Made by a program: the position numbers and the translations under genes. This document shows, piece after piece, positions 1 to 64,000 of a stretch of 64,000 nucleotides of DNA (position 1 is the stretch's first letter; the number at the start of each line of letters is the position of its first letter). The notes under the pieces were generated by a model. The model was not told the DNA's origin. It saw nothing but the letters and a program-made list of their open reading frames with translations, and searched no databases. The stretch covers positions 558,001-622,000 of the forward strand of contig NZ_WODC01000001.1 of the NCBI RefSeq assembly GCF_009729555.1, written 5' to 3'. This stretch comes from Pseudodesulfovibrio alkaliphilus (GTDB lineage: Bacteria; Desulfobacterota; Desulfovibrionia; Desulfovibrionales; Desulfovibrionaceae).

Positions 1-803
1 AGGCGTTGGCCGCCGCCAACATGGCCGCTTCGGAGCTGACGCACATCGTCTTTGCCACCTTCACGCCGGATTACCCCATCCCCTCGGCTGCCTGCGTACT
101 TCAGGAGAAGCTCGGCGTCTCGGGACAGATGTGCCTCGACGTGCAGGCGGCCTGCTCCGGGTTTCTCTACGCCATGGAGACGGCGCGAGGCTATGTGGCC
201 CTGAATCCGTCGGCCAGGGTGCTGGTGGTGGCCGCAGAGGTGGTCACCAGCCGGGTCAACTGGGAAGACCGCGCCACCTGCGTCCTCTTTGGCGATGCGG
301 CGGGTGCGGCAGTGCTTACCAACGGCGACGCTGACGAAACCCCAAGAGTGGTGGACATCATGCTCGGCGCGGACGGCGGCCTGGGCGATCTGCTCACCGT
401 GCGCGGCGGCGGTTCGGCCATCCCCTACAAGCTCGGCCAGTCTGTGGGCGAGGAGTATTTCGTCGAGTTCCAGGGGCGCGAGGTGTTCAAGCACGCCGTG
501 CGCCAGATGACCGGCATCAGCGAGACCCTGCTCTCGCGGCACGGCCTGGCCAGCGCCGATGTGGACGTGCTCATACCCCATCAGGCCAACTGGCGCATCA
601 TCGATGCCGTGGGCCGCAAGCTGGGGATTCCCGTGGAGCGCGTGTTTTCCAACGTGGACAGATACGGCAACACCTCGGCCGCGTCGGTGCCCGTGGCTCT
701 GTCCGAGGCCCTGGAACTGGGTGTGATCAAGCCGGGCCACCGGGTGCTGGTTCCCACCTTTGGCGGGGGCTTCACCTGGGGCGCCATGCTGGTCCAGTTC
801 TAA
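1..803 (+). CDS. fabH: 3-oxoacyl-ACP synthase III, 5' end cut by the window
   Basis: Starts type II fatty-acid synthesis by condensing acetyl-CoA with malonyl-ACP in the cytoplasm. The reading frame is open from the first bases, so the N-terminus lies outside the window; the first internal TTG or ATG is not the start. The thiolase-fold triad is visible: the nucleophile Cys in QAACSGF, His in PHQANWR and Asn in RYGNTSAAS. The C-terminal GGGFTWGAMLVQF ending is typical. The part present (about 267 residues) is most of the usual 320-330. It is followed by fabG, acpP and fabF, the standard fab cluster. KAS III is distinguished from chalcone-synthase-like relatives by this context and the His/Asn motifs. 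Confidence 0.96.
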   Translation, partial: ALAAANMAASELTHIVFATFTPDYPIPSAACVLQEKLGVSGQMCLDVQAACSGFLYAMETARGYVALNPSARVLVVAAEVVTSRVNWEDRATCVLFGDAAGAAVLTNGDADETPRVVDIMLGADGGLGDLLTVRGGGSAIPYKLGQSVGEEYFVEFQGREVFKHAVRQMTGISETLLSRHGLASADVDVLIPHQANWRIIDAVGRKLGIPVERVFSNVDRYGNTSAASVPVALSEALELGVIKPGHRVLVPTFGGGFTWGAMLVQF

Positions 804-899
804 CGCTCCGGCACCGGCCCGGGTCGCGTGATCGTCACCCGCCGGTCACGCCCACGCGACAGGAAGATGGCATACCCCGGACCAAGCGGCCCCCGAGTG

Positions 900-927
900 T
901 TTGCAGTCCGGGCGGGTTTGGTATATT
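900..927 (+). promoter_or_regulatory. Possible promoter ahead of fabG
   Basis: TTTGCA at 900-905 and TATATT at 922-927 are separated by 16 bases. The -10 box is preceded by TG one base upstream, giving an extended -10. It lies about 35 bases before the fabG start. Read by eye only; fabG may equally be served by a promoter upstream of fabH. Confidence 0.4.
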
Positions 928-963
928 GGGGGCTGACCAACGAGCTGACCATGAGGTATTTCG

Positions 964-1707
964 ATGAGTGATCTTCCTAAAATCGCCTTGGTTACCGGCG
1001 GTTCCCGCGGCATCGGCCGCAAGGTGGCCGAACGGCTGGCCAGTGACGGGTTCGAGGTTTTCCTGACCTATGTGAGTCGGCCCGAGGAAGCGGACAAGGT
1101 GGTGGCCGCCATCAAGGCCGAGGGCGGCAAGGCGCGGGCCTTCCGGCTCGACTCCGGCGACCGGGATGCCATTGCCGCGTTTTTCAAGGACGAGATCAAG
1201 GGCCAGGGCACCCTCGATGTGCTGGTCAACAACGCGGGCATCACCCGCGACGGCCTGATGATGCGCATGAAGGACGAGGACTGGGACACGGTCCTGCGCA
1301 TCAATCTCACCGGCTGCTTCGCCTTTCTCAAGGAAGCGTCGAGAATCATGGGCAAACAGCGCTCCGGGCGCATCATCAACATCACCAGCATCGTGGGCCA
1401 GATGGGCAACGCAGGCCAGGCCAACTACTGTGCGGCCAAGGCAGGGCTCATCGGCCTGACCAAGTCCGCCGCCCGCGAACTGGCCGGGCGCAACATCACT
1501 GTTAACGCCGTGGCCCCGGGCTTCATCCAGACCGACATGACCGATCAGCTGCCCGAGGCCGTTGTCCAGTCCATGCTCGCGCAGATTCCGCTCAATACCC
1601 TCGGGCAGTCCGAGGACATCGCCGCCGCCGTCTCCTTCCTCGCCGGGCCAGGTGCCGGATATATCACCGGCCAGGTTCTCGGGGTCAACGGCGGCATGTA
1701 TATGTAA
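964..1707 (+). CDS. fabG: 3-oxoacyl-ACP reductase
   Basis: NADPH-dependent reduction of 3-oxoacyl-ACP to 3-hydroxyacyl-ACP in the elongation cycle. It is a 247-residue classical short-chain dehydrogenase: cofactor loop TGGSRGIG near residue 12, NNAG near 89, catalytic Ser in [10 protein letters not shown] near 140, and the YxxxK pair in NYCAAKAG near residues 153-157. Length and the C-terminal [13 protein letters not shown] are those of FabG. The ATG is preceded by GAGG with suitable spacing. It lies between fabH and acpP, which makes FabG much more likely than another SDR. Confidence 0.96.
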
Positions 1708-1745
1708 TTGAAATAAAACAAAAAACAATCGTATTGGAGGAAAAA

Positions 1746-1982
1746 ATGTCCGAAGTAGCCGCAAAAGTCAAAGAGATCATCGTGGAGCAGCTTGGCGTGA
1801 ACGCCGAAGAAGTTGTCGATGGTGCCGCATTTGTCGAGGATCTCGGTGCGGACTCCCTGGACCTGACCGAACTGATCATGGCCATGGAAGAGGAGTTCGA
1901 CCTCGAGATCGACGACGAGCAGGCGCAGAAGATCATCAAGGTCCAGGACGCCATCGCCCACATCGAAAAGGCTGTGGGCTAA
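1746..1982 (+). CDS. acpP: Acyl carrier protein
   Basis: Small acidic 78-residue carrier that shuttles growing acyl chains as thioesters on a 4'-phosphopantetheine arm. The attachment serine is in [10 protein letters not shown] near residue 37, the hallmark motif. The chosen ATG is preceded by GGAGG at 1736-1740; an in-frame TTG at 1734 would place the ribosome-binding site inside the coding region, so it is rejected. It is followed by a strong hairpin with a T-tract before fabF, which could uncouple high acpP expression from the downstream gene. Confidence 0.97.
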
Positions 1983-2012
1983 CCCGCCCCGACCGAACGC
2001 GACGAATCACGA

Positions 2013-2053
2013 GAGCGTCTTATGCACACATTGGTGTAAGACGCTCCTTTTTT
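2013..2053 (+). terminator. Intrinsic terminator or attenuator between acpP and fabF
   Basis: A perfect 10-bp stem GAGCGTCTTA / TAAGACGCTC (2013-2022 with 2037-2046) is followed by a run of T. It lies inside an operon-like gene run, so it may be partial, letting acpP message exceed fabF message. Confidence 0.85.
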
Positions 2054-2088
2054 CTTTTTCGAAAACGCAGACAGCACGGATATCCATT

Positions 2089-3327
2089 ATGAACAGGGTT
2101 GTCGTCACCAGCGTTGCGGCCGTTACCCCGCTTGGCAACGACGTTGAGACCAGTTGGCAGAATCTTCTGGCCGGCAAGTCCGGTGTGGGGCTGATCACGA
2201 AATTCGACACCGCCGAGTACGAGACCAGGATCGCCGGCGAGGTCAGGGACTTCGACCCCACCATCTACATCAACAAAAAAGAAGCCCGGCGCATGGAGAC
2301 CTTCACCCAGTTCGCGGTCTGCGCCTGCAGGATGCTCTTTCGCGACGCCGGATGGTCCATCCCCGAATCGGAAAAGGATCGGGCCGGAACCATCATCGGC
2401 GTTGGGCTCGGCGGTCTGCACAGCATTGAGGAGATGCACTCCAAGCTGCTGGAGAAAGGCCCGGGCCGCATCTCCCCGTTTTTCATCCCCATCCTCATCG
2501 CCAACATGGCCGCTGGCCAGGTGTCCATCGAGGCCGGGGCCATGGGACCGAACATCTGCACCACCACCGCCTGCGCCTCGGGCACCCACGCCATTGGCTG
2601 CGCCTACACCGACATCGTCATGGGCCGGGCGGATGCCATGATCTGCGGCGGCGCGGAATCCACCATATCGCCCCTCGGGGTGTCGGGCTTTAACGCCATG
2701 AAGGCGCTCTCGGTGCGCAACGACGAGCCCGAGAAGGCTTCGCGGCCTTTTGACGCCGACCGTACCGGCTTCATCATGGGCGAGGGCGCGGGGCTGCTGC
2801 TCCTTGAATCCCTGGACCACGCCAAGGCGCGGGGAGCCACCATCCTGGCCGAGGTGGTCGGGTTCGGCGCTTCCGGCGACGCCTATCATATGACAGCCCC
2901 GCCCGAGGACGGCTCTGGCATGGCCCTGGCCATGGCCGCCGCGCTCCGCGAGGCCAGGGTGGACCCGTCGGCAGTCGACCACATCAACGCCCACGGCACC
3001 TCCACCAAGCTCAACGATCTGTGCGAGACCCGGGCCATCAAAACGGTCTTTGGCGACCATGCCTATAATATCGCCATCTGTGCCAACAAGTCCCAGATGG
3101 GACATCTGCTCGGCGCGGCCGGCGGGGTGGAGGCGGTTTTTGCGGTCAAGACCCTGGCCGAAGGCGTCATCCCCGGCACCATCAACCGCGAGACGCCCGA
3201 CCCGGAATGCGACCTCGACGTTTGCGCCGACGGACCGCGACAACAGCAGGCCGAATATGCGCTGAGCAACTCCTTCGGCTTTGGCGGCACCAATGCCTGC
3301 GTCCTGTTCAAGCGCTTCACCGGATAA
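2089..3327 (+). CDS. fabF: 3-oxoacyl-ACP synthase II
   Basis: Elongating beta-ketoacyl-ACP synthase of type II fatty-acid synthesis. 412 residues, the usual length. The Cys-His-His triad of KAS I/II is visible: Cys in [12 protein letters not shown] near 164, the first His in [11 protein letters not shown] near 304, and the second in [12 protein letters not shown] near 341. The C-terminal [13 protein letters not shown] motif is typical. FabF is preferred over FabB because of its position directly after acpP. The start [18 protein letters not shown] matches the family. Confidence 0.96.
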
Positions 3328-3333
3328 CAACAA

Positions 3334-3359
3334 GGGAGGCTGAACGGCCTCCCTTTTTT
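3334..3359 (+). terminator. Intrinsic terminator after fabF
   Basis: GGGAGGC (3334-3340) pairs with GCCTCCC (3347-3353) and is followed by six T. It ends the fab unit 6 bases after the fabF stop. Confidence 0.9.
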
Positions 3360-3512
3360 GATATAAAGCGGATCTCCACCCCGCATGGGACGGTGGGTGC
3401 GGCCGCCGCCGGGGATGAATGTCCCCGCGCCCGGAAGCCGCCAGAAAACCGGCCGCGCCGCATGAGGCGGTGGGAAGCCATTCGTATTCACCCCCAAAAC
3501 GAGGTTCACACC

Positions 3513-4751
3513 ATGGAAGAGTTGTTCGTACAAGACCCTGAAATCGCAGCGGCCATAGCCAACGAGATCGACCGCCAGGTCAGCAAGCTCGAACTCATCG
3601 CCAGCGAGAATTTCGTGTCCACGGCCGTGCGTCAGGCCCAGGGCAGCGTCATGACCCACAAATACGCCGAGGGCTACCCCGGCAAGCGGTGGTATGGCGG
3701 CTGCGAGTTCGTGGACATGGTCGAGGACATGGCCCGCGACCGGGCCAAGGAACTCTTTGGCGCTGCCTATGCCAACGTCCAGCCCCACTCCGGCTCCCAG
3801 GCCAACATGGCCGTCTACTTCGCGGCCTGCAAGCCCGGCGACACCGTGCTGGGCATGGATCTTTCCCACGGCGGGCACCTGACCCACGGCAGCCCGGTCA
3901 ACTTCTCGGGCAAACTCTTCAACATGGTGCATTACGGCGTCTCCCGGGAGACCCAGACCATAGACTACGACCAGGTGGAAGCCCTGGCCAAGGAACACCG
4001 GCCCAAACTCATCATCGCCGGAGCCTCGGCCTACCCGCGTGTCATCGACTTCGCCCGGTTCCGCGCCATCGCCGACGAGGTGGGCGCGAAACTCATGGTC
4101 GACATGGCCCACATCGCGGGCCTCATCGCCGCGGGCGAGCACCCCTCCTGCATCGAACACGCCCACTACACCACCACCACCACCCACAAGACCCTGCGGG
4201 GGCCACGCGGCGGCATGATCCTGGGTGGCGAGGAGCTGGAGCAGGAGCTGAACTCCAACATCTTTCCCGGCATTCAGGGCGGGCCGCTCATGCACGTCAT
4301 CGCGGCAAAGGCCGTGTCCTTTGGCGAGGCGCTTTCGCCCGGATTCACCGAGTATCAGCAGCAGGTGGTCAAGAACGCCAAGGTGCTGGCCGCCAGCCTT
4401 CAGGAGGCCGGATACAAGCTGGTCTCCGGCGGCACGGACAACCACCTCATGCTCGTGGACCTGACCGACAGGGACTACACCGGCAAGGACGCGCAGATCG
4501 CCCTGGACAAGGCGGGCATCACCGTCAACAAGAATACCATACCCTTTGAGACCAAATCCCCGTTCCAGACCTCGGGCATCCGGTTGGGCACCCCGGCCCT
4601 GACCACCCGCGGCATGATCGAGGAAGACATGATCGTGGTGGCCGAGGCCATTACCGCCGCCCTTGAGAACATCGGCGACGACAAGGTGCTCAAGGAGATC
4701 AGCGAAGAGGTCGAGGAGTTCGCCCGCGAGTTCCCGCTCTACGCATGGTAG
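3513..4751 (+). CDS. glyA: Serine hydroxymethyltransferase
   Basis: PLP enzyme that converts serine plus tetrahydrofolate to glycine plus methylene-THF, supplying one-carbon units. 412 residues. The PLP-binding lysine is Lys226 in [24 protein letters not shown] near the N-terminus and HSGSQAN are also family marks. The ATG at 3513 follows GAGG at 3501-3504; a long upstream extension of the frame back to 3207 overlaps fabF and its terminator and is not used. The 150-base leader holds a small hairpin (3410-3415 with 3422-3427), but I do not recognise a riboswitch class. Confidence 0.97.
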
Positions 4752-4776
4752 ATCGACATTGAACTGATTCGAAATG

Positions 4777-4811
4777 GAGGGAGCGGCCCGAGGGTCGCTC
4801 CCTCTATTTTT
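4777..4811 (+). terminator. Intrinsic terminator after glyA
   Basis: GAGGGAGCG (4777-4785) pairs with CGCTCCCTC (4796-4804), followed by TATTTTT. Confidence 0.88.
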
Positions 4812-4890
4812 GCGCGATGAGGCGGGCGGGGAACAAGCAAGCTGCAAAGATCCACTGGCGGCTTGGTGGCGTATTGCGGCGCATCAAACA

Positions 4891-4924
4891 AAAATGGCTC
4901 CAGATAACCATCTGAAGCCATTTT
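4891..4924 (-). terminator. Terminator of the tRNA-Ala gene
   Basis: A 15-bp near-perfect stem (4891-4905 with 4910-4924, loop AACC) lies just beyond the 3' end of the minus-strand tRNA. Its arms carry A and T runs at both ends, so it could act in both directions. Confidence 0.75.
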
Positions 4925-4933
4925 GATTTTTCC

Positions 4934-5009
4934 TGGTGGAGACGAAGAGATTTGAACTCTCGACCCCTGCCTTGCGAAGGCAGTGCTCTCCCAGCTGAGC
5001 TACGTCCCC
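4934..5009 (-). tRNA. tRNA-Ala (anticodon CGC)
   Basis: On the minus strand a 76-base cloverleaf can be folded by eye. The acceptor stem starts GGGGACG, the D arm contains GCTCAGCTGGGAGAGC, the anticodon stem CTGCC/GGCAG holds the loop TTCGCAA, the T loop is TTCAAAT, and the 3' CCA is encoded. The loop gives anticodon CGC, which reads GCG (alanine). Position 3-70 is G-U, the alanine identity element. A hairpin terminator follows. Confidence 0.96.
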
Positions 5010-5092
5010 TTGGGTTGAGGCTTGTTATCGCTTTTTCGGGGCGGGGACAAGTGTTTTGACGGGGGCAGGATGATTTTGCGACCATGGCGCGG

Positions 5093-6616
5093 TCACAATC
5101 CAAGGGCGGTGACAATGGCGTCCACCCGGTGGGCGTAGGTGTGCTCGCCCAGGATGAGCTCGCGCCAGGCTCGGCGCAGGCCCGGCGTAGCCGGATCGGC
5201 GCACAGGCTCTGGAACAAAGGCTCGATGTCCTTTGGCGCGGCAAAGGTGATCGGCCCGGTCAATTCGGCCGGAAAGATGGAGAGGCCGGGATTGGCGTCG
5301 GTCAAAAGCAGGCCCCCTGCGCACCAGACATCGAAATGGCGCTGGGTCAGTCCGGCCGGGAGCTGCATACCAGTGACGTTGAGGCTGGCTCCGGCCGCGC
5401 CGTACACAGCGGGCAGGGCCGCATAATAGTCCAGGGGCGGGCGCAGCTCGGCGCGCAAGCCCGGCGCGGCCTGCCATCCCTCGTCGCCGAAGACGACGGC
5501 CTGCGGTCCGGCCCCGGTCAGACAGCGGGTACGCCAGAGGTGCCCTGCGGCCTCGGCCCCTGCGCCCGGACGGCGGATTTCGCTGCCCGGCCACAGAGGC
5601 GCAGGAACGCGCCGCCGCCACCAGTGATGGTCGGGCCGCTGGCCGTTATCCAGCATGGCCCCGGCCTCGGCCAGCAGGGAGGGGTCCGGGACCAGCCCGG
5701 CAAAGAAGCGCTCCTTGTGCGGAAAGGCGGAGCGGCCCACGAAGACAAGCCTGTCCGCAAGGCCCTGGGCGCAGTCGGGCAGCGGACCGGGCCGTGCAAA
5801 CAGCTCCGGGCTGGTGGCCAGGGGCAGATGCCGCACCCAGTGCGCCCCGGCTCCGATGAGCGGACCGATAAAGGAATGGTCCGTGACAAAGAGCCGCGCC
5901 CGCCGCCAAAAGCCGGATTTGATCCCGGTGAGCAGATTGCAGGGATTGTCCACCAGCCAGACCGCCACCCTGGCCCCGGCCTCGCGCAACAGGGAGAATC
6001 CGAGGCCAAAGGGCTCAAGTCCCCGGAAATTGACGCTGAGGAAGAGGTCGGGAACATCCTGGGCCAGCATGCCGGGAAGCTCGGTGCCCGGCGAGCGCTC
6101 CAGCCCCTCGCGCTCCACCGTGACCACCCGGAACCCGCGTGACTCGAAGGCCAGGACCAACTCCCGGGTCATCAGGTCGCCCTTGGCCGTGGGCAGCCAC
6201 ACGGTCCGGGGCCTGCCCCGGTCGCGAGACGGCGCGACGCGGGCCTTGGCCAGCGCGGCTCGGGCGGCCAGAGGGGCATAGAAGGAAGGGAACGCCTTGA
6301 GCCCCGGCCGGTAGCGGATGACCGTGGCAGAGGCAGCTCGCTCTGTGGTGAAGCCTCCGGGCGTCAGCGGCGTGAATCCGGCCGGGACGGCCCCGGCCCA
6401 GCCAACGACCTGCTCGGCCATGGCCGGGCACTCGAGGAAGTCGGCGGTCGGGAAATTCGGAAAGAGCGCGGCCGTTCGGGCCGGGTCAGGCCCCAGGCCA
6501 AGAAACACGGCGTCCGGCCCTCCGGGCAGTACCTCGAACTGATCCGGCCCATCGGGCAGGGTCTGGGCATTGCCCAGTTCGTTGACGATGCGGACTCTGG
6601 CGGGACGTGGTACCAT
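5093..6616 (-). CDS. CgeB-like glycosyltransferase family protein
   Basis: 507 residues, cytoplasmic, no signal peptide. The C-terminal half has the pattern of CgeB/DUF3880-type glycosyltransferases: a segment around [15 protein letters not shown] about 80 residues from the end, and a middle domain with [13 protein letters not shown] and [11 protein letters not shown]. Such proteins are common in Desulfovibrio, often as several paralogues. Acceptor and sugar are unknown. The start is uncertain: ATG at 6616 is used, but an in-frame TTG at 6670 is possible; neither has a strong ribosome-binding site. It is divergent from rlmE, with only about 65 bases between starts. Confidence 0.7.
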
Positions 6617-6681
6617 GCTGCGCTTGGCTTTTTCGGCGGATTCGGCTACCAATCGCTCCACGCCGGGCAAGGAGCGGTGCC

Positions 6682-7281
6682 ATGAAACAATACCAGGACA
6701 AATACTTCAAACGGGCCAAAAAGGAAAACTACGCGGCCCGGTCCGTTTACAAGCTCAAGGAAATGGACAAGCGGTTCGGCCTCTTCAGGAAGGGACAGAC
6801 CGTCCTTGACCTGGGCGCAGCCCCGGGCTCGTGGTCGCAATACGCCGGGGAACGGGTCGGCCCCCAGGGGCGGGTGCTGGCCGTGGACATCCAGGCAACC
6901 CGACACACCTTTGCCGACAACATCACCTTCCTCCAGGCCGATGTCTTTTCCGACGCGCCGGAACTGCTGGCGGCCATGGAGCCGCTGGCGCCCTTTGATC
7001 TTGTTATCAGCGACATGGCCCCCAAGACAACCGGAATCAAGTTCGCGGATCAGGCCAACAGCCTGGAGCTGTGCGAACGCGCCTTTGAGGTGGCGATCAG
7101 GCGGCTTAAACGCGGCGGCCACTTCGCGGTCAAGATTTTCGACGGTGCAGAAACCAAGGCGTATGCCGACTCCCTGCGGCCACATTTCGAAAAAGTGAAG
7201 TATTTCAAGCCGTACAGCTCGCGCTCCGAAAGCAAGGAGCTCTTTATCGTTGCGCTTGGCTTTGTCGGCACAGACGGATAG
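6682..7281 (+). CDS. rlmE: 23S rRNA (uridine-2'-O-) methyltransferase
   Basis: SAM-dependent FtsJ-family enzyme that methylates the 2'-O of U2552 in the 23S rRNA A-loop, late in 50S assembly. 199 residues. The SAM site [14 protein letters not shown] is near residue 45. The K-D-K-E tetrad of FtsJ is visible: Lys in the N-terminal [11 protein letters not shown], Asp in [10 protein letters not shown], Lys in [10 protein letters not shown] and Glu in SRSESKELF. The ATG at 6682 follows AAGGAG; upstream in-frame starts lack such a site. yebC follows 55 bases later. Confidence 0.94.
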
Positions 7282-7336
7282 TATATTCGACCGTTTTGAA
7301 CCCAATCTTTCTTTGCACATCCTTTGAGGAGGACAT

Positions 7337-8080
7337 ATGGCCGGACACAGCAAATGGGCGAACATCCAACATCGCAAGGGTCGCCAGGACGCCAAGAAGG
7401 CGAAATTCTTCACCAAGGCAGCCAAGGACATCATCCTGGCCGCCAAGGCGGGCGGCGGCAACCCCGAAGATAACTCCGCCCTGAGGCTGGCCATCCAGAA
7501 GGCCAAGCAGGTCAATCTGCCCAAGGACAAGATCGAAAACGCCATCAAGAAGGGCACTGGCGAGCTGGCGGGCGGCGATTATGCCGAGGTCGTGTACGAG
7601 GGGTATGGACCGGGCGGCGTGGCCATGCTCGTGGACGCGGCCACGGACAACCGCAACCGCACCGTGGCCGAGATCAGACACATCTTCAGCAAGCACGGCG
7701 GCAGCATGGCCGAGGCCGGAGCCGTGGCCTACCTGTTCAGCAAGAAGGGCGTCATTCTCTTTGACAAGGAGAAGTTCACCGAGGACCAGCTCATGGAAGT
7801 GGGCCTGGAGGCCGGGGCCGAGGACATCGTGGACGACGACGATTCCCTGGTGGTGCACACCGCGCCCGGCGACTTCATGGCCGTGCAACAGGCCTTTACC
7901 GACGCGGGCATGGAATACGAATCCGCCGAGGTGGGCCGTGTGCCCGAGACCCTCATCCCCGTGGACGTTCCTACCGGCCGCAAGACAATGAACCTCTTCG
8001 ACGCCCTCGAGGACAACGACGACGTGCAGAAGGTCTACCTCAACGCCGATTTCCCGGACGAACTGTTCGAGGACGAGTAG
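7337..8080 (+). CDS. yebC: YebC/PmpR family protein
   Basis: 247 residues. Starts with the signature MAGHSKWANIQHRKGRQDAK and carries the three-domain YebC layout (residues 1-80, 80-130 plus 205-240, 130-205). The family has been described as DNA-binding regulators and, more recently, as translation factors related to mitochondrial TACO1. AGGAGG precedes the ATG by about 7 bases. The ruvC start lies 6 bases after the stop; yebC-ruvC-ruvA-ruvB neighbourhoods are common in bacteria. Confidence 0.95.
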   Translation: MAGHSKWANIQHRKGRQDAKKAKFFTKAAKDIILAAKAGGGNPEDNSALRLAIQKAKQVNLPKDKIENAIKKGTGELAGGDYAEVVYEGYGPGGVAMLVDAATDNRNRTVAEIRHIFSKHGGSMAEAGAVAYLFSKKGVILFDKEKFTEDQLMEVGLEAGAEDIVDDDDSLVVHTAPGDFMAVQQAFTDAGMEYESAEVGRVPETLIPVDVPTGRKTMNLFDALEDNDDVQKVYLNADFPDELFEDE

Positions 8081-8086
8081 GCGGGC

Positions 8087-8593
8087 GTGCGCCAGGGCAG
8101 CGTGGTGGTCATGGGGCTCGACCCCGGCTCGCGGGCCACGGGTTACGGCATCGTCCGCGAGTCCTCGGGCCAGGCCGAGCTGGTGGCCACCGGGGTCATC
8201 CGCACCCCGGCGGGAAAGGACATGGGCACGCGCCTTGGCGTCATCTACGCCCGGCTGGCCGAATTGATCACGGCCCACGGCCCGGCGGAGGCAGCCATCG
8301 AGAATGTTTTCGTGTCCAAGAATCCGTCCTCGGCCCTCAAGCTGGGCCAGGCCCGCGGCGCGGCCATGGCCGCCTGCGCCACCCACGGCCTGAGCGTGGC
8401 CGAATACGAGCCGAGCAAGGTCAAGAAGAACCTCGTGGGCGTGGGCGGTGCGCCCAAGGATCAGGTGGCCTTCATGGTTGCCCGCAGCCTGGGCATCAAG
8501 AAGCCGGACTGGCCCGAGGACGCCTCCGACGCTTTGGCCGTGGCCATCTGCCACCTCAACGAGCGGCGCATGCGCAGACTCATCGACGGCTGA
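8087..8593 (+). CDS. ruvC: Crossover junction endodeoxyribonuclease RuvC
   Basis: Resolves Holliday junctions together with RuvAB. 168 residues, RNase-H fold. The acidic catalytic set is visible: Asp in VVMGLDPGSRATGYG near residue 11, Glu in AAIENVFVSKN near 68, and the C-terminal DWPEDASDALAVAICH pair. The start is GTG at 8087; a second GTG at 8102 would also keep the first beta strand. It is separated from ruvA by a terminator and a gene on the opposite strand, which is unusual, since ruvC often adjoins ruvA directly. Confidence 0.95.
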   Translation: MRQGSVVVMGLDPGSRATGYGIVRESSGQAELVATGVIRTPAGKDMGTRLGVIYARLAELITAHGPAEAAIENVFVSKNPSSALKLGQARGAAMAACATHGLSVAEYEPSKVKKNLVGVGGAPKDQVAFMVARSLGIKKPDWPEDASDALAVAICHLNERRMRRLIDG

Positions 8594-8619
8594 CCGCCCC
8601 GCTTTCGAAACAGGAGACA

Positions 8620-8653
8620 GGTTCGCCCGACGCTGGCCGGGTGAACCTTTTTT
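8620..8653 (+). terminator. Intrinsic terminator after ruvC
   Basis: GGTTCGCCCG (8620-8629) pairs with CGGGTGAACC (8638-8647), with one G-T pair, followed by six T. Confidence 0.88.
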
Positions 8654-8673
8654 CCCGCAATGCGGGCGGGCGG

Positions 8674-9171
8674 CTACTGGCTGTTCTTGCCCTTGCCTGC
8701 TTCCGGGCCCTTGGCGGCGTCGGCCCCATTGCCCTTTGCGTTCACCGAGGGATGCACGCCGGTCTCGTTGGCAATGTCCCCCCATCCCATGCCTGACTCG
8801 CGCATGGCCCGGATCTCGGACGGCGAACGGCCGCTCCTTTCGGCGATGGCCCTGACCTGCGCCTCGTCGAGATTGTGCGCCGCGATCCCGAAGCGCTCCC
8901 TGGCCCGCTCAAGCTCCACGGCCGCTTCGGACTGCTGCCACCGGGTGCCGCGCCGGTTGACCTGCTCATACCGCTCCTTCGCCCTCCTGACCCGTTCCTC
9001 GGCCCGGTTCGCCTCCCGGACCACAGCCTCGCCCACCAGGGAGACGAGGTCGTCCCTGGACAAAGGGGCCGTATCCCGAGCCGCAACCAGTGTCGGCATG
9101 ACCAGCGAGGCGGCCAGGGCCATGGTCAGCAGAAAGGTGTTCGGGCTGGTGTTCGCGGCGGCATGGTGCAT
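8674..9171 (-). CDS. Secreted coiled-coil protein with an HTH-like C-terminal motif, function unknown
   Basis: 165 residues from the ATG at 9171, which has AAGGAG 7 bases upstream; the frame extends further but without a site. Residues 1-31 are a signal peptide (hydrophobic core FLLTMALAASLVM, then VAARD), so it should be periplasmic. A long charged helix rich in Arg and Glu follows (about 40-110). The segment SEIRAMRESGMGWGDIANE (about 115-133) looks like a small helical repeat seen in other secreted deltaproteobacterial proteins; it resembles a helix-turn-helix but should not bind DNA in the periplasm. The tail is a low-complexity Lys/Gly/Ala stretch. It sits between ruvC and ruvA, facing the other way. 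Confidence 0.75.
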   Translation of the reverse strand: MHHAAANTSPNTFLLTMALAASLVMPTLVAARDTAPLSRDDLVSLVGEAVVREANRAEERVRRAKERYEQVNRRGTRWQQSEAAVELERARERFGIAAHNLDEAQVRAIAERSGRSPSEIRAMRESGMGWGDIANETGVHPSVNAKGNGADAAKGPEAGKGKNSQ

Positions 9172-9308
9172 GGCGGCTCCTTGTGTTGAATCTTCATATA
9201 CACCCATCGCGCCGGAAAAGTCACTGTGAAGGCGCATCGCCACAGGGGTGAGCATTCCCTTTGAATGTCTTGCCGCGATGGGGTACACCATGGGCACGGA
9301 GGGGCCGC

Positions 9309-9929
9309 ATGATCGGATATCTCAAGGGAACGGTATTGTCCGTGAGCGACAAGGGACTGGTGCTGCTCACTCCAGGCGGAGTGGGCTACGAGGTGGCCGC
9401 GCCCACCTCGGTGCTGGCCCGGCTGCCCGGCCGGGGAGGCGAGGCAGCGCTCTTTGTCCACACCCAGGTGGGCGAAAAGGCCATTGATCTTTTCGGCTTT
9501 CTCGAAAACGACGATCTCGACCTTTTCCGCACCCTCATCTCCATCGACAAACTCGGCCCCAAGAAGGCCCTTGCCATACTCTCCATGTTCGACGCCGGGC
9601 ATCTGCGCGAGATCGCCTGGCGCGAGGACGCCGACACCCTGGCAACGGTGCCGGGCATCGGACCGAAATCCGCCAAGCAGATACTCTGGCACCTCAAGGA
9701 CAAGGTGGACAAACTCGCCCCGGCCCACGCCCCGGCCAAGGGCGAAGGGCCACGCGTCGAAGGAGGACGGGGCGAGTACCTCGACGCCCTTGCGGGCCTC
9801 AAGGGGCTGGGGTATCAGGAGGATGAAGTGAGACCCATGCTGCTGGAAATCTTCGACGCTGAACCAGACCTCGACGCCGCCTCGGCCATCCGCACGGCGC
9901 TGAGGCGCATCGCGGCGGCCCGCTCATGA
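9309..9929 (+). CDS. ruvA: Holliday junction DNA helicase subunit RuvA
   Basis: Tetrameric junction-binding subunit that loads RuvB. 206 residues. Starts [10 protein letters not shown] (OB fold, 1-60). The paired helix-hairpin-helix motifs are at about 70-130, including [11 protein letters not shown] and [12 protein letters not shown], and the flexible linker leads to a C-terminal RuvB-contact domain (about 155-206). The ATG at 9309 follows GGAGG; an upstream in-frame start at 9261 would add 16 atypical residues. Its stop overlaps the ruvB start as ATGA. Confidence 0.96.
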
Positions 9930-10909
9930 GCAAGAGCACACTCCCCGAAGAGAGCGTCCGGCCGCGCCGCCTGTCCGACTTCATCGGCCAGGACGAGCTG
10001 CGGGCCAACCTCGATGTCTTCATCCGCGCCGCCACCGAGCGCTCGCGGCCCCTTGACCACACCCTGTTCTACGGCAATCCCGGCCTGGGCAAGACCACCC
10101 TGGCCCGGATCATGGCCAGCGAACTGGGCGTGAACATGGTCACCACCTCCGGCCCGGTCATGGAGCGCTCGGGCGATCTGGCCGCCATCCTGACCAACCT
10201 TGACCGGGGCGACATTCTCTTCATCGACGAGATCCACCGCATGCCCCCCACCGTGGAAGAAGTGCTCTACCCGGCCATGGAGGATTTCCAGATCGACCTG
10301 ATCATCGGGTCCGGGCCCGGGGCGCGCACGGTCAAGCTCGACCTTGAGCCCTTCACCCTGGTTGGCGCAACCACCCGGCTGGGGCTGCTCACCTCGCCCC
10401 TGCGCGACCGCTTCGGCTGCATCTTCCGCATCGAATTCTACTCGCCCGAGGAGCTGGGCCGGATTGTGGAACGGGCCGCAGCCATCATCGGGGTGCGGGT
10501 GGAACCGGACGGTGCGCTGGCCATCGGACGACGGGCCCGGGGCACCCCCCGCATCGCCAATCGGCTGCTGCGCCGCGTGCGTGACTACGCCCTGGTCCAC
10601 GGCGACGGGACAGTCACCCGCGAGATCGCCGAATCCTCCCTGGACCGGCTGGAGGTGGACCAGCACGGACTTGACGCCATGGACCGCAAGATTCTCTCCC
10701 TCATGGTCGAGAACTTCAGCGGCGGGCCGGTGGGACTCAAGACCATCGCCGCCGCCTGCGCCGAAGAAGTGCGGACCATTGAGGACATCTACGAGCCCTA
10801 CCTGATCCAGTGCGGATTCCTCAAACGCACCCCGCGTGGACGCGTGGCCACGGCCAAGGCCTACCGCCATCTCAAACTGCGCATGGACGAACGCCTGGAG
10901 CTGCTCTGA
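9926..10909 (+). CDS. ruvB: Holliday junction DNA helicase motor RuvB
   Basis: AAA+ ATPase that drives branch migration with RuvA. 327 residues. Walker A is [11 protein letters not shown] near 50, Walker B is LFIDEIHR near 97, and sensor 1 is in [10 protein letters not shown]. The C-terminal winged-helix domain contains [13 protein letters not shown]. The 4-base ATGA overlap with ruvA indicates translational coupling. Confidence 0.97.
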
Positions 10910-11002
10910 CCGGCCCTGGCCGCGCATCCTGCACAAGCGGCCTTGCTCGGTCCGCGTTTTGTGGTATGATGGGGCCAACCAACCTATTCGGAGGATACGA
11001 TC

Positions 11003-11158
11003 ATGGAACGATGGGAATGTCCCTGCGGCTACATCTACGACCCTGCCGAGGGTGATCCTGAGAACAACGTGGCCATCGGCACCCGCTTCGAGGACCTGCC
11101 CGACGACTGGGTCTGCCCGCAATGCGGCGCGGAAAAGGAATACTTCGAAAAACTGTAG
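11003..11158 (+). CDS. Rubredoxin with a shortened first iron knuckle
   Basis: A 51-residue protein too short for most ORF filters. GGAGG precedes the ATG by about 9 bases. It matches rubredoxin along its length: aromatic residues around the first ligands, YDPAEGDPE near 12-20, [14 protein letters not shown] near 29-42. It is a small cytoplasmic Fe(S-Cys)4 electron carrier, in Desulfovibrio linked to oxygen and superoxide defence. Ligands would be Cys6, Cys8, Cys38 and Cys41. The first pair is C-P-C rather than the classical C-x-x-C, while the second is normal C-x-x-C. Its partner proteins are not in this window. Confidence 0.92.
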
Positions 11159-11178
11159 TCACCCCCGCACAAAAAGGC

Positions 11179-11206
11179 TTGCGCCGCGTCGAAAGAGGCG
11201 TATGGT
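11179..11206 (+). promoter_or_regulatory. Possible promoter of a small RNA
   Basis: TTGCGC at 11179-11184 and TATGGT at 11201-11206 are separated by 16 bases, 20 bases after the rubredoxin stop. Transcription would start near 11213 and reach the strong terminator at 11353. Confidence 0.35.
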
Positions 11207-11212
11207 GGAGCC

Positions 11213-11379
11213 AAGGACAAAGGACCGTTTCCAGGTAACGCCAAGCACAACCCTGATTCAGCGAATCGGCAGCGTTTTCAGGCAACACCCAACAAACCGA
11301 CCTTTGGCAGAGGCGTTGTATCACGGCAACATCTCGACAACATTTCCAGGCAGCCCCCGCTTATGGCGGGGGCTTTTTC
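11213..11379 (+). ncRNA. Candidate small RNA or structured 3' UTR of the rubredoxin gene
   Basis: This is a non-coding stretch between rubredoxin and lepA ending in a very strong terminator. It carries three imperfect copies of a 17-base element with core TTTYCAGGYA (11226-11242, 11273-11289, 11341-11357), and two AAGGAC/AAAGGAC motifs near its start. The third copy runs into the terminator stem. I do not recognise an RNA family; it does not fold by eye as 6S RNA or tmRNA. The remaining 280 bases up to lepA hold nothing clear beyond an AT-rich patch near 11553. Confidence 0.4.
11353..11379 (+). terminator. Strong intrinsic terminator
   Basis: GCCCCCGC (11353-11360) pairs perfectly with GCGGGGGC (11366-11373) around the loop TTATG, then five T. 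Confidence 0.92.
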
Positions 11380-11659
11380 GTCTCCGCCCATCCCGCGGCG
11401 AGGGACGCTCCCGCCGAATCAACCATTGCGGTCGCGGCGAGCTTCTCCATCCTTCCACCCGGCCCTGGCCTCCTCCCGCGACTCTTCGCACCCGCAAGCC
11501 TGCTGCCCTTCCGCCAATGAAAGCGGCCATCATCTCTTCGCCGCCCTCGCCCATATATATTAGACAACCCCCGACAAATGCCGTAGAAGACGTTCCGGTA
11601 CACCCGGCCGCCCGGCCGCGCCCTGCGGGGCGGGACTCGTCACCACAGACACGGAAAAT

Positions 11660-13465
11660 ATGAGCAAGATAGACAATATCCGCAATTTCAGCATCATTGC
11701 GCACATCGACCACGGCAAATCGACCCTGGCCGACCGCATTCTCGAATTGACGGGCATGATCAACGACCGCGCCAAGAAGGACCAGTACCTCGACAAGATG
11801 GAGCTGGAGCGCGAGCGCGGCATCACCATCAAGGCGCAGACCGTACGCATTCCCTACACTGCGCCCGACGGCGCGAAATACGTCCTCAACCTCATCGACA
11901 CCCCCGGCCACGTGGACTTCAGCTACGAGGTCTCCCGCTCCCTGTCCGCCTGCGAGGGCGCACTGCTGGTGGTGGACGCCACCCAGGGCGTGGAGGCCCA
12001 GACCCTGGCCAACGTCTACCTGGCGCTGGACAACGACCTCGAAGTCATCCCGGTGCTCAACAAGATCGACCTGCCCAGCGCCGAACCCGAGCGCATCGCC
12101 CGCGAGATCGAGGACATCATCGGCCTTGACTGCTCTGACCCGCTCATGGTCTCGGCCAAGAGCGGGCTCAACGTGGACCGGGTCATAGCGGCGGTGGTCG
12201 AGCAGTTGCCGCCGCCCAAGGGAGACCCGGACGCACCGCTCAAGGCGCTCATCTTCGACTCCTGGTACGACTCCTATCAGGGCGTGGTGGTCCTCTTCCG
12301 CATCATCGACGGAACCATCAAGAAAGGCGACACCATCAAGATTTTCTCCACGGGCAAGCGCTTCGAGGTCACGCGGCTTGGCGCCTTCATGCCCGAGGCC
12401 GTGGACATCAAGACCATGGGCGCGGGCGAGGTGGGATTTTTGTGCGCCTCCATGAAGGAGCTGGGCGATGCCCCGGTGGGCGACACCATCACCCTGGCCG
12501 ACAATCCTGTGGCCGAGCCCTACCCCGGCTTCAAGCCGGTCAAGGCCATGGTCTTCTCCGGCCTCTACCCGGTGGAGCCCTCGGAATACGAAACCCTGAA
12601 GAACGCGCTGGAAAAGCTCCAGCTCAACGACGCGGCCTTCAGCTTCGAGCCCGAGACCTCCCAGGCCCTGGGCTTCGGCTTCCGCTGCGGCTTCCTGGGC
12701 CTTCTGCATATCGAAATCATCCAAGAGCGGCTCGAGCGCGAGTTCGAGGCCAAACTCATCACCACCGCGCCTTCGGTCATCTATCAGGTGGATACGGTGG
12801 GCGGCGACTCCCTGACCATCGACAATCCGAGCAAGCTGCCGGACCCCACCAAGATAGCCGCCATCCGCGAGCCCTTTGTACGCATGGAAATCCATGTGCC
12901 CAACGAATTCGTGGGCTCGGTGCTGGCCCTGTGCGAGGAAAAGCGCGGCATCCAGAAGAACATGGCCTACATCACGCCAACCCGCGTGGTCATCACCTAC
13001 GAGCTGCCCTTTGCCGAGGTCATGTACGACTTCTTCGACAAGCTCAAGTCCTCCACCAGGGGATACGCCAGCCTCGACTACGAGATCATCGACTACCGCC
13101 AGGCCGATCTGGTGCGGCTCGACATCCTGATCAACGGCGACCCTGTGGATGCCTTCTCCTGCATCGTCCACCGCGAAAACGCGGCGCGCACCGGACGCTC
13201 CCTGGCCCTCAAGCTCAAGCGCTCCATCCCGCGCCAGATGTTCGAGGTGGTCATCCAGGCCGCCATCGGCAACAAGATCATCGCCCGGGAGCGCAACGCG
13301 CCCTTCCGCAAGGATGTCACGGCCAAGTGCTACGGCGGCGACATCACCCGCAAGCGCAAGCTTCTGGAAAAGCAGAAAGAAGGCAAAAAACGGATGCGCC
13401 GCATGGGCAATGTGGAGATACCCCAGGAGGCATTCCTCTCCGTCCTCAAGGCGGACGAAGACTAA
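11660..13465 (+). CDS. lepA: Elongation factor 4 (back-translocating GTPase)
   Basis: Ribosome-dependent translational GTPase. 601 residues, the usual length. G1 is [13 protein letters not shown] near residue 15, the switch region is [15 protein letters not shown]3 is DTPGHVDF, G4 is NKIDLP, and the LepA-specific C-terminal domain is present ([39 protein letters not shown]). The start [19 protein letters not shown] matches the family. lepB follows 30 bases later, the common lepA-lepB pairing, so the two are probably cotranscribed. Confidence 0.97.
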
Positions 13466-13495
13466 CCCGCTCACCCGCGAACAAGGCACCTATTC

Positions 13496-14116
13496 ATGAC
13501 CCAAAGCTCCCTCAAATCATTCCGCGACACGGTGGAGGCCATCGTGGTGGCCCTGCTGCTGGCCTTTGTCATCCGCGCCTTCGTGGTTCAGGCCTTCAAG
13601 ATTCCCTCGGGTTCCATGCTCGATACCCTGCTCATCGGCGACCACCTGCTGGTAACCAAGTTCGCCTATGACCTGCGCCTGCCCTCCACGGTGTTTCTGG
13701 ACACCACCGACGGCAAGGTGCTCTACACGGTGAGCGACCCGGAGCGCGGCGACATCGTGGTCTTCAAGTATCCCGAGGACGAGACCAAGGACTTCATCAA
13801 GCGGGTGGTGGCCCTGCCCGGCGAGACCCTCGAGATCCGGGAGAAGGTGGTCTACATTGACGGCCAGCCCCTGGACGAGCCGTATGTGCGCCACACCAAG
13901 CACACCATGGAGCCGGTGCGCGACAATTTCGGCCCCTACACCGTGCCCGAGGGCCAGTATTTCATGCTCGGCGACAACCGCGAGGCGTCCCACGACTCCC
14001 GCTGGTGGGGCCCGGTCAAGCGCGAAAAGATCGTGGGCAAGGCCCTGGTCATATACTGGTCCTGGGGTTCCATCACCGACGTGCGCTTTGGCCGCATAGG
14101 CACGCTGTTCCTCTAG
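13496..14116 (+). CDS. lepB: Signal peptidase I
   Basis: Membrane-bound serine protease that removes signal peptides from exported proteins. 206 residues with one N-terminal membrane helix (about 13-31). The Ser-Lys dyad is Ser40 in IPSGSMLDTL and Lys102 in DFIKRVVALPGE. Box E, GDNREASHDSRWWGPV, is intact. The single-helix form fits deltaproteobacteria better than the two-helix E. coli form. Confidence 0.96.
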   Translation: MTQSSLKSFRDTVEAIVVALLLAFVIRAFVVQAFKIPSGSMLDTLLIGDHLLVTKFAYDLRLPSTVFLDTTDGKVLYTVSDPERGDIVVFKYPEDETKDFIKRVVALPGETLEIREKVVYIDGQPLDEPYVRHTKHTMEPVRDNFGPYTVPEGQYFMLGDNREASHDSRWWGPVKREKIVGKALVIYWSWGSITDVRFGRIGTLFL

Positions 14117-14225
14117 GTTTCGACCCCGACACGGCTTGGGCCGCAAGGCCGTCGCGCCCCACGTCTCTCTGCCAAGGCCCATTCCTCTCTGGCGAAGGCG
14201 CGGGATTCCGTGCTATGGAAGGGCC

Positions 14226-15389
14226 ATGCCCATAAAACAACTCGCCATCCCCTCCATTGTGCTGGCCGCGCTGCTGCTTGCGGCCTGCGGCTCCGACCCC
14301 GTCGCCCCGGCCGGAATACGGGCGTCCTATGTTCCCCGCGCCACGGCGGTGGCGGAGCGGACCACCCTGCCCCGGCTGCATGAGGCCGTGGGCACGGTAC
14401 GGGCCAGGACCGACGTGAACGTCGAGGCTCAGGTCACGGGCCGGGTGCTCGAAGTGCTGGTGCGCCCCGGCGACAGGGTGGCCCCTGGCGACAGGCTGGT
14501 GGTCCTTGACGGCCGCGCCTCCCAGGCCCGGCTCGACCAGGCCCGCCAGGCCCGCCAGAGCGCAGCCAGCATGATCGCCCATGCACGGGACGGCCTGGCT
14601 TCGGCCAAGGCCGCCTTCACCCAGACAGAGGCCGCCTATCGACGAATGCGCCAGCTCGGCGAGCAGCGCGTGGTCACGGCCGAGGAGGTGGAGCGGGCCG
14701 AGGCCGCCTATCTTCAGGCACGGGCCGCCCTGGGGCAGGCCGAGGAGGGCGTTGCCGCGGCCCTGGCCCGCGCCCGCGAAGCGGACGAGGTGATCCAGGA
14801 GGCCGAGATCGGCCTTGATCACACCACCATCGTGGCAGGCGAGGCCGGCGAGGTGGCCAGACGGCTGGCGGAACCGGGCGACCTTGCCTTTCCCGGCAAA
14901 GGCTTGCTGGTGCTCCAGACCGGCGAGAGTCTGCGCCTGGAGGCCATGGTCCGCGAGGGGCTCATCGGCCGGGTGCGCGTGGGCGATACCGTGCGCGTGG
15001 CCGTCTCGGCCCTGGGCGAGGGCGACACCTTGGAAGGCGTGGTGGACGAGATGGAGCCGCTGGCCGACCCGGTGACGCGCTCCTTTCTGGTCAAGGCCCG
15101 GCTTCCCGAGGCCCCTGGCCTGTATCCCGGCATGTTCGGCCGCCTCTTCGTGCCCCTTGGCGAGCGCGATGCCGTGCTGGTTCCCCGGGCTGCGGTGACC
15201 CGCGTGGGCCAGCTGGAAACGGTCATGGTCAGAGAGGGGGACTCCTGGCAGCCGGTGCATGTGCGGACCGGGGACCGAGTGAGCGGCCGGCCTGGCGATC
15301 TTGTGGAGGTGCTCTCCGGCCTGTCCGGCGGTGAGACTCTGGGCGTGGGCATGGCCGAACCGGCCGACCGCACCGGAGGGGAGGGCTAG
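14226..15389 (+). CDS. RND efflux membrane-fusion lipoprotein
   Basis: Periplasmic adaptor of a tripartite pump. 387 residues from the ATG at 14226. Residues 1-21 form a lipoprotein signal with lipobox LLAAC, Cys21 being the lipidation site. A biotinyl-lipoyl-like half domain (about 55-95) and a long alpha-hairpin (about 95-185, Ala/Arg/Glu-rich) are followed by a beta-barrel and a membrane-proximal domain. The stop codon is directly followed by the ATG of the pump gene, so the two are one operon. No outer-membrane TolC-like partner is encoded nearby. Substrate not predictable. Confidence 0.9.
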   Translation: MPIKQLAIPSIVLAALLLAACGSDPVAPAGIRASYVPRATAVAERTTLPRLHEAVGTVRARTDVNVEAQVTGRVLEVLVRPGDRVAPGDRLVVLDGRASQARLDQARQARQSAASMIAHARDGLASAKAAFTQTEAAYRRMRQLGEQRVVTAEEVERAEAAYLQARAALGQAEEGVAAALARAREADEVIQEAEIGLDHTTIVAGEAGEVARRLAEPGDLAFPGKGLLVLQTGESLRLEAMVREGLIGRVRVGDTVRVAVSALGEGDTLEGVVDEMEPLADPVTRSFLVKARLPEAPGLYPGMFGRLFVPLGERDAVLVPRAAVTRVGQLETVMVREGDSWQPVHVRTGDRVSGRPGDLVEVLSGLSGGETLGVGMAEPADRTGGEG

Positions 15390-18300
15390 ATGGTCGGCTC
15401 CGAGCCCGGCCGCACCGGCCTTATCGGGAGCATTGTCGGCTATTTCCTGACATCGCGCATGTCCGTGATCCTGGCCCTGGCCGCCCTGGCCCTGGGAGCG
15501 GCGGCCATCGTCGTCACCCCGCGTGAGGAGGAACCCCAGATCGTGGTGCCCATGGCCGACGTGGTCGTGCGTGTGCCCGGCGCATCGGCCGAGGAGGTGG
15601 AAAAACTCGTCACCACCCCCCTTGAGCGGCTGCTGTGGCAGATCGACGGGGTCGAGTACGTCTACTCCATATCGCGCAAGGACATGGCCGCTGTGACCGT
15701 GCGCTTCTTCGTGGGCGAGAACCGCGAGGACTCGCTGATCAAGCTGCACACCATGATAGCCAAGAACGTGGATCTGGCGCCGGGCATCGTCGAGGGCTGG
15801 GTGGTCAAGCCCGTGGAGATCGACGACGTGCCCATCGTGGCCCTGACCCTGCATGCGGACCACGGATACGAAACGCTGTATTCCGACCACGACCTGCGCC
15901 GCATGGCCGAGGAGATGTTCCACCGGCTGGCCGAGGTGGAGAATGTCTCGCGCATTACCCTGCACTCGGGGCGCAGCCGGGAAGTTCGGGTGGAAATCCG
16001 GCCTGAACGGCTGACCGGATTCAACATCTCGCCCCTTGAGGTGCGCCGCGCCCTGGCCGGGGCGGACCGCGCCCTGACCGCGGGCGATCTGGTGGCCGCC
16101 GACCGGCGTACCCGTGTGGTCAGCCAGTCCTTCCTGCTCTCGGCGGGCGAGGCGGCCTCGCTGGTGGTGGGCGTGTTCGACGGCAGACCCGTGTATCTGC
16201 GCGACGTGGCAGACATCAGCGACGGTCCAGGCGAGCCTGCCGACTACTCGCGCATCGGTTTTTCCGATACGTATCTTTCCCGGCTGGGCCTCGACACGGC
16301 CCACCCGTCGCGCCCGGCCGTGACCCTGGCCGTGGCCAAGAAAAGAGGCGTCAACGCCGTGACCGTGGCCGATACCGTGGTGGTCCGCGCCGAGGAATTG
16401 CAGCGCGAAGTGCTGCCCAGGGGCGTGACCCTCACCGTCACCCGCAACCAGGGCGAGACCGCCCAGGCCAAAGTCAACGAACTGCTCTCGTCCCTCGGCT
16501 TCGCCATCGTCACGGTGGTGGCGCTGCTCGCCTTTGCCCTGGGCTGGCGCGAAGCCCTGGTGGTGGCCCTGGCCGTGCCCATGAGCTTTTCCCTGGCCCT
16601 GTTCGTCAACCACCTCTTCGGCTACACCATCAACCGCGTCACCCTCTTCGCCCTCATCCTTTCGCTTGGTCTGGTGGTGGACGACCCCATCACCAACGTG
16701 GACAACATCCAGCGCCACATCCGCGCAGGCATCAAGAACTCCCTTGAGGCCACCCTGGACGCCGTGCGCGAGGTGCTGCCCCCGGTGATCATGTCCACCC
16801 TGGCCATCATCGTCTCCTTCACGCCGCTCTTCTTCATCACCGGCATGATGGGACCGTACATGGCCCCCATGGCCGCCAACGTGCCCCTGACCGTGACCTT
16901 CTCCACCCTGGCGGCCCTGACCGTGGTACCCTGGATGGCGTGGCTGCTCCTGCGCCACCGCCACGGCCAGACCGCCCCGGACACGGCCGCAGCAGCCGAA
17001 GAGGGGAACCGCGGACCCGCGCCCAATGCCCGGCTCCTGGCCGTCTACACCCGGATCATCACGCCCTTTCTGGGGACGCCGCGCAATCGACGGCTGCTGG
17101 CCGTCGGCATCCTGGCCGGGCTGGGGCTGTGTCTCGGACTGGTGGCGTTGCGGCTGGTACCGCTCAAGATGCTGCCCTTTGACAACAAGAACGAGCTGCA
17201 ATTGCTCGTGGACATGCCCGAAGGCACCACCCTGGAGCGCACCGACAGGACGCTGCGGGACTTCGAGGCATTCCTGCGCACCGTGCCCGAAGTCACCACC
17301 CTGGTCACCTACGCGGGCTCGCCCTCGCCAATGGATTTCAACGGCATGGTCCGCCATTACTACTGGCGCGACGAACCCCATCTTGGCGAAATCCGCATCA
17401 ACCTGACCGACAAGTCCGAGCGCACCATGCAGAGCCACGCCATCGCCCTGCGTCTGCGCGATCATCTGGACACGGTGGCCCTGCGCCACGGGGCGGTCAT
17501 CAAGCTGGTGGAAACCCCGCCTGGGCCGCCGGTTCTCTCCACCCTGACCGCCGAGATCTACGGCAGGCCGGACCTGCCCTATCCTGTCCTTCTCGACGGC
17601 GCGGCACACCTGCGCGAGATGATGCGCAGTGAGCCGGGCGTGGTGGACGTGGACGACTCCTCCGAGGCGGACCGCCCCATGCTCGACTTCGTTCTCGACA
17701 AGGAAAAGGCGGCCTTGCACGGCATCACGGCCTCGGACGTGGTCCAGACCCTGCGTCTGGCCCTAAGCGGCGAGGAGCCCGCCTTTGTCCACGCCCCTGG
17801 CGAACGCCAGCCCCTGCCCGTGCGAGTCGTTCTGCCCGCTGCCCTGCGCACTGGGACACAGGCGCTGGACCACCTGACCATGAAGAGCGCTTCCGGGGCC
17901 ATGGTCCCCCTGGCCGAGGTGGGATCTTTCCGCGAGATCGCCACGGACCAGCCCATCCTGCACAAGAATCTGCGCCGGGTGGCCTACGTCTACGCCGAGA
18001 CGGCGGGCGTGCCTCCGGGCGAGGCCGTGCTCGACCTCAAGAAAAGGCTGCGCAGCGACCCCATGCCGCCGGGCACCACGGTGGACTGGGCTGGCGAGGG
18101 CGAGTGGAAGATCACGCTGGACGTGTTCCGGGATCTGGGGCTGGCCAACGCGGCGGCCCTGGCCTCCATCTATGTCCTGCTGGTGATCCAGACGGGAACC
18201 TTCCTCATGCCGCTGCTGGTCATGTCGGCCGTGCCTTTGACACTGCTCGGCATCCTGCCGGGATTCTGGCTGCTCAACCTCGCGGCGGGCTCCTCCGTGG

Positions 18301-18659
18301 GCGGCTACGCGGACCCGGTCTTCTTCACGGCCACCTCCATGATCGGCATGATCGCCCTGGGCGGCATCGTCATCCGCAACTCGCTGGTGCTCATCGAGTT
18401 CATCCAGTCCGAGCTGGCGGCGGGCAGACCGCTCCGCGAGGCCATCATCCAGTCCGGCGCGGTGCGGATGCGCCCCATCCTGCTCACCGCCCTGACCACG
18501 GCCCTTGGGGCATGGCCCATCACCCTGGACCCCATCTTCTCGGGCCTGGCCTGGGCGCTCATCTTCGGCCTGGCCGCCTCCACCCTCTTCACCCTGGTGG
18601 TGGTGCCAAGCGGCTATTATGCCCTGTACGGCGGAGGCAAGGACAATCCCGCCAGCTGA
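15390..18659 (+). CDS. RND-family efflux pump inner-membrane subunit
   Basis: Proton-driven AcrB/MexB-type exporter. 1089 residues, slightly longer than the usual 1020-1050. N-terminal helix about 17-38, then a large periplasmic loop, six helices (about 365-530) and a second half with the same layout. The intramembrane proton-relay region is visible as SLGLVVDDPITNVDN near residue 430, where AcrB has GLLVDDAIVVVEN. The C-terminal helices include FTATSMIGMIALGGIVIRNS. Directly adjacent to its adaptor. It ends 6 bases from a convergent response regulator. Whether it exports drugs, metals or lipids cannot be read from the sequence. Confidence 0.92.
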   Translation: MVGSEPGRTGLIGSIVGYFLTSRMSVILALAALALGAAAIVVTPREEEPQIVVPMADVVVRVPGASAEEVEKLVTTPLERLLWQIDGVEYVYSISRKDMAAVTVRFFVGENREDSLIKLHTMIAKNVDLAPGIVEGWVVKPVEIDDVPIVALTLHADHGYETLYSDHDLRRMAEEMFHRLAEVENVSRITLHSGRSREVRVEIRPERLTGFNISPLEVRRALAGADRALTAGDLVAADRRTRVVSQSFLLSAGEAASLVVGVFDGRPVYLRDVADISDGPGEPADYSRIGFSDTYLSRLGLDTAHPSRPAVTLAVAKKRGVNAVTVADTVVVRAEELQREVLPRGVTLTVTRNQGETAQAKVNELLSSLGFAIVTVVALLAFALGWREALVVALAVPMSFSLALFVNHLFGYTINRVTLFALILSLGLVVDDPITNVDNIQRHIRAGIKNSLEATLDAVREVLPPVIMSTLAIIVSFTPLFFITGMMGPYMAPMAANVPLTVTFSTLAALTVVPWMAWLLLRHRHGQTAPDTAAAAEEGNRGPAPNARLLAVYTRIITPFLGTPRNRRLLAVGILAGLGLCLGLVALRLVPLKMLPFDNKNELQLLVDMPEGTTLERTDRTLRDFEAFLRTVPEVTTLVTYAGSPSPMDFNGMVRHYYWRDEPHLGEIRINLTDKSERTMQSHAIALRLRDHLDTVALRHGAVIKLVETPPGPPVLSTLTAEIYGRPDLPYPVLLDGAAHLREMMRSEPGVVDVDDSSEADRPMLDFVLDKEKAALHGITASDVVQTLRLALSGEEPAFVHAPGERQPLPVRVVLPAALRTGTQALDHLTMKSASGAMVPLAEVGSFREIATDQPILHKNLRRVAYVYAETAGVPPGEAVLDLKKRLRSDPMPPGTTVDWAGEGEWKITLDVFRDLGLANAAALASIYVLLVIQTGTFLMPLLVMSAVPLTLLGILPGFWLLNLAAGSSVGGYADPVFFTATSMIGMIALGGIVIRNSLVLIEFIQSELAAGRPLREAIIQSGAVRMRPILLTALTTALGAWPITLDPIFSGLAWALIFGLAASTLFTLVVVPSGYYALYGGGKDNPAS

Positions 18660-18665
18660 CCCTTC

Positions 18666-19328
18666 TCAGATGGCCCAGGTGTCGAGGTCGATGAGGCCGA
18701 GGCGGGCGGCGTAGCGGATGAGCTCCACCGAGCTTTGCAGACCGAGCTTCTTCATCAGGTTGGTGCGGTGGTTTTCCACGGTCTTGGGGCTGATGAAGAG
18801 CTGGGCCGCCACCTCCTTGGCGGTGAGGCCCTCGGCCAGCAGGCGCAGCACCTCCTGCTCGCGGGCCGTGAGGGTGGTATAGGGGTCGCGCCCGGCTGTC
18901 TGCTCGTCCTTGGCCTGCATCAGCCGGAAGACCACCTCCTGGGACAGGGCGTCGTCCAGAAACAGCTCCCCCCTGGCCACGGCATCGAGCCCCCGCATCA
19001 GGTTGCCAGCGGCCGACTCCTTGATCAGGTAGCCCGATGCGCCCGCCCGAAAGGCCTCGACGATGTAGTCCGCCTCCGAGTGCATGGAGATGATGATGAA
19101 CCGGGTCTGGGGCAGCGAGCTTTTCAGCTCGCGGATCATCTGGATGCCGTTCTTGCCCGGCATGGAGATGTCCACCAGCATGATGTCGGGCTTGTGCCGT
19201 TTGCCGAGCCGGATGCCGTCGGTGCCGTTGCCCGCCTCGCAGACCACGGTGTACCTGTCGTCACGGTTGACGATTGTTTTCAGTCCTTCCCGAAACAGGG
19301 GATGGTCGTCCACGATCATGAGTTCCAT
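18666..19328 (-). CDS. NarL/LuxR-type response regulator
   Basis: 220 residues. Receiver domain 1-120: acidic pair in MIVDDHP, phospho-acceptor Asp in IMLVDISMPG near 54, Thr/Ser switch in FIIISMHSE, and Lys in YLIKESAAG. LuxR helix-turn-helix at about 150-210, with LTAREQEVLRLLAEG and SPKTVENHRTNLMKKLG. It overlaps the end of the upstream sensor kinase gene by 13 bases, so kinase and regulator form one operon. Target genes unknown; the RND genes converge on it and are not obviously cotranscribed. Confidence 0.94.
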   Translation of the reverse strand: MELMIVDDHPLFREGLKTIVNRDDRYTVVCEAGNGTDGIRLGKRHKPDIMLVDISMPGKNGIQMIRELKSSLPQTRFIIISMHSEADYIVEAFRAGASGYLIKESAAGNLMRGLDAVARGELFLDDALSQEVVFRLMQAKDEQTAGRDPYTTLTAREQEVLRLLAEGLTAKEVAAQLFISPKTVENHRTNLMKKLGLQSSVELIRYAARLGLIDLDTWAI

Positions 19329-22168
19329 GCCTGGGCGCTCCTTTTGGTGGTTTCAAGGGGAATGCGAAAGACGATGCGCGTCCCTGTCCCGGTCAGGGAC
19401 TGGATCTCCACGGTGCCGCCGAGGAGTCTGGCCCGCTCCTCCATGCTCCGCAGGCCCATGCGCTTTTCCGCCGCTGCGTCGGCCATGCGCGAAACCACGT
19501 CAAACCCCTGGCCGTTGTCCTCCACGCGGACGAACAGCTCGGGATGGCTGCGCACAAGGCGCACCGAAACGCGGTCAGCCCGGGCGTGCCGCGCCGTGTT
19601 GTTCAGCGCCTCCTGGACCATGCGGTAGACGTTGATCTCGGCGTCGAAGTCGAGGACCATGTCTTCTGTGCCCACGGCCTGAAACGCGACATCGAGCCCG
19701 GTGCGCCCGGCGATTTCCCCGCAATGGTTCTTCAAGGCCCGAATGAGCCCGAGCTGATCCAGAGCAGGCGGACGCAGCCCGTAGGCAATCTCGCGCACCG
19801 CGGCGATGGCTCCGCGCACCACCTCGGCAACGGCATCGGTCCGGCGTTGCAGCACCCCGTCCACCTCGGCCAGCCCGTCGAAGAGGGTCTCCATGTTCAG
19901 GACGATGGAGGAAAGATCCTGGGCCACGTTATCGTGCAGATCGCGGGCAATGCGCTGACGCTCATTTTCCTGGGCATGAAGGAGCTGCCGGGTGAGGGAG
20001 AGGATGCGCTCCCGGGCCTGCCGACGCTCCTCCGCCTCGGCCGTCAGCCGGGCGTTGGCCTCGGAGAGTTCTGCCGTGCGCCGCTTGACGCGGCTTTCCA
20101 TCTCGGCATGGGCGGCCCGCAGTTCCGCCTCGAGGAGCTTGTGGCCGGTGACATCCGTGAGGATGATCAGGCGCGCCCGCGCTCCGTTCCAGCGGATGGG
20201 CTTGAGGCTCAATGTCACCCAGACGGCCCTGCCGTCGGCCCCCACCACGCGCAACGGCGCACCAGGCCCGTCGCCCCGCCCGGCAAGATAGGCGGCCAGA
20301 CTGCCGCGCACCCAGGCTTGATCATCCGGGTGAATCAGGTCCATGGGGTCAAAGGTTTTCAACTGTTCGCAGGGGGTGTTCAGCATCCGGGCCATGGCAT
20401 GGTTGACGAAGACCACCGCCCCGTCGCGGACCACCGCCACCCCCTCCTGGGCGTTCTCCACCAGGGCGCGGTAACGCTCCTCGGACTCGGCCAGGGCCTG
20501 TTCGGCCCGCTTCCGGGGGGTGACATCCTGAAGCGAGACGATGACCCGCGAAAGGGTCTGCCTGTATTCGGGGGGCACGGAAAAATGAACCATGACCCAA
20601 AGGATCTCCCCATCCAGGGTGCGGTGGGTGATTTCGCCGCTGTATTCATAGCCGCCCGAGGCGAGGACGACCATCTCCTCGGTGAAGGCCTGCATGGAGG
20701 ATTCGGTCAAAACCTTGTCGAGCTGGCCGAGCAGCTCCTCCCTGCTCCCGGCCCGCAGCAGATTCAGGGTGGCCCGGTTCACGGCCACCACCTCCACCAG
20801 CGAGGCGCAGCGGGCCAGGTCTTCGGGATGGTCGGCGAAGTGGCGGCGAAAATCGGTAACGCCCTGTTCCCGCAGACTGTCGAAATGCGCCTTGAGCCGC
20901 GTCAGATCCTCCTCCCACAGGGAGATGGGCGAATCCTCGAACAGGGCGCGGAACCGGGCTTCGCTTTTCTTGAGAGCCTCCACGGTGTTCATGTACTCGG
21001 TGGCGTCGCTGGCCATCCCTTCCACGGCCACGGGTATCCCGTTTTCATCGCGGTGCAGGACCAAGCGCTGACGCGCCCAGCGCACTTCGCCCGACTTTTT
21101 GACAAACTGGAAGAGATACTCGGGCCTGACCACACCCCGGCACATTTCATCCCACACCTCGCTGAAATATCCGCGCCAGTCAGGATGGATCATTTCGCGC
21201 ACAAACAGGGGGTGCGACATCATCTCGTGCGGCGTGTAGCCGGAGAACCGCTCCACCGAAGGGCTGATGTAGTCGTAGGTGCCATCGGGAACGGCCATGC
21301 GAAAGAAGATGTCACTGGTGGAATTGGCGATAAAATTGAGACTGTATCTGGCCACGGCAAGCTTCCTCTGAGCCTCGTGCCGGGCGGTGGCGTCCGAGAG
21401 AATGCCCTCGATGGCTCGGGGCGACCCCGGGGAGTCCGCGTGCAGGGTGATGCGCTGGTTTATCCAACGCATCGAGCCGTCGCGATGGATGAGGGGAAAC
21501 TCGTACTCGTGGCGACAGACGCCGTCCAGCAGCTCGGTCCACCAGAGGTCCAGCACCCCGGTCCATTCAGCCGGAACGAGCTGCTCGAAGAGGCCGGGCA
21601 CTTCGTAGAAGTCCTTGGGCGGGTGGCCGGTGATGCTCTCCACGGCCGGGCTGATGTAGTCGAAGCGCTTGTCGACCAGACGCTGACGGAAGAGGCAGTC
21701 CCGGGTGTTCTCTGTAAGGAAGCGCAGATGGCGTTCGCTCTGGGTCAGAGCATTGCGCAGCCGCCGCCGGGCCGAGGCGTCGCGCATGATGGAAATGACG
21801 TGGGTGAGACGGCCGGAGTCGTCCAGCACCGGGTCAAAGCGGCCCCAGACGGGGCACAGCCTGCCCGAGGCGGTGCGGATGGCGTATTCCCCTTCCCAGC
21901 TGCGCCCCGTGCCCATGACCGGAGCCACGGTTTCCTCAAGCAACACCCGTGTGGGGCCCGGCAGGATGTCCTGGGCCCGGCCGGCCAGAATCTCCTCAAG
22001 CGAATAGCCGTAAAAGTCGGTGAATGCCTGGTTGGCGAAGATGGGCCGCAGACCTGCATCGCGAATGGCCATGGCCACGCCCGAGGCGCTGAGCACCTGT
22101 TCGAAGAGGTGGGGATTGATCTCCCGCCCCACATGGGGGGTGGTCGGCGATTTTGTTTTCACGCGCAC
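19316..22168 (-). CDS. Soluble multi-PAS sensor histidine kinase (HisKA_3 type)
   Basis: 950 residues with no membrane helix, so a cytoplasmic sensor. About five PAS domains in a row (roughly 20-130, 150-265, 275-395, 415-555 degenerate, 565-690), then a coiled coil and a NarX/DesK-type dimerisation region with the phospho-acceptor His in RIARDLHDNVAQDLSS near 760. HATPase_c at about 850-945, ending in DNGQGFDV and GLRSMEERARLLGG. The signal is not evident; PAS domains here may bind heme, flavin or small molecules. The start is a GTG without a strong ribosome-binding site. Partner: the overlapping LuxR-type regulator. Confidence 0.9.
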   Translation of the reverse strand: MRVKTKSPTTPHVGREINPHLFEQVLSASGVAMAIRDAGLRPIFANQAFTDFYGYSLEEILAGRAQDILPGPTRVLLEETVAPVMGTGRSWEGEYAIRTASGRLCPVWGRFDPVLDDSGRLTHVISIMRDASARRRLRNALTQSERHLRFLTENTRDCLFRQRLVDKRFDYISPAVESITGHPPKDFYEVPGLFEQLVPAEWTGVLDLWWTELLDGVCRHEYEFPLIHRDGSMRWINQRITLHADSPGSPRAIEGILSDATARHEAQRKLAVARYSLNFIANSTSDIFFRMAVPDGTYDYISPSVERFSGYTPHEMMSHPLFVREMIHPDWRGYFSEVWDEMCRGVVRPEYLFQFVKKSGEVRWARQRLVLHRDENGIPVAVEGMASDATEYMNTVEALKKSEARFRALFEDSPISLWEEDLTRLKAHFDSLREQGVTDFRRHFADHPEDLARCASLVEVVAVNRATLNLLRAGSREELLGQLDKVLTESSMQAFTEEMVVLASGGYEYSGEITHRTLDGEILWVMVHFSVPPEYRQTLSRVIVSLQDVTPRKRAEQALAESEERYRALVENAQEGVAVVRDGAVVFVNHAMARMLNTPCEQLKTFDPMDLIHPDDQAWVRGSLAAYLAGRGDGPGAPLRVVGADGRAVWVTLSLKPIRWNGARARLIILTDVTGHKLLEAELRAAHAEMESRVKRRTAELSEANARLTAEAEERRQARERILSLTRQLLHAQENERQRIARDLHDNVAQDLSSIVLNMETLFDGLAEVDGVLQRRTDAVAEVVRGAIAAVREIAYGLRPPALDQLGLIRALKNHCGEIAGRTGLDVAFQAVGTEDMVLDFDAEINVYRMVQEALNNTARHARADRVSVRLVRSHPELFVRVEDNGQGFDVVSRMADAAAEKRMGLRSMEERARLLGGTVEIQSLTGTGTRIVFRIPLETTKRSAQAWNS

Positions 22169-22316
22169 TCGGGGTCAGGGGTGGCCGGATCGGGTCTTGT
22201 TCCTTAGCATTTCTTAACCCATTCGCACGGGGAAGGGAAGACGACCGAGACAACGGACGACCGCTTTTTACCGGGACCACGGCCAATCCCGGATGGCCGG
22301 GGCGCACCGGCCGCCA

Positions 22317-23924
22317 TCACTGCGCCAGTCCCGCGATCCACGACGCCCCGAGCCGGGCGTGTTCCTCAGCCACCTGCTCGACCCAGCCCGAGAACTCGCC
22401 CCGGGCGCCAAGAACCTCCTGCCCCCCCCGAAGCGGGGCCATGACTATGGTGAAAGCCAGCCCCTGGCCATCGCGCAGGGATTCGAGGGTGGAGACAAAG
22501 GATTGCCAGCGGCCCAGGTTGCGCCCGGTGATCAGCCAGAGCACGGGCATGTCCAGCCGGGCCAGCCCGGCGCTGCCCGGCAGTCCGTCCGGGCCCACAC
22601 TGTCGTCGAGCAGGCAGACCAGAAAGGCGGGGCGCACCGCCTCCGGCTCCAGGGCCAGGGCCAGGGCCAGACCCGCAGCCACTCCGGTGCCGTTGCCCCA
22701 CACCCCTGCCCGACTGCCATCCACCGCCTCCAGTCCGACAAAATACGCCAAAGCGGCAGCCGTGTCCGCCGCCTGCCTCTGCCGGGCGCGGGTTGCGGCC
22801 TCGGCCACGCTGATGCCCTCGGGCCGGACAGAGGCAACGGCCTCGCCGGACTCGTCGCAACCGCGTGGCCGGAAGGAGAACACCGCCAATCCCGACGCGG
22901 ACAACGCCCGCGTGAAACCCCGGACCAGTCCATCGTCCACGCAGCGCTCCCCGTAGGTCAGGACCACGCCGGGATGCCCCCCTCCGGCGGGCGGCAGAGT
23001 GGCCCGCCCCGCCAGGGCGTCCTGCTCCTTGCCGGACTTTCCACGCGCCTTCGGTTTCGGAGCCGGGTCGGCACCGGGCGCGGCAAACTGCACATCGCTC
23101 TCGCGTACATGGACCTTGACCGGGAAATGGGCGATGCGGTCGTCGTCGGTCATCAGGATAAACCGCTCGATGCGGTCGTCCTTGGCCAGAAAGGTGACGG
23201 TGCCCGTGACCGGCTCGTCGGCATAGAGCGAGGGGCCGATGGTGTAGATGTACTTGGCGAACTCCTTGAGGCGGCGCAGGGTCTTGTTCTTGGAGTCGTA
23301 GATGAGGAAACGGCCATACTCGGTGTCGCGGGCGTCGATGATGGAAATGGTCCGGTCGTCGCGGGTCTGGAACTGCCCGGAGAATTCCGAGGATTCGTAG
23401 GTGTAGTATTCGGCCATCATGGACCGGCCAAACCTCGCCTCGTGGCCCCGATGCGCGAGAACGTCATGCCGGCTGACCATGATGGGCGGGCCCTTGCCCT
23501 CCTCTTGCTCGCCGGCCGGAGACGGCCGGGACGCCTCCTCGGAAGGGGGCGGCGGTTCGGACGGCGCAACGGTCTTGACCGGGCTGATGTCGATGGCCTC
23601 GGCCACGGGCGGCGGCTCCTGCGGCGGCGGAACGGATGCGGGAGTGTGAGCGGGAGCGGGCTCGGGGGGAGGTGCGTCGTCCAGAAGAATGGTCTTGTCC
23701 ATTGGCAAGGCTTGGGGTTGGGGCTCTGGCGCAGGCTCGACCGGAAGCGGCGCAGGCAACGGGGTTGGCTCGGGAAACGGGGCGATCACGGGCTCGGCCA
23801 GGGCCGTCAAATCCAGCTCCATGAGCTTGGGCGGCAATGTTCGGCCCAGATGCAGAGTCTGGATCAGCACCGTCGCAATAAGCGCATGCAGGAAAAAGGA
23901 AAGCAGCAGACTGAGTGTACGCAT
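22317..23924 (-). CDS. TonB-like membrane-anchored protein fused to a degenerate alpha/beta-hydrolase domain
   Basis: 535 residues from ATG 23924, which has AAGG about 7 bases upstream; ATG 23942 and GTG 23963 are alternatives. One N-terminal membrane helix (about 3-22) is followed by a Pro/Glu-rich spacer (about 50-140), the layout of TonB/energy-transducing proteins. A globular domain (about 150-270, with YYTYESSEFSGQF and RFLIYDSKNKTLRRL) follows. The C-terminal 240 residues look like an alpha/beta-hydrolase (YGERCVDDGLVRGF, FSFRPRGCDESG), but the elbow reads GVWGNGTGV, with Gly where the nucleophile Ser should be. The C-terminal TonB box-binding domain is absent. Likely periplasmic; role unknown. 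Confidence 0.6.
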   Translation of the reverse strand: MRTLSLLLSFFLHALIATVLIQTLHLGRTLPPKLMELDLTALAEPVIAPFPEPTPLPAPLPVEPAPEPQPQALPMDKTILLDDAPPPEPAPAHTPASVPPPQEPPPVAEAIDISPVKTVAPSEPPPPSEEASRPSPAGEQEEGKGPPIMVSRHDVLAHRGHEARFGRSMMAEYYTYESSEFSGQFQTRDDRTISIIDARDTEYGRFLIYDSKNKTLRRLKEFAKYIYTIGPSLYADEPVTGTVTFLAKDDRIERFILMTDDDRIAHFPVKVHVRESDVQFAAPGADPAPKPKARGKSGKEQDALAGRATLPPAGGGHPGVVLTYGERCVDDGLVRGFTRALSASGLAVFSFRPRGCDESGEAVASVRPEGISVAEAATRARQRQAADTAAALAYFVGLEAVDGSRAGVWGNGTGVAAGLALALALEPEAVRPAFLVCLLDDSVGPDGLPGSAGLARLDMPVLWLITGRNLGRWQSFVSTLESLRDGQGLAFTIVMAPLRGGQEVLGARGEFSGWVEQVAEEHARLGASWIAGLAQ

Positions 23925-24222
23925 TTCCGGGCCTTGTTCCATCGTCCTTGCCAATGCTGGCACAACAAGACCGGACAGGAGGCTTCCGGTCCTTTATTCA
24001 GTGTACGCCCCCAAGCGGCCCATGGCAAGCGCACCAAACGGAAACGATGTGTTTCCAGACGGTTGGTGTCGGAAATTTCGATCGAACCATGGACCGATGT
24101 CCGGCCCGGATGCACCGTGACCGCCGGAAGGTCCGGCCGGACGTTGCATTTTCGCCAATGACCGACTAGGGTTGGATCAAGGTGCGCCCCATCGCGCAAA
24201 GCCGGGATCAAAGGAGGCAACG

Positions 24223-24900
24223 ATGCTTGTCAGAGACTGGATGACGGCCAATGTCATCACCCTGGGCGTCAACTCGTCGGTCATGGACGCAGCCGACATC
24301 CTGCGCCGCAAGGACATCCGGCAGTTTCCCGTGATAGACGCCGAAGGAAGGCTGGCGGGTATCGTGTCGGACCGGGATATCCGCGACGCCATGCCGTCCA
24401 AGTTCATCCCTGGCGACTGTACCGACGGCCGCGAAGGCGGCCTGAACACCCTGACCGCCAGCGACATCATGACTCCCGGCCCCCTGACCGTGGCCCCTGA
24501 CACATCCATCAACGCAGTGGCAGACATCCTGGTCAGACACAAGGTGGGAGGACTCCCCGTGGTCGAAGGGGGGGTGCTGGTGGGCATCATCACCCAGGCG
24601 GACGTGATGCGTTTCCTTTGCGCGGCGGCAGGGTCGGTGCGCTCCGGCATCCAGCTCGCCTTCCGCCTTGAGGCCCAGCCAGAACCTCTGGCCCAGCTGC
24701 TCACCGACATCCGCGATATGGGGCTGACCTTCACCAGCGTGTTCACGGCCTACGACATCCGCAACCCCGGCACCCGCAACGCCTACATCCGGCTGGAAGG
24801 CCCTGGCGGCCGCGCCGTGGAGCAGCTGGTGGAAGCCCTGCAAAAGAAATACGTGGTCCTCTTCTACGTCAACGAGGGCGTGACCGTGGACGTGGCCTGA
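24223..24900 (+). CDS. Tandem CBS-domain protein with C-terminal ACT-like domain
   Basis: 225 residues, cytoplasmic. CBS1 at about 5-60 (NVITLGVNSSVMDAADIL, FPVIDAEGRLAGIVSDRD) and CBS2 at about 80-140 (MTPGPLTVAPDTSINAVAD), followed by an ACT-like fold. CBS pairs sense adenosine nucleotides; this AcuB-like architecture usually has no linked enzyme. AAGGAGG lies 6 bases before the ATG. A paralogue with the same length and layout is at 46311-46985. A possible promoter TTGCAT-N17-TAGGGT is just upstream; the rest of the 300-base upstream region shows nothing clear. Confidence 0.88.
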   Translation: MLVRDWMTANVITLGVNSSVMDAADILRRKDIRQFPVIDAEGRLAGIVSDRDIRDAMPSKFIPGDCTDGREGGLNTLTASDIMTPGPLTVAPDTSINAVADILVRHKVGGLPVVEGGVLVGIITQADVMRFLCAAAGSVRSGIQLAFRLEAQPEPLAQLLTDIRDMGLTFTSVFTAYDIRNPGTRNAYIRLEGPGGRAVEQLVEALQKKYVVLFYVNEGVTVDVA

Positions 24901-24922
24901 CCGGCCGCATCCCCGCGATGTC

Positions 24923-24956
24923 AAAGGGCCGCGCTCCCCGGAGAGCGCGGCCCTTT
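24923..24956. terminator. Bidirectional terminator between convergent genes
   Basis: A perfect 14-bp stem, AAAGGGCCGCGCTC (24923-24936) with its complement (24943-24956), loop CCCGGA. It separates the CBS gene from the convergent receiver gene and carries A/T at both ends. Confidence 0.85.
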
Positions 24957-24966
24957 GCCGTGGCGT

Positions 24967-25335
24967 CTAGTCGGCCAGGGCCTTTTTGACGGAATCGAGC
25001 AGCTTTCGGGTGTCGATGGGTTTGGTGAAGGTGTCCACCACATCAAAGACCTTGGCCAGCTCGACGATGGCCTCGGGGTTGAAGGCCTCGCCGCCCGAGA
25101 TGGCGATGAACTTGCGGGAGCGGTCTGACTTGATCAGCTCGCCCATGACCTGGAGCCCGCCCTTCTTGGGCAGAAAAATGTCGATGATGCTCAGATCGAC
25201 GGCATTGTCCCTGAACACCCGCAGGGCCTCCTCGCCGTCAGCCGCCTCGACCACCGCGTAACCCTCGGCTTCGAGCACGCTCCTGAGCAGCTCACGGATC
25301 ATGGGGGCGTCGTCAACAATCAGTATGGTCTTCAT
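24967..25335 (-). CDS. Single-domain response regulator (CheY-like)
   Basis: 122 residues, receiver only. Acidic pair in LIVDDAPM, phospho-Asp in LSIIDIFLPKKGG near 53, Ser in FIAISGGEAF and Lys in DTFTKPID. No output domain, so it works by protein contact or as a phosphate sink. It lies 30 bases downstream of the hybrid kinase gene on the same strand, with a purine-rich site overlapping its ATG, so the pair is an operon. The kinase carries its own REC and HPt domains; this regulator is the likely final acceptor. Confidence 0.93.
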   Translation of the reverse strand: MKTILIVDDAPMIRELLRSVLEAEGYAVVEAADGEEALRVFRDNAVDLSIIDIFLPKKGGLQVMGELIKSDRSRKFIAISGGEAFNPEAIVELAKVFDVVDTFTKPIDTRKLLDSVKKALAD

Positions 25336-25365
25336 CCTCCCGCTCCTTGCGTTGATGGTCGTCTA

Positions 25366-27825
25366 TCAATTCAGGGCCGACTCCCGCTTCAGAAACTCTA
25401 GCGCGGACCGGACCTCGGACTCAAGCGTCTTGTATTCCCTGGCAGCGGATGCGTGGTCCTGCTGGCGGCAGAAGAACTCCACCTGCTCGGCAAGGGCGCC
25501 GGCCCGGCGTCCCCCCACGGTCTTGGCGCTCCCCTTGATGGAGTGGGCCAGCCGCCCGGCCTCGTCCAAACGCCGGGAAGCCAGGGCTTCGGCCAGATCT
25601 TCCAGATCCCTTGGCGTGTCGCGCAAAAAGATGGCGTCCATGCGTCCGAGCAGGGCGCGGTTTCCGCCGAGCATCTCAAGGGCCGTCTCCCGGTCAAAGG
25701 CGTGGCAGCCCTTGTCCGTCCTGTCGGGAGGTCCGGCCGTGCAGTCTCCCTGCGAGGCATGGCCGCCCTTCCCCTCCGAGGAGTCGTCCAGCGCGGCAGA
25801 ATCGCTGCTCACGGCCGCGGCCACGGTCGCATAAAAATCATCAATGCGGATGGGCTTGGCGATATAGCCGTTCATGCCTGCGCCCAGGAACCGCTCGCGG
25901 TCGCCCTTGAGGGCGTGGGCGGTGAGGGCCACGATGGGCACCTGGGGGTCAAGGGCGCCCGATCCCGGATCACGGATGGCCCGGGTGGCCGTGATGCCGT
26001 CCATGACGGGCATCTGCACATCCATGAGCACCAGATCGAACCGCTGGGACCTGACCGCCTCCAGGGCCTGGGCACCGTTTTCCACGGCCACGGCCTCGTA
26101 GCCCTTTTCGGCCAGCAGGTCCAGTGCCAGACTGCGGTTGAGCGCGTTGTCGTCGGCCAGCAGGACGCGCAGGCCGGGCCTTGGCGGGGCGGCTTCAACC
26201 TCGGCGCGGTCCGCCTCCAGAGCCTCGGGGTCGCCCACGCCGAACCTGACGGCAAAGGAAAAGGTACTGCCTCGGCCCTCCTCGCTCTCCACCGCCAGGA
26301 CGCCGCCCATCAATTCCACCAGCAGCTTGCAAATGGCCAGCCCGAGCCCGGTGCCGCCGTGCTTGCGGGTGATGGAGTCGTCGGCCTGGAGGAAGGATTT
26401 GAAGATGGCGCGCCGCTTTTTCCTCGGAATGCCGATACCCGTGTCCGAGACGGCGAATTCAAGGGTCAGCGACTCTTCTGTCGCGGCAGGATCCCGGCCC
26501 TGGGCAACGCCAATGCGTACGGTCACGCCGCCAGCCTCAGTGAACTTGACCGCGTTGGCCACAAGATTGACCAGCACCTGGCGCAATCGGCCAGGGTCGC
26601 CCACAATGGCCCGGGGAACTTCCCCGGCCACCTCGGCCACCAGGACCAGCCCCTTGTCCGCGGCGTGCAGGCGGTGCATGTCCAGCGCGGTGCGCAGCAC
26701 CTCGCGGACATCGAAGTCGATGCGCTCCAGGGCGAGCTTGCGCGCCTCGATCTTGGAGAAATCAAGAATGTCGTTGATGACCGTAAGCAAAGAGGTGCCC
26801 GCTTCGAGGACGCGGCTCAGACACTCGTTCTTTCGGGTGGGATCGTCCACGCGCAGGGCCAGCTCGGCCATGCCAAGCACCGCGTTGAGAGGAGTGCGTA
26901 TCTCGTGGCTCATGTTGGCCAGGAACGCGGACTTGGCCCTGGTGGCGGCGTCGGCCTTCTTCATGGCGGCCACCAGCCGGGTGGATTTGCTGGTCAGCTC
27001 CGCGTTGGCCCGCTCCAGCTCGCGGGTGCGAAGGCGGACCTTGTCCTCGGACCTGTCGTGGGCGATCTTGAGGGCGTCCTCAGCCCGTTTGCGGTCCGTG
27101 ATGTCTATGCCCAGGACCATGATCATCCGCTCCCCGGACGAATCGGTCATGGGGCTGCACTGGAGATGAAAGGTGCGCCCCCGGGCGTCGGTCCAGTCCC
27201 ACTCCTGGGTGCGGTCCGTGCCCATGGATTCCATGGGCGGGCACCCCTCGCAGGAGTTGTTGGCGCAATTGAGGGCGTCTGCGCACTTCTTGCCCTTGGG
27301 GCTGCCGAAATACTTGCGGAAATAACGGTTGGCGTAGCGGATGGATTGATCCGGGTACAGGTGGTAGACGATGCCGGGCAGGGACTCCATGAAAAAGATC
27401 TGGCGCTGCTGTTCGCGGCGCAGATCCTCGTCGGTGCGGCGCAGTTCGGTCAGGTCCAGGGTGTTGATGGCCAGCCGCGTCACCTCGCCCCAGGGATTGG
27501 TCACAGGCACGATGGAATGGACCAGCGAGCGCCCCCCGACCTCTTCCTCGAAGCGCAGAAAACGCACGGACTCGATGGCCTCGGCAATGCGCTCCCGGCG
27601 CGAATCCGCCGAGTCACGCGGGAGCAGGTCGTAAATGTTGGCCTGCTCAAGCTCCTTGACCGTCTCCATGCCATAGAGCTTGGCGGCCATGAGGTTGGCG
27701 GCCAGCACATACCCGCTCACGTCGATGATCAACGACGATTCCATGGACGATTCGAGCAGCGCCCTGGAGGTCTCGTCCATGGAGACATATGAGGTGGGCC
27801 TTGCCGGCCGCAGGGGAAGCGCCAT
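25366..27825 (-). CDS. Hybrid sensor histidine kinase PAS-PAS-HisKA-HATPase-REC-HPt
   Basis: 819 residues from ATG 27825, behind GGGAAAGGATA; the frame extends upstream to 27942 without a better site. No membrane helix. Two PAS domains (about 15-120 and 135-250); the second carries a Cys cluster (KKCADALNCANN, SCEGCPPME) common in deltaproteobacterial PAS domains. HisKA with His in NMSHEIRTPLNAVLG near 320, HATPase with DTGIGIPRKKR and GTGLGLAI, REC with LVLMDVQMPVMDG, then a Pro/Gly-poor linker and an HPt domain with His in RLAHSIKGSAKTVGG near 775. A complete internal phosphorelay, with the receiver gene downstream as likely outlet. Confidence 0.92.
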   Translation of the reverse strand: MALPLRPARPTSYVSMDETSRALLESSMESSLIIDVSGYVLAANLMAAKLYGMETVKELEQANIYDLLPRDSADSRRERIAEAIESVRFLRFEEEVGGRSLVHSIVPVTNPWGEVTRLAINTLDLTELRRTDEDLRREQQRQIFFMESLPGIVYHLYPDQSIRYANRYFRKYFGSPKGKKCADALNCANNSCEGCPPMESMGTDRTQEWDWTDARGRTFHLQCSPMTDSSGERMIMVLGIDITDRKRAEDALKIAHDRSEDKVRLRTRELERANAELTSKSTRLVAAMKKADAATRAKSAFLANMSHEIRTPLNAVLGMAELALRVDDPTRKNECLSRVLEAGTSLLTVINDILDFSKIEARKLALERIDFDVREVLRTALDMHRLHAADKGLVLVAEVAGEVPRAIVGDPGRLRQVLVNLVANAVKFTEAGGVTVRIGVAQGRDPAATEESLTLEFAVSDTGIGIPRKKRRAIFKSFLQADDSITRKHGGTGLGLAICKLLVELMGGVLAVESEEGRGSTFSFAVRFGVGDPEALEADRAEVEAAPPRPGLRVLLADDNALNRSLALDLLAEKGYEAVAVENGAQALEAVRSQRFDLVLMDVQMPVMDGITATRAIRDPGSGALDPQVPIVALTAHALKGDRERFLGAGMNGYIAKPIRIDDFYATVAAAVSSDSAALDDSSEGKGGHASQGDCTAGPPDRTDKGCHAFDRETALEMLGGNRALLGRMDAIFLRDTPRDLEDLAEALASRRLDEAGRLAHSIKGSAKTVGGRRAGALAEQVEFFCRQQDHASAAREYKTLESEVRSALEFLKRESALN

Positions 27826-28128
27826 TATCCTTTCCCTTTCATCGGTTTCGGCGGTGTCTGCCAGGGCCCGCCGCGCACAGGCGGTCCACTCTGCCACCGT
27901 AGATAAGGGCTTGGTCCAGGTCAATGGTATTTTCCCCTCCACGCAACGGGTTTACCGGATTCAAGACTGTTTTCAATCCGGCCCGGGGATGGTAGTGTCG
28001 CGTCCTTGAAAATGGCTGCCCGGTTTTCCGGCCAGCGGCCTGGGCAAGGTAAGCCACATTCTCGACCCAGCGGTCTTTCGCAACAAGACGGCTTTGCCTC
28101 TTTTGCGAACACCACACGAGGAAATTCC

Positions 28129-28998
28129 ATGAACTATCAGGGAACCATCATCCGCCCGCCCAGCGAGGCGGACAGCATCCTGCTCCAGGTGACTCTCGGC
28201 TGCTCCCACGGCAAATGCGCCTTCTGCGGGGCGTATCAGGACAAGCGATTCGGCATCAAGGACCGCGAGACCGTGGCCCGCGACATCGCCTTTGCCGCCC
28301 GTCACTGCCGCCGCCAGCGCCGCGTGTTCCTGTGCGACGGCGACGCCCTGGTCATGCCACAGGCCCGGCTGCTGGAAATCCTGGCCGCCATCCGCCGCGA
28401 TCTGCCCTGGGTCACGCGGGTCTCCACCTACGCCAACGCCAAGAGCCTGCGCCAGAAGAACGACGCCCAGCTGGCCGAGCTGCGGAACGCGGGTATCGCC
28501 ATGGTCTACATGGGGCTCGAATCAGGCGACGACGCCATCCTGGCCGCCATGAACAAGAACGGCGACAGTGCCGAAATCGTCGGCCAGGGCATCCGTGCCC
28601 GCAGGGCAGGGTTCAGGCTCAACGTCACGGTCATCAACGGCCTGGGCGGGGTTGAACGCTCATTGGAACACGCCAGGGCCACCGGACTGGCCCTCAGCGC
28701 CATGGACCCGGACCAGATCGGTGCCTTGAGCCTGATGCTCGTGCCCGGCACAAAGCTCCACGAACGCCACGCCCGGGGCGAGTTCGTCCTGCCCGATGCC
28801 GCGGGCATGCTGGCCGAAATCCGCGAGATGCTCGCCCACCTGACCCTCACACGCGGCCTTTTCCTGGCCAACCACGCTTCCAACTATCTGCCCCTCAAGG
28901 TCCGGCTGCCCTCTGGCCGGGATGCAGCCCTGGCCGAGCTGGACACGGCCCTGGCCGGACAGCGCACCCTGCGGCCGGAATCGTCGCGGCGGCTGTGA
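28129..28998 (+). CDS. Radical SAM protein
   Basis: 289 residues. The [4Fe-4S] motif is CSHGKCAFC (C-x4-C-x2-C) near residue 24, a variant of the canonical C-x3-C-x2-C. It is followed by GAYQDKRFGIKDRE and the SAM-binding GLESGDDAIL near 128. Overall it is like the Elp3/HemN-type TIM barrel proteins annotated as B12-independent radical SAM proteins of unknown function. The ATG follows GAGGA. It has no cotranscribed partner. Substrate unknown. Confidence 0.85.
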   Translation: MNYQGTIIRPPSEADSILLQVTLGCSHGKCAFCGAYQDKRFGIKDRETVARDIAFAARHCRRQRRVFLCDGDALVMPQARLLEILAAIRRDLPWVTRVSTYANAKSLRQKNDAQLAELRNAGIAMVYMGLESGDDAILAAMNKNGDSAEIVGQGIRARRAGFRLNVTVINGLGGVERSLEHARATGLALSAMDPDQIGALSLMLVPGTKLHERHARGEFVLPDAAGMLAEIREMLAHLTLTRGLFLANHASNYLPLKVRLPSGRDAALAELDTALAGQRTLRPESSRRL

Positions 28999-30001
28999 CC
29001 CGGGCGCGAAGCTACGAGGTCTTGCTTGGCAGCTGGCCTGCCGCGCTCAGGGCTGGAAAAAAGGCAAAAAGAAAGTGCGCTGGCCGGTTTGCCCGGCTGG
29101 CCTCGGACCGGGGTTGCGGTCCCGGGGGCTCATGCGCACGTCACTCTTTGGTGATGTTTCGCGACTCGTTTCGCTGATTTATGGTTTTTGAGGGTGATAT
29201 CGGTCACATCCTCCGTTACGGTTCGCTCCTTCTATCTCATGGGCGGCCGGGTCTGCCTCCCTTGCATGTATAGAATAAGCACCCGTCTCCCGATGTAAAG
29301 AGGTGGCTGCACGATTTTCGCCCCGGAAGGAGGCGGGTATCAGGGACCGGACGGGAAAGGCAGGGCGGAAGGAGGAAGGCGGCGGGCCAGGTATTTCTTC
29401 AGAGGCGGACGGGCAAAGCAAAGTGCGCCTTTCCGGGTTATCCGGGTGTATCTGGACCGCCATTTCAAAATTCCCTGTATGACGACCTGATACGTTTGGT
29501 TTGGCGCACGGTGCTCTTTCTAGAGAGTGGGCGACTCGATTCGCCACATGTATTCCAGAAAAAATCGGTGTCTATTTCCCTCCACCCTCCGTTGCCGTTG
29601 CCGCAATGCCTTCGCTCTCGAAGGGGCCTTTGCCTTTGATTGATACATACGCCCGTCCGCGAACCATGGCAAGGGGGGGCGGACGGAAAAACCGGCTGGA
29701 AAAACGCAACCGCCGGACAGGGCAGGAGATAAAAATGCACAGACAAAAAACCGGACGGCATGTCACCGCCCGAAGACCGAAGAATAGAACAAGGGGCAAT
29801 TATACCAATGTATTGCACCCGTCATCCAATGGCAAGAACAAAAATCCGGGCATCAGGCTCGCGCATCAAAGCGCAGCCCTCGCAAGAATGGGGAACGGAC
29901 AAGCCCATCCGGCCCTCTGGGGTGCGCCGACCTGGCCCAGACAGGGGGGTCCGGCCTTGCGCCTTCCCCCGGATACAGCGACAGGCCTCCGCCGGGACGG
30001 G
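28999..30001. other. About 1 kb without a convincing gene
   Basis: No frame here has family-like composition. Visible items are a perfect 6-bp hairpin GGACCG/CGGTCC at 29105-29122, a CRP/FNR-like dyad at 29193-29208, a second small dyad near 29143-29158 (TCACTCTTTGGTGA), and several purine-rich runs. A possible basic ORF from ATG 29735 has a good ribosome-binding site, but its tail runs antisense through a better-supported small gene. The base composition is less GC-rich than the neighbouring genes. It may hold a small RNA or a decayed gene. Confidence 0.5.
29193..29208. promoter_or_regulatory. CRP/FNR-like dyad GGTGA-N6-TCACA
   Basis: GGTGATATCGGTCACA is close to the TGTGA-N6-TCACA form bound by CRP/FNR-family regulators, a family that includes HcpR in sulfate reducers. 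It lies in the 1-kb gene-poor stretch with no clear downstream start on either strand. Confidence 0.35.
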
Positions 30002-30274
30002 CTATTCGTCGGCAAAGGGGTCGCTGATGAGGTCCGCCACACGGGAGGGGTCAAGGCCGTGCAGGTGTGCACCCTGTAGCGACAGTTCGTCGCCCAGCCC
30101 GGCCAGACTGGCCGCGGCCACTGCGGCTTCGCGCCTTCCGCTGTTGCGCTCCACCGCGTCCAGGGCGGCGTCGAGCCCTTCCTCTGACCGCTGTCCGCCG
30201 CGCAGTTCCCGTATCTTTTTGGAGAGTTGATCTATGCGGGGCTCAAGCCCCGGAGACTGGTCGATTCGATTCAT
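30002..30274 (-). CDS. Small helical protein of unknown function
   Basis: 90 residues from ATG 30274, with GGAGG about 9 bases upstream; the longer frame overlaps the hydrolase gene upstream and is rejected. No signal peptide or membrane helix. It is charged and Ala/Leu-rich, predicted mostly helical: RIDQLSKKIRELRGG (about 14-28) could form a short coiled coil, and the C-terminus is DPSRVADLISDPFADE. About 65 bases downstream of the hydrolase gene on the same strand. Family not recognised. Confidence 0.65.
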   Translation of the reverse strand: MNRIDQSPGLEPRIDQLSKKIRELRGGQRSEEGLDAALDAVERNSGRREAAVAAASLAGLGDELSLQGAHLHGLDPSRVADLISDPFADE

Positions 30275-30338
30275 GCGTGTTCCTCCTTGCCGCGTGTGCT
30301 GACCGCAGCAAAAGGCGTGCACATTCCGACATATCTTT

Positions 30339-31217
30339 TTATTTCTTTGCATTACCTTGAGGCTGCATGAGGGATGAGGCAGGAATTTCCGCCTCGGGCA
30401 GCCCCTCAAGGAACCGGGCCAGTCCATCAACGTAGTGGCGGCCAGCGAGCAGGAAGCCGTCGTTGTGCCCGCCGCGCAGGGCGAGAAAAGACTTGGGCCC
30501 CTGGTAGGCATCAAACAAGGCGCGACCCAGGGCGTAGGGAACGATCTCGTCGTCGGGCGCATGAATGAAGAGGATCGGCATCCCCAGCCCGGCGATGGCC
30601 GCAGCGGCGTCGTAGCGGTCGCGGGCCAGCAGGCGCACGGGCAGCCAGGGGTAGAGGCGGGCGCCCATGTCCGGTACCGAGGTAAAAGTGGATTCCAAGA
30701 CCAGCCCGGCAGGAACCGCCCCTTCGGGGACGACCTCGGCCGCCAGCCCGGCGGCAACGGCCCCGCCCAAGGATCGGCCGAAGAGAAGGATCTCGCCGGG
30801 CTGAATGCCTCGCTCCAGGAGCCAGTCCCAAGCGGCGCGGGCATCGGCCCGTGTGGCGGTTTCCGAGGGTTGACCCCCGCTTCGGCCATAACCCGAATAG
30901 TCGAAGAGAAGCACGGACAGGCCGAGGCCGTGAAAGATCCGCAGCGACTCAAGCCGGTGCGAGACGTTGCCGCCGTTGCCATGGCAGAAAAGCAGGGTGA
31001 ACCGGGCCTGCGGGTGGGGCAGCCACCAGCCGTGCAGCTCGGTGCCCAGCCCGTTGACAAGCCACACGTCCTCAAAGGCCAGGCCCGCGTCGGACGGGGT
31101 GGCGACCACGCTGCGGATGGGAAAATAGAGCAGCCTGCGCTGGGTCAGATAGACCCAGGCGGCCAGGCAGAGATAGGCTATGGCCAGGACGGACGCGATC
31201 TTCAGAAGCGAAGGCAT
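30339..31217 (-). CDS. Membrane-anchored alpha/beta hydrolase
   Basis: 292 residues. An N-terminal helix (about 5-24) followed by QRRLLYFPIRS suggests an inner-membrane anchor. The fold and motifs resemble the ABHD13/BEM46-like serine hydrolases: oxyanion-region LLFCHGNGGNVSHR near 77, GYGRSGG near 110, nucleophile Ser in LLFGRSLGGAVA near 150, Asp in HAPDDEIVPY near 220 and His in LRGGHNDGF near 250. The triad is intact. Substrate unknown; such proteins are often called esterase or lysophospholipase without proof. Confidence 0.85.
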   Translation of the reverse strand: MPSLLKIASVLAIAYLCLAAWVYLTQRRLLYFPIRSVVATPSDAGLAFEDVWLVNGLGTELHGWWLPHPQARFTLLFCHGNGGNVSHRLESLRIFHGLGLSVLLFDYSGYGRSGGQPSETATRADARAAWDWLLERGIQPGEILLFGRSLGGAVAAGLAAEVVPEGAVPAGLVLESTFTSVPDMGARLYPWLPVRLLARDRYDAAAAIAGLGMPILFIHAPDDEIVPYALGRALFDAYQGPKSFLALRGGHNDGFLLAGRHYVDGLARFLEGLPEAEIPASSLMQPQGNAKK

Positions 31218-31321
31218 GCCCAGACCTTACACGTCTGCGCTGCGGTTGCCTACCCTTGCCGGGCCGAACAAACGCGGCTGCGCCCCTTTTCATCGCCCCG
31301 GCCTTGACGTACCTTGGCCCC

Positions 31322-31975
31322 ATGCACATCCTGGACGACACCCCCGGCAGCAGCGACCCCGTCGCCCCCATCCCCGTCACAGGCGTGATCCTGGCGGGCG
31401 GCCTTGGCACACGCATGGGCGGGGTGGCAAAGGCGTTTCTCGACATCGGCGGCCTACCCATCATTGAGCGGCTTTTGGCCGTGTACCGCCCCCTCTTCGA
31501 ACAAGTGATCATCGCGACCCGCGAGGCCGGACCCTTTGCCCGCCTGGGGTTGCCGCTGGCCCTGGACCGCTTCGGAGCCCGCAGCTCGCTGACAGGCATC
31601 CACGCGGGACTTTCGGCCATGACCACGGACCACGGTTTTTTCGCGGCCTGCGACGCGCCCTTTCTGCAGACCGGACTGGTCCGCCGCCTGCTGGCCCGGG
31701 CGGAACCGGGCGACGATGTGGTCCTGCCGCTCAAGGAGGACGGCTACCGCGAGCCGCTGACCGCCGTGTATTCCCGGCGCTGCCTGCCCCATATCACCCG
31801 CCAGTTGGAGGACGGGAATTACAAGATCATTGATTTCTTTCACCGGGTGAAGGTCCGGGAAGTGCCGGTGGCCGCCCTGGCGCCCGGTGATCCCGATCTG
31901 ATCTCGTTCCTCAACGTCAACCGACCCGAGGACCTGGCCTTGGCCCGGAAGATGGCGGAAGAGACAGCGCATTAG
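31322..31975 (+). CDS. mobA: Molybdenum cofactor guanylyltransferase
   Basis: Attaches GMP to molybdopterin to make the guanine dinucleotide cofactor used by formate dehydrogenase. 217 residues. The nucleotidyltransferase signature VTGVILAGGLGTRMGGVAKAF starts near residue 20; the metal site is in FFAACDAPFL near 105, and the C-terminal FLNVNRPEDL is typical. The ATG at 31322 is chosen for fit to the family; no strong ribosome-binding site is seen. It converges with mobB, the two stop codons overlapping by 4 bases (31972-31975). Context: first gene of the formate dehydrogenase island. Confidence 0.93.
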   Translation: MHILDDTPGSSDPVAPIPVTGVILAGGLGTRMGGVAKAFLDIGGLPIIERLLAVYRPLFEQVIIATREAGPFARLGLPLALDRFGARSSLTGIHAGLSAMTTDHGFFAACDAPFLQTGLVRRLLARAEPGDDVVLPLKEDGYREPLTAVYSRRCLPHITRQLEDGNYKIIDFFHRVKVREVPVAALAPGDPDLISFLNVNRPEDLALARKMAEETAH

Positions 31976-32559
31976 CGGCGGGCGGTCCTTCGGCCGCCCG
32001 GATGGCACGATCCTTCCCCCACCCTGTCCGCGCTCCACAGACCGCTTCGGACCCAACCGTGAAAGCGGCGGGCGATCCACTCGGCCAGACCGGCCGAATC
32101 GTCCGGGGAAAAAAGCGGCACTCCCACATCCGTCCTGGCGTCCGCCACCATGGCCAGCAGCCGTTTCTCCTCCGCGTTGCCCCGGTGGCACAGCGGCTGG
32201 GCGTGGGCCTCGGCGCGGAACACCTCGATTTTGGGCATGTCCGAGCGGAAATATCCTTCGGCCAGCACCAACTGGCGGTCGGAAAAATAGACCTCGGCCA
32301 GCTCGGCCAACGACATTTCCCGGTCCACGGATCTGATCACCGCCACCTGGGCGGGCGAGGACACGACCACGGTGGCCGCCCCGGCCCGGCGGTGCCGCCA
32401 GGAGTCCTTGCCCTCGCGGTCCATCTCGAACGAATGGGCGTCATGCTTGAGAGTGCCCACGCTCAGGCCCAGGGAGATCAGCTCGGGCAGCAGTCCCTCA
32501 ATGAGGGTCGTCTTGCCGGATTTTTTCTTGCCCACAATGCACAAAACCGGAACAGGCAT
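31972..32559 (-). CDS. mobB: Molybdopterin-guanine dinucleotide biosynthesis protein MobB
   Basis: GTP-binding helper of MobA. 195 residues from ATG 32559; the longer frame overlaps fdhD and its promoter region and is rejected. Walker A is GKKKSGKTTLIEG near residue 10; the TLKHDAHSFEMDREGKDS segment near 42 is characteristic of MobB. The C-terminal part (PLFSPDDSAGLAEWIARRF) is also usual. It is divergent from fdhD and convergent with mobA. Confidence 0.93.
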   Translation of the reverse strand: MPVPVLCIVGKKKSGKTTLIEGLLPELISLGLSVGTLKHDAHSFEMDREGKDSWRHRRAGAATVVVSSPAQVAVIRSVDREMSLAELAEVYFSDRQLVLAEGYFRSDMPKIEVFRAEAHAQPLCHRGNAEEKRLLAMVADARTDVGVPLFSPDDSAGLAEWIARRFHGWVRSGLWSADRVGEGSCHPGGRRTARR

Positions 32560-32604
32560 GAAAACCACCTCGTCAGTGTGAGAGCAGGGGGAAAAGACGC
32601 TTCT

Positions 32605-32634
32605 TTGCGTCGCCGCGCCAATGCCCGATATACA
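32605..32634 (+). promoter_or_regulatory. Possible fdhD promoter
   Basis: TTGCGT at 32605-32610 and TATACA at 32629-32634 are separated by 18 bases, about 60 bases before the fdhD start, in the divergent mobB-fdhD gap. Confidence 0.4.
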
Positions 32635-32693
32635 GGAAACAGACCGAAAACGCCACGCCGGGAAGTTCGCGACCGCCCGGCAGGGAGCGCCCC

Positions 32694-33473
32694 ATGGAAT
32701 CACAGAACCATGTCATCCACGAATACCGCCAGGGGTTTACGCGCAGGCCCGTCGCCTCCATACGCGAGGTGCCCCTGACCATCATGCTCAACGGCCGCGA
32801 GGTGGTGACCCTGCTTTGCACGGCCAAGCACCCGGAATACCTGGCCGTGGGCTTTCTCAAGTCCGACGCCTTCATCACCAGCCCGGACCAGATCACGGAC
32901 CTGACCGTGCGCGACGAAAACCAGCGCCTGGTGGCCGAAGTGGAGACCTGCCACGATCCCTGGGAAAACCGTGTCCTGGAACGCTCCATCACCTCGGGCT
33001 GCGGCAAGGGAACCAACTTCGGCCGCAACGTGCAGACCGTATCCAAGCGCCGCCTCAGGGGCCGCATCCGGGTCACGCCCGAGCAGATCCTGGCCCTGGT
33101 CCGCGAACTGCACACGCGCTCCACCCTTTACAACCACACGCGGGGGTGCCACAATTCCTCCCTATGCACGCCGGAGAAGATGCTCCTCTTCCGCGAGGAC
33201 ATCGGGAGACACAACGCCATCGACATGATTTGCGGCCAGTGCTTTCTGGACAACGTGGCGGTAGACGACAAGATGATCGTCTCCACCGGCCGAGTGGCCT
33301 CGGAGATTCTGCTCAAGGTGATACGCATCGGCGTACCCGTTCTGGTCTCCACGGCCGTGGCCACCAATTTCTCGGTGGAGCTGGCACGCAAGACAGGCAT
33401 CACCCTGGTTGGCAACGTCAAGGACGACAGTTTCTGGGTCTACCACGACAACGGAAGGATAATCGGATTCTAG
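32694..33473 (+). CDS. fdhD: Formate dehydrogenase accessory sulfurtransferase FdhD
   Basis: Carries sulfur from a cysteine desulfurase to the molybdenum/tungsten bis-MGD cofactor of formate dehydrogenase, which is inactive without it. 259 residues, the usual length. Recognised by REVPLTIMLNG, FREDIGRHNAIDMICG near 175 and STGRVASEILLKV near 205. Cysteines are Cys103 (ITSGCGKG), Cys152 and Cys158 (GCHNSSLC). The classical C-x-x-C loop is therefore replaced by a single Cys103, with a nearby C-x5-C pair. GGGAG lies about 7 bases before the ATG. Its stop overlaps the presumed start of the moeA-like gene. Confidence 0.94.
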   Translation: MESQNHVIHEYRQGFTRRPVASIREVPLTIMLNGREVVTLLCTAKHPEYLAVGFLKSDAFITSPDQITDLTVRDENQRLVAEVETCHDPWENRVLERSITSGCGKGTNFGRNVQTVSKRRLRGRIRVTPEQILALVRELHTRSTLYNHTRGCHNSSLCTPEKMLLFREDIGRHNAIDMICGQCFLDNVAVDDKMIVSTGRVASEILLKVIRIGVPVLVSTAVATNFSVELARKTGITLVGNVKDDSFWVYHDNGRIIGF

Positions 33474-34741
33474 ACATCAAGGACCGCCCCATCCCCCGCA
33501 CCCGCGCCATCAGGCGGCTGCTCGACACGGCCCGGCCGACGCCGCCGACGCAGCTGCCGCCTATGGAGTGCGCGGGTCTGACCGCCGCCGAGGCCGTGGC
33601 CGCAGGGTGCGACGTGCCGGAACGGGCCAGCTCGGTCCGCGATGGCTATGCCGTTTGCACCGCCGACATCGCGGCCGCAACCACGGGCAGACCGGCAGTC
33701 TTGCGCGTGACCCACACGGTGCGGGCCGAGACCGACCCATTGCGCCCCGTGGAACCTGGGACCGCCGCCCGAGTGCTCACAGGCGGCATACTCCCTCCCG
33801 GCTCGGACGCGGTCCTGGCCGAGGAGGACGTCATCGCCCGGGGATGCGGCCATGCGCCCTGCCCGACCCATGGCGATGCGGAGTGCATTGAGGTGAGGGG
33901 CCCGGTCCGGCCCGGCTGGTTTGTGCGCACCGCTGGCGGCGAGATCGCTGGCGGCGATGTCTTCATTCAAAGGGGACAGGAAATTTCGCCCCAGGCCGTA
34001 GCCGTGATGCTGCGCACCCGAGTTTCCGCCGCATGGGTCCACCCGGCTCCACGCGCCAGGGTCGTGGCCCTCGGCAGCGAGCTGTCCGACCCCACACACC
34101 CTGGCCCGGACACCCCGCCGCAACCTGCGGCCCGCTTCCCGGCCGACAATCTGATCCTGACCTCGGGTCTGCTTGCCCGGTGCGGCATCAGCTCCATAGA
34201 AACAGGGGTGCTGCCAGATCACGAAGACCGGCTGACGGCCCTGCTCGCGGCCGACGGCCTGCCCGAGCTGGTGATCACCACCGGAGGAACCGGCCGCAGC
34301 GAACGCGACTTCGCCCGCGCCGGGGCCCGACGGGCCGGATTCGAAACCCTCTTTGACGCTCTGGACATCCGGCCCGGACGCAACATGTTCGCCGCGCACC
34401 GCGACACCACCCTGCTCATCGCCCTGCCCGGCCCGCCCACTGCGGTCTTCGCCTGCTTTCATGCCGTGGTCCTGCCCGCGCTGCGCCGATTGCGCGGGCT
34501 GAACGAGACCGCGCCCGTTACCGCCCGTCTCGACGCAACCCTGTCCAGTCGGCCGGGCGGCGAATGGCTGGCCCCCTGCACTCTGAGTCGCCACGGCGGG
34601 CACCTGTGCGCCTCCATGCTGGCGGGAAAGGACACGCCACCCATGCTCGCCTTGGGCCAGGCCGACGGCGTGGCCGTCATGCCCGGAGGAGAGACGCTGC
34701 TCGCTGGCGACAGGGTCGAGGTGCTGACCACCTTGTTCTGA
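33467..34741 (+). CDS. MoeA-like molybdopterin molybdenumtransferase, start unclear
   Basis: Would insert molybdate or tungstate into adenylylated molybdopterin. About 424 residues. Recognised by SSVRDGYAV near residue 65, RVLTGGILPPGSDAV near 110, GPVRPGWFVRTAGGEI, VVALGSELSD and ELVITTGGTGRSERDF (the last resembling the MogA/MoaB form). The N-terminal helix expected before SSVRDGYAV begins upstream of the first ATG (33563). No ATG, GTG or TTG lies in frame between the fdhD stop and that ATG. A GGAAGG at 33453-33458 stands 8 bases before an ATT at 33467, hence the start used here. A frameshift from fdhD or a start inside fdhD are alternatives. Confidence 0.75.
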   Translation: MLDIKDRPIPRTRAIRRLLDTARPTPPTQLPPMECAGLTAAEAVAAGCDVPERASSVRDGYAVCTADIAAATTGRPAVLRVTHTVRAETDPLRPVEPGTAARVLTGGILPPGSDAVLAEEDVIARGCGHAPCPTHGDAECIEVRGPVRPGWFVRTAGGEIAGGDVFIQRGQEISPQAVAVMLRTRVSAAWVHPAPRARVVALGSELSDPTHPGPDTPPQPAARFPADNLILTSGLLARCGISSIETGVLPDHEDRLTALLAADGLPELVITTGGTGRSERDFARAGARRAGFETLFDALDIRPGRNMFAAHRDTTLLIALPGPPTAVFACFHAVVLPALRRLRGLNETAPVTARLDATLSSRPGGEWLAPCTLSRHGGHLCASMLAGKDTPPMLALGQADGVAVMPGGETLLAGDRVEVLTTLF

Positions 34742-35061
34742 CACTCGCGCCCGGATAGCCCGGCCGCCCTGCCCGCGGCACCCCTCTGACCACCGAACGG
34801 CAGAATTCGCGAGGGGCGCATGGGTTGTCTTCATTTTTCCCGGACAGCTTTTTTCTCCCACCAGGGAACCGGCTGGAATTATGGCCGAACCTTGGATCAT
34901 TGTGCCGCAAAAGACATACTGCTGTCATTTTTTCCCTCATAAATCAAAGACATTGTGTGCATTTTGTGCCAGACCGTGAGCAAGTGCCAAACCGTTGGCA
35001 AGCCAAAGAGTGCGCCCTAGTGTATTTTTCAAACAACGCACAATACAGTGAGGTCACTCCA
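34742..35061 (+). promoter_or_regulatory. Regulatory gap before fdhE
   Basis: 320 bases between moeA-like and fdhE. The first part has a weak imperfect stem (around 34778-34822) followed by T-rich sequence, a possible terminator. The second part is AT-richer and contains the tandem 18-bp repeats described separately. A TTGGCA inside the second repeat (34995-35000) stands 17 bases from TAGTGT (35018), a weak -35/-10 pair, so a bound protein could act directly on the polymerase site. Confidence 0.5.
34966..35002 (+). repeat. Two tandem 18-bp repeats, candidate operator of fdhE
   Basis: GTGCCAGACCGTGAGCAA (34966-34983) is followed without a gap by GTGCCAAACCGTTGGCAA (34984-35001); 15 of 18 bases agree. 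The second unit contains the palindrome TGCCAA-ACCG-TTGGCA. A third copy of the same pattern lies before the fdhA unit at 37139. The copies end about 60 bases before the fdhE start. Confidence 0.6.
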
Positions 35062-35949
35062 ATGCAATTCAACATGGACAAGGCGACACGCAACCTGGAT
35101 CGAAAACTGATCCAGCTCAGGGGAAAGTCCTATATCTCATCTGAACTGATCGACCTGTTGGACGCAGTGGCCCATCTCCAGTTGGAAGCCCGGACCAAGG
35201 CCCAAGTGGCCCTGCCCCCAGACCGGGAACTGCCCTCGGCAGAAGCCCTGCTCCAAGGAGTGCCCCTGATGACCCGCGAGTGTTTTCCCCATGACCCGGC
35301 CCAGGCCGCCGACCTGCTCGGCAGGCTTGTGGCTCTGCTCGACGCGACGGGCGGCCCCCTGGGCCAAGCGGCCCGAAGCGTGGGCAAGGCCCTGGCCGAC
35401 GGCGAAATGACCCCCGAGGAATTGTTCCGTCGCTACCTGGGCGACGACGCCACCTTTTTCGCCTCCTGGACCGAACGGACCCCCGGTGCGCCCAAGGCCC
35501 TGGCCTTCCTCGCCTCAGCCGCCCTGGGGCCTTCCATTGAGGCAGCGTCAGAGCTGCTGGCTGCGAAGCTCCCGCCGGTCAAGGTGGCGATATCGGGCGA
35601 ATGTCCCGTCTGCGGCAGCCTGCCGCTCATTTCCTCACTCAGGCAAAAAGAGGGCTTCCGCCATGCGGTCTGTTCCTTCTGCCGCCACGACTACCGCATC
35701 CGGCGCATCGCCTGCCCTGTGTGCGGCGAGGAGGACCAGAAAAAGCTGACCTTCTTCACGGTTGACGAGGAGCCCGGCTTCCGCGTCGATGTCTGCGAAA
35801 GCTGCAAGACCTACATCAAGACAATAGATTTCCGCGAGCTGGACCGGATTTCCCTGCCGGTGCTTGACGACCTCGATTCCCTGGCCCTGGACTATGTGGC
35901 CGCGGGGCAGGGATACAGGCGGGCCACGCTGTCCGCGTGGGGATTCTGA
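35062..35949 (+). CDS. fdhE: Formate dehydrogenase accessory protein FdhE
   Basis: Cytoplasmic maturation factor needed for active formate dehydrogenase before Tat export. 295 residues. The C-terminal half carries the rubredoxin-like Cys pairs of FdhE: CPVCGSLPLISSL near 183, CSFCRHDYRIRR near 205, CPVCGEEDQKKL near 220 and CESCKTYIKTIDF near 250. The ATG at 35062 follows GAGG at 35050-35053; the upstream extension of the frame runs through the repeat region and is rejected. The transposase-like gene starts 14 bases after its stop. Confidence 0.93.
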   Translation: MQFNMDKATRNLDRKLIQLRGKSYISSELIDLLDAVAHLQLEARTKAQVALPPDRELPSAEALLQGVPLMTRECFPHDPAQAADLLGRLVALLDATGGPLGQAARSVGKALADGEMTPEELFRRYLGDDATFFASWTERTPGAPKALAFLASAALGPSIEAASELLAAKLPPVKVAISGECPVCGSLPLISSLRQKEGFRHAVCSFCRHDYRIRRIACPVCGEEDQKKLTFFTVDEEPGFRVDVCESCKTYIKTIDFRELDRISLPVLDDLDSLALDYVAAGQGYRRATLSAWGF

Positions 35950-35963
35950 GACAGGAGGCGATC

Positions 35964-36935
35964 ATGGATCACGCAATGCCCGGAACAAAACCGCAGTCGG
36001 CCATGCGGCCCAGACCCGGTGCGCTGGCAGGCGGGGAGCACCCCAGACGTCCGGTTGTGCCCCACACCCCGAAGGCGGCCGGAGACTTCGCCGCGCTGCT
36101 GCGCGACGAGAAACTGGCCCGGGCCTTTCTGCTCGACCTGGCATGGCCAGCGGGCTCCCCCTTCTGTCCGCGTTGCGGCCACAGCAAGGTCTACGCCCTT
36201 TCAGGCGAACGGCTGCGCTGCGCCGACTGCAAATACACCTTCCACCCCTTTTCGGGCCGATGGATAAACAACGGCGCCCTGAGCGCCGCCGAGTGGCTGG
36301 GCCTCGTGGCCCTGTTCGTCGACGAATGCAGTGTCCACCAGATGAAGGAGCGCCTCGGCCTCTCCTACAACACCGTGTACAAGGCCCTCACCGCCATCCG
36401 CTTCGCCATCGTGGCCCACGCCATCGACGCCCGCCAACTGCTCGGCGAGGCCACCGGGCTCGACTCCTACCTCAAAGGCAACCGGCTCACCGGGGGGCCC
36501 CGCGACATGCGCATGGACACCATTCCGGTCTACGGCATCCTTCGGCGCGACGCCATGGTCTTCATTGATTTGGTGCCCGGATTCCAGGCCGAGACCCTTT
36601 TCCACTTTCACATGAACTTCCACCTCAAGCTCATCCGCACCGGCAACCTGGTCTATACCGACCGCTACAAGGAATACGACGCCCTGCTCTTCTGCGGCAA
36701 CGACTCCCTGCCCTACGAGATCATCCGCCGCTACGACGAGCCGCCCCATATCGACGCCAGCGGCGACGAATTCTGGCCCTTTGCCCTGGAGCGCATTCGC
36801 CGATTCAGGGGCATCTCCTGCCAGCGCTTCCCCTTGTATCTCAAGGAACTTGAGTTCCGGTTCAACAACCGGGAGCGGCCCATTGCCGAAATGCTGGCCG
36901 CCTATCTCTGCGCCCTGGTTCCCCAACTAGACTGA
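35964..36935 (+). CDS. IS1595/ISXO2-like transposase-like protein inside the formate dehydrogenase island
   Basis: 323 residues. AGGAGG precedes the ATG by 5 bases. Zinc ribbon with Cys68/Cys71 (FCPRCG) and Cys86/Cys89 (RCADCK), HTH-like segment VHQMKERLGLSYNTVYKAL (about 124-142), then an ISXO2-type DDE domain: Asp167 (GLDSYLKG), Asp233 (VYTDRYKEYD) and an acidic DEFW near 268-271, with the family ending ELEFRFNNRE. The DE pair after the first Asp and the usual NxIE before FW are altered, so activity is doubtful. I see no terminal inverted repeats or target duplication. The tight spacing after fdhE implies cotranscription and a retained, possibly regulatory, role. Confidence 0.75.
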   Translation: MDHAMPGTKPQSAMRPRPGALAGGEHPRRPVVPHTPKAAGDFAALLRDEKLARAFLLDLAWPAGSPFCPRCGHSKVYALSGERLRCADCKYTFHPFSGRWINNGALSAAEWLGLVALFVDECSVHQMKERLGLSYNTVYKALTAIRFAIVAHAIDARQLLGEATGLDSYLKGNRLTGGPRDMRMDTIPVYGILRRDAMVFIDLVPGFQAETLFHFHMNFHLKLIRTGNLVYTDRYKEYDALLFCGNDSLPYEIIRRYDEPPHIDASGDEFWPFALERIRRFRGISCQRFPLYLKELEFRFNNRERPIAEMLAAYLCALVPQLD

Positions 36936-37067
36936 CTTCGGGCCTCAGCAGACCATCTCCCCCTTCTGCCTGCCGCGCCATCAGCCACTGCCCGCGATGC
37001 CCCGCTCCCAGGCCGCGGCCATACTGACGCCTCCCCTTTTGTGCAAAACTCTTGTAAAGAAAAGCAC

Positions 37068-37087
37068 TTATGCCCAAAATGGCATAA
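37068..37087. promoter_or_regulatory. Perfect palindrome TTATGCC-N6-GGCATAA
   Basis: Seven-base arms with a six-base spacer in the 290-base gap before the fdhA unit. The size and spacing fit a dimeric regulator of the CRP/FNR size class, but the arms are not the FNR or HcpR consensus. The TGCC...GGCA core recalls the operator-like repeat before fdhE. Confidence 0.55.
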
Positions 37088-37138
37088 TTGAACCCGCATC
37101 ATTTCAGGCGTCTACGAAAAAATGGCCGAAATAGCAGT

Positions 37139-37157
37139 GTGCCGCACCACGCGCAAG
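37139..37157 (+). promoter_or_regulatory. Third copy of the fdhE-type repeat, before the fdhA unit
   Basis: GTGCCGCACCACGCGCAAG has the pattern GTGCC-NN-ACC-NNNN-GCAAG shared with both units at 34966-35002, in the same orientation. It lies 72 bases before the small ORF at 37229 and 52 bases after the 7-6-7 palindrome. Confidence 0.55.
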
Positions 37158-37228
37158 ACCGATTTCTTTGCCGTTTTTCCACGACTCGCCCATAGGAAAA
37201 GGAGCTTCAAAAAGGGAGAGGTGCGCAC

Positions 37229-37456
37229 ATGCGCGATTCATTCAACCACAAAGCGGTCGCCGGGACGGTGACGCTCCAGCCTTTTTCCGGGCTGGGTTTC
37301 GACGTGTCCGGGGTCCGCGAGGCCACCCGGACCATGACCCTGCGCCGCCCCGACACGGACATGGACCGGCAAACGCCGCCCATGCCCAGCGCCGTGGCGC
37401 GGCCAAGCGGCTACTCGCTCCTCGTGACGCTGTGTCGCGAAATTCGCGGGCGCTGA
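37229..37456 (+). CDS. Possible small leader ORF of the fdhAB operon
   Basis: 75 residues with GGGAGAGG about 9 bases before its ATG, ending 25 bases before fdhA. No signal peptide, no Cys cluster except a single Cys near the end, and no recognised family; composition is Arg/Thr/Pro-rich. It may be a genuine small protein of the operon, a translated leader, or chance. The good ribosome-binding site and position are the only support. Confidence 0.35.
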   Translation: MRDSFNHKAVAGTVTLQPFSGLGFDVSGVREATRTMTLRRPDTDMDRQTPPMPSAVARPSGYSLLVTLCREIRGR

Positions 37457-37481
37457 CCCGCACCCAACATCAGGAGGTCTC

Positions 37482-40400
37482 ATGCACACCAACCGAAGAA
37501 ACTTCCTCAAGCTCTCCGCCACGGCGGCCGTTGCCACGGCCTTCGGCGGCCTCGGGCTTGGCTGTACGCCCAAGGCCGAAGCGGTCGACAGGGCGGCGGC
37601 CATGGACCCGAAGTGGAGCAGACAGACCACAAGCATCTGCTGCTACTGCGCGGTGGGCTGCGGGCTCGTGGTCAACACGTCTCTGAAGACCAAACGGGCC
37701 ATCAACGTCGAAGGCGACCCCGACCACCCCATCAACGAAGGAGCACTGTGCGCCAAGGGCGCGTCCATCTGGCAGTTGGCCGAAAACGACCGCCGGCCCG
37801 ACTCGGTTCTCTACCGTGCGCCCTACGCGAACAAATTCAAGAAGGTCTCCCTGGCCTGGGCCCTGGAAAAGATCGCCCACAACGTCAAAAAGGCCCGTGA
37901 CGAAAACTTCACCCATCTCAATTCTCGCGGGCAGGTCGTCAACCGATGCGACAACATCGCCTCCCTCGGTTCGGCAGCCCTGGACAACGAGGAGTGCTGG
38001 GCCTACTCGACCATGCTCCGCAGCCTCGGCCTGGTCTACATAGAGCATCAGGCACGTATCTGACACAGCGCGACTGTTGCGGCTCTGGCAGAGTCGTTCG
38101 GACGCGGCGCGATGACCAATCACTGGATCGACCTGAAGAACAGTGACTGTATTCTCATAATGGGCAGCAACGCTGCCGAAAACCATCCCATCTCCTTCAA
38201 GTGGGTGACTCGCGCCCAGGAACGGGGCGCCACCGTCATCCATGTGGACCCCCGCTTCACCAGGACCTCGGCCAAGGCGGACATGTACGCCCCGTTGCGT
38301 TCCGGTGCAGACATCGCCGTACTCGGCGGTATGATCAAGTACATCCTGGACAACGACCTGATTTTCAAGGAATATGTCCTGGAGTACACCAACGCCTCGT
38401 TCATCGTCGGCGACAAGTACGCCTTTGACAACGGCATCTTCTCTGGCTACGACCGCGAGTCCAGAAGCTACGACCAGTCCAACTGGGCCTTTGCCATGGA
38501 CGAAAACGGCAACCCCAGGAAAGACCGGACCCTTCAGGACCCGCGCTGCGTCTATCAGCTACTCAAGAAGCACTATGCGCGCTACACCCTGGAAAATGTC
38601 GAGACCATCTCCGGCATGACCCGCAAGGATCTCATCAAGTTCTACGAGACCTATGCGGCCACCGGCAAAAAGGACAAGGCCGGAACCATCATGTACGCCA
38701 TGGGCTGGACCCAGCACACCGTGGGCGTGCAGAACATCCGAACCATGGCCATCATCCAGCTGCTGCTGGGCAATGTCGGCATCCCCGGCGGCGGCGTCAA
38801 CGCACTGCGCGGCGAGGCCAACGTCCAGGGATCCACTGACCACGGCCTACTCTACCACATCCTGCCCGGCTACCTGGCCACCCCCCTGGCGGTACACCAG
38901 AGCCTGGCCGACTACAATAAGGCCCTCACTCCGATCTCCAACGATCCCATGTCCGCCAACTGGTGGCAGAACTTCCCCAAGTATTCGGCGTCGCTGCTCA
39001 AGGCCATGTGGATGGACGACGACCCTGCGGTCTCCTTCAACTACCTGCCCAAGCTCGACACCGCCTCGGCGGCCGTCTACTCCTGGCTGAACCTCTTCGA
39101 TAAGATGGACAAGGGCCAGTTCAAGGGGCTCTTCGCCTGGGGGATGAACCCCGCCTGCTCGGGCGCCAACTCCCACAAGACCCGTCAGGCCCTGACCAAG
39201 CTCGACTGGCTGGTCAACGTCAACATCTTCCCCAACGAGACCGGCTCGTTCTGGGAAGGACCGGACATGGACCCCTCCAAGATCAAGACCGAGGTCTTCT
39301 TCCTGCCCTGCTCGGTGTCCATCGAGAAGGAAGGCTCTGTCAGCAACTCCGGCCGCTGGATGCAGTGGCGCTACCAGGGCCCTGACGCACCCCACGGCTT
39401 CAAGCCCGATGGCGACCTGATGTACGAGCTGATGCACGAGATCCAGGCCCTGTACAAGAAGGAGGGCGGCGTCTATCCAGACCCCGTGCTGCGGTTCAAC
39501 CTTAAGGGATGGGCCACCAACGGCGTCTTCGACCCGCACAAGACGGCCAAGCTGATCAACGGCCACTTCACCCGCGATGTGGAGATCGGCGGCAAGCTCT
39601 ACAAGAAGGGCACCCAGGTGCCCAGCTTCGCCCTGCTCCAGGACGACGGCTCCACCTGCTCGGGCAACTGGCTGTACTGCAACTCCTACACGGATCAGGG
39701 CAACATGGCCGCACGGCGCAGCCTGGCCCAGACCCCGGAGCAGGAAAAGCTCGGCCTTTTCCCCAACTACACATGGTGCTGGCCGGTCAACCGCCGCATC
39801 CTCTACAACCGCGCCTCCGTGGACCCCACCGGCAAGCCCTGGAACCCGGAGCTTCCCCTCATCCAGTGGGACGCCATCAACAAGAAATGGGTGGGCGACG
39901 TACCCGACGGCGGCTGGGCCCCCGGCGAACGGCATCCCTTCATCATGACCCGGTTCGGCTTTGGCCAGATATACGGTCCCGGCCGGGCCGACGGCCCCTT
40001 CCCGGAATACTACGAGCCCCTGGAGTGCCCGGTGAACTCGCACCCGTTCTCCACCACTCTGCACAACCCCACGGCCATCTCCTACGCCGACGAGGACAAG
40101 GCCGTGTGCGATCCCCGGTATCCCTTCGTGGGCACCACCTATCGCGTCACCGAGCACTGGCAGACCGGCCTCATGACCCGTAACCAGGAATGGCTGGTGG
40201 AGATGGAACCCCAGATGTTCGTGGAGATGGGCGAGGAGCTGGCCGCGCTGCGGGGCATCAGAAACGGCGAAAAGGTCATCGTGGAGAGTGTGCGCGGCTC
40301 GGTCTGGGCCAAGGCCATGGTCACCAAGCGCATCAAGCCCTTCGACATCCAGGGCACAGTCATCCATCAGGTGGGCCTGCCCTGGCACTATGGCTGGACC

Positions 40401-40511
40401 TGGCCAAAGGACGGCGGCGACTCGGCCAATATCCTGACTCCGTCCGTGGGCGATCCCAATACCGGCATCCCCGAAACCAAGGCCTTCATGGTCAACGTCC
40501 GCAAGGCGTAA
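37482..40511 (+). CDS. fdhA: Selenocysteine formate dehydrogenase, catalytic alpha subunit
   Basis: Oxidises formate to CO2 in the periplasm, or the reverse, at a Mo or W bis-MGD centre. 1009 residues with an in-frame UGA at 38061-38063 read as selenocysteine, residue 194, within HQARI-U-HSATVAAL, the active-site motif of this family. Reading stops there without recoding, and the same frame continues to 40511. Tat signal RRNFLK at residues 5-10; [4Fe-4S] ligands Cys53, Cys56, Cys60 and Cys90. The length matches Desulfovibrio FdhA. AGGAGG precedes the ATG. fdhB follows 12 bases later. The selenocysteine machinery (selA, selB, selC) is not in this window. Confidence 0.97.
38061..38096 (+). promoter_or_regulatory. 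UGA selenocysteine codon with bacterial SECIS hairpin
   Basis: Right after the UGA the message can fold: CGACT (38071-38075) pairs with AGTCG (38092-38096), and TGC (38078-38080) with GCA (38088-38090), leaving a bulge and the apical loop GGCTCTG. The E. coli fdhF SECIS loop, which SelB binds, is GGUCUG-like. Distance from UGA to stem and loop sequence fit a bacterial SECIS. Confidence 0.88.
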
Positions 40512-40523
40512 AGGAGGAATGAA

Positions 40524-41249
40524 ATGAGTAAGACCTTCTTCATCGACCTGACCAAGTGTACGGCCTGCCGGGGTTGCCAGGTTGCCTGCAAGCAATGGAA
40601 AAAACTCCCGGCCGAAAAGACCGAGAACTGGGGCTCGCGCCAGAATCCAAAGGACCTCTCGGGCGTCACCCTCAAGCTGGTCCGGTTCACCGAAGTGGAG
40701 ACCGACGGCAAGCTTCAGTGGCTCTTCTACCCCGAGCAGTGCCGCCACTGCATCGAGCCGCCCTGCATCGACGCCATGACCGTGCCCGGCTCCATCGTCC
40801 ACGACCAGGAAACCGGAGCCGTGATCTACACCAGCCTCACGGCCAAGGAACCCAACAAGGAGGCCTTTGCCACCAGCTGTCCCTACGACATCCCGCGCAT
40901 CAACGAGGAGACCGGGATGGTGGTCAAATGCGACATGTGCAATGACCGCGTCAAGATGGGCATGCTGCCCGCCTGTGTGCAGACATGCCCCACCGGGGCC
41001 ATGAACTTCGGCGAGCGCGAGGACATGCTCGAACTGGCTGAAAAGCACCTTGAAGCGGCCCAGGCGAGGTATCCCGACGCGGAACTGGTGGACGAGTACA
41101 CGGTTCGGGTCATCTATCTGGTCCAGACCAGCCCGGCCAGCTACCACGAGTATCTTGAGGCGGACGCCTCGTCCATCCGGCGCGGCCCGCTCACCAGGAA
41201 GCAGTTCCTGGCCAAGCTGGCCTCGCCCCTCAAGCGCATGAACGGCTAA
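40524..41249 (+). CDS. fdhB: Formate dehydrogenase iron-sulfur beta subunit
   Basis: Electron-transfer partner of FdhA. 241 residues with 12 conserved Cys in ferredoxin-like groups: KCTACRGCQVACKQW (12-22), QCRHCIEPPC (about 73-82), SCPYD, KCDMCNDRVKMG and ACVQTCPTG (about 132-160). That is enough for three [4Fe-4S] clusters, as in the D. gigas enzyme. It has no signal peptide and should leave the cell with FdhA through Tat. AAGGAGG precedes the ATG. No membrane or cytochrome subunit follows, so this is the soluble FdhAB type, probably passing electrons to a periplasmic cytochrome c3 encoded elsewhere. Confidence 0.96.
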   Translation: MSKTFFIDLTKCTACRGCQVACKQWKKLPAEKTENWGSRQNPKDLSGVTLKLVRFTEVETDGKLQWLFYPEQCRHCIEPPCIDAMTVPGSIVHDQETGAVIYTSLTAKEPNKEAFATSCPYDIPRINEETGMVVKCDMCNDRVKMGMLPACVQTCPTGAMNFGEREDMLELAEKHLEAAQARYPDAELVDEYTVRVIYLVQTSPASYHEYLEADASSIRRGPLTRKQFLAKLASPLKRMNG

Positions 41250-41260
41250 ACAATCAAACT

Positions 41261-41288
41261 CCCCGGCGCGGAGAACACCGCGCCGGGG
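41261..41288 (+). terminator. Strong hairpin after fdhB
   Basis: CCCCGGCGCGG (41261-41271) pairs perfectly with CCGCGCCGGGG (41278-41288). There is no T-run behind it, so it may stabilise the 3' end or act with a factor. A second stem GCCCCGGC/GCCGGGGC at 41364-41391 follows. Confidence 0.6.
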
Positions 41289-41471
41289 ACAGCCTTGCAA
41301 GATAGAACACCTCCGCATGCCCGCCGCTTCGGACCTGGCGGCGTCGGCCACGGAGCGTCAAGGGCCCCGGCCATTGCTATTGTGCCGGGGCTCATTGTAT
41401 TGTGACCCGAAACGTCCGCCCGGCCAGCGACCATGGACCGCCCAAAGAAACCGCTTCAAGGAACCACGCCC

Positions 41472-42017
41472 ATGAGAACCCCCCTGCTGACGACCATGGC
41501 TCTGCTGATGCTGTACGCCCCAGTGGCTGCCACGGCCCTCGCCCAGCAGCCGCGCCCCTTTCCCGACCTGACCCTGAACGGAACACGCCTGAGCGAGCAG
41601 GCCGCCTACCTCGGGGTTGCCGACGCCCCTTTCCGGCTTACGCAAATCAAGGCCGAGTACCTCTTCATTGAGGCTTACAGCCTCTATTGTCCGGCATGTC
41701 AGCGCGACGCACCTGCCTTAAACGAACTGCACAGGCGCATCGAAACCACGGAGCTTGGCGCCAGGGTCCGCTTGATCGGACTCGGCCTGGGCAATACCAG
41801 CGCCGAAACCGACCACTACCGGGACAAGTATGCGGTGCCCTTCCCCCTGTTTGAAGACGGGGAGTACCAGATACACAGGGAACTGGGCGAGCCGGTGGCC
41901 CCCACCTATTACATCGTGCGCCTGGAAGGCGCTGCGGCCACCATCCTGTACGAGCGAGAGGGGCCGCTGGAGGCGGACATTTTCGACACCCTCACGCGGC
42001 TGGTGCAAGGCGGATAA
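41472..42017 (+). CDS. Secreted TlpA-like thioredoxin-fold protein
   Basis: 181 residues. Signal peptide about 1-26 (hydrophobic core LLTTMALLMLYAPVAATA). Thioredoxin-fold with redox pair CPAC in YSLYCPACQRDAP near 77, and cis-Pro region EPVAPTYYIV near 140. So a periplasmic thiol-disulfide protein, probably reductive or scaffolding in cytochrome or metalloprotein maturation; the pair CPAC differs from CGPC. AAGGA lies 8 bases before the ATG. It follows fdhAB on the same strand but behind two hairpins, so cotranscription is uncertain. Confidence 0.82.
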   Translation: MRTPLLTTMALLMLYAPVAATALAQQPRPFPDLTLNGTRLSEQAAYLGVADAPFRLTQIKAEYLFIEAYSLYCPACQRDAPALNELHRRIETTELGARVRLIGLGLGNTSAETDHYRDKYAVPFPLFEDGEYQIHRELGEPVAPTYYIVRLEGAAATILYEREGPLEADIFDTLTRLVQGG

Positions 42018-42073
42018 GTGGCTCCCGGCGTCCTGGCGGCCCGGCCGGGCAGCCAGGGGAAGTCATGGAACCA

Positions 42074-42820
42074 TCATCCGCCGCGGCGGGTCTGGGCATC
42101 AAGGGCCGAGGCCTCGGACCGATAGAGTTCCGCCAGCCTGGTGATGCCCACGGACTCGAAGACCGCACGAAAGTTGTCCGAGAGCCCGGCAAGAACCACG
42201 CGCACCCCGGTCTCGTGGCATTGGCGCAGCAGGTCGGTCAGGCCGGAGAGTCCGGCGCCGTTGATGGAGGCGTTCTCGTCGAAGCTCATCAGGATCAATC
42301 CCTTGTCCAGCCGACGGGCCTCGGCCAGCCGCTCTGTCAAGCGAGGCACCGTGTTGCCGGTGATGTTGCCGCGCACACGGATCACCACCGCATCACCCTG
42401 CACCTGAAGTTCGATCTGCTCGTCCTCTCGCTTGGCGATGGCCAAGCGCTCCCCGGCTCGGGAAAGGGCCAGTTCCAGGGCCTCGCGCCGAAGGGGTTTG
42501 TTTATGAAGTCCGTGGCGTCGAGGTTCAGCGCCTGGATGGCCAGATCCATGTCGCCGTGGCCGGTGATGACCACCACCTCGGCCATGGGGTTGATCTTCT
42601 TTATCTCCTTGAGCACCTCAATGCCGTCCATGACCGGCATCTTGATGTCTGTGAGTACCAGCGATGGCTTTTCCCGCATGAACAGCTCAAGCCCTTCCTG
42701 GCCGTTCTCTGCCTGCAGCACATCATACCCCATGGCGTTGAGCAGCAGGGAAAACATTTTCAATGTCGGCCGTTCGTCGTCGATGATCAGTATGGTTTCC
42801 TTCACGATGGATTCCTTCAT
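42074..42820 (-). CDS. Response regulator with STAS output domain
   Basis: 248 residues. Receiver at 5-125: acidic pair LIIDDERP, phospho-Asp in LVLTDIKMPVMDG near 58, Thr in VVVITGHGD, Lys in DFINKPLRR. The C-terminal part (about 140-235) has the anti-sigma antagonist-like STAS pattern VVIRVRGNITGNTV and SINGAGLSGLTDLL. Ser in SINGAG sits where SpoIIAA-type proteins are phosphorylated. REC-STAS suggests output through partner switching rather than DNA binding. The start overlaps the kinase stop by 4 bases. Confidence 0.9.
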   Translation of the reverse strand: MKESIVKETILIIDDERPTLKMFSLLLNAMGYDVLQAENGQEGLELFMREKPSLVLTDIKMPVMDGIEVLKEIKKINPMAEVVVITGHGDMDLAIQALNLDATDFINKPLRREALELALSRAGERLAIAKREDEQIELQVQGDAVVIRVRGNITGNTVPRLTERLAEARRLDKGLILMSFDENASINGAGLSGLTDLLRQCHETGVRVVLAGLSDNFRAVFESVGITRLAELYRSEASALDAQTRRGG

Positions 42821-44823
42821 TGTCTGTTCACGCCCTTGGCCGCGGGGAACTGCATCCGAAAGGCGGCCCCCCTGCCCTTTTCACTGCGAATGCGGATGTC
42901 TCCGCCGTAATCCTTGACGATGCCGTAGGTGATGGCCAGCCCGAGGCCCATGCCCTGGCCCGCCTCCTTGGTGGTGTAGAAGGGCTCGAATATCTTCTCG
43001 CGATCCTCCTCATCGATGCCCGAGCCGGTATCCTCCACCTCGATGAACACGGTGGAGTCCTCGGCTCCGGTACGGATGGTGATGCGGCGGCGGGAGGCGT
43101 CGTCATGGGGCGAGGCGTTGTCGTTGATGGCGTCGCGGGCGTTGGCCACGAGATTGAAGACCACTTGCTGAAGCCTGTTGGAGTGGGCCATGACCGGCGG
43201 AAGCCCGTCTCCCAGCTCCAGGTCGAAGGCGATGTTGTCCAACTCGAACTGGCGTCTGAGCATGGAGAGCACTGCCAGCACCGGCTGGTTGACATCCACC
43301 CGTTCCTCCATGAAGTCGGACTTGCGGCCAAAGGAGCGCAGGGTGTTGATGATCTCGGCCGCCCGGTCCACCTGGGCCGAGATTTCACGCACCACCTCCA
43401 TGAAGTGCTCCTTGGGCACTTCGGTGTTCTCCTCCCCCATCAGATAGAGGAAGTCGCTGCCCATCTTGATGGCGTTGAGCGGCTGATTGATCTCGTGGGC
43501 CACGCCTGCGCTCATTTCTCCCAGCGATTTCATCTTGCTCGCCTGAATGAGCTGGGCGTCCTTCTCGATCATTTCGGTGATGTCTGTCACCGCGATGATG
43601 ATGGCGTGATGCCCGCGATACGAGATGGGACAGGCGTGCATGTTGACGAAAAACGGCTCGTTGCCCCGTTTATAGTGGATCTGCTTGGGAAAATAGACGC
43701 AGCCGCTGCCGCCCTCGGAGAAGAATGCCAGGCACTGCTCATTGTGATCCGGGCCGAGTTCGACGAAACGCATGCCATGCAGGGTTTCGCGGGAATATCC
43801 GTACAACTCCACGGCCCGAGGGTTGGCATCGCGTATCTCGCCGGTCTCGCAGTCCACCACGAAGATGGGATCTGGCCCGGAGTCGAACAGGGAGCGGTAC
43901 TTCTCCTCGGATTCGCGCAGACGGCGGCGATAGAGCTTGATGGACCAGACCATGTTCCTGAAGGAGTCGGCCAGCTGAACCACCTCGTCGCCCTCGTGCT
44001 TGCGGTAAAAGGTGCAGTTGGCGCACTTGCGGTACTCCTCGCCCGGGCTGGCCGTGCCGCGGGCCTGATCGAAATGCCAGCACGGCAGATCGGTGTTGTT
44101 GAAGGCCGGGCAGCGCGAGGCGTCCCAGTCCTCGTCCGGCCCGAGCTTGAGCGGAATGTCGAAATTTCCCCGGCTGATCTCGTCAGAGAGCCGGGTCAGA
44201 TCGGACACGGGCCGGGTGATGTAGCGCGTCAGCCATGAGCTGAGGAAGATGGTGATGATGATGACGCCAGAAATGAAGCCGAGAAAGGCCACGCGCAACT
44301 TGCCCACCAGAGCGTCGATGTGGCTCTTGTTCAACCCCACATGGACCGTGCCGATGCGGTAGAGCCCTTCGTTGATGGCTGCGGCCAGATCATAGACAGG
44401 TTCGCCGTCGAGATCGAGGAGCTTGATGGAATCCTGGGCCCCTGGCGAAAGCCGGTTGGTCAGCAGGTTCTCGGGCAGGGGCCGGGTCAGGGTGTGGGCC
44501 AGGACCTCGCCCGTCTGATTCTCGATGAAGATGTACGAGACCAGGTGCTTGCGCTGATGCAGACGGGTTTCATCAAAGATCAGGGCCAGCAGCTGGGGCA
44601 CATCGTTGTCCAGGATGTGGGAGCCGCCCCGCTCGGCCACGGAATAGGCGATGGCCTCGCCGCGCATCTCCAGCTCATGGGTCAGGGAGTTGACCAGGAT
44701 GTAGCGGGCCACGAAGGCAATGGCCACGCTGATGAACATGATGGCGATGAGCATGGAGAAAAGGATCTTCTCCCTGAGCCCCAGCCTGGAAAAATGGTGG
44801 GAGAGACGCTTGCCGATGGTCAC
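42817..44823 (-). CDS. Membrane sensor histidine kinase with Cys cluster between HAMP and PAS
   Basis: 668 residues. Membrane helix about 20-43, periplasmic sensor about 44-180, second helix about 183-205, HAMP about 205-250. Then a Cys-rich insertion (RCPAFNNTDLPCWHFD and RKCANCTFYRK, about 240-280), resembling the CW-type Cys clusters found in deltaproteobacterial signalling proteins. PAS about 310-430, HisKA with His in GVAHEINQPLNAIKMG near 450, HATPase with EVEDTGSGIDEED and GMGLGLAI. It overlaps both the binding-protein gene upstream and the STAS regulator downstream by 4 bases, so ligand binding, phosphorylation and output form one unit. Confidence 0.92.
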   Translation of the reverse strand: MTIGKRLSHHFSRLGLREKILFSMLIAIMFISVAIAFVARYILVNSLTHELEMRGEAIAYSVAERGGSHILDNDVPQLLALIFDETRLHQRKHLVSYIFIENQTGEVLAHTLTRPLPENLLTNRLSPGAQDSIKLLDLDGEPVYDLAAAINEGLYRIGTVHVGLNKSHIDALVGKLRVAFLGFISGVIIITIFLSSWLTRYITRPVSDLTRLSDEISRGNFDIPLKLGPDEDWDASRCPAFNNTDLPCWHFDQARGTASPGEEYRKCANCTFYRKHEGDEVVQLADSFRNMVWSIKLYRRRLRESEEKYRSLFDSGPDPIFVVDCETGEIRDANPRAVELYGYSRETLHGMRFVELGPDHNEQCLAFFSEGGSGCVYFPKQIHYKRGNEPFFVNMHACPISYRGHHAIIIAVTDITEMIEKDAQLIQASKMKSLGEMSAGVAHEINQPLNAIKMGSDFLYLMGEENTEVPKEHFMEVVREISAQVDRAAEIINTLRSFGRKSDFMEERVDVNQPVLAVLSMLRRQFELDNIAFDLELGDGLPPVMAHSNRLQQVVFNLVANARDAINDNASPHDDASRRRITIRTGAEDSTVFIEVEDTGSGIDEEDREKIFEPFYTTKEAGQGMGLGLAITYGIVKDYGGDIRIRSEKGRGAAFRMQFPAAKGVNRQ

Positions 44824-46046
44824 TGCGTTTCCTCCCGCCGCCCTGCCAGCCCCTGCCAGTCGAGCAGGGGCACGAAGCGTCCGCGCTCAAGGCGGGTGAA
44901 ATATACCTTTTCGAGCCCCTGCCTGTCGTCCGGGCCGTAGGTGATGGACAGATCCGGCCCGAGTTCGTAATTGCGCAGGGATTCTATGGCCGCGATGAGC
45001 CCTTCGCGGGTCAGGTCACGTCCTGCCCGCTTGAGCCCCTCGACCATGATGCGCGCATTGAGGAACCCCTCAAGCCCAACGAAACTCGGCGTGTCGTCGG
45101 GATAATAGCGGGCCAGGAGGCGCACGTACTGCGAGGCGGCATCGTCGGCCCCGTCCGGTCCGGCCACGGGCTGTGGCACCACCTGGGACATGATCACCTC
45201 GGACTGGATCTCGGGCCCGAGTCTGCGGGCCAGCTCCTCGGCCCCCACAAAGGAAACATTGTAGAAGATGGGGTCGAACCCGGCCTCAAGGGCCACGGAA
45301 ATGAACCGGGCGCAGGCGTCGTAGGTGCCGACCATAACCACGGCCTCGGCCCCGGAATGGCGGATTTTATCCATGCCCTCCGCCACATTGAGGGTTCCCC
45401 GGATATAGGAGCCTCGGGCCACGGGCTCCAGGTCGTACTGCTTGAGTGCCAGCTCGGTGCCGATGAGTCCGTCAAATCCGTAGGCGTCGTACTGGTAGAA
45501 GACCGCGATGCGGTCAATGCCGAGGGCCTCGACCAAATGGCGCACCGCCGCCTCGGTCTCCTGGTAGTAGGAGGCGCGGATGTTGACCAGATAGGGGTTG
45601 AAAGGCTGGCGCAGGGCATTGGCCCCGGTGAACATGCCCACCAGGGGGATGCCTGCCTCCTCCACCAGGGGCAGCACCTTGATGGTGGTCGGCGTGCCCA
45701 CATAGCAGAACAGGGCGAAGACATCTCCCGAGATGATGAGTTGTTGGGTGTTCATCAGGCAGCGGGGCGGATCGTAGGAATCGTCGTAGGCAACTATGCG
45801 TATCTTGCGCCCGTGTATTCCCCCGCTTTCGTTGACATGGCGGATATACGCCTCGGCCCCGCGCAGGGTCTGGGTTCCCAGGTATCCCGCGTGGCCGGTC
45901 AGAGCCAGGGAGGAGCCCAATCGGATTTCGTCGGCCGACACGCCCGGGGCGCCGCTTTGCACCAAGCCGGACTCGTCCGCGCTCCCGCAGCCCATAAGCG
46001 CGGCCGACAAAAGAATGAACACCACTGCCCGCAACGTCTGGCCCAT
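44820..46046 (-). CDS. Branched-chain amino-acid type ABC binding lipoprotein, probably a sensor subunit
   Basis: 408 residues from ATG 46046 behind a G-rich run; an in-frame TTG at 46079 is less likely. Lipoprotein signal with lipobox LMGC near residue 19-20. Type I periplasmic binding fold of the LivJ/UrtA family: IRLGSSLALTGHAGYLGTQTLRGAEAYIRHVNESGG near the N-terminus and SFVGLEGFLNARIMVEGLKRAG near the C-terminus. No permease or ATPase gene is present. The 4-base overlap with the kinase gene indicates that it delivers a ligand signal to that kinase rather than to a transporter. Ligand unknown. Confidence 0.9.
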   Translation of the reverse strand: MGQTLRAVVFILLSAALMGCGSADESGLVQSGAPGVSADEIRLGSSLALTGHAGYLGTQTLRGAEAYIRHVNESGGIHGRKIRIVAYDDSYDPPRCLMNTQQLIISGDVFALFCYVGTPTTIKVLPLVEEAGIPLVGMFTGANALRQPFNPYLVNIRASYYQETEAAVRHLVEALGIDRIAVFYQYDAYGFDGLIGTELALKQYDLEPVARGSYIRGTLNVAEGMDKIRHSGAEAVVMVGTYDACARFISVALEAGFDPIFYNVSFVGAEELARRLGPEIQSEVIMSQVVPQPVAGPDGADDAASQYVRLLARYYPDDTPSFVGLEGFLNARIMVEGLKRAGRDLTREGLIAAIESLRNYELGPDLSITYGPDDRQGLEKVYFTRLERGRFVPLLDWQGLAGRREETQ

Positions 46047-46310
46047 GAACGCCCCCCCGGAGTTTCGCGCATTTTCCAATTGCGGAACATGCCTTGTCCA
46101 TGATTACTGATCCTGGGGCAAAAACACAAGCAACCGTCTTTTGCCCACGGTTCAGTACAATCGACCTGGCCAACGCGAGGGCACTAGCCAAAACGGTCCA
46201 TTGCGGATATAGAAAGCACAGCCCGCAAACACCCTTTACGGGCGGGACCACGGCGAAAGCCCGAGCGGACGGCTCACCTCGTCAAGCCGGACTACACAGG
46301 AGGAAAACAC

Positions 46311-46985
46311 ATGCTGGTGAAGAACTGGATGACCGGGAACGTGATCACCATCACGCCCGACAGGTCCATGATGAAAGCGTCGAAACTGATGAAGGACAAC
46401 TCCATCAGCAGGCTGCCCGTGGTTGACGAAAACGGCAGGATCGTGGGCATCGTCTCAGACCGCGATGTCAAGGACGCGTCGCCCTCCAAGGCCACCACCC
46501 TGGACATGCACGAGCTGTACTACCTGCTCTCCGAAGTCAAGATCAAGGACATCATGACCAGAAAGGTCACCACCATCCGCCACGACGAGACGGTGGAAAA
46601 AGCCGCCGTACTCATGCTTGAGGGCAACTTCGGCGGTCTGCCCGTGGTGGACGAGGACGGCAAGGTGGTGGGCATCATCACCGACACCGACATCTTCAAG
46701 GTCCTTGTCGAGATTTCCGGCGTGTACGAAGGCGGCATCCAGGTCTGCCTGGAGATTTCCACCGCGCCCGGCAGCCTCGCTCCGATTCTCGATTTTCTCA
46801 AGGACAACGGGGCGCGCATCATGTCGGTCATGACCCACAACGTGCCCGAGACCGTGGGCATGAAGCACGTCTACATCCGTATGCGCGACATGGAAAAACC
46901 CGACCTGAAACGGATCAAGGCCGCCATGGACGAGCGCTTCAACGTGGTCTACTGGGTGACAGACCCCGTTCACCGCGTCGTATGA
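46311..46985 (+). CDS. Tandem CBS-domain protein with C-terminal ACT-like domain (second copy)
   Basis: 224 residues. Same layout as the protein at 24223-24900: CBS1 (NVITITPDRSMMKASKLM, LPVVDENGRIVGIVSDRD), CBS2 (VTTIRHDETVEKAAVLML, LPVVDEDGKVVGIITDTD), then an ACT-like region from about 145. CAGGAGG lies 7 bases before the ATG. It diverges from the binding-protein operon across a 264-base gap in which I see no clear operator. Likely an adenine-nucleotide sensor; partner unknown. Confidence 0.88.
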   Translation: MLVKNWMTGNVITITPDRSMMKASKLMKDNSISRLPVVDENGRIVGIVSDRDVKDASPSKATTLDMHELYYLLSEVKIKDIMTRKVTTIRHDETVEKAAVLMLEGNFGGLPVVDEDGKVVGIITDTDIFKVLVEISGVYEGGIQVCLEISTAPGSLAPILDFLKDNGARIMSVMTHNVPETVGMKHVYIRMRDMEKPDLKRIKAAMDERFNVVYWVTDPVHRVV

Positions 46986-47114
46986 TCGGCCGCTGGCAAC
47001 GGCGGCCTGCCGCGCTGCCGCGTATTCAGCCCCTCGACCGCTGAATGATCGCGAAGGCCCGGCCCTTGCGCACGCCTTGAACCCGTGGGGCACGCTGCTC
47101 CCGCCCCAAGCGGG

Positions 47115-47148
47115 AAAAAATCCCCCGGGCCGCTGGGCACGGGGGATT
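47115..47148 (-). terminator. Intrinsic terminator of the MBL-fold gene
   Basis: On the minus strand AATCCCCCG pairs with CGGGGGATT (plus positions 47140-47148 and 47119-47127), followed by a T-run (plus A at 47115-47120). Confidence 0.85.
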
Positions 47149-47171
47149 CAGGGCTGGCGGGCTGTTCCGGC

Positions 47172-47921
47172 CTACTCGGGCACGGTCTCCATGGAGGCCC
47201 ACTTGGGCTCATGCAGGGGCAGGACGAAATCGGCCATGTCCCTGGCCCGAAGCAGGATGTCGTAAGCGGCCTGGGCATCGGTGTGGGTGCCGGGCGGAAT
47301 GACCTCCATCTCCATGGCCTTGACCTCCAGGGGCGGATTGAGATTCTCGAGGATGGTGCAGAAACCGCAAATGAGCACACTGCCCTTGTCGGTCTCCACC
47401 TTCACGGACATGCCTCCCGGGGTGTGGGCCGGGGTGTGGATCATGGTAATGCCGGGCGCCACCTCGGTGTCGCCGTTCACCACCACCAGTTGGCCGTTGT
47501 CCTCCACATCCTCTATGTAGTCCTCAAGATAGCGGAAATCCAGCGGGTGCGGGTTGTGGATGTGCTCAAGCTCCAACTCGTGGACATAAATCCGCGCATT
47601 AACGCATTTATAGTCGTTCTCGCAGTGGTCGTTGTGCAGATGGGTGTGGATGACAATGTCGATATCCTCGGGCGCGAGGCCGTACTTGGCCAGCCCTTCC
47701 TCGAAGGTGTAGATCCTGCCTCCGATGGCCTTTTCGCGCTCCTCGGAGACGATGGGCTGCATCTCGCCGGTATCCACCAGGATTTTCTTGTCCCCGCCTT
47801 CAATGTACCAGGTGTAGATGGGGATGGTGTAGGGTGTGCCGTAGCCGTGCTGATAGGTCATCATGCCCTTGTCGAAGACCTTGGTTCCCATGACTATGGG
47901 ATGGACTTTGTATGTGCTCAT
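47172..47921 (-). CDS. Metallo-beta-lactamase-fold hydrolase, lactonase-like
   Basis: 249 residues from ATG 47921, behind AAGGTGG. The dinuclear zinc motif is HTHLHNDH near residue 104 (H-x-H-x-D-H). Further ligands are likely His in HTPAHTPGG near 173 and His at HTDAQAA. The pattern of N-terminal IYTWYIEGGDKKILVDTG and spacing resemble the AttM/AiiA-type N-acyl homoserine lactonases, but many unrelated hydrolases share it. No signal peptide, so cytoplasmic. Monocistronic with its own terminator. Quorum-quenching activity is not established. Confidence 0.82.
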   Translation of the reverse strand: MSTYKVHPIVMGTKVFDKGMMTYQHGYGTPYTIPIYTWYIEGGDKKILVDTGEMQPIVSEEREKAIGGRIYTFEEGLAKYGLAPEDIDIVIHTHLHNDHCENDYKCVNARIYVHELELEHIHNPHPLDFRYLEDYIEDVEDNGQLVVVNGDTEVAPGITMIHTPAHTPGGMSVKVETDKGSVLICGFCTILENLNPPLEVKAMEMEVIPPGTHTDAQAAYDILLRARDMADFVLPLHEPKWASMETVPE

Positions 47922-48089
47922 GGTCCACCTTGCGGGTTGTTGTTTGTCTTTCAAGGATATGGGTACCCATGCGCCAAAGTCAAGGTCGCGGGACGCAAAC
48001 GCGGCTGCGGGGATCCATGGCGGATGGGGCTTCAAATCCGGGCCGACTTGCTGTAGTACGGTGAGCGAATCGTACCGAGGAGATGCTTG

Positions 48090-49367
48090 ATGCTTGATCT
48101 AAAACTGATGCAGAAGAACCCCGATCTGGTCCGCGAGAGCCTGAAGAAACGCGGAGCAAAGGTGGACGTGGATGAATTTCTCACCCTTGACGAACGGCGC
48201 AAGGCGCTCATCGCCGAGGGCGAGGCCCTCAAGGCCGAACGCAACGCTGCCGGGCCCGAAATAGCAAGGCGCAAGAAGGCGGGCGAGGACGCTGGCACCC
48301 TGCTGGCCCGCATGGGCGAGATATCCGAGCGGGTCAAGACCCTGGATGCGGAACTGACCGAGGTGGAGGCCGCCGAGCGCGACTGGCTCCTGTCCGTGCC
48401 CAACCTGCCCCACGAATCCGTGCCCCTTGGCGCGAGCGAGGCGGACAACCCGGTGCTGCGCCACTTCGGCGAGAAACCGGCCATGGACTTCCCCCCCAAG
48501 GAGCACTGGGAGCTGGGAACGGCCCTGGGCGGGCTGGACTTCGAATGCGCGGCCAAGCTGGCCGGTTCGCGTTTTGCCTTGAGCTTTGGCTGGTGCGCCC
48601 GGCTGGAACGCGCCCTGGCCCAGTTCATGCTTGATGTCCAGACCTCGCGGCACGGCTATACCGAAGTCATCCCGCCCTACATCGTCAACCGCAAGACCAT
48701 GACCGGCACGGGCCAGCTGCCCAAATTCGAGGAGGACCTGTTCAGGCTTGAGGGGACCGACTATTTCCTGATTCCCACGGCCGAAGTGCCGCTGACCAAC
48801 ATCTATGCAGGCGAGACCCTGAACGAGGCGGACCTTCCGGTCCGGTTCTGCGCCCTGACCCCCTGCTTCCGCTCCGAGGCGGGCTCCTACGGCAAGGACA
48901 CCAAGGGACTCATCCGGCTGCACCAGTTCCACAAGGTGGAGATGGTCAACTTCGCCCACCCCGAGCGCTCCTACGAGGCGCTGGAGGAGATGACCGCAGC
49001 CGCCGAGACCATCCTGCAACTGCTCGGCATCCACTACCGGGTCATTGAGCTGTGTACCGGCGACATGGGATTCGGCGCCGCCAAGACCTATGACATTGAG
49101 GTCTGGCTCCCTGGCCAGGATCAGTACCGCGAGATTTCCTCCTGCTCCAACTGCGGCGATTTCCAGGCCCGGCGGGCGGACATCCGCTTCCGTTCACCGG
49201 ACGAAAAAAAGCCCCGCCATGTCCATACCCTCAACGGCTCCGGGCTGGCCGTGGGCCGCTGCCTGGTGGCGGTCATGGAGAACTTCCAGCAGGCCGACGG
49301 CTCCATCGTCGTGCCCGATGTCCTCAAGCCCTACATGGGCGGCATCGAGGTCATCGAACCGCGATAG
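48090..49367 (+). CDS. serS: Serine-tRNA ligase
   Basis: Charges tRNA-Ser and tRNA-Sec, so it also supplies the serine precursor for the selenocysteine of FdhA. 425 residues. N-terminal coiled-coil arm (about 25-110), class II catalytic core with motif 2 [20 protein letters not shown] near 260 and motif 3 [17 protein letters not shown] near 385. GAGGAG lies 7 bases before ATG 48090; an in-frame TTG at 48087 is not needed. Confidence 0.97.
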
Positions 49368-49380
49368 CCCGGTGAATCCG

Positions 49381-49427
49381 CAACGCAAAAAGGCCGGGCT
49401 CCCGAGGAGTCCGGCCTTTTTGCGTTG
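49381..49427. terminator. Long terminator after serS
   Basis: A perfect 17-bp inverted repeat (49381-49397 with 49411-49427) whose arms contain an A-run and a T-run. It can serve serS and the convergent small gene. Confidence 0.92.
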
Positions 49428-49437
49428 CTGTTGACGA

Positions 49438-49623
49438 TCAGTCGTCCGCGGGCTCCGGCTCGCAGGAGTCGGAAAATCCGTCGATGCCGTCGAGCACGGC
49501 GGCCACGGTGCGGGCCAGCTCGGGCGGCATATCCACCGAGGCGAATCCGGCCAGCAGGACTTCCGGGTTGACGCCATGCCCCTCGGCCAGGGTGCGGATG
49601 GCGTCTTCAAGCTGCTTGTCCAC
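49438..49623 (-). CDS. Small acidic protein of unknown function
   Basis: 61 residues from GTG 49623, with GGAGA 6 bases upstream; GTG 49629 behind GGGAGG is equally possible and adds two residues. The N-terminal half DKQLEDAIRTLAEGHGVNP is helical; the C-terminus is very acidic (SDSCEPEPADD). No signal peptide. It starts 20-27 bases after the lipoprotein gene stop on the same strand, so probably cotranscribed with it. Family not recognised. Confidence 0.6.
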   Translation of the reverse strand: MDKQLEDAIRTLAEGHGVNPEVLLAGFASVDMPPELARTVAAVLDGIDGFSDSCEPEPADD

Positions 49624-49649
49624 GAACACTCTCCACTGCCTCCCGGCGG

Positions 49650-50126
49650 TTACTGGGCAACGACAAAGCCCCGGAACGCGTCGTCCGAGGTGCGGACTCC
49701 GGCCGGGGCCTGAGCGGGCTCCAGCTCCATGCGCGCAGCGCGGCCCACAAAGGCTGCCGGGGCCTTGGCCACGATGCGCCACTTGCGGGCCGACTCCGAT
49801 GTGCAGAGCAGATCAATGACCTCGGCATCACCCGAGGGTTCGATGGCCAGGACCGAGACCGAGCGGGTGGTGATGCCCGCGGCCTCGTCCGAGTCGAAGA
49901 TCATCATGGAGAACTGATAGCCGGTATCGAGGTTCTCCCACTTGACCGGGGTACGGGCCGGGGCGGTATCCAGGGCGTGGGCAAGGTGGCGCACATCGTC
50001 GTCACTCATGTACCCGCCCACATACTTGGGACCGCCAAGATTGAGGACATCCAGCGCGGCCTGCTTGCACCCGCCCGCAAACAGGACCAGCACCAGCATG
50101 GCCAGGGCGGCGGCAAATTGTTTCAT
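49650..50126 (-). CDS. Small lipoprotein, surface-antigen-like
   Basis: 158 residues. Lipoprotein signal with lipobox FAGGC near residue 17-20. The mature part contains MSDDDVRHLAHALDTAPARTPVKWENLDTGYQF, which recalls the 17-kDa surface antigen family (helix, then short beta repeat with W-x-N-x-x-x-G). GGAGA lies a few bases before the ATG. It precedes the small acidic gene. Role unknown; probably outer-membrane associated. Confidence 0.78.
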   Translation of the reverse strand: MKQFAAALAMLVLVLFAGGCKQAALDVLNLGGPKYVGGYMSDDDVRHLAHALDTAPARTPVKWENLDTGYQFSMMIFDSDEAAGITTRSVSVLAIEPSGDAEVIDLLCTSESARKWRIVAKAPAAFVGRAARMELEPAQAPAGVRTSDDAFRGFVVAQ

Positions 50127-50216
50127 GATCGTCTCCTGCGCGTCATTGGTACGGACACCATAGAGGACATCGGCGCAACAGGCAACAGTCGGCCCCCTGC
50201 CGCTCCCTGCCGCCCC

Positions 50217-51233
50217 CTATGGCCGCAGACGCTCGGGGATATCAAGGCCCTGTTCCGCCCAAAAACGGACCGCACCGGGATGCAGGGAGACGGACACGCC
50301 GTCCAGGGCGCGTTCAAGTCCCATATCCCTGGCCGCGCTGTGGGCAGCGCGCATCTCCCCCAGCCCCTGGGGCGAGTACACGGCCTTGAGGCAGTCGTAA
50401 ACGGTCTGCCCGTCCAGGGCAGCGCTGGCGCACCAGAGGGAGGCGTCCTGAAAGGTCGTCACGTCCCGGTCCTGCCCCGCATAGGTTCCGGCGGGCACCA
50501 CGACCTCGCCATAAAACGGATACGCCTCGTAAAACCCCGACTCCACGGCCTCGAAATGCAGGTCGAGCAGACGCAGCGGCACCAGGGCGGCCGCCTCGGT
50601 GATGGCGATGTTGGGATAGCCCACCAGCACCCAGAAGGCGTCGATGATTCCATTGGAAAAATCCGCCGCGGCCTGGGCATAGCCGACCTTGTGCACATCA
50701 AGGGAATCCCACAGGCCCAGATGGCCGAAGAAGCGTTCGGCGCAAAGCGCCGCGCCCGAGCCCGGATTGCCCACGGCCACGGCCATTCCCGCCATCTGGC
50801 TGGCCGAGGTGATGCCCGAGTCGGCCCGGACCACAAGCTGGGCCGGTGCGCCGTAAAGGAAAGAGAGCGCCCGGACGTTCTCGTGGCGGGCCGGGTCGTC
50901 CGGCAACTCCCCCCTGCGCCCCAGGAAGGCGTCGCCCGAGTAGACGATGCCAAGATCGATCACATCCGCATCCAGGCTGCGCAGATTCTCGGCCGAACCG
51001 CCCGCCCCCCTGGCCGACACCTCAAGCCGGGGATGACTGGCCGAGATGATCCCGGCCATCTTGTTGGCGAAGAAGTTGAACGTCCCGCCCGTGGGCCCGC
51101 CCCCAAAGGCGAGATAGCGCCGCTGCGGCTGTTTCCCGGCCTCGTGCGGGTCATCGGCCGGGTCGGACGAACAGCCGGGCATGAGGGCCAGCAGCATCGC
51201 CAGGGATGCAAGGACAAGGGAAAAGCGTTTCAT
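50217..51233 (-). CDS. TAXI-family solute-binding lipoprotein
   Basis: 338 residues from ATG 51233, behind GGAGG. Lipobox LMPGC near residue 19. The TAXI signature is clear: YLAFGGGPTGGTFNFFANKMAGII near 45, ADVIDLGIVYSGDAF near 95, VAVGNPGSGAALCAE near 150 and DAFWVLVGYPNIAI near 205. Such proteins bind organic acids such as glutamate or alpha-ketoglutarate for TRAP transporters, but no TRAP membrane subunit is encoded here. It may serve a distant transporter or a sensor. Confidence 0.88.
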   Translation of the reverse strand: MKRFSLVLASLAMLLALMPGCSSDPADDPHEAGKQPQRRYLAFGGGPTGGTFNFFANKMAGIISASHPRLEVSARGAGGSAENLRSLDADVIDLGIVYSGDAFLGRRGELPDDPARHENVRALSFLYGAPAQLVVRADSGITSASQMAGMAVAVGNPGSGAALCAERFFGHLGLWDSLDVHKVGYAQAAADFSNGIIDAFWVLVGYPNIAITEAAALVPLRLLDLHFEAVESGFYEAYPFYGEVVVPAGTYAGQDRDVTTFQDASLWCASAALDGQTVYDCLKAVYSPQGLGEMRAAHSAARDMGLERALDGVSVSLHPGAVRFWAEQGLDIPERLRP

Positions 51234-51456
51234 GAAAACCTCCGGCACAGAAACGGGCGCTGTGCATAACCAAGCTGACGCCCATTACTGACGCCGCGCA
51301 ATGATTTTTACACCACCCCTGACGCCTTGACAACGCCTCCGGCAAAGATGGCCCGTCCGATCCCGACACCGTGTCTGCCCTTCTTTGACATCCTGTCGGC
51401 CTGTGCTACATGGCCCGGGTCGGGGCGACCCGCAACCCAAGCACCTCGGAGGGGGC

Positions 51457-52200
51457 ATGCTCGACGATCTCGCCGTGATCCTGTTCCGGCCAAAATACCC
51501 GGAAAACATCGGTTCCGTTGCCCGCGCCTGCCTGAACATGGGCGTGACGCGGCTCATCCTGGTGGCCCCGTACAACCTCGACCTGGACAAGGCCAGACCT
51601 CTGGCCACCAGCCACGCCCGCCACATCCTCGACACCGCCCTCGTGGTGGACACCCTGGCCGAGGCCGTGCAAGGGTTCACCGCTGTCTACGGCACCACGG
51701 CCCGCACTGGCGGCTGGCGCAAGGGGATCATGAGTCCGGCAACCCTGGCCGGGGTGGTGGACGAGCGGCTGCGCTCCGGCGGCAGGGTCGCCCTGCTCTT
51801 CGGCCCCGAGGACACGGGCCTGACCAACGACGAGACCTCAATCTGCTCCGGGCTGATGACCATTCCCACAAGCCGCGAGGGCACCTCGCTCAATCTGGCC
51901 CAGGCCGTGGTGGTGGTTCTCTACGAATGCTTCAAACGCGCCCTGGACGCGCCCTTCACCCCGGACGGACCGCCCGAGGAACGCGCCACCACGGTGCAGG
52001 AGCAGGAAGCCCTGTTCGAGAACCTGCGTGAAACCCTGCTGGCCATCGACTTTCTCAAGGACGACAACCCGGACTACTGGATGCTCCCGGTGCGCCGATT
52101 CTTTGCCAAGATCAACCTGCGCCGCAACGAGTTCAACCTGCTCATGGGCGTGTGCCGCCAGGTGCGATGGTTCGTGGACAGGCACGCCCCCAAGCGCTAG
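51457..52200 (+). CDS. TrmJ-like tRNA/rRNA 2'-O-methyltransferase (SPOUT)
   Basis: 247 residues. GGAGGGG lies directly before the ATG at 51457; the upstream frame lacks a site. The SPOUT trefoil-knot motifs are visible: RPKYPENIGSVARACLNMG near 10, VALLFGPEDTGLTNDE near 108 and IPTSREGTSLNLAQAV near 135. TrmJ methylates position 32 of tRNA; the C-terminal extension (about 170-247) with NLRETLLAIDFL agrees. Some family members act on rRNA, so the exact target is not certain. Confidence 0.88.
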   Translation: MLDDLAVILFRPKYPENIGSVARACLNMGVTRLILVAPYNLDLDKARPLATSHARHILDTALVVDTLAEAVQGFTAVYGTTARTGGWRKGIMSPATLAGVVDERLRSGGRVALLFGPEDTGLTNDETSICSGLMTIPTSREGTSLNLAQAVVVVLYECFKRALDAPFTPDGPPEERATTVQEQEALFENLRETLLAIDFLKDDNPDYWMLPVRRFFAKINLRRNEFNLLMGVCRQVRWFVDRHAPKR

Positions 52201-52260
52201 CCCCCGCCGTTTTGCGGAAAGCCCCTTAACAAACCGGGGTCAGCCCGGTATGATCGGGCC

Positions 52261-53439
52261 GTGCAGACCTGGATACTCCATATTGACATGGATGCCTTCT
52301 TTGCCTCGGTGGAGCAGCTCGACAACCCCGAGTACCGGGGCAGGCCCCTGGCCGTGGGCGGCACCTCGGACCGTAGCGTGGTCTCGGCCGCCAGCTACGA
52401 GGCCCGCAAGCACGGGGTGCGCTCGGCCATGAGCGTGGTCAAGGCGAGGCGCCTTTGCCCGGAGATCCTCCTGGTGCCCGGCCGCATGGGCCGCTACAAG
52501 CAGGTCTCGGCCCAAGTCATGGCCGTGCTGCGCCAATTCTCTCCCACCGTGGAACAGGCCAGCGTGGACGAGGCGTACCTCGACGGCACTGGCCTTGAGC
52601 GGCTCTTCGGCCCCATCGACGAGGTCGGTCGGCGTATCAAGGAGCGGGTGGGCGAGGCCACGGGCCTGACCTGCTCGGTGGGCGCGGCCCCGGTGCGCTT
52701 TCTGGCCAAGATCGCCTCGGACGTGAACAAACCTGACGGCATGTTCATCATCCGGCCCGAAGAGGTGGCGGATTTCCTGCACCGGCTGCCTGTGGAGAGG
52801 ATTCCCGGAGTTGGGGCCAAGCTGGCCGAAACCCTTCGGCGCATGGGCGTCCGCACCTGCGCCGACATCCAGACCAAGCCACGGCAATACTGGGAGCGGC
52901 GCATCGGCAAGTACGGCGGCGTCCTCCATGACCGGGCCGCAGGCATTGATCCGGGCGGCGTGACGCCCACCAGCGAGACCAAAAGCTGCAGCGCGGAAAA
53001 CACCTTTGCCCGGGACACTGCCGACCGGGCCGAGCTGACCCGCTGGCTGCTGGCCCAATCCGAACGCGTGGGCGCTGATCTGCGCGGCCACGGCCACAAG
53101 GGCCGCACCGTAACCCTCAAGATCAAATACGCGGACTTCACCCAAATCACGCGCAGCCGCAGCCTGGACACGCGCACCGACAGCACCGCCCTCATCTTCG
53201 AGACCGCCCGCGCACTGCTCGAACAGCTCGAACTGCGCCGGGCCGTGCGCCTGATCGGGGTCGGGGTGTCCGGCTTCGAGCCCAGGGCCCGGCAGCTCTC
53301 CCTGCTGGAGGCATCCCCGCGCCTGGCCGAAGCCAGCAGCGACCTCGACCTGGCCGTGGACGCCGTGCGCCGCCGCTTCGGCAGCCGCGCCGTGACCCGG
53401 GTGGATCTGCTGGACCTCAAGCGCAAGCGCGAGGACTGA
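52261..53439 (+). CDS. dinB: DNA polymerase IV (Y family)
   Basis: Error-prone translesion polymerase. 392 residues. Catalytic acids in LHIDMDAFFASVEQ near residue 8 and in ASVDEAYLDGTGL near 104; LKARRLCP-type finger region VVKARRLCPEIL, thumb HhH PVERIPGVGAKLAETL near 180, little finger to about 345. The C-terminal QLSLLEASPR could be a clamp-binding motif (QxxLL-type). The start is GTG without a strong ribosome-binding site. No LexA box is evident upstream by eye. Confidence 0.94.
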   Translation: MQTWILHIDMDAFFASVEQLDNPEYRGRPLAVGGTSDRSVVSAASYEARKHGVRSAMSVVKARRLCPEILLVPGRMGRYKQVSAQVMAVLRQFSPTVEQASVDEAYLDGTGLERLFGPIDEVGRRIKERVGEATGLTCSVGAAPVRFLAKIASDVNKPDGMFIIRPEEVADFLHRLPVERIPGVGAKLAETLRRMGVRTCADIQTKPRQYWERRIGKYGGVLHDRAAGIDPGGVTPTSETKSCSAENTFARDTADRAELTRWLLAQSERVGADLRGHGHKGRTVTLKIKYADFTQITRSRSLDTRTDSTALIFETARALLEQLELRRAVRLIGVGVSGFEPRARQLSLLEASPRLAEASSDLDLAVDAVRRRFGSRAVTRVDLLDLKRKRED

Positions 53440-53586
53440 TCCCTTCTCCGGCCAACGGATGCGGCCTCGGCCGGCCCCCGGCCCATGCCCGAATGGACTT
53501 GCCAAATTCCGCAAACATTACTATCTTGTCAAAAGACGTAACCAACCCATCGAACCCGCCCAGGCGGGGAGGATTTGTATTACCTC

Positions 53587-54867
53587 ATGAAAATTCTTTC
53601 CTTTTTTCCCGATACCTGTCGCGCCCTGACTTCCGGCCGCGCCATTGCCCCTGGCCTCCTCCTGTTACTGGCCCTGGTCGCCGCCCCCTTTGCGGCCGCT
53701 CCAGCCCTGGCCGACGACGAGGACGGCGGCATCATGGGCGTAAAGCTCTCCATGAACCCCGATCCCCTGGATCAGGCGGTGGAAGCAGGCATCGACCATC
53801 TCTTCGAGGTGCTTCGCGACCCGGCTGCGCCCTTTGACGAAAACAAGGTCGCGGCCATGCTCGACTTCGTGACCACCATGCAGGACGACCCCAAGGACAT
53901 CGAGCCCGCACGGCGTTTCGGCGGCCAGGGCGTGTGCCTGCGCAGGGAGGTCGATACCTCCCTGGACACCATCCTGCGCTACTTCTACAACCCGGACATC
54001 CCCAACTTCCTGCTTTGTCCGGCAGTGCTGCGCCTCTCGGGCTGGCACGACGGCAGCGAATTCCTCACACGGGAGCGCAGACTGTGGGACGAACTGCCCA
54101 CCCTGAACGATCCGGTGCTGGTGCGCGGGCGCGAATTCGAGGTCAACACCCCGGATTCCTTTGCCGAGGCCTACTACCGCTACGACCTCGACCGGCTGAT
54201 CATCCTGCTCAAGTACCAGGGCAAGAACGTGGCCATCTCCATCTCCGAGCAGCCCGAGCGGTCCGATGTGGGCCGCAAGGGTGCCATCCTCGACGACCAG
54301 CAGTGGGACTACTTCTACTCGGGCATCGAGGGGCTGAACAAGGGCATGATCGGCTGGATGGACACCTTCATGTACAACTCCGGCTCGGTCCAGGTCTTCA
54401 CCGAGCACGATGCGGCCGCGCCCCGCAGCTCGGTCTTTCTCTTCAAATGGCTCAAGGCCGGCTGGGCGGGCATGAACGTGGTCAAGCGCAGCCATATCTA
54501 CGACGGCAGTCTGCGCTACGCCCGCAGTTTCAGCAAGGTGCTTGAATCCCCGTCCCTGACCCCGGACGAGGTGGCGGCGGGCATGCGAACCGTGGCCGCC
54601 CTGCCCAAGGCCGAAGTGGACGCCCAGATCCGCGAGTACGCCCGCAACTTCGAGATCCGCTTTGCTGACAACCCCAAGCTCCAGAAGCGCGAATACGCCC
54701 GGGTCATCGCAGACGGCGCCTATGCCAAAGTGCTGGACTCCGATGCCCGCAAGAGCGTTCTCGCCCTGCAAAAGCTCAAGTGCATGATCGGCATGGACGC
54801 CCTGCTCGACATCTGCGCCTCCCCCGTGGCCGCCGCGCCCAAGGTCGAAGTCGAACCCGGCAGCTAG
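53587..54867 (+). CDS. Conserved secreted protein of unknown function
   Basis: 426 residues from ATG 53587. GGGGAGG stands 14 bases upstream; a TTG at 53575 would be too close to it. Signal peptide about 1-42 (core LLLLLALVAAPFAAAPALA). The mature protein has no domain I recognise. It has a few Cys (GQGVCLRREVD, NFLLCPAVLR, KLKCMIGMDALLDICAS) that could form disulfides, and regular alternating Asp/Tyr-rich segments (EAYYRYDLDRLIILLKYQG). Followed by a terminator and then a Cys-rich mini-gene and fliJ-motE. Probably periplasmic. Confidence 0.75.
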   Translation: MKILSFFPDTCRALTSGRAIAPGLLLLLALVAAPFAAAPALADDEDGGIMGVKLSMNPDPLDQAVEAGIDHLFEVLRDPAAPFDENKVAAMLDFVTTMQDDPKDIEPARRFGGQGVCLRREVDTSLDTILRYFYNPDIPNFLLCPAVLRLSGWHDGSEFLTRERRLWDELPTLNDPVLVRGREFEVNTPDSFAEAYYRYDLDRLIILLKYQGKNVAISISEQPERSDVGRKGAILDDQQWDYFYSGIEGLNKGMIGWMDTFMYNSGSVQVFTEHDAAAPRSSVFLFKWLKAGWAGMNVVKRSHIYDGSLRYARSFSKVLESPSLTPDEVAAGMRTVAALPKAEVDAQIREYARNFEIRFADNPKLQKREYARVIADGAYAKVLDSDARKSVLALQKLKCMIGMDALLDICASPVAAAPKVEVEPGS

Positions 54868-54896
54868 CCAAGAGGCCGGAACCACGCTATCGTCAC

Positions 54897-54927
54897 GGCG
54901 CGCTGCACCCCTGCGGCGCGCCGTTTT
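54897..54927 (+). terminator. Intrinsic terminator
   Basis: GGCGCGC (54897-54903) pairs with GCGCGCC (54916-54922), then GTTTT. It isolates the secreted-protein gene from the next unit. Confidence 0.8.
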
Positions 54928-54950
54928 GTCTTCAATCCAAGGAGTGCGCC

Positions 54951-55121
54951 GTGCCCACCAGCGAAAGCGAAGCGAAATTCAGGTTCTGTCCCCTGCTCAA
55001 GACCAGCGACGACAAGATGAAGATGTGCCTGGGCACCATGTGCATGATGTGGCGCTGGGCCGACAACGCCAAGGAGCTTGGCTACTGCGGGCTGGCCCCG
55101 CTGGCCGCGACCGGGGCCTGA
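54951..55121 (+). CDS. Cys-rich mini-protein, putative metal-binding
   Basis: 56 residues from GTG 54951, with AAGGAG 7 bases upstream; too short for common ORF cut-offs. Four Cys: FCPLLK near 13, MCLGTMCMMWRW near 26-31 and LGYCGLAP near 46. Pattern C-x12-C-x4-C-MMWRW-...-GYCGL recalls small putative zinc proteins found in phages and Desulfovibrio. No signal peptide. It ends 20 bases before fliJ on the same strand. Function unknown. Confidence 0.7.
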   Translation: MPTSESEAKFRFCPLLKTSDDKMKMCLGTMCMMWRWADNAKELGYCGLAPLAATGA

Positions 55122-55141
55122 GCCCTTTTGGCGGGAGAACC

Positions 55142-55582
55142 ATGACCAGCCCCTTTTCCTTCAAGCTCCAGAAGGTGCTCGACTACCGCACCCAACTGGA
55201 GGATCAGGCCCGTGCAGCCCTGGCCCGCGCCCAGGCCGCCCGCGATGAACAGTCCGCACAAGTGCTGGACATGGAATCGCGCCTTGGCGCCCATCTGGCC
55301 CGGTCCGCCGAGGCCAACCGCAGCGCCAACGACCTGTGGCTGTGGCGCCAGTACAAGGATGCCCTGGAACAGGACCTTGTCCGCGAGCGGTCCGTCCTGA
55401 GCCAGTTGGAGCACAAATTGCATATCCGCCGCCAGGAAGCGGTGGACCGCTCCCGGGACAAAAAGCTGCTTGAAAAGCTCAAGGAAACCCAGGCCAGGAA
55501 GCACCATGCCCAAGAGATCGCCCGCGAAGCAAAGGAAAACGACGAGATGGCAACCCTTCGGTACGAACATGAAGATTTCTAG
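55142..55582 (+). CDS. fliJ: Flagellar export chaperone FliJ
   Basis: Cytoplasmic coiled-coil part of the flagellar type III export ATPase complex, related to the gamma subunit stalk. 146 residues, almost all helix (antiparallel coiled coil from about 15 to 130), starting MTSPFSFKLQKVLDYRTQLEDQARAALARA, the FliJ N-terminal pattern. GGGAG lies before ATG 55142; the upstream frame overlaps the Cys-rich gene out of phase and is rejected. It overlaps motE by 14 bases. Confidence 0.88.
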   Translation: MTSPFSFKLQKVLDYRTQLEDQARAALARAQAARDEQSAQVLDMESRLGAHLARSAEANRSANDLWLWRQYKDALEQDLVRERSVLSQLEHKLHIRRQEAVDRSRDKKLLEKLKETQARKHHAQEIAREAKENDEMATLRYEHEDF

Positions 55583-56234
55583 AGTCCTGGCCAGCCTCGT
55601 CTTTCTGGCGGTGCTCAAGCTCACCGTGTTCGGTCTGCTCAGTGTCGATTCCATGACGCTTGGCATCATGCGCGCCGTCATGCCTGAGGCGACACAGGGC
55701 ATGGGGACCGTGGCCCAGGCCCAGGAGCAGCCGCCAGCGCCGGCAACTCCGCCCACGCCCGTTGCCGACGCGGCCGACTCGGCCGCCAACCGCGCCGCGA
55801 CCCGCGAGACAGAGGCCGACCAAACGGCTGCCGAAGTACGCACCGAACAGAACCTGCCCAGCGAATGGCGAGCCCTCAAGCGCAAGGAGGACGAGCTGGC
55901 CATCAAGGAACGCACCCTGCAGGAAATGGAGGCGTCCATCCGCGCCGAGGCGTTGCGGGTTGAAAAACTCCACGCCGAAATCAAGCAGATGCTCGACGAA
56001 GCCCAGAACATCAGGGACAAGCGCGTGCGGCAGTTGGTGGACATGCTCTCCAATACCAAGGCCAAGAAGGCGGCCGAAATTCTCCAGTCCATGGACACGG
56101 AGCTGGCCGTCAAGGTTCTGTCGGGCATGCGCGGCAGGCAGGCGGGCGAGATACTCTCCTTTGTGGAGGCCAAGAAGGCCGCCGATCTCTCGGAGAGGCT
56201 GACCCAACTCCAGATACCCTTCATGCAGGATTAA
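55569..56234 (+). CDS. motE: MotE-like flagellar stator chaperone
   Basis: 221 residues. One N-terminal membrane helix (about 5-25), a low-complexity Ala/Pro/Thr spacer (about 55-85), a coiled coil (about 100-150) and a MgtE_N-like helical domain (MLSNTKAKKAAEILQSM near 160, VLSGMRGRQAGEILSFV near 180). MotE-type proteins stabilise MotC/MotB stators in epsilonproteobacteria and are widespread as YlxF-like proteins next to fliJ. The 14-base overlap with fliJ fits translational coupling. Other flagellar genes are outside the window. Confidence 0.8.
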   Translation: MKISRVLASLVFLAVLKLTVFGLLSVDSMTLGIMRAVMPEATQGMGTVAQAQEQPPAPATPPTPVADAADSAANRAATRETEADQTAAEVRTEQNLPSEWRALKRKEDELAIKERTLQEMEASIRAEALRVEKLHAEIKQMLDEAQNIRDKRVRQLVDMLSNTKAKKAAEILQSMDTELAVKVLSGMRGRQAGEILSFVEAKKAADLSERLTQLQIPFMQD

Positions 56235-56260
56235 TTGCCCCTGCAGACTGTCAATCACCA

Positions 56261-56293
56261 AGGGCGGGGACCATCTGGTCCCCGCCCTTGTCA
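56261..56293 (+). terminator. Hairpin terminator after motE
   Basis: Perfect 13-bp stem AAGGGCGGGGACC / GGTCCCCGCCCTT (56261-56273 with 56278-56290), loop ATCT; only a short T-run follows. Confidence 0.8.
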
Positions 56294-56398
56294 TGCGCCA
56301 GACCGGGCATTTACCCCTTCAAAATTTCGACGGCATGGCGTAATGAGGAAACCCGGCTGCCAAGGCCGCGCAGACACCTCCAACCCACGGACCATGTC

Positions 56399-57175
56399 AT
56401 GCCCCGTTTCCTGCTCACCCTGGCCTACGACGGCACCGACTTCTCCGGCTGGCAGCTCCAGCCCCGCGAGAGGACCGTGCAGGGCGAAATAGAGGCATCC
56501 CTGGCCCGGCTCGTCGGCATCCCCGTAAGGGTCCACGGCTCGGGACGAACCGACGCCGGAGTCCACGCCCTGGGGCAGACTGCCCACTTCGACTGCCCGG
56601 CGGAGCGGGCCGCCATCCCCTGGCAACGCGCCCTCAACGCCACCCTGCCGCAGGATGTGCGCGTTCTCCGCTGCGACCGCGTGGCCGCCGACTTCCATGC
56701 CCGATACCATGCCCAGGCCAAGACCTACGAATACGGACTATGGCACCAAGACCGATTCTGCCTGCCCCAGCGACGGCGATTCGTCTGGGACTGCGGCCCC
56801 CTTGATTTCGCCGCCATGGACGAGGTGGCCCGCCTGCTCGCAGGCACCCACGACTTCGCCGCCTTCCAGAACACCGGCACTCCGGTCAAATCCACCGTCC
56901 GAACCCTCGCCGACATTTCACGCCATCCCGGCCCCACGGCCAGCGAGACAATCTGGCGATTCACTGCCGACGGCTTTCTCAAGCAGATGGTACGCAACCT
57001 CATGGGCTGCCTCGTGGCCTGTGGCCGGGATCGGATCACTCCGGCGGACGCTGCCCGCATCCTGGCCAGCGCGGACCGCGCTCAGGCACCCGCCACGGCC
57101 CCGGCCCGGGGACTGACCCTGATTGGCGCCGCCTATCCGGCCCGAACCTCGGCCACAGGCGGCGAAACGGCGTGA
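56399..57175 (+). CDS. truA: tRNA pseudouridine(38-40) synthase
   Basis: 258 residues. The catalytic Asp lies in VHGSGRTDAGVHALGQ near residue 52; other marks are MPRFLLTLAYDGTDFSGWQLQ at the start, YHAQAKTYEYGL near 105 and FLKQMVRNLMGCLV near 200. Pseudouridylates positions 38-40 of the tRNA anticodon arm. The ATG at 56399 is chosen by family fit. Its stop overlaps the start of the exporter gene by 4 bases (GTGA). Confidence 0.96.
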   Translation: MPRFLLTLAYDGTDFSGWQLQPRERTVQGEIEASLARLVGIPVRVHGSGRTDAGVHALGQTAHFDCPAERAAIPWQRALNATLPQDVRVLRCDRVAADFHARYHAQAKTYEYGLWHQDRFCLPQRRRFVWDCGPLDFAAMDEVARLLAGTHDFAAFQNTGTPVKSTVRTLADISRHPGPTASETIWRFTADGFLKQMVRNLMGCLVACGRDRITPADAARILASADRAQAPATAPARGLTLIGAAYPARTSATGGETA

Positions 57176-58104
57176 AGATCATCCTCGCGGGCGTGCTGGC
57201 CGCCCTGTTCTTCAGTTCCACCTTTGTCCTCAACCGGGCCATGAGCCTGGAGGGCGGCCACTGGGTCTGGTCGGCCAGTCTGCGCTATTTCTGGATGCTC
57301 GCCCTGCTGGTGGCCGGGCTGCTCCTCTTCCGGCGCCGCCTCCTGGTCGAATCGTTCCGGCTCTACGTCCGCCACATCGTCTTCTGGACCCTGGCCGGGA
57401 GCGTGGGCTTTGGCGTGTTCTACGCCCTGATCACCTTCAGCGCCTCCTACACCCCGGGCTGGGTGGTGGCCGCCACCTGGCAGACCACCATCCTGGCAAC
57501 ACCCGTGGTCCTGCTCGCCTTCGGACGCGCCGTGCCGCTGCGGGCCCTGCTCCTGACGCTGCTCATCTTTGCCGGGGTGCTGCTGGTCAACTGGGAGCAG
57601 GCCGCAGTCGGGTCGTGGCGGGACGTGCTGCTGGGCGCAGTGCCGGTGCTGCTGGCGGCCTTTGCCTACCCCTTTGGCAACCAGCTGGTCTGGGAGGCCC
57701 GCCAGGGCGGACAGCGCCGCCTGCCCAGGATCGACTCCCCGGCCATGGACGACCCCTTCTGCCGGGTGCTGCTCCTGACGATGGGCTCACTGCCGCTGTG
57801 GGCCATCCTCATCGCCGTCACCACCCCGCCGCCCCCATCCATGGACCAGGTGACGGGCACCGCCCTGGTTGCCCTGCTCTCGGGCATCGCAGCCACCAGC
57901 CTGTTTCTCTATGCCCGCCACGCGGCAAAATCCGCCTCCGAACTGGCCGCGGCCGACTGCACCCAGTCCATGGAGGTGGTCTTCTCCCTGGCGGGCGAAG
58001 CCATCCTTCTGGGAGGAGCTCTCCCCGGCCCCATGGGCTGGCTCGGCATCCTGCTGACCATGTTCGGATTGATGCTCTACCTTCGCGTCCAGAACGTCAG
58101 ATAG
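57172..58104 (+). CDS. DMT-family (EamA-like) membrane transporter
   Basis: 310 residues with about ten predicted membrane helices in two repeats. Starts with GTG overlapping the truA stop. Helices include ILAGVLAALFFSSTFVLNRAM (first), WMLALLVAGLLLF, YALITFSASYTPGWVVAATWQTT and GWLGILLTMFGLMLYL (last). It resembles the subgroup annotated as multidrug resistance efflux transporter, EmrE-like, but drug/metabolite transporters have many substrates. Cytoplasmic-membrane exporter; substrate unknown. Confidence 0.88.
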   Translation: MKIILAGVLAALFFSSTFVLNRAMSLEGGHWVWSASLRYFWMLALLVAGLLLFRRRLLVESFRLYVRHIVFWTLAGSVGFGVFYALITFSASYTPGWVVAATWQTTILATPVVLLAFGRAVPLRALLLTLLIFAGVLLVNWEQAAVGSWRDVLLGAVPVLLAAFAYPFGNQLVWEARQGGQRRLPRIDSPAMDDPFCRVLLLTMGSLPLWAILIAVTTPPPPSMDQVTGTALVALLSGIAATSLFLYARHAAKSASELAAADCTQSMEVVFSLAGEAILLGGALPGPMGWLGILLTMFGLMLYLRVQNVR

Positions 58105-58141
58105 AGCCTGACAGCAAAGCAGATGCTTGCGCTCAAAACAA

Positions 58142-58660
58142 TCAATAGCTATCTATTTCAGGAAGATAAAGACCTGATCCGATAATGAAGTCCGTGTTCG
58201 GGATGGGCAGGACATACCCCAGCTTCTCATGGGGTCCGGTCGAACCGGGCTTGTCCCAGAGATATTCCAGAAAACCGCCACCCCCACGGCCAAGCTCCAC
58301 CAGCGCGCGAATGACCGGGAACCCGTTCTCGTCCTCATACTCCATGAGCGCACGGCCGATCAGCTCCGGTGTGGAGCCATGGGCCACGCAGATTCCCTCG
58401 GAGTCGTAAACGAAAAAATACCCGTTTCGCTCAGGGAAAAAGCGCGACGAGGCAACAAAGGAGCGCAGGAGCCGGAGTCGCTCATCCCTGTCCCTGACAA
58501 TCTCGAAAAGGCCGCCCAGCCCGGTGGCCGCCACAGCAACCACCAGCTCCACATCCGGCCGGATGGGCCGGGTCTTGCCCGGGGGAAAGGCCGCACATGG
58601 CGCGGCCAGTAGCGCAAACAGCAGACAGATGACGGCGACCCGGCAAAACGGATGCGGCAT
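58142..58660 (-). CDS. Secreted single Cache-domain protein
   Basis: 172 residues from ATG 58660, behind GGAG. Signal peptide about 1-26 (core VAVICLLFALLAAPCAAF). The rest is one Cache_2-like domain: FVASSRFFPERNGYFFVYDSEGICVAHGSTPELIGR near 67-100, and LGYVLPIPNTDFIIGSGLYL near the end. Cache domains normally sit in chemoreceptors and kinases; here no output domain is attached, so it may be a free periplasmic ligand binder. Monocistronic. Confidence 0.82.
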   Translation of the reverse strand: MPHPFCRVAVICLLFALLAAPCAAFPPGKTRPIRPDVELVVAVAATGLGGLFEIVRDRDERLRLLRSFVASSRFFPERNGYFFVYDSEGICVAHGSTPELIGRALMEYEDENGFPVIRALVELGRGGGGFLEYLWDKPGSTGPHEKLGYVLPIPNTDFIIGSGLYLPEIDSY

Positions 58661-58762
58661 GATGTGCTCCCCGACTGAAAAGATGACGTATGATGGGATT
58701 GTAACAAACCCTGTGCCCGGCGCCATGATTATCGGCGCGGGCCCCGGAACGTGTTCGAGGGA

Positions 58763-59161
58763 CTACCTGCCGCCCACGAACTTGACCCACAGCGAACGCG
58801 ATCTGGGGCCGTCGAACTCGCAGAAGAAGACCTTCTGCCAAGTGCCGAGGCGAATGTCGCCGCCCTCGATCATGAGCGTCTGGTCGCAGCCCAGGAGGCT
58901 CGACTTGATATGGGCGTCGGAGTTGCCTTCGGCGTGATGGTAGTCACCGCGCTGGGGGACGAGCTTGCGCAGGTTGATCACCATGTCGCGGGCCACGTCC
59001 GGGTCCGCGCCCTCATTGACGGTCACGGCCCCGGTGGTGTGCGGGCAGTGGAGCAGCAGCAGGCCGTCGTTCCAGCCGTTGGCGCGGATCAGGGCACGCA
59101 ACGGCCCGGTGATGTCGAGCATCTCCTCGCGCTCGCGGGTGCGAATGGACAGAGTCTCCAC
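58763..59161 (-). CDS. yjbQ: YjbQ family protein (secondary thiamine-phosphate synthase-like)
   Basis: 132 residues, the usual UPF0047 length. The start is GTG with AGGAGG 5 bases upstream. Conserved motifs include LLLHCPHTTGAVTVNEGADPDV near 37 and NSDAHIKSSLLG near 80, with the His residues of the proposed metal or active site. The family has weak thiamine-phosphate synthase activity in vitro; the true role is uncertain. It starts 8 bases after the cobM stop, so it is cotranscribed. Confidence 0.9.
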   Translation of the reverse strand: METLSIRTREREEMLDITGPLRALIRANGWNDGLLLLHCPHTTGAVTVNEGADPDVARDMVINLRKLVPQRGDYHHAEGNSDAHIKSSLLGCDQTLMIEGGDIRLGTWQKVFFCEFDGPRSRSLWVKFVGGR

Positions 59162-59169
59162 GGTACCTC

Positions 59170-59925
59170 CTATGGGCGGAACATGTGGGAAAAGTGCGGG
59201 TCGTAGAGCAGGGAGCGGGCCTGTGCGGCGTCATGGGCTCCCTGACCCGGCAGGACCAGAAAGACTGTCTGCCGGGTGAAGCCACGCTCACGGGCCGTGG
59301 CCGCCAGATGCGCCAGATCAGTATCGGCCACGGCCTGATCGGGCCAGCCCACGCGACGGGCCACGACCACCAGGGTATCCGGGGCCAGCCCGCCAGCCAG
59401 CAGCTCGCGCTGCACCCCCTCGGGATCGCCTGCCGAAAGATAGACGCACATGGCCGATTTGTGGGCTGCCAGAGAGCGCAGTGCCTCGGCCTCAGGCACC
59501 GGGGTCTTGCCTGCCAGCCGGGTCAGGATCAGGGTCTGGGTGACGCCGGGCACGGTGTAGGAACGCCCGGCCAGGGCCGCCGCCGCACAGGCCGAGGTCA
59601 CGCCCGGCACCACGGCGCAGGACACACCCTCCCGCTCCAGCAGGTCCATCTGCTCCCGGATAGCCCCGTACAGGGAGGGATCGCCTGTGTGGACACGGGC
59701 CACGGAACCGCCCCGGCGCACGGTCTCCATGATCAGGGCATGGGTCTGGTCCAGGGACAGGGGTGCGGAATCGACCACCCGCGCCCCGGCCCGGGCGCAG
59801 GCCACCACCTCGGGCGGCACCAGGGACCCGGCGTAAAGGACGAGGTCCGCCCCGGCGATGAGCCGCTGGCCCTTGAGGGTCAGCAACTCGGGATCGCCAG
59901 GACCGGCGCCGATGAAGTGGACCAT
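59170..59925 (-). CDS. cobM: Precorrin-4 C11-methyltransferase
   Basis: SAM-dependent methylation at C-11 in corrin ring synthesis (CobM/CbiF). 251 residues from ATG 59925, chosen because AAAGG lies 7 bases upstream and the product begins MVHFIGAGPGDPELLTLKG like CbiF; in-frame ATGs at 59955 and 59931 are possible. Other marks: LVLYAGSLVPPEVV near 33, RVHTGDPSLYGAIREQ near 76, and the product-specific CVYLSAGDPEGV region. Deltaproteobacteria use the anaerobic route, so cbiF is an equal name. Flanked by an exonuclease gene and yjbQ in one minus-strand run. Confidence 0.92.
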   Translation of the reverse strand: MVHFIGAGPGDPELLTLKGQRLIAGADLVLYAGSLVPPEVVACARAGARVVDSAPLSLDQTHALIMETVRRGGSVARVHTGDPSLYGAIREQMDLLEREGVSCAVVPGVTSACAAAALAGRSYTVPGVTQTLILTRLAGKTPVPEAEALRSLAAHKSAMCVYLSAGDPEGVQRELLAGGLAPDTLVVVARRVGWPDQAVADTDLAHLAATARERGFTRQTVFLVLPGQGAHDAAQARSLLYDPHFSHMFRP

Positions 59926-59954
59926 GCCCATGCCTTTCCCGGTCTCGCCGCCCA

Positions 59955-60494
59955 TCACAGCACCCGCCCAAGAAAGGCCGGATTCTGCCGCAGCCCCTGG
60001 ATGGCGATGCGTGCGCAGGCCTCGGCGTCGGACGCGGCGTGGTGATGGATGAGGTCGATGCCCAGATGGTCGCAGACGCAGGGCAGCTTGTTGGAGGGCA
60101 ACCGCCAGGTGGTGCGCGCCAACTGCACCGTGCACAGAAAGGGCTGCGCGGGCGGCGCACAGCGCGACTCGCGGCAGCAGGCGTTGAGCACGGACTTGTC
60201 AAAGGAGGCGTTGTGGGCCACGAGAAAATCCGCGCCCGCAAGGAGCGGCGTCAGCTCGGGCCACAGCTCGCCGAAACTGGGCTGGTCGGCCACGTCTTCC
60301 CAGAGGATGCCGTGGACCTGGACACAAAATGGGTTGAACCTCTGCCTGGGGGGTCGGATGAGGCGGTAGTCGCGGGCCACGACCTCGCCCCGATCCACCA
60401 CCACAAGGCCCACGGCGCAGGCCGAATCGCGCTTGGCGTCTGCGGTTTCGAAATCTATGGCCACAAATCGGGTGGTCTCCACGGTGGGGGTCAT
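59955..60494 (-). CDS. DEDDh 3'-5' exonuclease (DnaQ-like)
   Basis: 179 residues from ATG 60494, behind AAGGAG. The DEDDh set is visible: Asp/Glu in FVAIDFETAD near 11, Asp in AHNASFDKSVLN near 90, and His/Asp in HHHAASDAEACARIA near 150. It matches the small stand-alone epsilon-like exonucleases (DNA polymerase III proofreading family or oligoribonuclease-like) without polymerase domain. It may act in DNA repair or RNA turnover. First gene of the run that continues with cobM. Confidence 0.88.
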   Translation of the reverse strand: MTPTVETTRFVAIDFETADAKRDSACAVGLVVVDRGEVVARDYRLIRPPRQRFNPFCVQVHGILWEDVADQPSFGELWPELTPLLAGADFLVAHNASFDKSVLNACCRESRCAPPAQPFLCTVQLARTTWRLPSNKLPCVCDHLGIDLIHHHAASDAEACARIAIQGLRQNPAFLGRVL

Positions 60495-60736
60495 GGCGCT
60501 CCTTGACTGATGCTTGGTGCCACAGGGATACACCAAAGCCCCCCGCAGGCCAAGCCGTCAGCTCCCGGCAACAGGGCTAACGCATCGAACAATCGCCGGG
60601 CGGGACAGCCGATTCCCCTCCGGGACTGACGGGTGAGTCGCGGCGTCTGCCCTGATTGCCACGCTCCGCAAGTGGACTCTTGCGCCTTTTCCCGCTAGTA
60701 TCCGTCGCCATGACATCGAACCGTCGGGAGACCGCC

Positions 60737-61246
60737 ATGCCCCTTGTCCGCACCTTGATCCCGCTTCTGCTTCCGGCCGCCCTGTTCCTGCTCACCGCCT
60801 GCGGCTATTCCGTGGGCGGGGCCGGCGAGCGCTCCGTACTCGGACCGGAGTTCCGCACCCTGGCCATTTCCGGGGTGGAGAACCCGACCACCCTGCCATG
60901 GCTCGAATCGCGGGTCCGCTCGCTGCTGCGCGACGAGCTGACCCGGCGCGGGGCCATCACCTGGACCGACTCGCGAAACCAGGCCGACGCCCTCATCCAC
61001 ATTACCATTCACAAGTATTTCCGCCCCACGGCCGTGGAAGGTTCCAGGGAGCAGACCCTGCGCTCCAGCGCCATCTTCCTGTTCTCGGCCGAGGTCATCT
61101 CGAACACGGACAGCAGCGTGGTCTGGCGCTCCGGGGAGATCCTCCAGGAGTGGCCCTTCTATCCCGGCCAGGAGGACGAGGCCGACGCTGAGGTCACGAA
61201 CCTCGGCATCCGCAGACTGGCCGACAAAATGGAACAGAACTACTAG
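60737..61246 (+). CDS. lptE: LptE-family LPS-assembly lipoprotein
   Basis: 169 residues from ATG 60737, behind GGGAG; ATG 60710 is an alternative. Lipoprotein signal with lipobox LLTAC near residue 22. The mature part fits the LptE plug of the LPS translocon: YSVGGAGERSVLGPEFRTLAISGVEN near 24, the DELTRRGAITWTDSRNQADALI segment near 68 and a central beta region. Its position immediately before holA is the common lptE-holA order, which supports the call. Outer-membrane, periplasmic face. Confidence 0.88.
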   Translation: MPLVRTLIPLLLPAALFLLTACGYSVGGAGERSVLGPEFRTLAISGVENPTTLPWLESRVRSLLRDELTRRGAITWTDSRNQADALIHITIHKYFRPTAVEGSREQTLRSSAIFLFSAEVISNTDSSVVWRSGEILQEWPFYPGQEDEADAEVTNLGIRRLADKMEQNY

Positions 61247-61282
61247 CCCGGCCGTCTGCGCCGCGCCCGCCAGCAGCCCGTC

Positions 61283-62275
61283 ATGAACCGCACCAGATAC
61301 CTCATCCTCGTCTGCCCGGACCCGCAGCTGGTCAAGGCCCATGTCGACCAGCGGCTGGCCGCGTCCGGTCGGGACGGGTGGGAAATCAAACCCTTCTGGG
61401 GAGATGACGACGACCCACTTCCCGCCGCCTTCTGGACCGACCTGACCATCAAGAGCCTCTTTCCCCAGCCCAAGGCTCTTGTCATCCGCCGGGCCCACGC
61501 CCTCAGGGCCGAGCACTGGGACAAGCTCGACGCCGCGGTCCGGGGCGTGCCCGCAGACATCCTGCCCGTCTTCTGCCTGGAGGGCGAGTGGAAGGGCAAG
61601 AAGCCGTCCATCCCCGCCGCCCTCTCGCGCCGGGCCATCTTCAAGAGGGCCAGGGACGAGGGATGGGTGTGGGAGTCGGCCGGACTGGACCAGTCCTCTC
61701 TTGGCGAATTCGTTCGAACGTGGGCAAGAGAGCGCTCCATCTCCTTTGAGCCGGGAGCGGACCGCGCCCTGATCGCGGCCCTGCCCCCGGATGCCGTGGC
61801 AGCGCGGCTGGAGCTGGACAAGCTCGAGCTGGCAGCGGGCAATGGCCGCACCGTACGCCGCGAGCATGTGGAGCTGGTGGCCCCGGCCGGAGAGATGGAG
61901 TTCTTCGAGCTGATGGACGCCCTGGGCAGGCCCGGTGCCGAGGTGGCGGTCTGGCGGCGGGTGCTGGGCGACCACCTCAAGAAATCCCAGGACCGGATGC
62001 TCTTCAACCTCATAGGCTATCTGGCCGGGCAGGCGCGCATGTACTGGATGCTCCAGGCAGGGGAGGAGGACAAGGTCAAGGCCCACCCCTACGTCAAGAA
62101 GCTCAAGACCCAGGTGGCCCGGCGCCTCGGCCCCAAGGGCGTGGCCCGGATGATCGATCTGGCCCTGGAGTCCGAACTGAGCGTCAAGACCGGGGCGCGT
62201 CACCACGAGGAAGTCCTCGACGTGCTTGTGGCCGGGCTCATCGACCTGTTCCGGCCGGACCGGACGGCACGGTGA
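61283..62275 (+). CDS. holA: DNA polymerase III delta subunit
   Basis: Clamp-loader subunit that opens the sliding clamp. 330 residues. The N-terminal ATPase-like domain lacks Walker A, as usual for delta (RYLILVCPDPQLVKAH near 5), then FWTDLTIKSLFPQPKALVIRRAH, and the C-terminal collar domain contains LMDALGRPGAEVAVWRRVLGDHLK near 213 and AHPYVKKLKTQVAR near 272. Low sequence conservation is normal for HolA. Location behind lptE supports it. Confidence 0.88.
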   Translation: MNRTRYLILVCPDPQLVKAHVDQRLAASGRDGWEIKPFWGDDDDPLPAAFWTDLTIKSLFPQPKALVIRRAHALRAEHWDKLDAAVRGVPADILPVFCLEGEWKGKKPSIPAALSRRAIFKRARDEGWVWESAGLDQSSLGEFVRTWARERSISFEPGADRALIAALPPDAVAARLELDKLELAAGNGRTVRREHVELVAPAGEMEFFELMDALGRPGAEVAVWRRVLGDHLKKSQDRMLFNLIGYLAGQARMYWMLQAGEEDKVKAHPYVKKLKTQVARRLGPKGVARMIDLALESELSVKTGARHHEEVLDVLVAGLIDLFRPDRTAR

Positions 62276-62331
62276 ATCCCGCCGCATTATAATCCGATCG
62301 AAATAATACCCCGACGCTTGACACGGAAGCT

Positions 62332-63015
62332 ATGAAAGAGAAGGACAAACCGCACTACCTCGGGCATCGGCAGCGGCTCAGGGAAAAGCTCCTGCAAAAC
62401 GGGCGCTCCCTGGCCGACTACGAACTGCTGGAGCTGACCCTGGCCGCAGTCCTCCCGCGCCGCGACACCAAGCCCCTGGCGAAGCTGATGATTACGCGGT
62501 TCGGCTCCCTCAAGGATGCGCTCACGGCCCGGCCAGAACAGCTGGAGGCGGTCAGCGGCATCGGCCCGGCGGCAGTGGCCCACTGGGCGCTGCTCCAGGA
62601 GCTTTTCGCCCGCATGGGCGAGGCCCGGGCCCGCAGCGGTGTCCCCCTGTCGGAACCTGCCGATGTGGCCCGTGCGGCCATGGCCCGCATCGGTTCCAAG
62701 GGGGTCGAGGAGTTCTGGGCCGCGTTTCTGGATATCAGAAACCGGGTCATCGCCTGGGAGCAGGTCAGCAAGGGCACGGTGGACGCCACCCCGGTATTTC
62801 CCCGGGAGATCATGGCCACTGCCCTGCGCCTGGAGGCCGCGGCCCTGATCCTGGCCCACAATCATCCGGGCGGCGACCCCACGCCGTCCATGGAGGACTT
62901 GGCCCTGACCCAGCGCATCCGCGAGACGGCTCGCGGGCTCGACATCCGGGTGCTGGACCATATCATCGTCACGGACCACGACTACTACAGCTTCAACGAG
63001 CACGGACGGATGTAG
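62332..63015 (+). CDS. radC: RadC family JAB-domain protein
   Basis: 227 residues. N-terminal helix-hairpin-helix region (LPRRDTKPLAKLM, VSGIGPAAVAHW near 82) and a C-terminal JAB/MPN metalloprotease-like domain with the zinc motif ALILAHNHPGGDPTPSMED near 175-193. Glu and His of JAMM appear conserved in the core. Called a DNA-repair protein historically, but that role was not upheld in E. coli; function is unknown. acyP begins directly after its stop. Confidence 0.93.
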   Translation: MKEKDKPHYLGHRQRLREKLLQNGRSLADYELLELTLAAVLPRRDTKPLAKLMITRFGSLKDALTARPEQLEAVSGIGPAAVAHWALLQELFARMGEARARSGVPLSEPADVARAAMARIGSKGVEEFWAAFLDIRNRVIAWEQVSKGTVDATPVFPREIMATALRLEAAALILAHNHPGGDPTPSMEDLALTQRIRETARGLDIRVLDHIIVTDHDYYSFNEHGRM

Positions 63016-63288
63016 ATGAACGAGGCGCACAGCATCATACACGGCAAGGTCCAGGGGGTCTGGTTCCGCGCCTGGGCGGCGGACATGGCCCGCGAGCTGG
63101 GCCTCACCGGCTGGATGCGCAACCTGCCCGACGGCGGCGTGGAGACCCTGGCCCAGGGCGAAAAGGCCCCCCTTGAACGCTTTGTCGAGCGCCTGCTCGA
63201 CGGCCCGCCCCTGGCCCGGGTGACGCAGGTGGAAACCGACTGGCGCGAACCGGACAAACGCTTCGACCGTTTTTCGGTCACGGGCTGA
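63016..63288 (+). CDS. acyP: Acylphosphatase
   Basis: Hydrolyses acyl phosphates. 90 residues with the catalytic Arg in HGKVQGVWFRAWAADMA near residue 18 and Asn in TGWMRNLPDGGVETLAQG near 36. The length and fold are standard. The ATG is immediately downstream of the radC stop, with no gap, so the two are translationally coupled. Phosphate-loop motif GxVQGVxFR is exact. Confidence 0.95.
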   Translation: MNEAHSIIHGKVQGVWFRAWAADMARELGLTGWMRNLPDGGVETLAQGEKAPLERFVERLLDGPPLARVTQVETDWREPDKRFDRFSVTG

Positions 63289-63383
63289 GTCGCGGTTTTT
63301 TGCACAAAAAACGGCCTTGCCAAGCTGTTTTGACGACTTATCTGGGGTAACACACACATTTCATCAGACCAAAGGACACCCCC

Positions 63384-64000
63384 TTGAGCAGGAAAAAGAA
63401 CAAATCGCCGGTCAAGCCCACGCGCATCCGGCGCATCACCCCAAATACTGACAGCGGAAAAACCCCGGAATCCAAGCCGGAAAGGCCGAAAAAGGGTTCC
63501 GAGGAACTGCCCGACATTATTGAGGCGCTTACCGCCTCGGCTTCGGGTGGCAGCCCGCTGGCCGAGGGAGACGGCATGCCCGGCCCCGGCCCCGGCGATA
63601 TTCCCAGGGAACTTCCCGTACTCGCCGTGCGCGATATCGTGGTCTTCAACTATATGATCCTGCCGCTCTTCGTGGGCCGCGAGAAATCGGTCAAGGCCGT
63701 GGACGCGGCCCTGTCCGGCGACCGCTACATCCTCATCCTGACCCAGAAGGACGAGACAGTGGACGACCCGGACCAGGACGAGCTGTACGCCACCGGCACG
63801 GTGGGCATGATCATGCGTATGCTCAAGATGCCCGATGGCCGCCTCAAGGTGCTGGTGCAGGGGCTGGCCCGCGCCCGCGTCAGACGCTTCACCTCTGACG
63901 ATCCCTATCTCAAGGCCGAGCTTGAGCCCCTCATGGAGCCCGAGGTGGGCTCGCTGACCAGCGAGCAGGAGGCGCTGATCCGCTCCTCCCGCGAGCAGAG
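63384..64000 (+). CDS. lon: ATP-dependent protease Lon, 3' end cut by the window
   Basis: About 205 residues from TTG 63384, with AAAGGA 7 bases upstream; the frame continues past the window end, so only the N-terminus is present. It opens with a charged extension of about 70 residues (SRKKNKSPVKPTRIRRITP...), longer than in E. coli Lon. Then comes the substrate-binding Lon domain: RELPVLAVRDIVVFNYMILPLFVGREKSVKA near 75-105, TGTVGMIMRMLKMPDGRLKVLVQGLARARV near 135-165. ATPase and Ser-Lys protease parts are outside. A heat-shock-like upstream element cannot be assigned by eye. Confidence 0.92.
   Translation, partial: MSRKKNKSPVKPTRIRRITPNTDSGKTPESKPERPKKGSEELPDIIEALTASASGGSPLAEGDGMPGPGPGDIPRELPVLAVRDIVVFNYMILPLFVGREKSVKAVDAALSGDRYILILTQKDETVDDPDQDELYATGTVGMIMRMLKMPDGRLKVLVQGLARARVRRFTSDDPYLKAELEPLMEPEVGSLTSEQEALIRSSREQ

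Follow-up and report, generated by a model that had tools for sequence, protein, structure and literature searches.

Tungstate regulators of the TunR family, found in sulfate reducers, are reportedly derived from phage integrases; they are said to belong to the tyrosine recombinase class, to carry a metal-binding domain and to act on modABC. The protein considered here, a transposase-like protein for which we use the name TnpR, would resemble TunR, as the latter is reported, in that it regulates genes of the same bacteria through a DNA-binding domain of recombinase origin, but would differ from it in recombinase class, metal-binding domain and modABC targets. TnpR shares its Pfam zinc-ribbon and DDE domains with transposases of the IS1595 family (ISXO2-like), whose catalytic signature is DDN plus a lysine, and it can be aligned with multi-copy elements of the genus; unlike these, it is fixed beside fdhE, scores below the NCBIfam cut-off and does not keep the catalytic columns. 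A further precedent is TldR, a group of transcription factors derived from transposon-encoded TnpB and thus likewise a case of a transposon protein that became a bacterial transcription factor; TldRs are RNA-guided and phage-encoded, whereas TnpR would bind DNA directly (PMC13418256). The literature searched (open-licence papers only) names no regulator of the fdh genes studied here and, going by listings, no paper on this system was found in the literature on domesticated transposases and fdh regulation.

Genomic context of the formate dehydrogenase genes

The window, i.e. the whole 64-kb stretch of DNA that was analyzed, encodes TnpR between fdhE and fdhA, followed downstream by a putative signalling module:

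35062..35949, plus strand: fdhE, with Pfam FdhE domains (NCBIfam FdhE 82.2, below the cut-off of 187.65)
35964..36935, plus strand: TnpR, IS1595-transposase-like, candidate binder of the promoter box (A-box) described below
37229..37456, plus strand: small conserved ORF in the interval from promoter to fdhA, with no Pfam or NCBIfam match
37482..40511, plus strand: fdhA, with an in-frame TGA (38061-38063) that probably encodes selenocysteine
40524..41249, plus strand: fdhB, iron-sulfur subunit
41433..42017, plus strand: thioredoxin-like (AhpC/TSA) protein
42074..42820, minus strand: response regulator with a STAS domain, in which no DNA-binding domain was found
42817..44823, minus strand: sensor kinase (sCache, HAMP, PAS, HisKA), co-inherited with TnpR
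44820..46079, minus strand: periplasmic binding protein (Peripla_BP_6), preceding the kinase

Both tnpR and the kinase were present in 132 genomes and neither in 111, while each occurred alone in only 2; the kinase counts include some partial matches (e.g. G044, G048, G049, G084 and G088).

Position of the box in the fdhE and fdhA promoters

The first-pass annotation had described three copies of a 19-bp motif, GTGCC-NN-ACC-NNNN-GCAAG, in one orientation upstream of fdhE and fdhA, and all three were recovered in the window on the plus strand with 0 mismatches, at 34966-34984, 34984-35002 and 37139-37157. The two fdhE copies had been called exactly head to tail; they are indeed in tandem, but have one base in common and hence a period of 18. 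The promoter elements are as follows:

34966..34984, plus strand: first fdhE A-box (copy 1), starting 29 bp upstream of the -35
34984..35002, plus strand: second fdhE A-box (copy 2), which overlaps the -35
34995..35000, plus strand: predicted fdhE -35 hexamer TTGGCA (TTGGC at this place in 29/29 fdhE loci)
35018..35023, plus strand: predicted fdhE -10 hexamer TAGTGT
37041..37059, plus strand: A-box upstream of fdhA, overlooked earlier, 27 bp before the palindrome in 28/28 loci
37139..37157, plus strand: A-box of the fdhA promoter (the earlier third copy), in 28/28 loci 70 or 71 bp downstream of where the palindrome begins and 29 bp upstream of the -35
37168..37173, plus strand: predicted fdhA -35 hexamer TTGCCG (TTG at this place in 26/28 fdhA loci)
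37191..37196, plus strand: predicted fdhA -10 hexamer CATAGG (CATAAN in 25/28 relatives)

The element that relatives share is a looser box, GTGYNARANC-N6-AAG, which starts 29 bp upstream of the -35 hexamer of one promoter class. The best 30 listed loci were compared for each of fdhE and fdhA, leaving out one fdhE locus cut by the contig start (L041) and two fdhA loci, one also cut (L048) and one in which palindrome and boxes were not found (L071). The distance from box start to -35 start was 29 bp in 29/29 fdhE promoters and, by position, in 28/28 fdhA promoters, 26 of which have TTG at the -35. All of these promoters, 29 of fdhE and 28 of fdhA, thus have a fixed site upstream of or overlapping the -35 as in class II or near-class II activation, and the A-box is very probably an activator-type site of the fdh promoters.

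With a weight matrix built without the sites of this genome, the copies at 34984 and 34966 scored 28.0 and 25.2, respectively, and the copy at 37139 fell below the listing limit of 9; the latter is weak by sequence and is supported by its fixed position in relatives. The second fdhE copy was found by pattern in 15/30 fdhE loci. The additional fdhA site at 37041, GTGCAAAACTCTTGTAAAG, had a matrix score of 14.5, which is within chance (20 simulated windows gave scores up to 19.3), and a site of this type stands exactly 27 bp upstream of the palindrome in 28/28 fdhA loci. The same box was also found at a second formate dehydrogenase operon (FDH2). A sigma-54 site was rejected, as no GG-N10-GC element was found by eye at the motif on either strand, and so was a structured RNA, the only Rfam match within the window being a distant tRNA (4937-5009).

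Specificity of the box for formate dehydrogenase genes

Across 36 genomes of the genus, the box combined with TTG at the -35 gave 45 matches compared to 7 for a reversed control, and 41 of the 45 had fdhA or fdhE no more than 5 kb away. Because the fdhE and fdhA promoters supplied the pattern, the independent part consists of the 9 matches upstream of FDH2 operons and one in G027. Matches had been expected at mob and sel genes in addition to fdhE and fdhA; the expectation held for the fdh genes, but none of the 45 was placed at sel, and mob is involved only through cluster neighbors. Among those of the 45 genus-wide matches that were placed, none was at an aor or tup gene. Without the TTG, the relaxed box was not commoner in the own genome than its control (5 matches vs 7), the two matches on C3 and C17 lying within other ORFs, and no box scored upstream of the kinase operon in the window. 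For one match, G028:C5, a connection to formate is not evident. The proposal that the motif is a regulatory site common to the fdhE and fdhA promoters, conserved in position and concentrated at formate dehydrogenase genes, is supported.

TnpR as candidate binder of the box

TnpR matched Pfam families PF12762 (61.1 bits, cut-off 27) and PF12760 (42.9 bits, cut-off 25.4), giving it zinc-ribbon and DDE domains, and reached 46.4 bits against the NCBIfam IS1595 equivalog-domain model, below the cut-off of 75. The catalytic residues are degenerate in an alignment of 25 rows, where the first Asp is kept in 10/25, the second Asp in 19/25, the Asn in 0/25 and the Lys in 3/25; the zinc ribbon and a predicted helix-turn-helix are kept. 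Neither Foldseek (limit E ≤ 0.001) nor VIA-align (limit Z of at least 5) returned a structural match within its limit, and the weak matches were mostly helix-turn-helix domains, including those of the Tc3 and Mos1 transposases. No catalytic domain was prominent among them, so the transposase fold of TnpR is not shown by structure. The variable location and copy number of a mobile element were not seen: tnpR follows fdhE in 29/30 loci, the thirtieth running off the contig, and is single copy in 33 of the 35 genus genomes that have it. An origin of the box from transposon ends was rejected after comparison with five IS1016-like ends of the genus (p 0.13-0.79 over 19 columns and 0.05-0.53 over the first 10; ten tests), none of which was convincingly similar to the box; a resemblance noticed by eye does not count as evidence.

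The box accompanies tnpR to other locations within the genus, a connection between motif and gene that the first-pass annotation had not drawn. Relocated tnpR genes are preceded by a box in both copies of G009 and in one each in G027, G016 and G028, with TTGGCA exactly 29 bp past the box start in 3/5. For the second G009 copy, neither fdhA nor fdhE was found in the 10 kb examined; in front of the second copy in G028, no more than a degenerate box could be made out by eye. In G023 boxes are present and tnpR was not found (assembly 82% complete). Outside the genus, 12 of the 99 genomes with tnpR were sampled together with locus L184 (13 loci in total), and 14 of 18 fdh promoters reached p ≤ 0.005 for a promoter score that was trained on the genus and includes the -35 hexamer, whereas 4 did not; G002 (L183), counted apart as it belongs to the own genus, gave 2/2. 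In contrast, a box was found in 0/8 fdhA promoters at 8 loci from 6 other-genus genomes lacking tnpR, of which G064 and G067 are 64% and 72% complete and from which G023 was left out.

A different activator, e.g. an AraC-like protein or a Mo/W-responsive member of the TaoR family, could instead bind the box, with TnpR being a passenger or acting in maturation. TaoR regulates tungsten enzymes in Desulfovibrio (PMC11980592), and tnpR and fdhE, a maturation gene, lie in one operon. Furthermore, no box scored directly upstream of tnpR at the 13 loci from other genera (best score 4.4), showing that autoregulation is not general. On the other hand, the box precedes tnpR in G009, G016, G027 and G028 although all four lack the orthologous fdhE cluster, it is missing from every fdhA promoter sampled in genomes without tnpR, and aor and tup genes are not among the genus-wide matches placed. 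We consider such an activator quite possible, and lean towards TnpR as the protein that would bind the A-box.

A palindrome as a second putative input

A palindrome, TTATGYC-N6-GRCATAA, is found at nearly fixed spacing to the box in both promoters:

34900..34919, no strand assigned: degenerate palindrome TTGTGCCGCAAAAGACATAC (12/14 positions) upstream of fdhE, in 29/29 loci followed 64-68 bp later by box copy 1
37068..37087, no strand assigned: palindrome TTATGCC-N6-GGCATAA of the fdhA promoter, with ModE-like architecture

The E. coli ModE consensus is ATCGNTATATA-N6-TATATANCGAT (PMC545781), and the palindrome resembles ModE operators in its N6 spacing and TAT-starting half-sites but differs in that the half-sites here are TATGYC, not TATATA. 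A ModE-like candidate is encoded at L102:7740-8126 (TIGR00637 56.4 bits, below the cut-off of 98.5); this single-domain protein has the ModE helix-turn-helix only. Molybdenum or tungsten supply had been named as a plausible input for the motif; it is the better guess for the palindrome, which was absent from the earlier list, and fits the box less well.

The 19-bp unit might instead be a composite rather than the site of a single protein, made up of a ModE-like protein at the palindrome and ordinary promoter elements, in which the box serves as spacer or UP-type element. The nearly fixed distance from palindrome to box agrees with this, as does the fact that the -35 makes up half of box copy 2. 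However, at FDH2 the box is present while the palindrome is not at its usual upstream place but comes after the -10, relocated tnpR genes also have the box, and copy 1 of fdhE carries 24.8 bits over 19 columns, which is above what a spacer would keep. This explanation is improbable.

The strict 19-bp pattern

In the whole genome (3,224,509 bases) the strict pattern has three exact matches, all in the fdhE/fdhA region, and its reversed control has none. Across the 36 genus genomes, by comparison, it was found 11 times in 9 genomes and the reversed control 14 times, i.e. the raw number is not enriched in the genus. Beyond the own genome, four strict matches are directly upstream of fdhE (G011, G013, G015 and G020), one in G009 is upstream of a relocated transposase-like gene and one in G027 adjoins formate dehydrogenase genes. 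Strict-pattern matches also occur in G002 and G022. The strict consensus over-fits its three sites, and the conserved element is looser and set by position. Conservation in relatives accordingly holds for the position and the looser box, not letter for letter for the strict pattern, and the scan of the genome and its relatives, in which many unrelated matches or a lack of conservation would have counted against the motif, did not refute it. Chance similarity among three sequences is agreeable to the two-mismatch count in the window (5 matches vs a shuffle mean of 3.26, within chance), the unenriched strict and relaxed numbers and the weak 37139 copy, but we regard it, judged unlikely already in the first-pass annotation, as refuted by the three exact matches in 3.22 Mb, all at fdhE/fdhA, by the position fixed in 29 fdhE and 28 fdhA loci and by the 45 promoter-pattern matches compared to 7 in the control.

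Proposed mechanism and significance

The promoter class would consist of the A-box, 10 bp, the -35 (TTGGCA or TTGNNN), 17-18 bp and the -10, with the box center near -55 and, in fdhE, a second box copy overlapping the -35. TnpR would bind the box and activate transcription of its own operon (fdhE-tnpR), of fdhA and of the second formate dehydrogenase operon, and the neighboring periplasmic protein, kinase and STAS response regulator may feed into TnpR. The palindrome would add a second input, probably molybdenum/tungsten-linked, via a ModE-like protein. This account builds on sites that were directly observed, along with their spacing and conservation, their clustering near fdh genes and their co-inheritance with TnpR; taken as a whole, with the A-box bound by a dedicated activator, most likely TnpR, and the palindrome as second input, we give it an even chance of being correct. 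Only tentatively do we extend it to a catalytically dead IS1595-type transposase that would serve as the DNA-binding output of the chain of periplasmic protein, kinase and STAS regulator, switching on formate dehydrogenases throughout a family of sulfate reducers via a 19-bp box set at a constant distance from the promoter.

In sulfate reduction and in syntrophy alike, formate serves as a central currency, and formate dehydrogenases of this type, with tungsten or selenium, are sought for CO2 reduction. With sites, promoters and one candidate protein now named, the question of their regulator can now be put to a direct test. Should TnpR prove to be the regulator, it would represent a bacterial DDE-type transposase turned transcription factor, whose sites, targets and potential signalling partner are found together at a single locus, and a gene switch in which a tamed transposase reads the box would be unusual among bacteria.

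Architecture of the box in fdh promoters

The first-pass annotation had placed a 19-bp pattern, GTGCC-NN-ACC-NNNN-GCAAG, twice before fdhE (34966 and 34984, copies 1 and 2) and once before fdhA (37139, the third copy), and all three positions were correct, with 0 mismatches. A search of the whole genome (3,224,509 bases, 29 contigs) gave 3 exact matches to this strict pattern, every one in the window, and 0 to its reversed form. Among 36 genomes of the genus, fdhE orthologues were found in 31 (E 1.2e-90 or better) and the fdhA N-terminus was matched in all 36. Upstream DNA was compared for the best 30 loci of each gene; leaving out L041 (fdhE) and L048 (fdhA), which are cut off, and L071 (fdhA), which is without the elements, gave sets of 29 fdhE and 28 fdhA promoters.

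The fdhE promoters share a looser box, GTGYCARANC-N6-AAG, followed by 10 bp, TTGGC(A/G), 17–18 bp and a TA-containing -10-like hexamer. Each fdhA promoter carries two boxes around a palindrome, TTATGYC-N6-GRCATAA, one exactly 27 bp ahead of it and one, corresponding to the third copy, 70 or 71 bp past its start (a shift search favoured 69 for L058). In a matrix scan of the window, 34984 scored 28.0 and 34966 scored 25.2, and the third copy stayed below 9. Despite its poor sequence, the third copy corresponds in position to fdhE copy 1, because TTG lies 29 bp on from it in 26 of the 28 fdhA promoters; CATAAN follows 17 bp further on in 25. Between the promoter and fdhA, also in the upstream regions of relatives, lies a small, conserved ORF (37229-37456; 75 aa, C-terminal REIRGR), which has no match in Pfam or NCBIfam and may encode an accessory protein of small size or a leader peptide.

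Specificity of the box

The box is not marked by its letters alone, since neither pattern was commoner than its control: the strict pattern had 11 matches in the 36 genomes versus 14 for the reversed control, and the relaxed box 5 in the organism's own genome versus 7. Three of these five belong to fdh loci: two to fdhE, the other to FDH2, the second formate dehydrogenase operon, which it precedes (contig C2:29872, minus strand). The remaining two lie inside other ORFs. When TTG at +29 was included, 45 matches were found in the 36 genomes against 7 for the control, and in 41 cases an fdhA or fdhE match lay no more than 5 kb away. The combined pattern was itself derived from the promoters of fdhE and fdhA, so 31 of the 41 are to some extent expected by construction; the independent share consists of 9 before FDH2 operons and 1 in G027. 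Compared across the genus, the box is a real, conserved element of a formate dehydrogenase regulon, of predicted activator type.

Around the four remaining matches, genes were named by eye from translated ORFs. Two matches precede a dehydratase-like gene pair, possibly a further target of the box regulator, in G014 (L243 5170) and G012 (L245 4396); one precedes two thioredoxin-like genes in G024 (L244 1733), which are related to window gene 41433-42017; and one, in G028, is at an unexplained place. Separately, a second box-like match in G033 (L251 3446; GTGTCAAACCGTTGTTAAG) points away from FDH2, before another periplasmic-type gene.

The palindrome

The palindrome is an element separate from the box. 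It has 56 exact sites in 32 of the 36 genus genomes, versus 1 for the reversed pattern, and 42 of these lie no more than 5 kb from fdhA or fdhE; at fdhE it lies 64–68 bp ahead of box copy 1 in all 29 loci. Palindrome sites include:

34900-34919, window
37068-37087, window
9809, locus L102
11782, locus L102

Going by names assigned by eye, the genes downstream of other palindrome sites include those for aldehyde oxidoreductases of the tungsten type (L107, L115) and of the molybdenum type, the latter accompanied by a MoeA-like gene (L103, L106, L109, L114), as well as those for aldehyde dehydrogenases (L102, L111, L116). Most of this set consists of molybdenum/tungsten enzymes. In the FDH2 promoter it starts 61–63 bp past the box, just beyond the -10, as judged from the five genomes in which both are exact (the organism's own, G010, G011, G021 and G023); there it would overlie the start site, like a repressor operator. 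The palindrome resembles ModE operators in its N6 spacer and TAT-starting half-sites, and a single-domain ModE-like gene lies behind it in the FDH2 operon. The encoded protein is a candidate reader of the palindrome, a TaoR-type factor being a possible alternative. A 2004 study (PMC545781) reported that two Desulfovibrio species and D. psychrophila carry ModE genes of a single domain, predicted that both Desulfovibrio species have a different inverted repeat upstream of their mod operons, and left open how Mo is sensed.

A transposase-derived candidate regulator

After fdhE lies tnpR (35964-36935), whose product, TnpR, is an IS1595-transposase-like protein; it has Pfam zinc-ribbon and DDE domains and scores 46.4 against the NCBIfam transposase model, below its cut-off of 75. 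Of 30 fdhE loci, 29 have this gene next after fdhE, with 68–84% identity to the organism's own protein, and in the remaining one it is cut by the contig end. It is present in 35 of the 36 genus genomes, as a single copy in 33 and as two copies in each of G009 and G028. Across the family it occurs in 134 of 247 genomes, covering 25 of 44 genera, with two or three matches in some genomes of other genera. When compared with IS1595 elements that are multi-copy in the same genus, TnpR has not kept its catalytic columns: 25 diverse rows show another residue at the first aspartate in 15 cases, at the second in 6 and at the asparagine in all 25, and the lysine column holds lysine in 3. TnpR thus looks like a fixed host gene rather than a mobile element. 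Its predicted structure (mean pLDDT 82.9; residues 1-39 poor) gave weak matches only, the best in the helix-turn-helix region (response regulator, Z 4.9; Tc3 transposase, Z 4.7).

The following genes face the fdh operon:

42074-46079, operon of periplasmic binding protein, sensor kinase and STAS response regulator
42817-44823, sensor kinase
44820-46079, periplasmic binding protein, preceding the kinase gene

TnpR and the kinase are co-inherited across the 247 family genomes (both in 132, TnpR only in 2, kinase only in 2, neither in 111), the Fisher value not being a fair probability because the compared genomes are related. In the 132 genomes the two genes are at most 15 kb apart in 88, farther apart on the same contig in 23 and on separate contigs in 21. 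In the response regulator adjoining the cluster a STAS domain was found, but no domain for DNA binding. We count this finding and the co-inheritance with the kinase among the lines tying TnpR to the box.

Other lines come from promoters. A box + -35 score, trained on the genus and then applied to other genera, reached p <= 0.005 in 14 of 18 fdh promoters (13 loci) where tnpR is present, in 2 of 2 in G002 (L183; counted apart), and in 0 of 8 (6 genomes; lowest p 0.148) where it is absent. Against TnpR counts that, in the genus, tnpR was not found in G023 (an 82%-complete assembly of 470 contigs) despite boxes at fdhA and FDH2. Some other co-inherited regulator may bind the box instead, in keeping with the 13 other-genus loci, in which the stretch directly upstream of tnpR yields no scoring box (best 4.4), so that autoregulation through the box is not general. 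The missing box at those eight promoters nevertheless speaks for TnpR, as does a box before tnpR in the four examined genus genomes that lack an orthologous fdhE cluster (G009, both copies; G027; G016; G028, whose second copy has only a degenerate box, seen by eye). TTGGCA lies exactly 29 bp past this box in the second G009 copy, G027 and G016; no fdhA or fdhE occurs in the 10 kb examined around the former, and an fdh operon lies ~5 kb from tnpR in the latter two. Also counting against TnpR, the ends of IS1016-like elements do not match the box, and an origin of the box from them was rejected.

The regulator of the box is most probably the neighbouring TnpR. Because the strict pattern and the relaxed box did not exceed their reversed controls and no box scored before tnpR in the 13 other-genus loci, we rate the broader readings lower: that an activator-type box of fdh promoters is read by TnpR seems to us evenly poised, and only tentatively do we suggest that a dead IS1595-type transposase may serve as the DNA-binding output of a signalling chain for formate dehydrogenases.

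Follow-up and report, generated by a model that had tools for sequence, protein, structure and literature searches.

A gene whose product resembles an insertion-sequence transposase sits inside the formate dehydrogenase cluster of Pseudodesulfovibrio alkaliphilus, and the locus raises the question of what such a gene is doing there. It lies in the stretch of 64,000 nucleotides analysed here (the window), for which a preliminary description had suggested that the gene is possibly domesticated and that its product could be the regulator that reads the repeats around it. The comparisons assembled in the present study point the same way: in all likelihood the gene encodes a catalytically dead, domesticated IS1595-type transposase that would now serve as transcription factor of the Sec formate dehydrogenase genes, acting on operators that descend from the ends of its own transposon. 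A gene switch is the most likely function because the catalytic site has been lost, the gene has been kept order-wide, and the sites resemble old transposon ends. No prior report of the gene was found in the literature. The features discussed are collected in Table 1.

Table 1. Features of the fdhE–fdhA region, in window coordinates.
Feature	Position	Strand	Description and basis
Operator repeat DR1 (putative)	34966..34983	+	GTGCCAGACCGTGAGCAA; best window match to the ends of intact cousins, 19.4 bits
Operator repeat DR2 (putative)	34984..35001	+	GTGCCAAACCGTTGGCAA; 13.8 bits; overlaps the -35 box
Predicted promoter of fdhE and the transposase-like gene	34995..35023	+	TTGGCA - 17 nt - TAGTGT; probably sigma-70-type
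fdhE	35062..35949	+	directly upstream of, and presumed cotranscribed with, the transposase-like gene
Domesticated IS1595-type transposase gene	35964..36935	+	323 aa, proposed transcription factor; ORF, Pfam, single copy, AlphaFold
Zinc ribbon	36105..36239	+	residues 48-92; Pfam; C68, C71, C86 and C89 never vary among 53 homologs
Helical segment between zinc ribbon and core	36285..36416	+	residues 108-151, likely helix-turn-helix; AlphaFold
Degenerate DDE core	36435..36866	+	residues 158-301; DDE(K) set not intact, conserved FPLYLKELEFRFN retained; Pfam, alignment
Degenerate third repeat copy	37041..37058	+	GTGCAAAACTCTTGTAAA; same orientation, upstream of small ORF and fdhA; position conserved in genus
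Palindrome TTATGCC-N6-GGCATAA	37068..37087	.	Mo/W-regulon-type element, not assigned to the transposase-like protein
Unannotated conserved ORF	37229..37456	+	75 aa (PFSGLGFD...REIRGR), between the transposase-like gene and fdhA
fdhA, formate dehydrogenase alpha subunit	37482..40511	+	in-frame TGA at 38061-38063 (selenocysteine)

As had been described, the gene starts 14 bases past the fdhE stop (35949) and is preceded by an AGGAGG ribosome-binding site. The assignment of its product to the IS1595 type, with zinc ribbon and DDE-type core, was borne out by two Pfam domains above cut-off, Zn_ribbon_IS1595 (PF12760, E 4.8e-11) and DDE_Tnp_IS1595 (PF12762, E 1.6e-16); the NCBIfam IS1595 cut-off was missed (46 vs 75 bits). 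The AlphaFold model has a mean pLDDT of 89 and a pTM of 0.85, with low confidence in the first ~40 residues, and places helices at 108-119, 124-131 and 135-151, a modelled segment that is likely to function as a helix-turn-helix. A fold search of the PDB returned no homologous solved structure. The genome of P. alkaliphilus holds one copy only, and the reported lack of terminal inverted repeats and target duplication held here and at the other fdh-linked copies, where a search that finds both in intact cousins detected neither inverted repeats nor an 8-bp duplication.

The place of the gene is strongly conserved. It follows fdhE directly in 29/29 related genus loci (L002-L030), most of which continue with the small ORF and then Sec-fdhA, and the nearest named loci are from Pseudodesulfovibrio. 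A match was found in 36/36 genomes of the genus, that in G023 (82% complete) being only a weak transposase-like one, and within the genus the protein is often better conserved (about 75-85%) than FdhE (about 70%). Relatives occur in 86/149 genomes and 25/44 genera of the family, and in 91/150 genomes and 23/36 genera of the order Desulfovibrionales, counts that come from related species and are not independent; the order search gave no match in any of the genomes listed for the genus coded g40. Outside the order the gene is rare (4 of about 290 genomes). In most genera it stands just upstream of (small ORF-)fdhA-fdhB, often following fdhE, fdhD or mobA. Several of the MAGs compared are fragmented. 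Among 80 named loci, fdh genes are present for 57/64 catalytically dead members vs 0/16 intact members, and fdhA is directly downstream in 51 of the 57. Among the matches listed, those to plasmids were at best 25-28% identical and were ordinary IS1595, and phages gave one weak match. The 75-aa ORF (PFSGLGFD...GYxLLVxLGREIRGR) occupies the same interval in most loci across Desulfovibrionales and matches no Pfam or NCBIfam family; a fragmentary match to it was also seen beside fdhA in a genome that lacks the transposase-like gene (L188).

Alignment with true IS1595 proteins (motifs EVDESYFGG / VYTD / INHS / IENFW..AK) indicates that the catalytic residues have been lost. The unusual GDEFW of the window protein, remarked upon previously, stands where true IS1595 transposases have IExFW. 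Across Desulfovibrionales the third acidic residue is lost, the lysine and first Asp mostly so, and in a second clade, associated with another fdh operon, the second Asp has gone as well; the full DDE(K) set was found in no member of the order and is intact only in cousins outside it. D232, the second catalytic Asp, is retained in 65/84 main-clade rows, so that it may have a residual role. Pairwise dN/dS values of 0.007-0.22, a range similar to that of fdhE and fdhA, indicate purifying selection, and the reading frame is open throughout the order. The zinc ribbon and the C-terminal core persist within the order. Nineteen columns are invariant among 53 homologs, including all four zinc cysteines, and K294, E295, E297, R299 and N301 are invariant among the 53 sequences. 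Order-wide linkage, selection and catalytic loss together establish domestication, as far as sequence comparison can.

The intact cousins, 27-44% identical to the window protein, come from Desulfobacterales, Syntrophaceae, Zixibacteria, Synergistaceae, Fraserbacteria and others, the closest being 41-44% identical, and none is near fdh genes. DDEK was verified in three of them, the remainder being judged by an intact E-region (INGLEGFW..AKER). They are IS elements of ~850-900 bp with 24-bp inverted ends (GGTAATTGATTAAGTTTTGGCACC; consensus form GGTRATT...TTTGGCACC), bounded by GGTRATTGATTAAGTTTTGGCACC-type ends, and share a layout in which the right end overlaps the 3' codons and stop of the transposase gene and the left end lies ~50 nt before its start. 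Perfect 8-bp target duplications flank 7/13 of the elements. In a quick maximum-likelihood tree the dead members cluster, bar one long branch, nested among intact ones; with a support of 87% in such a tree, a single dead clade is moderately supported. Compact IS1595-type elements of ~0.9 kb, with GGTAATTG...GGCACC ends and 8-bp A/T-rich target duplications, form a group spread over several phyla (L245, L246, L248, L251, L259, L262, L267). Several genomes of the genus also carry multicopy 717-bp IS1595 elements whose copies are identical (L121-L130); their transposase is of the active type and only 27-29% identical to the window protein, so that no near-identical multicopy elements of the window gene were found. 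Their ends (GGGGCTGT...) were considered as a source of the operators and rejected, showing no close likeness; the match came from the DDEK cousins.

That match concerns the repeats around fdhE and the transposase-like gene. They had been described as 19-bp repeats on both sides in the same orientation; they are real and so arranged, but the units are of 18 bp and the downstream copy is degenerate. Within 3.2 Mb, only DR1 and DR2 match the repeat without a mismatch. The downstream copy differs at 3 positions, which in the P. alkaliphilus genome alone is at noise level, and a copy is found at that position genus-wide. Phylogenetic footprinting upstream of fdhE recovered a tandem 18-bp direct repeat in 29/29 genus loci, the second copy including TTGGCA, mostly 17-18 nt before TAnnGT. 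The tandem site occurs exactly once per genome in 30/36 genus genomes, a reversed control pattern giving 0, and the genomes without it (G002, G009, G016, G023, G027, G028) are those in which the gene has diverged (59-68%), has been relocated or is missing. A matrix was derived solely from 28 ends of 14 intact cousins. Its top-scoring hits in the 64-kb window are DR1 and then DR2, the third hit reaching 7.7 bits, and shuffled windows gave 0.1 hits scoring at least 13 bits. In the 200 nt upstream of fdhE the matrix scores highest on DR1 in 28/29 loci; 20 control fdhA loci from genomes without the transposase-like gene peak at 10.6 bits. DR2 matches the transposon-end motif poorly in most species. 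The resemblance of operator to transposon end, of a kind that derivation would produce, is thus clear at the level of sequence, and the earlier idea that the protein reads the repeats draws independent support from their match to the terminal inverted repeats of the nearest relatives with intact catalytic residues.

Loci of other genera have the end motif across the gene's stop codon, upstream of fdhA, with the ancestral offset (-15/-18) preserved, as in Solidesulfovibrio (L242, 28.4 bits at -15), and in L081, L195 and L071 it lies 19-85 nt further downstream. Coding coincidence was considered for the matches at the 3' end and is argued against by a synonymous-codon test: scores exceed the expectation (Wilcoxon p 7.5e-11; 40/93 loci individually p<0.05), although these p-values overstate the evidence because species are not phylogenetically independent. 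Desulfomicrobium-type loci retain a left end-like site upstream, in inverted orientation, at 7.5-14.4 bits. An end-like site of at least 10 bits around the gene's 3' end was absent in 55/93 fdh-linked loci, and the operator would therefore have moved or diverged in many lineages.

These observations bear on the alternatives. The likeliest of them, itself improbable, is that the domesticated protein became an accessory or maturation factor of formate dehydrogenase, a second zinc-ribbon protein beside FdhE, and that something else binds the repeats. The gene presumably shares an operon with fdhE, often also with fdhD and mobA, and the zinc ribbon is among the most conserved parts of the protein; yet an accessory role would account neither for the match between the repeats and the transposon ends of intact relatives of this very protein, nor for the joint presence or absence of repeat and gene in the genus, nor for an ancestral right end retained at DNA level within the 3' codons.

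Slightly less probable still is that another regulator, such as a Mo/W-responsive factor acting through the palindrome, uses the 18-bp repeats as its sites, and that these came to resemble transposon ends by convergence. The palindrome is close to the repeats in the genus. In P. alkaliphilus the form TTATGYC-N6-GRCATAA also occurs upstream of a ModE-like HTH/ABC-transporter locus, AOR, a MoeA-like gene and an aldehyde dehydrogenase, and near a second Sec-fdhA (loci including L191 and L192), marking what is presumably a tungstate/molybdate (TunR-like) regulon. Against this, either element is found independently of the other in further genera, and a motif taken from unrelated genomes scores highest on the two repeats among about 128,000 window positions on both strands, which chance is unlikely to produce. 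The palindrome was also considered as a site of the transposase-like protein and rejected, because its presence is independent of the 18-bp repeats and it marks the Mo/W regulon elsewhere. A fossil or hitchhiking insertion without function, to which the degenerate catalytic residues might point, is for practical purposes refuted by the frame kept open across the order, the low dN/dS, an identity within the genus above that of FdhE, and the invariant columns with their zinc cysteines.

Under the favoured reading, that of a transposase turned regulator, domestication would have taken place in an ancestor of Desulfovibrionales, where an IS of ~0.9 kb (left end, transposase, right end over the stop codon) inserted itself in front of the small ORF and fdhA. 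Mutations would have removed the DDE(K) catalytic set, and the zinc ribbon and helical domain would have retained the recognition of transposon ends. The right end, lying within the fdhA promoter region, could then have become an operator, and tandem copies of it would now cover the -35 region of the promoter shared by fdhE and the transposase-like gene, the outcome being autoregulation together with control of fdhE and fdhA. The protein would bind DR1-DR2 and the fdhA-proximal site, presumably as a dimer. Relative to an assumed start near 35030, DR1 would span about -64 to -47 and DR2 would lie over -35; activation is slightly favoured over repression because the better-kept DR1 lies just upstream of the -35 box.

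The gene also has dead paralogs. One clade, with 100% tree support, flanks a second fdhA-fdhB-fdhE operon, often divergently (L068, L076, L079, L087, L090, L099, L109, L111, L113). Motif finding and a scan with the transposon-end motif recognised no end-like operator there, and the motif-finding output was rejected as a candidate since it appears to consist of coding sequence alone. A third dead paralog, which has diverged further, was seen directly in front of NapC/NirT-type (NrfH-like) multiheme cytochrome genes (L077:7327-8082, L093:7696-8490), and this adjacency suggests that further respiratory operons are under the control of the same regulator family. It is fairly probable that a bacterial transcription factor family arose from a DDE transposase, one insertion having given both the regulator and, in the form of the transposon's own ends, its operators, with descendants that reached the second fdh operon and NapC/NirT-type loci.

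Among known systems, the nearest are the IS1595-family insertion sequences themselves (ISXO2-like; DDEK-type), which have the zinc ribbon and DDE domain families in common with the window protein and whose ends match the window operators; the window gene differs in being single copy at a fixed genomic place, without flanking inverted repeats and with its catalytic set lost. TunR and ModE are Mo/W-responsive regulators of formate dehydrogenase and W/Mo genes, and are LysR/ModE-type HTH proteins. They are alike in controlling formate dehydrogenase, and a palindrome of that regulon type stands at the same promoters, but they are unrelated to the window protein, in which Pfam finds no LysR/ModE-type winged HTH domain, and use other sites; a ModE-like HTH gene is present elsewhere in the P. 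alkaliphilus genome. No description of a bacterial transcription factor derived from a DDE transposase was found in the open-licence literature. If the present reading is true, it would provide a clear case of one, with transposon ends as ready-made operators and a history that can be traced from insertion sequences alive today to a regulator present across an order. Formate dehydrogenase, an enzyme central to sulfate reducers and to syntrophy, would gain a named regulator, and 'IS1595 transposase' annotations in these genomes should then not be discarded as mobile DNA. Among eukaryotes, DDE transposases or their DNA-binding domains have been reused as transcription factors in ZBED, CENPB, FHY3 and others (PMC10027918, PMC2780926). 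Among bacteria and phages, TldR proteins are described as nuclease-dead, TnpB-derived, RNA-guided repressors (PMC13418256). No TnpB domain was found in the window protein, whose domains are the zinc ribbon and DDE_Tnp_IS1595. TldR offers the likeness of a catalysis-dead transposon protein exapted as a bacterial transcription regulator; it descends, however, from the RNA-guided nuclease TnpB, has a dead RuvC nuclease and uses a guide RNA, whereas the window protein has a DDE transposase as its ancestor and would recognise DNA directly, at sites that go back to transposon ends.
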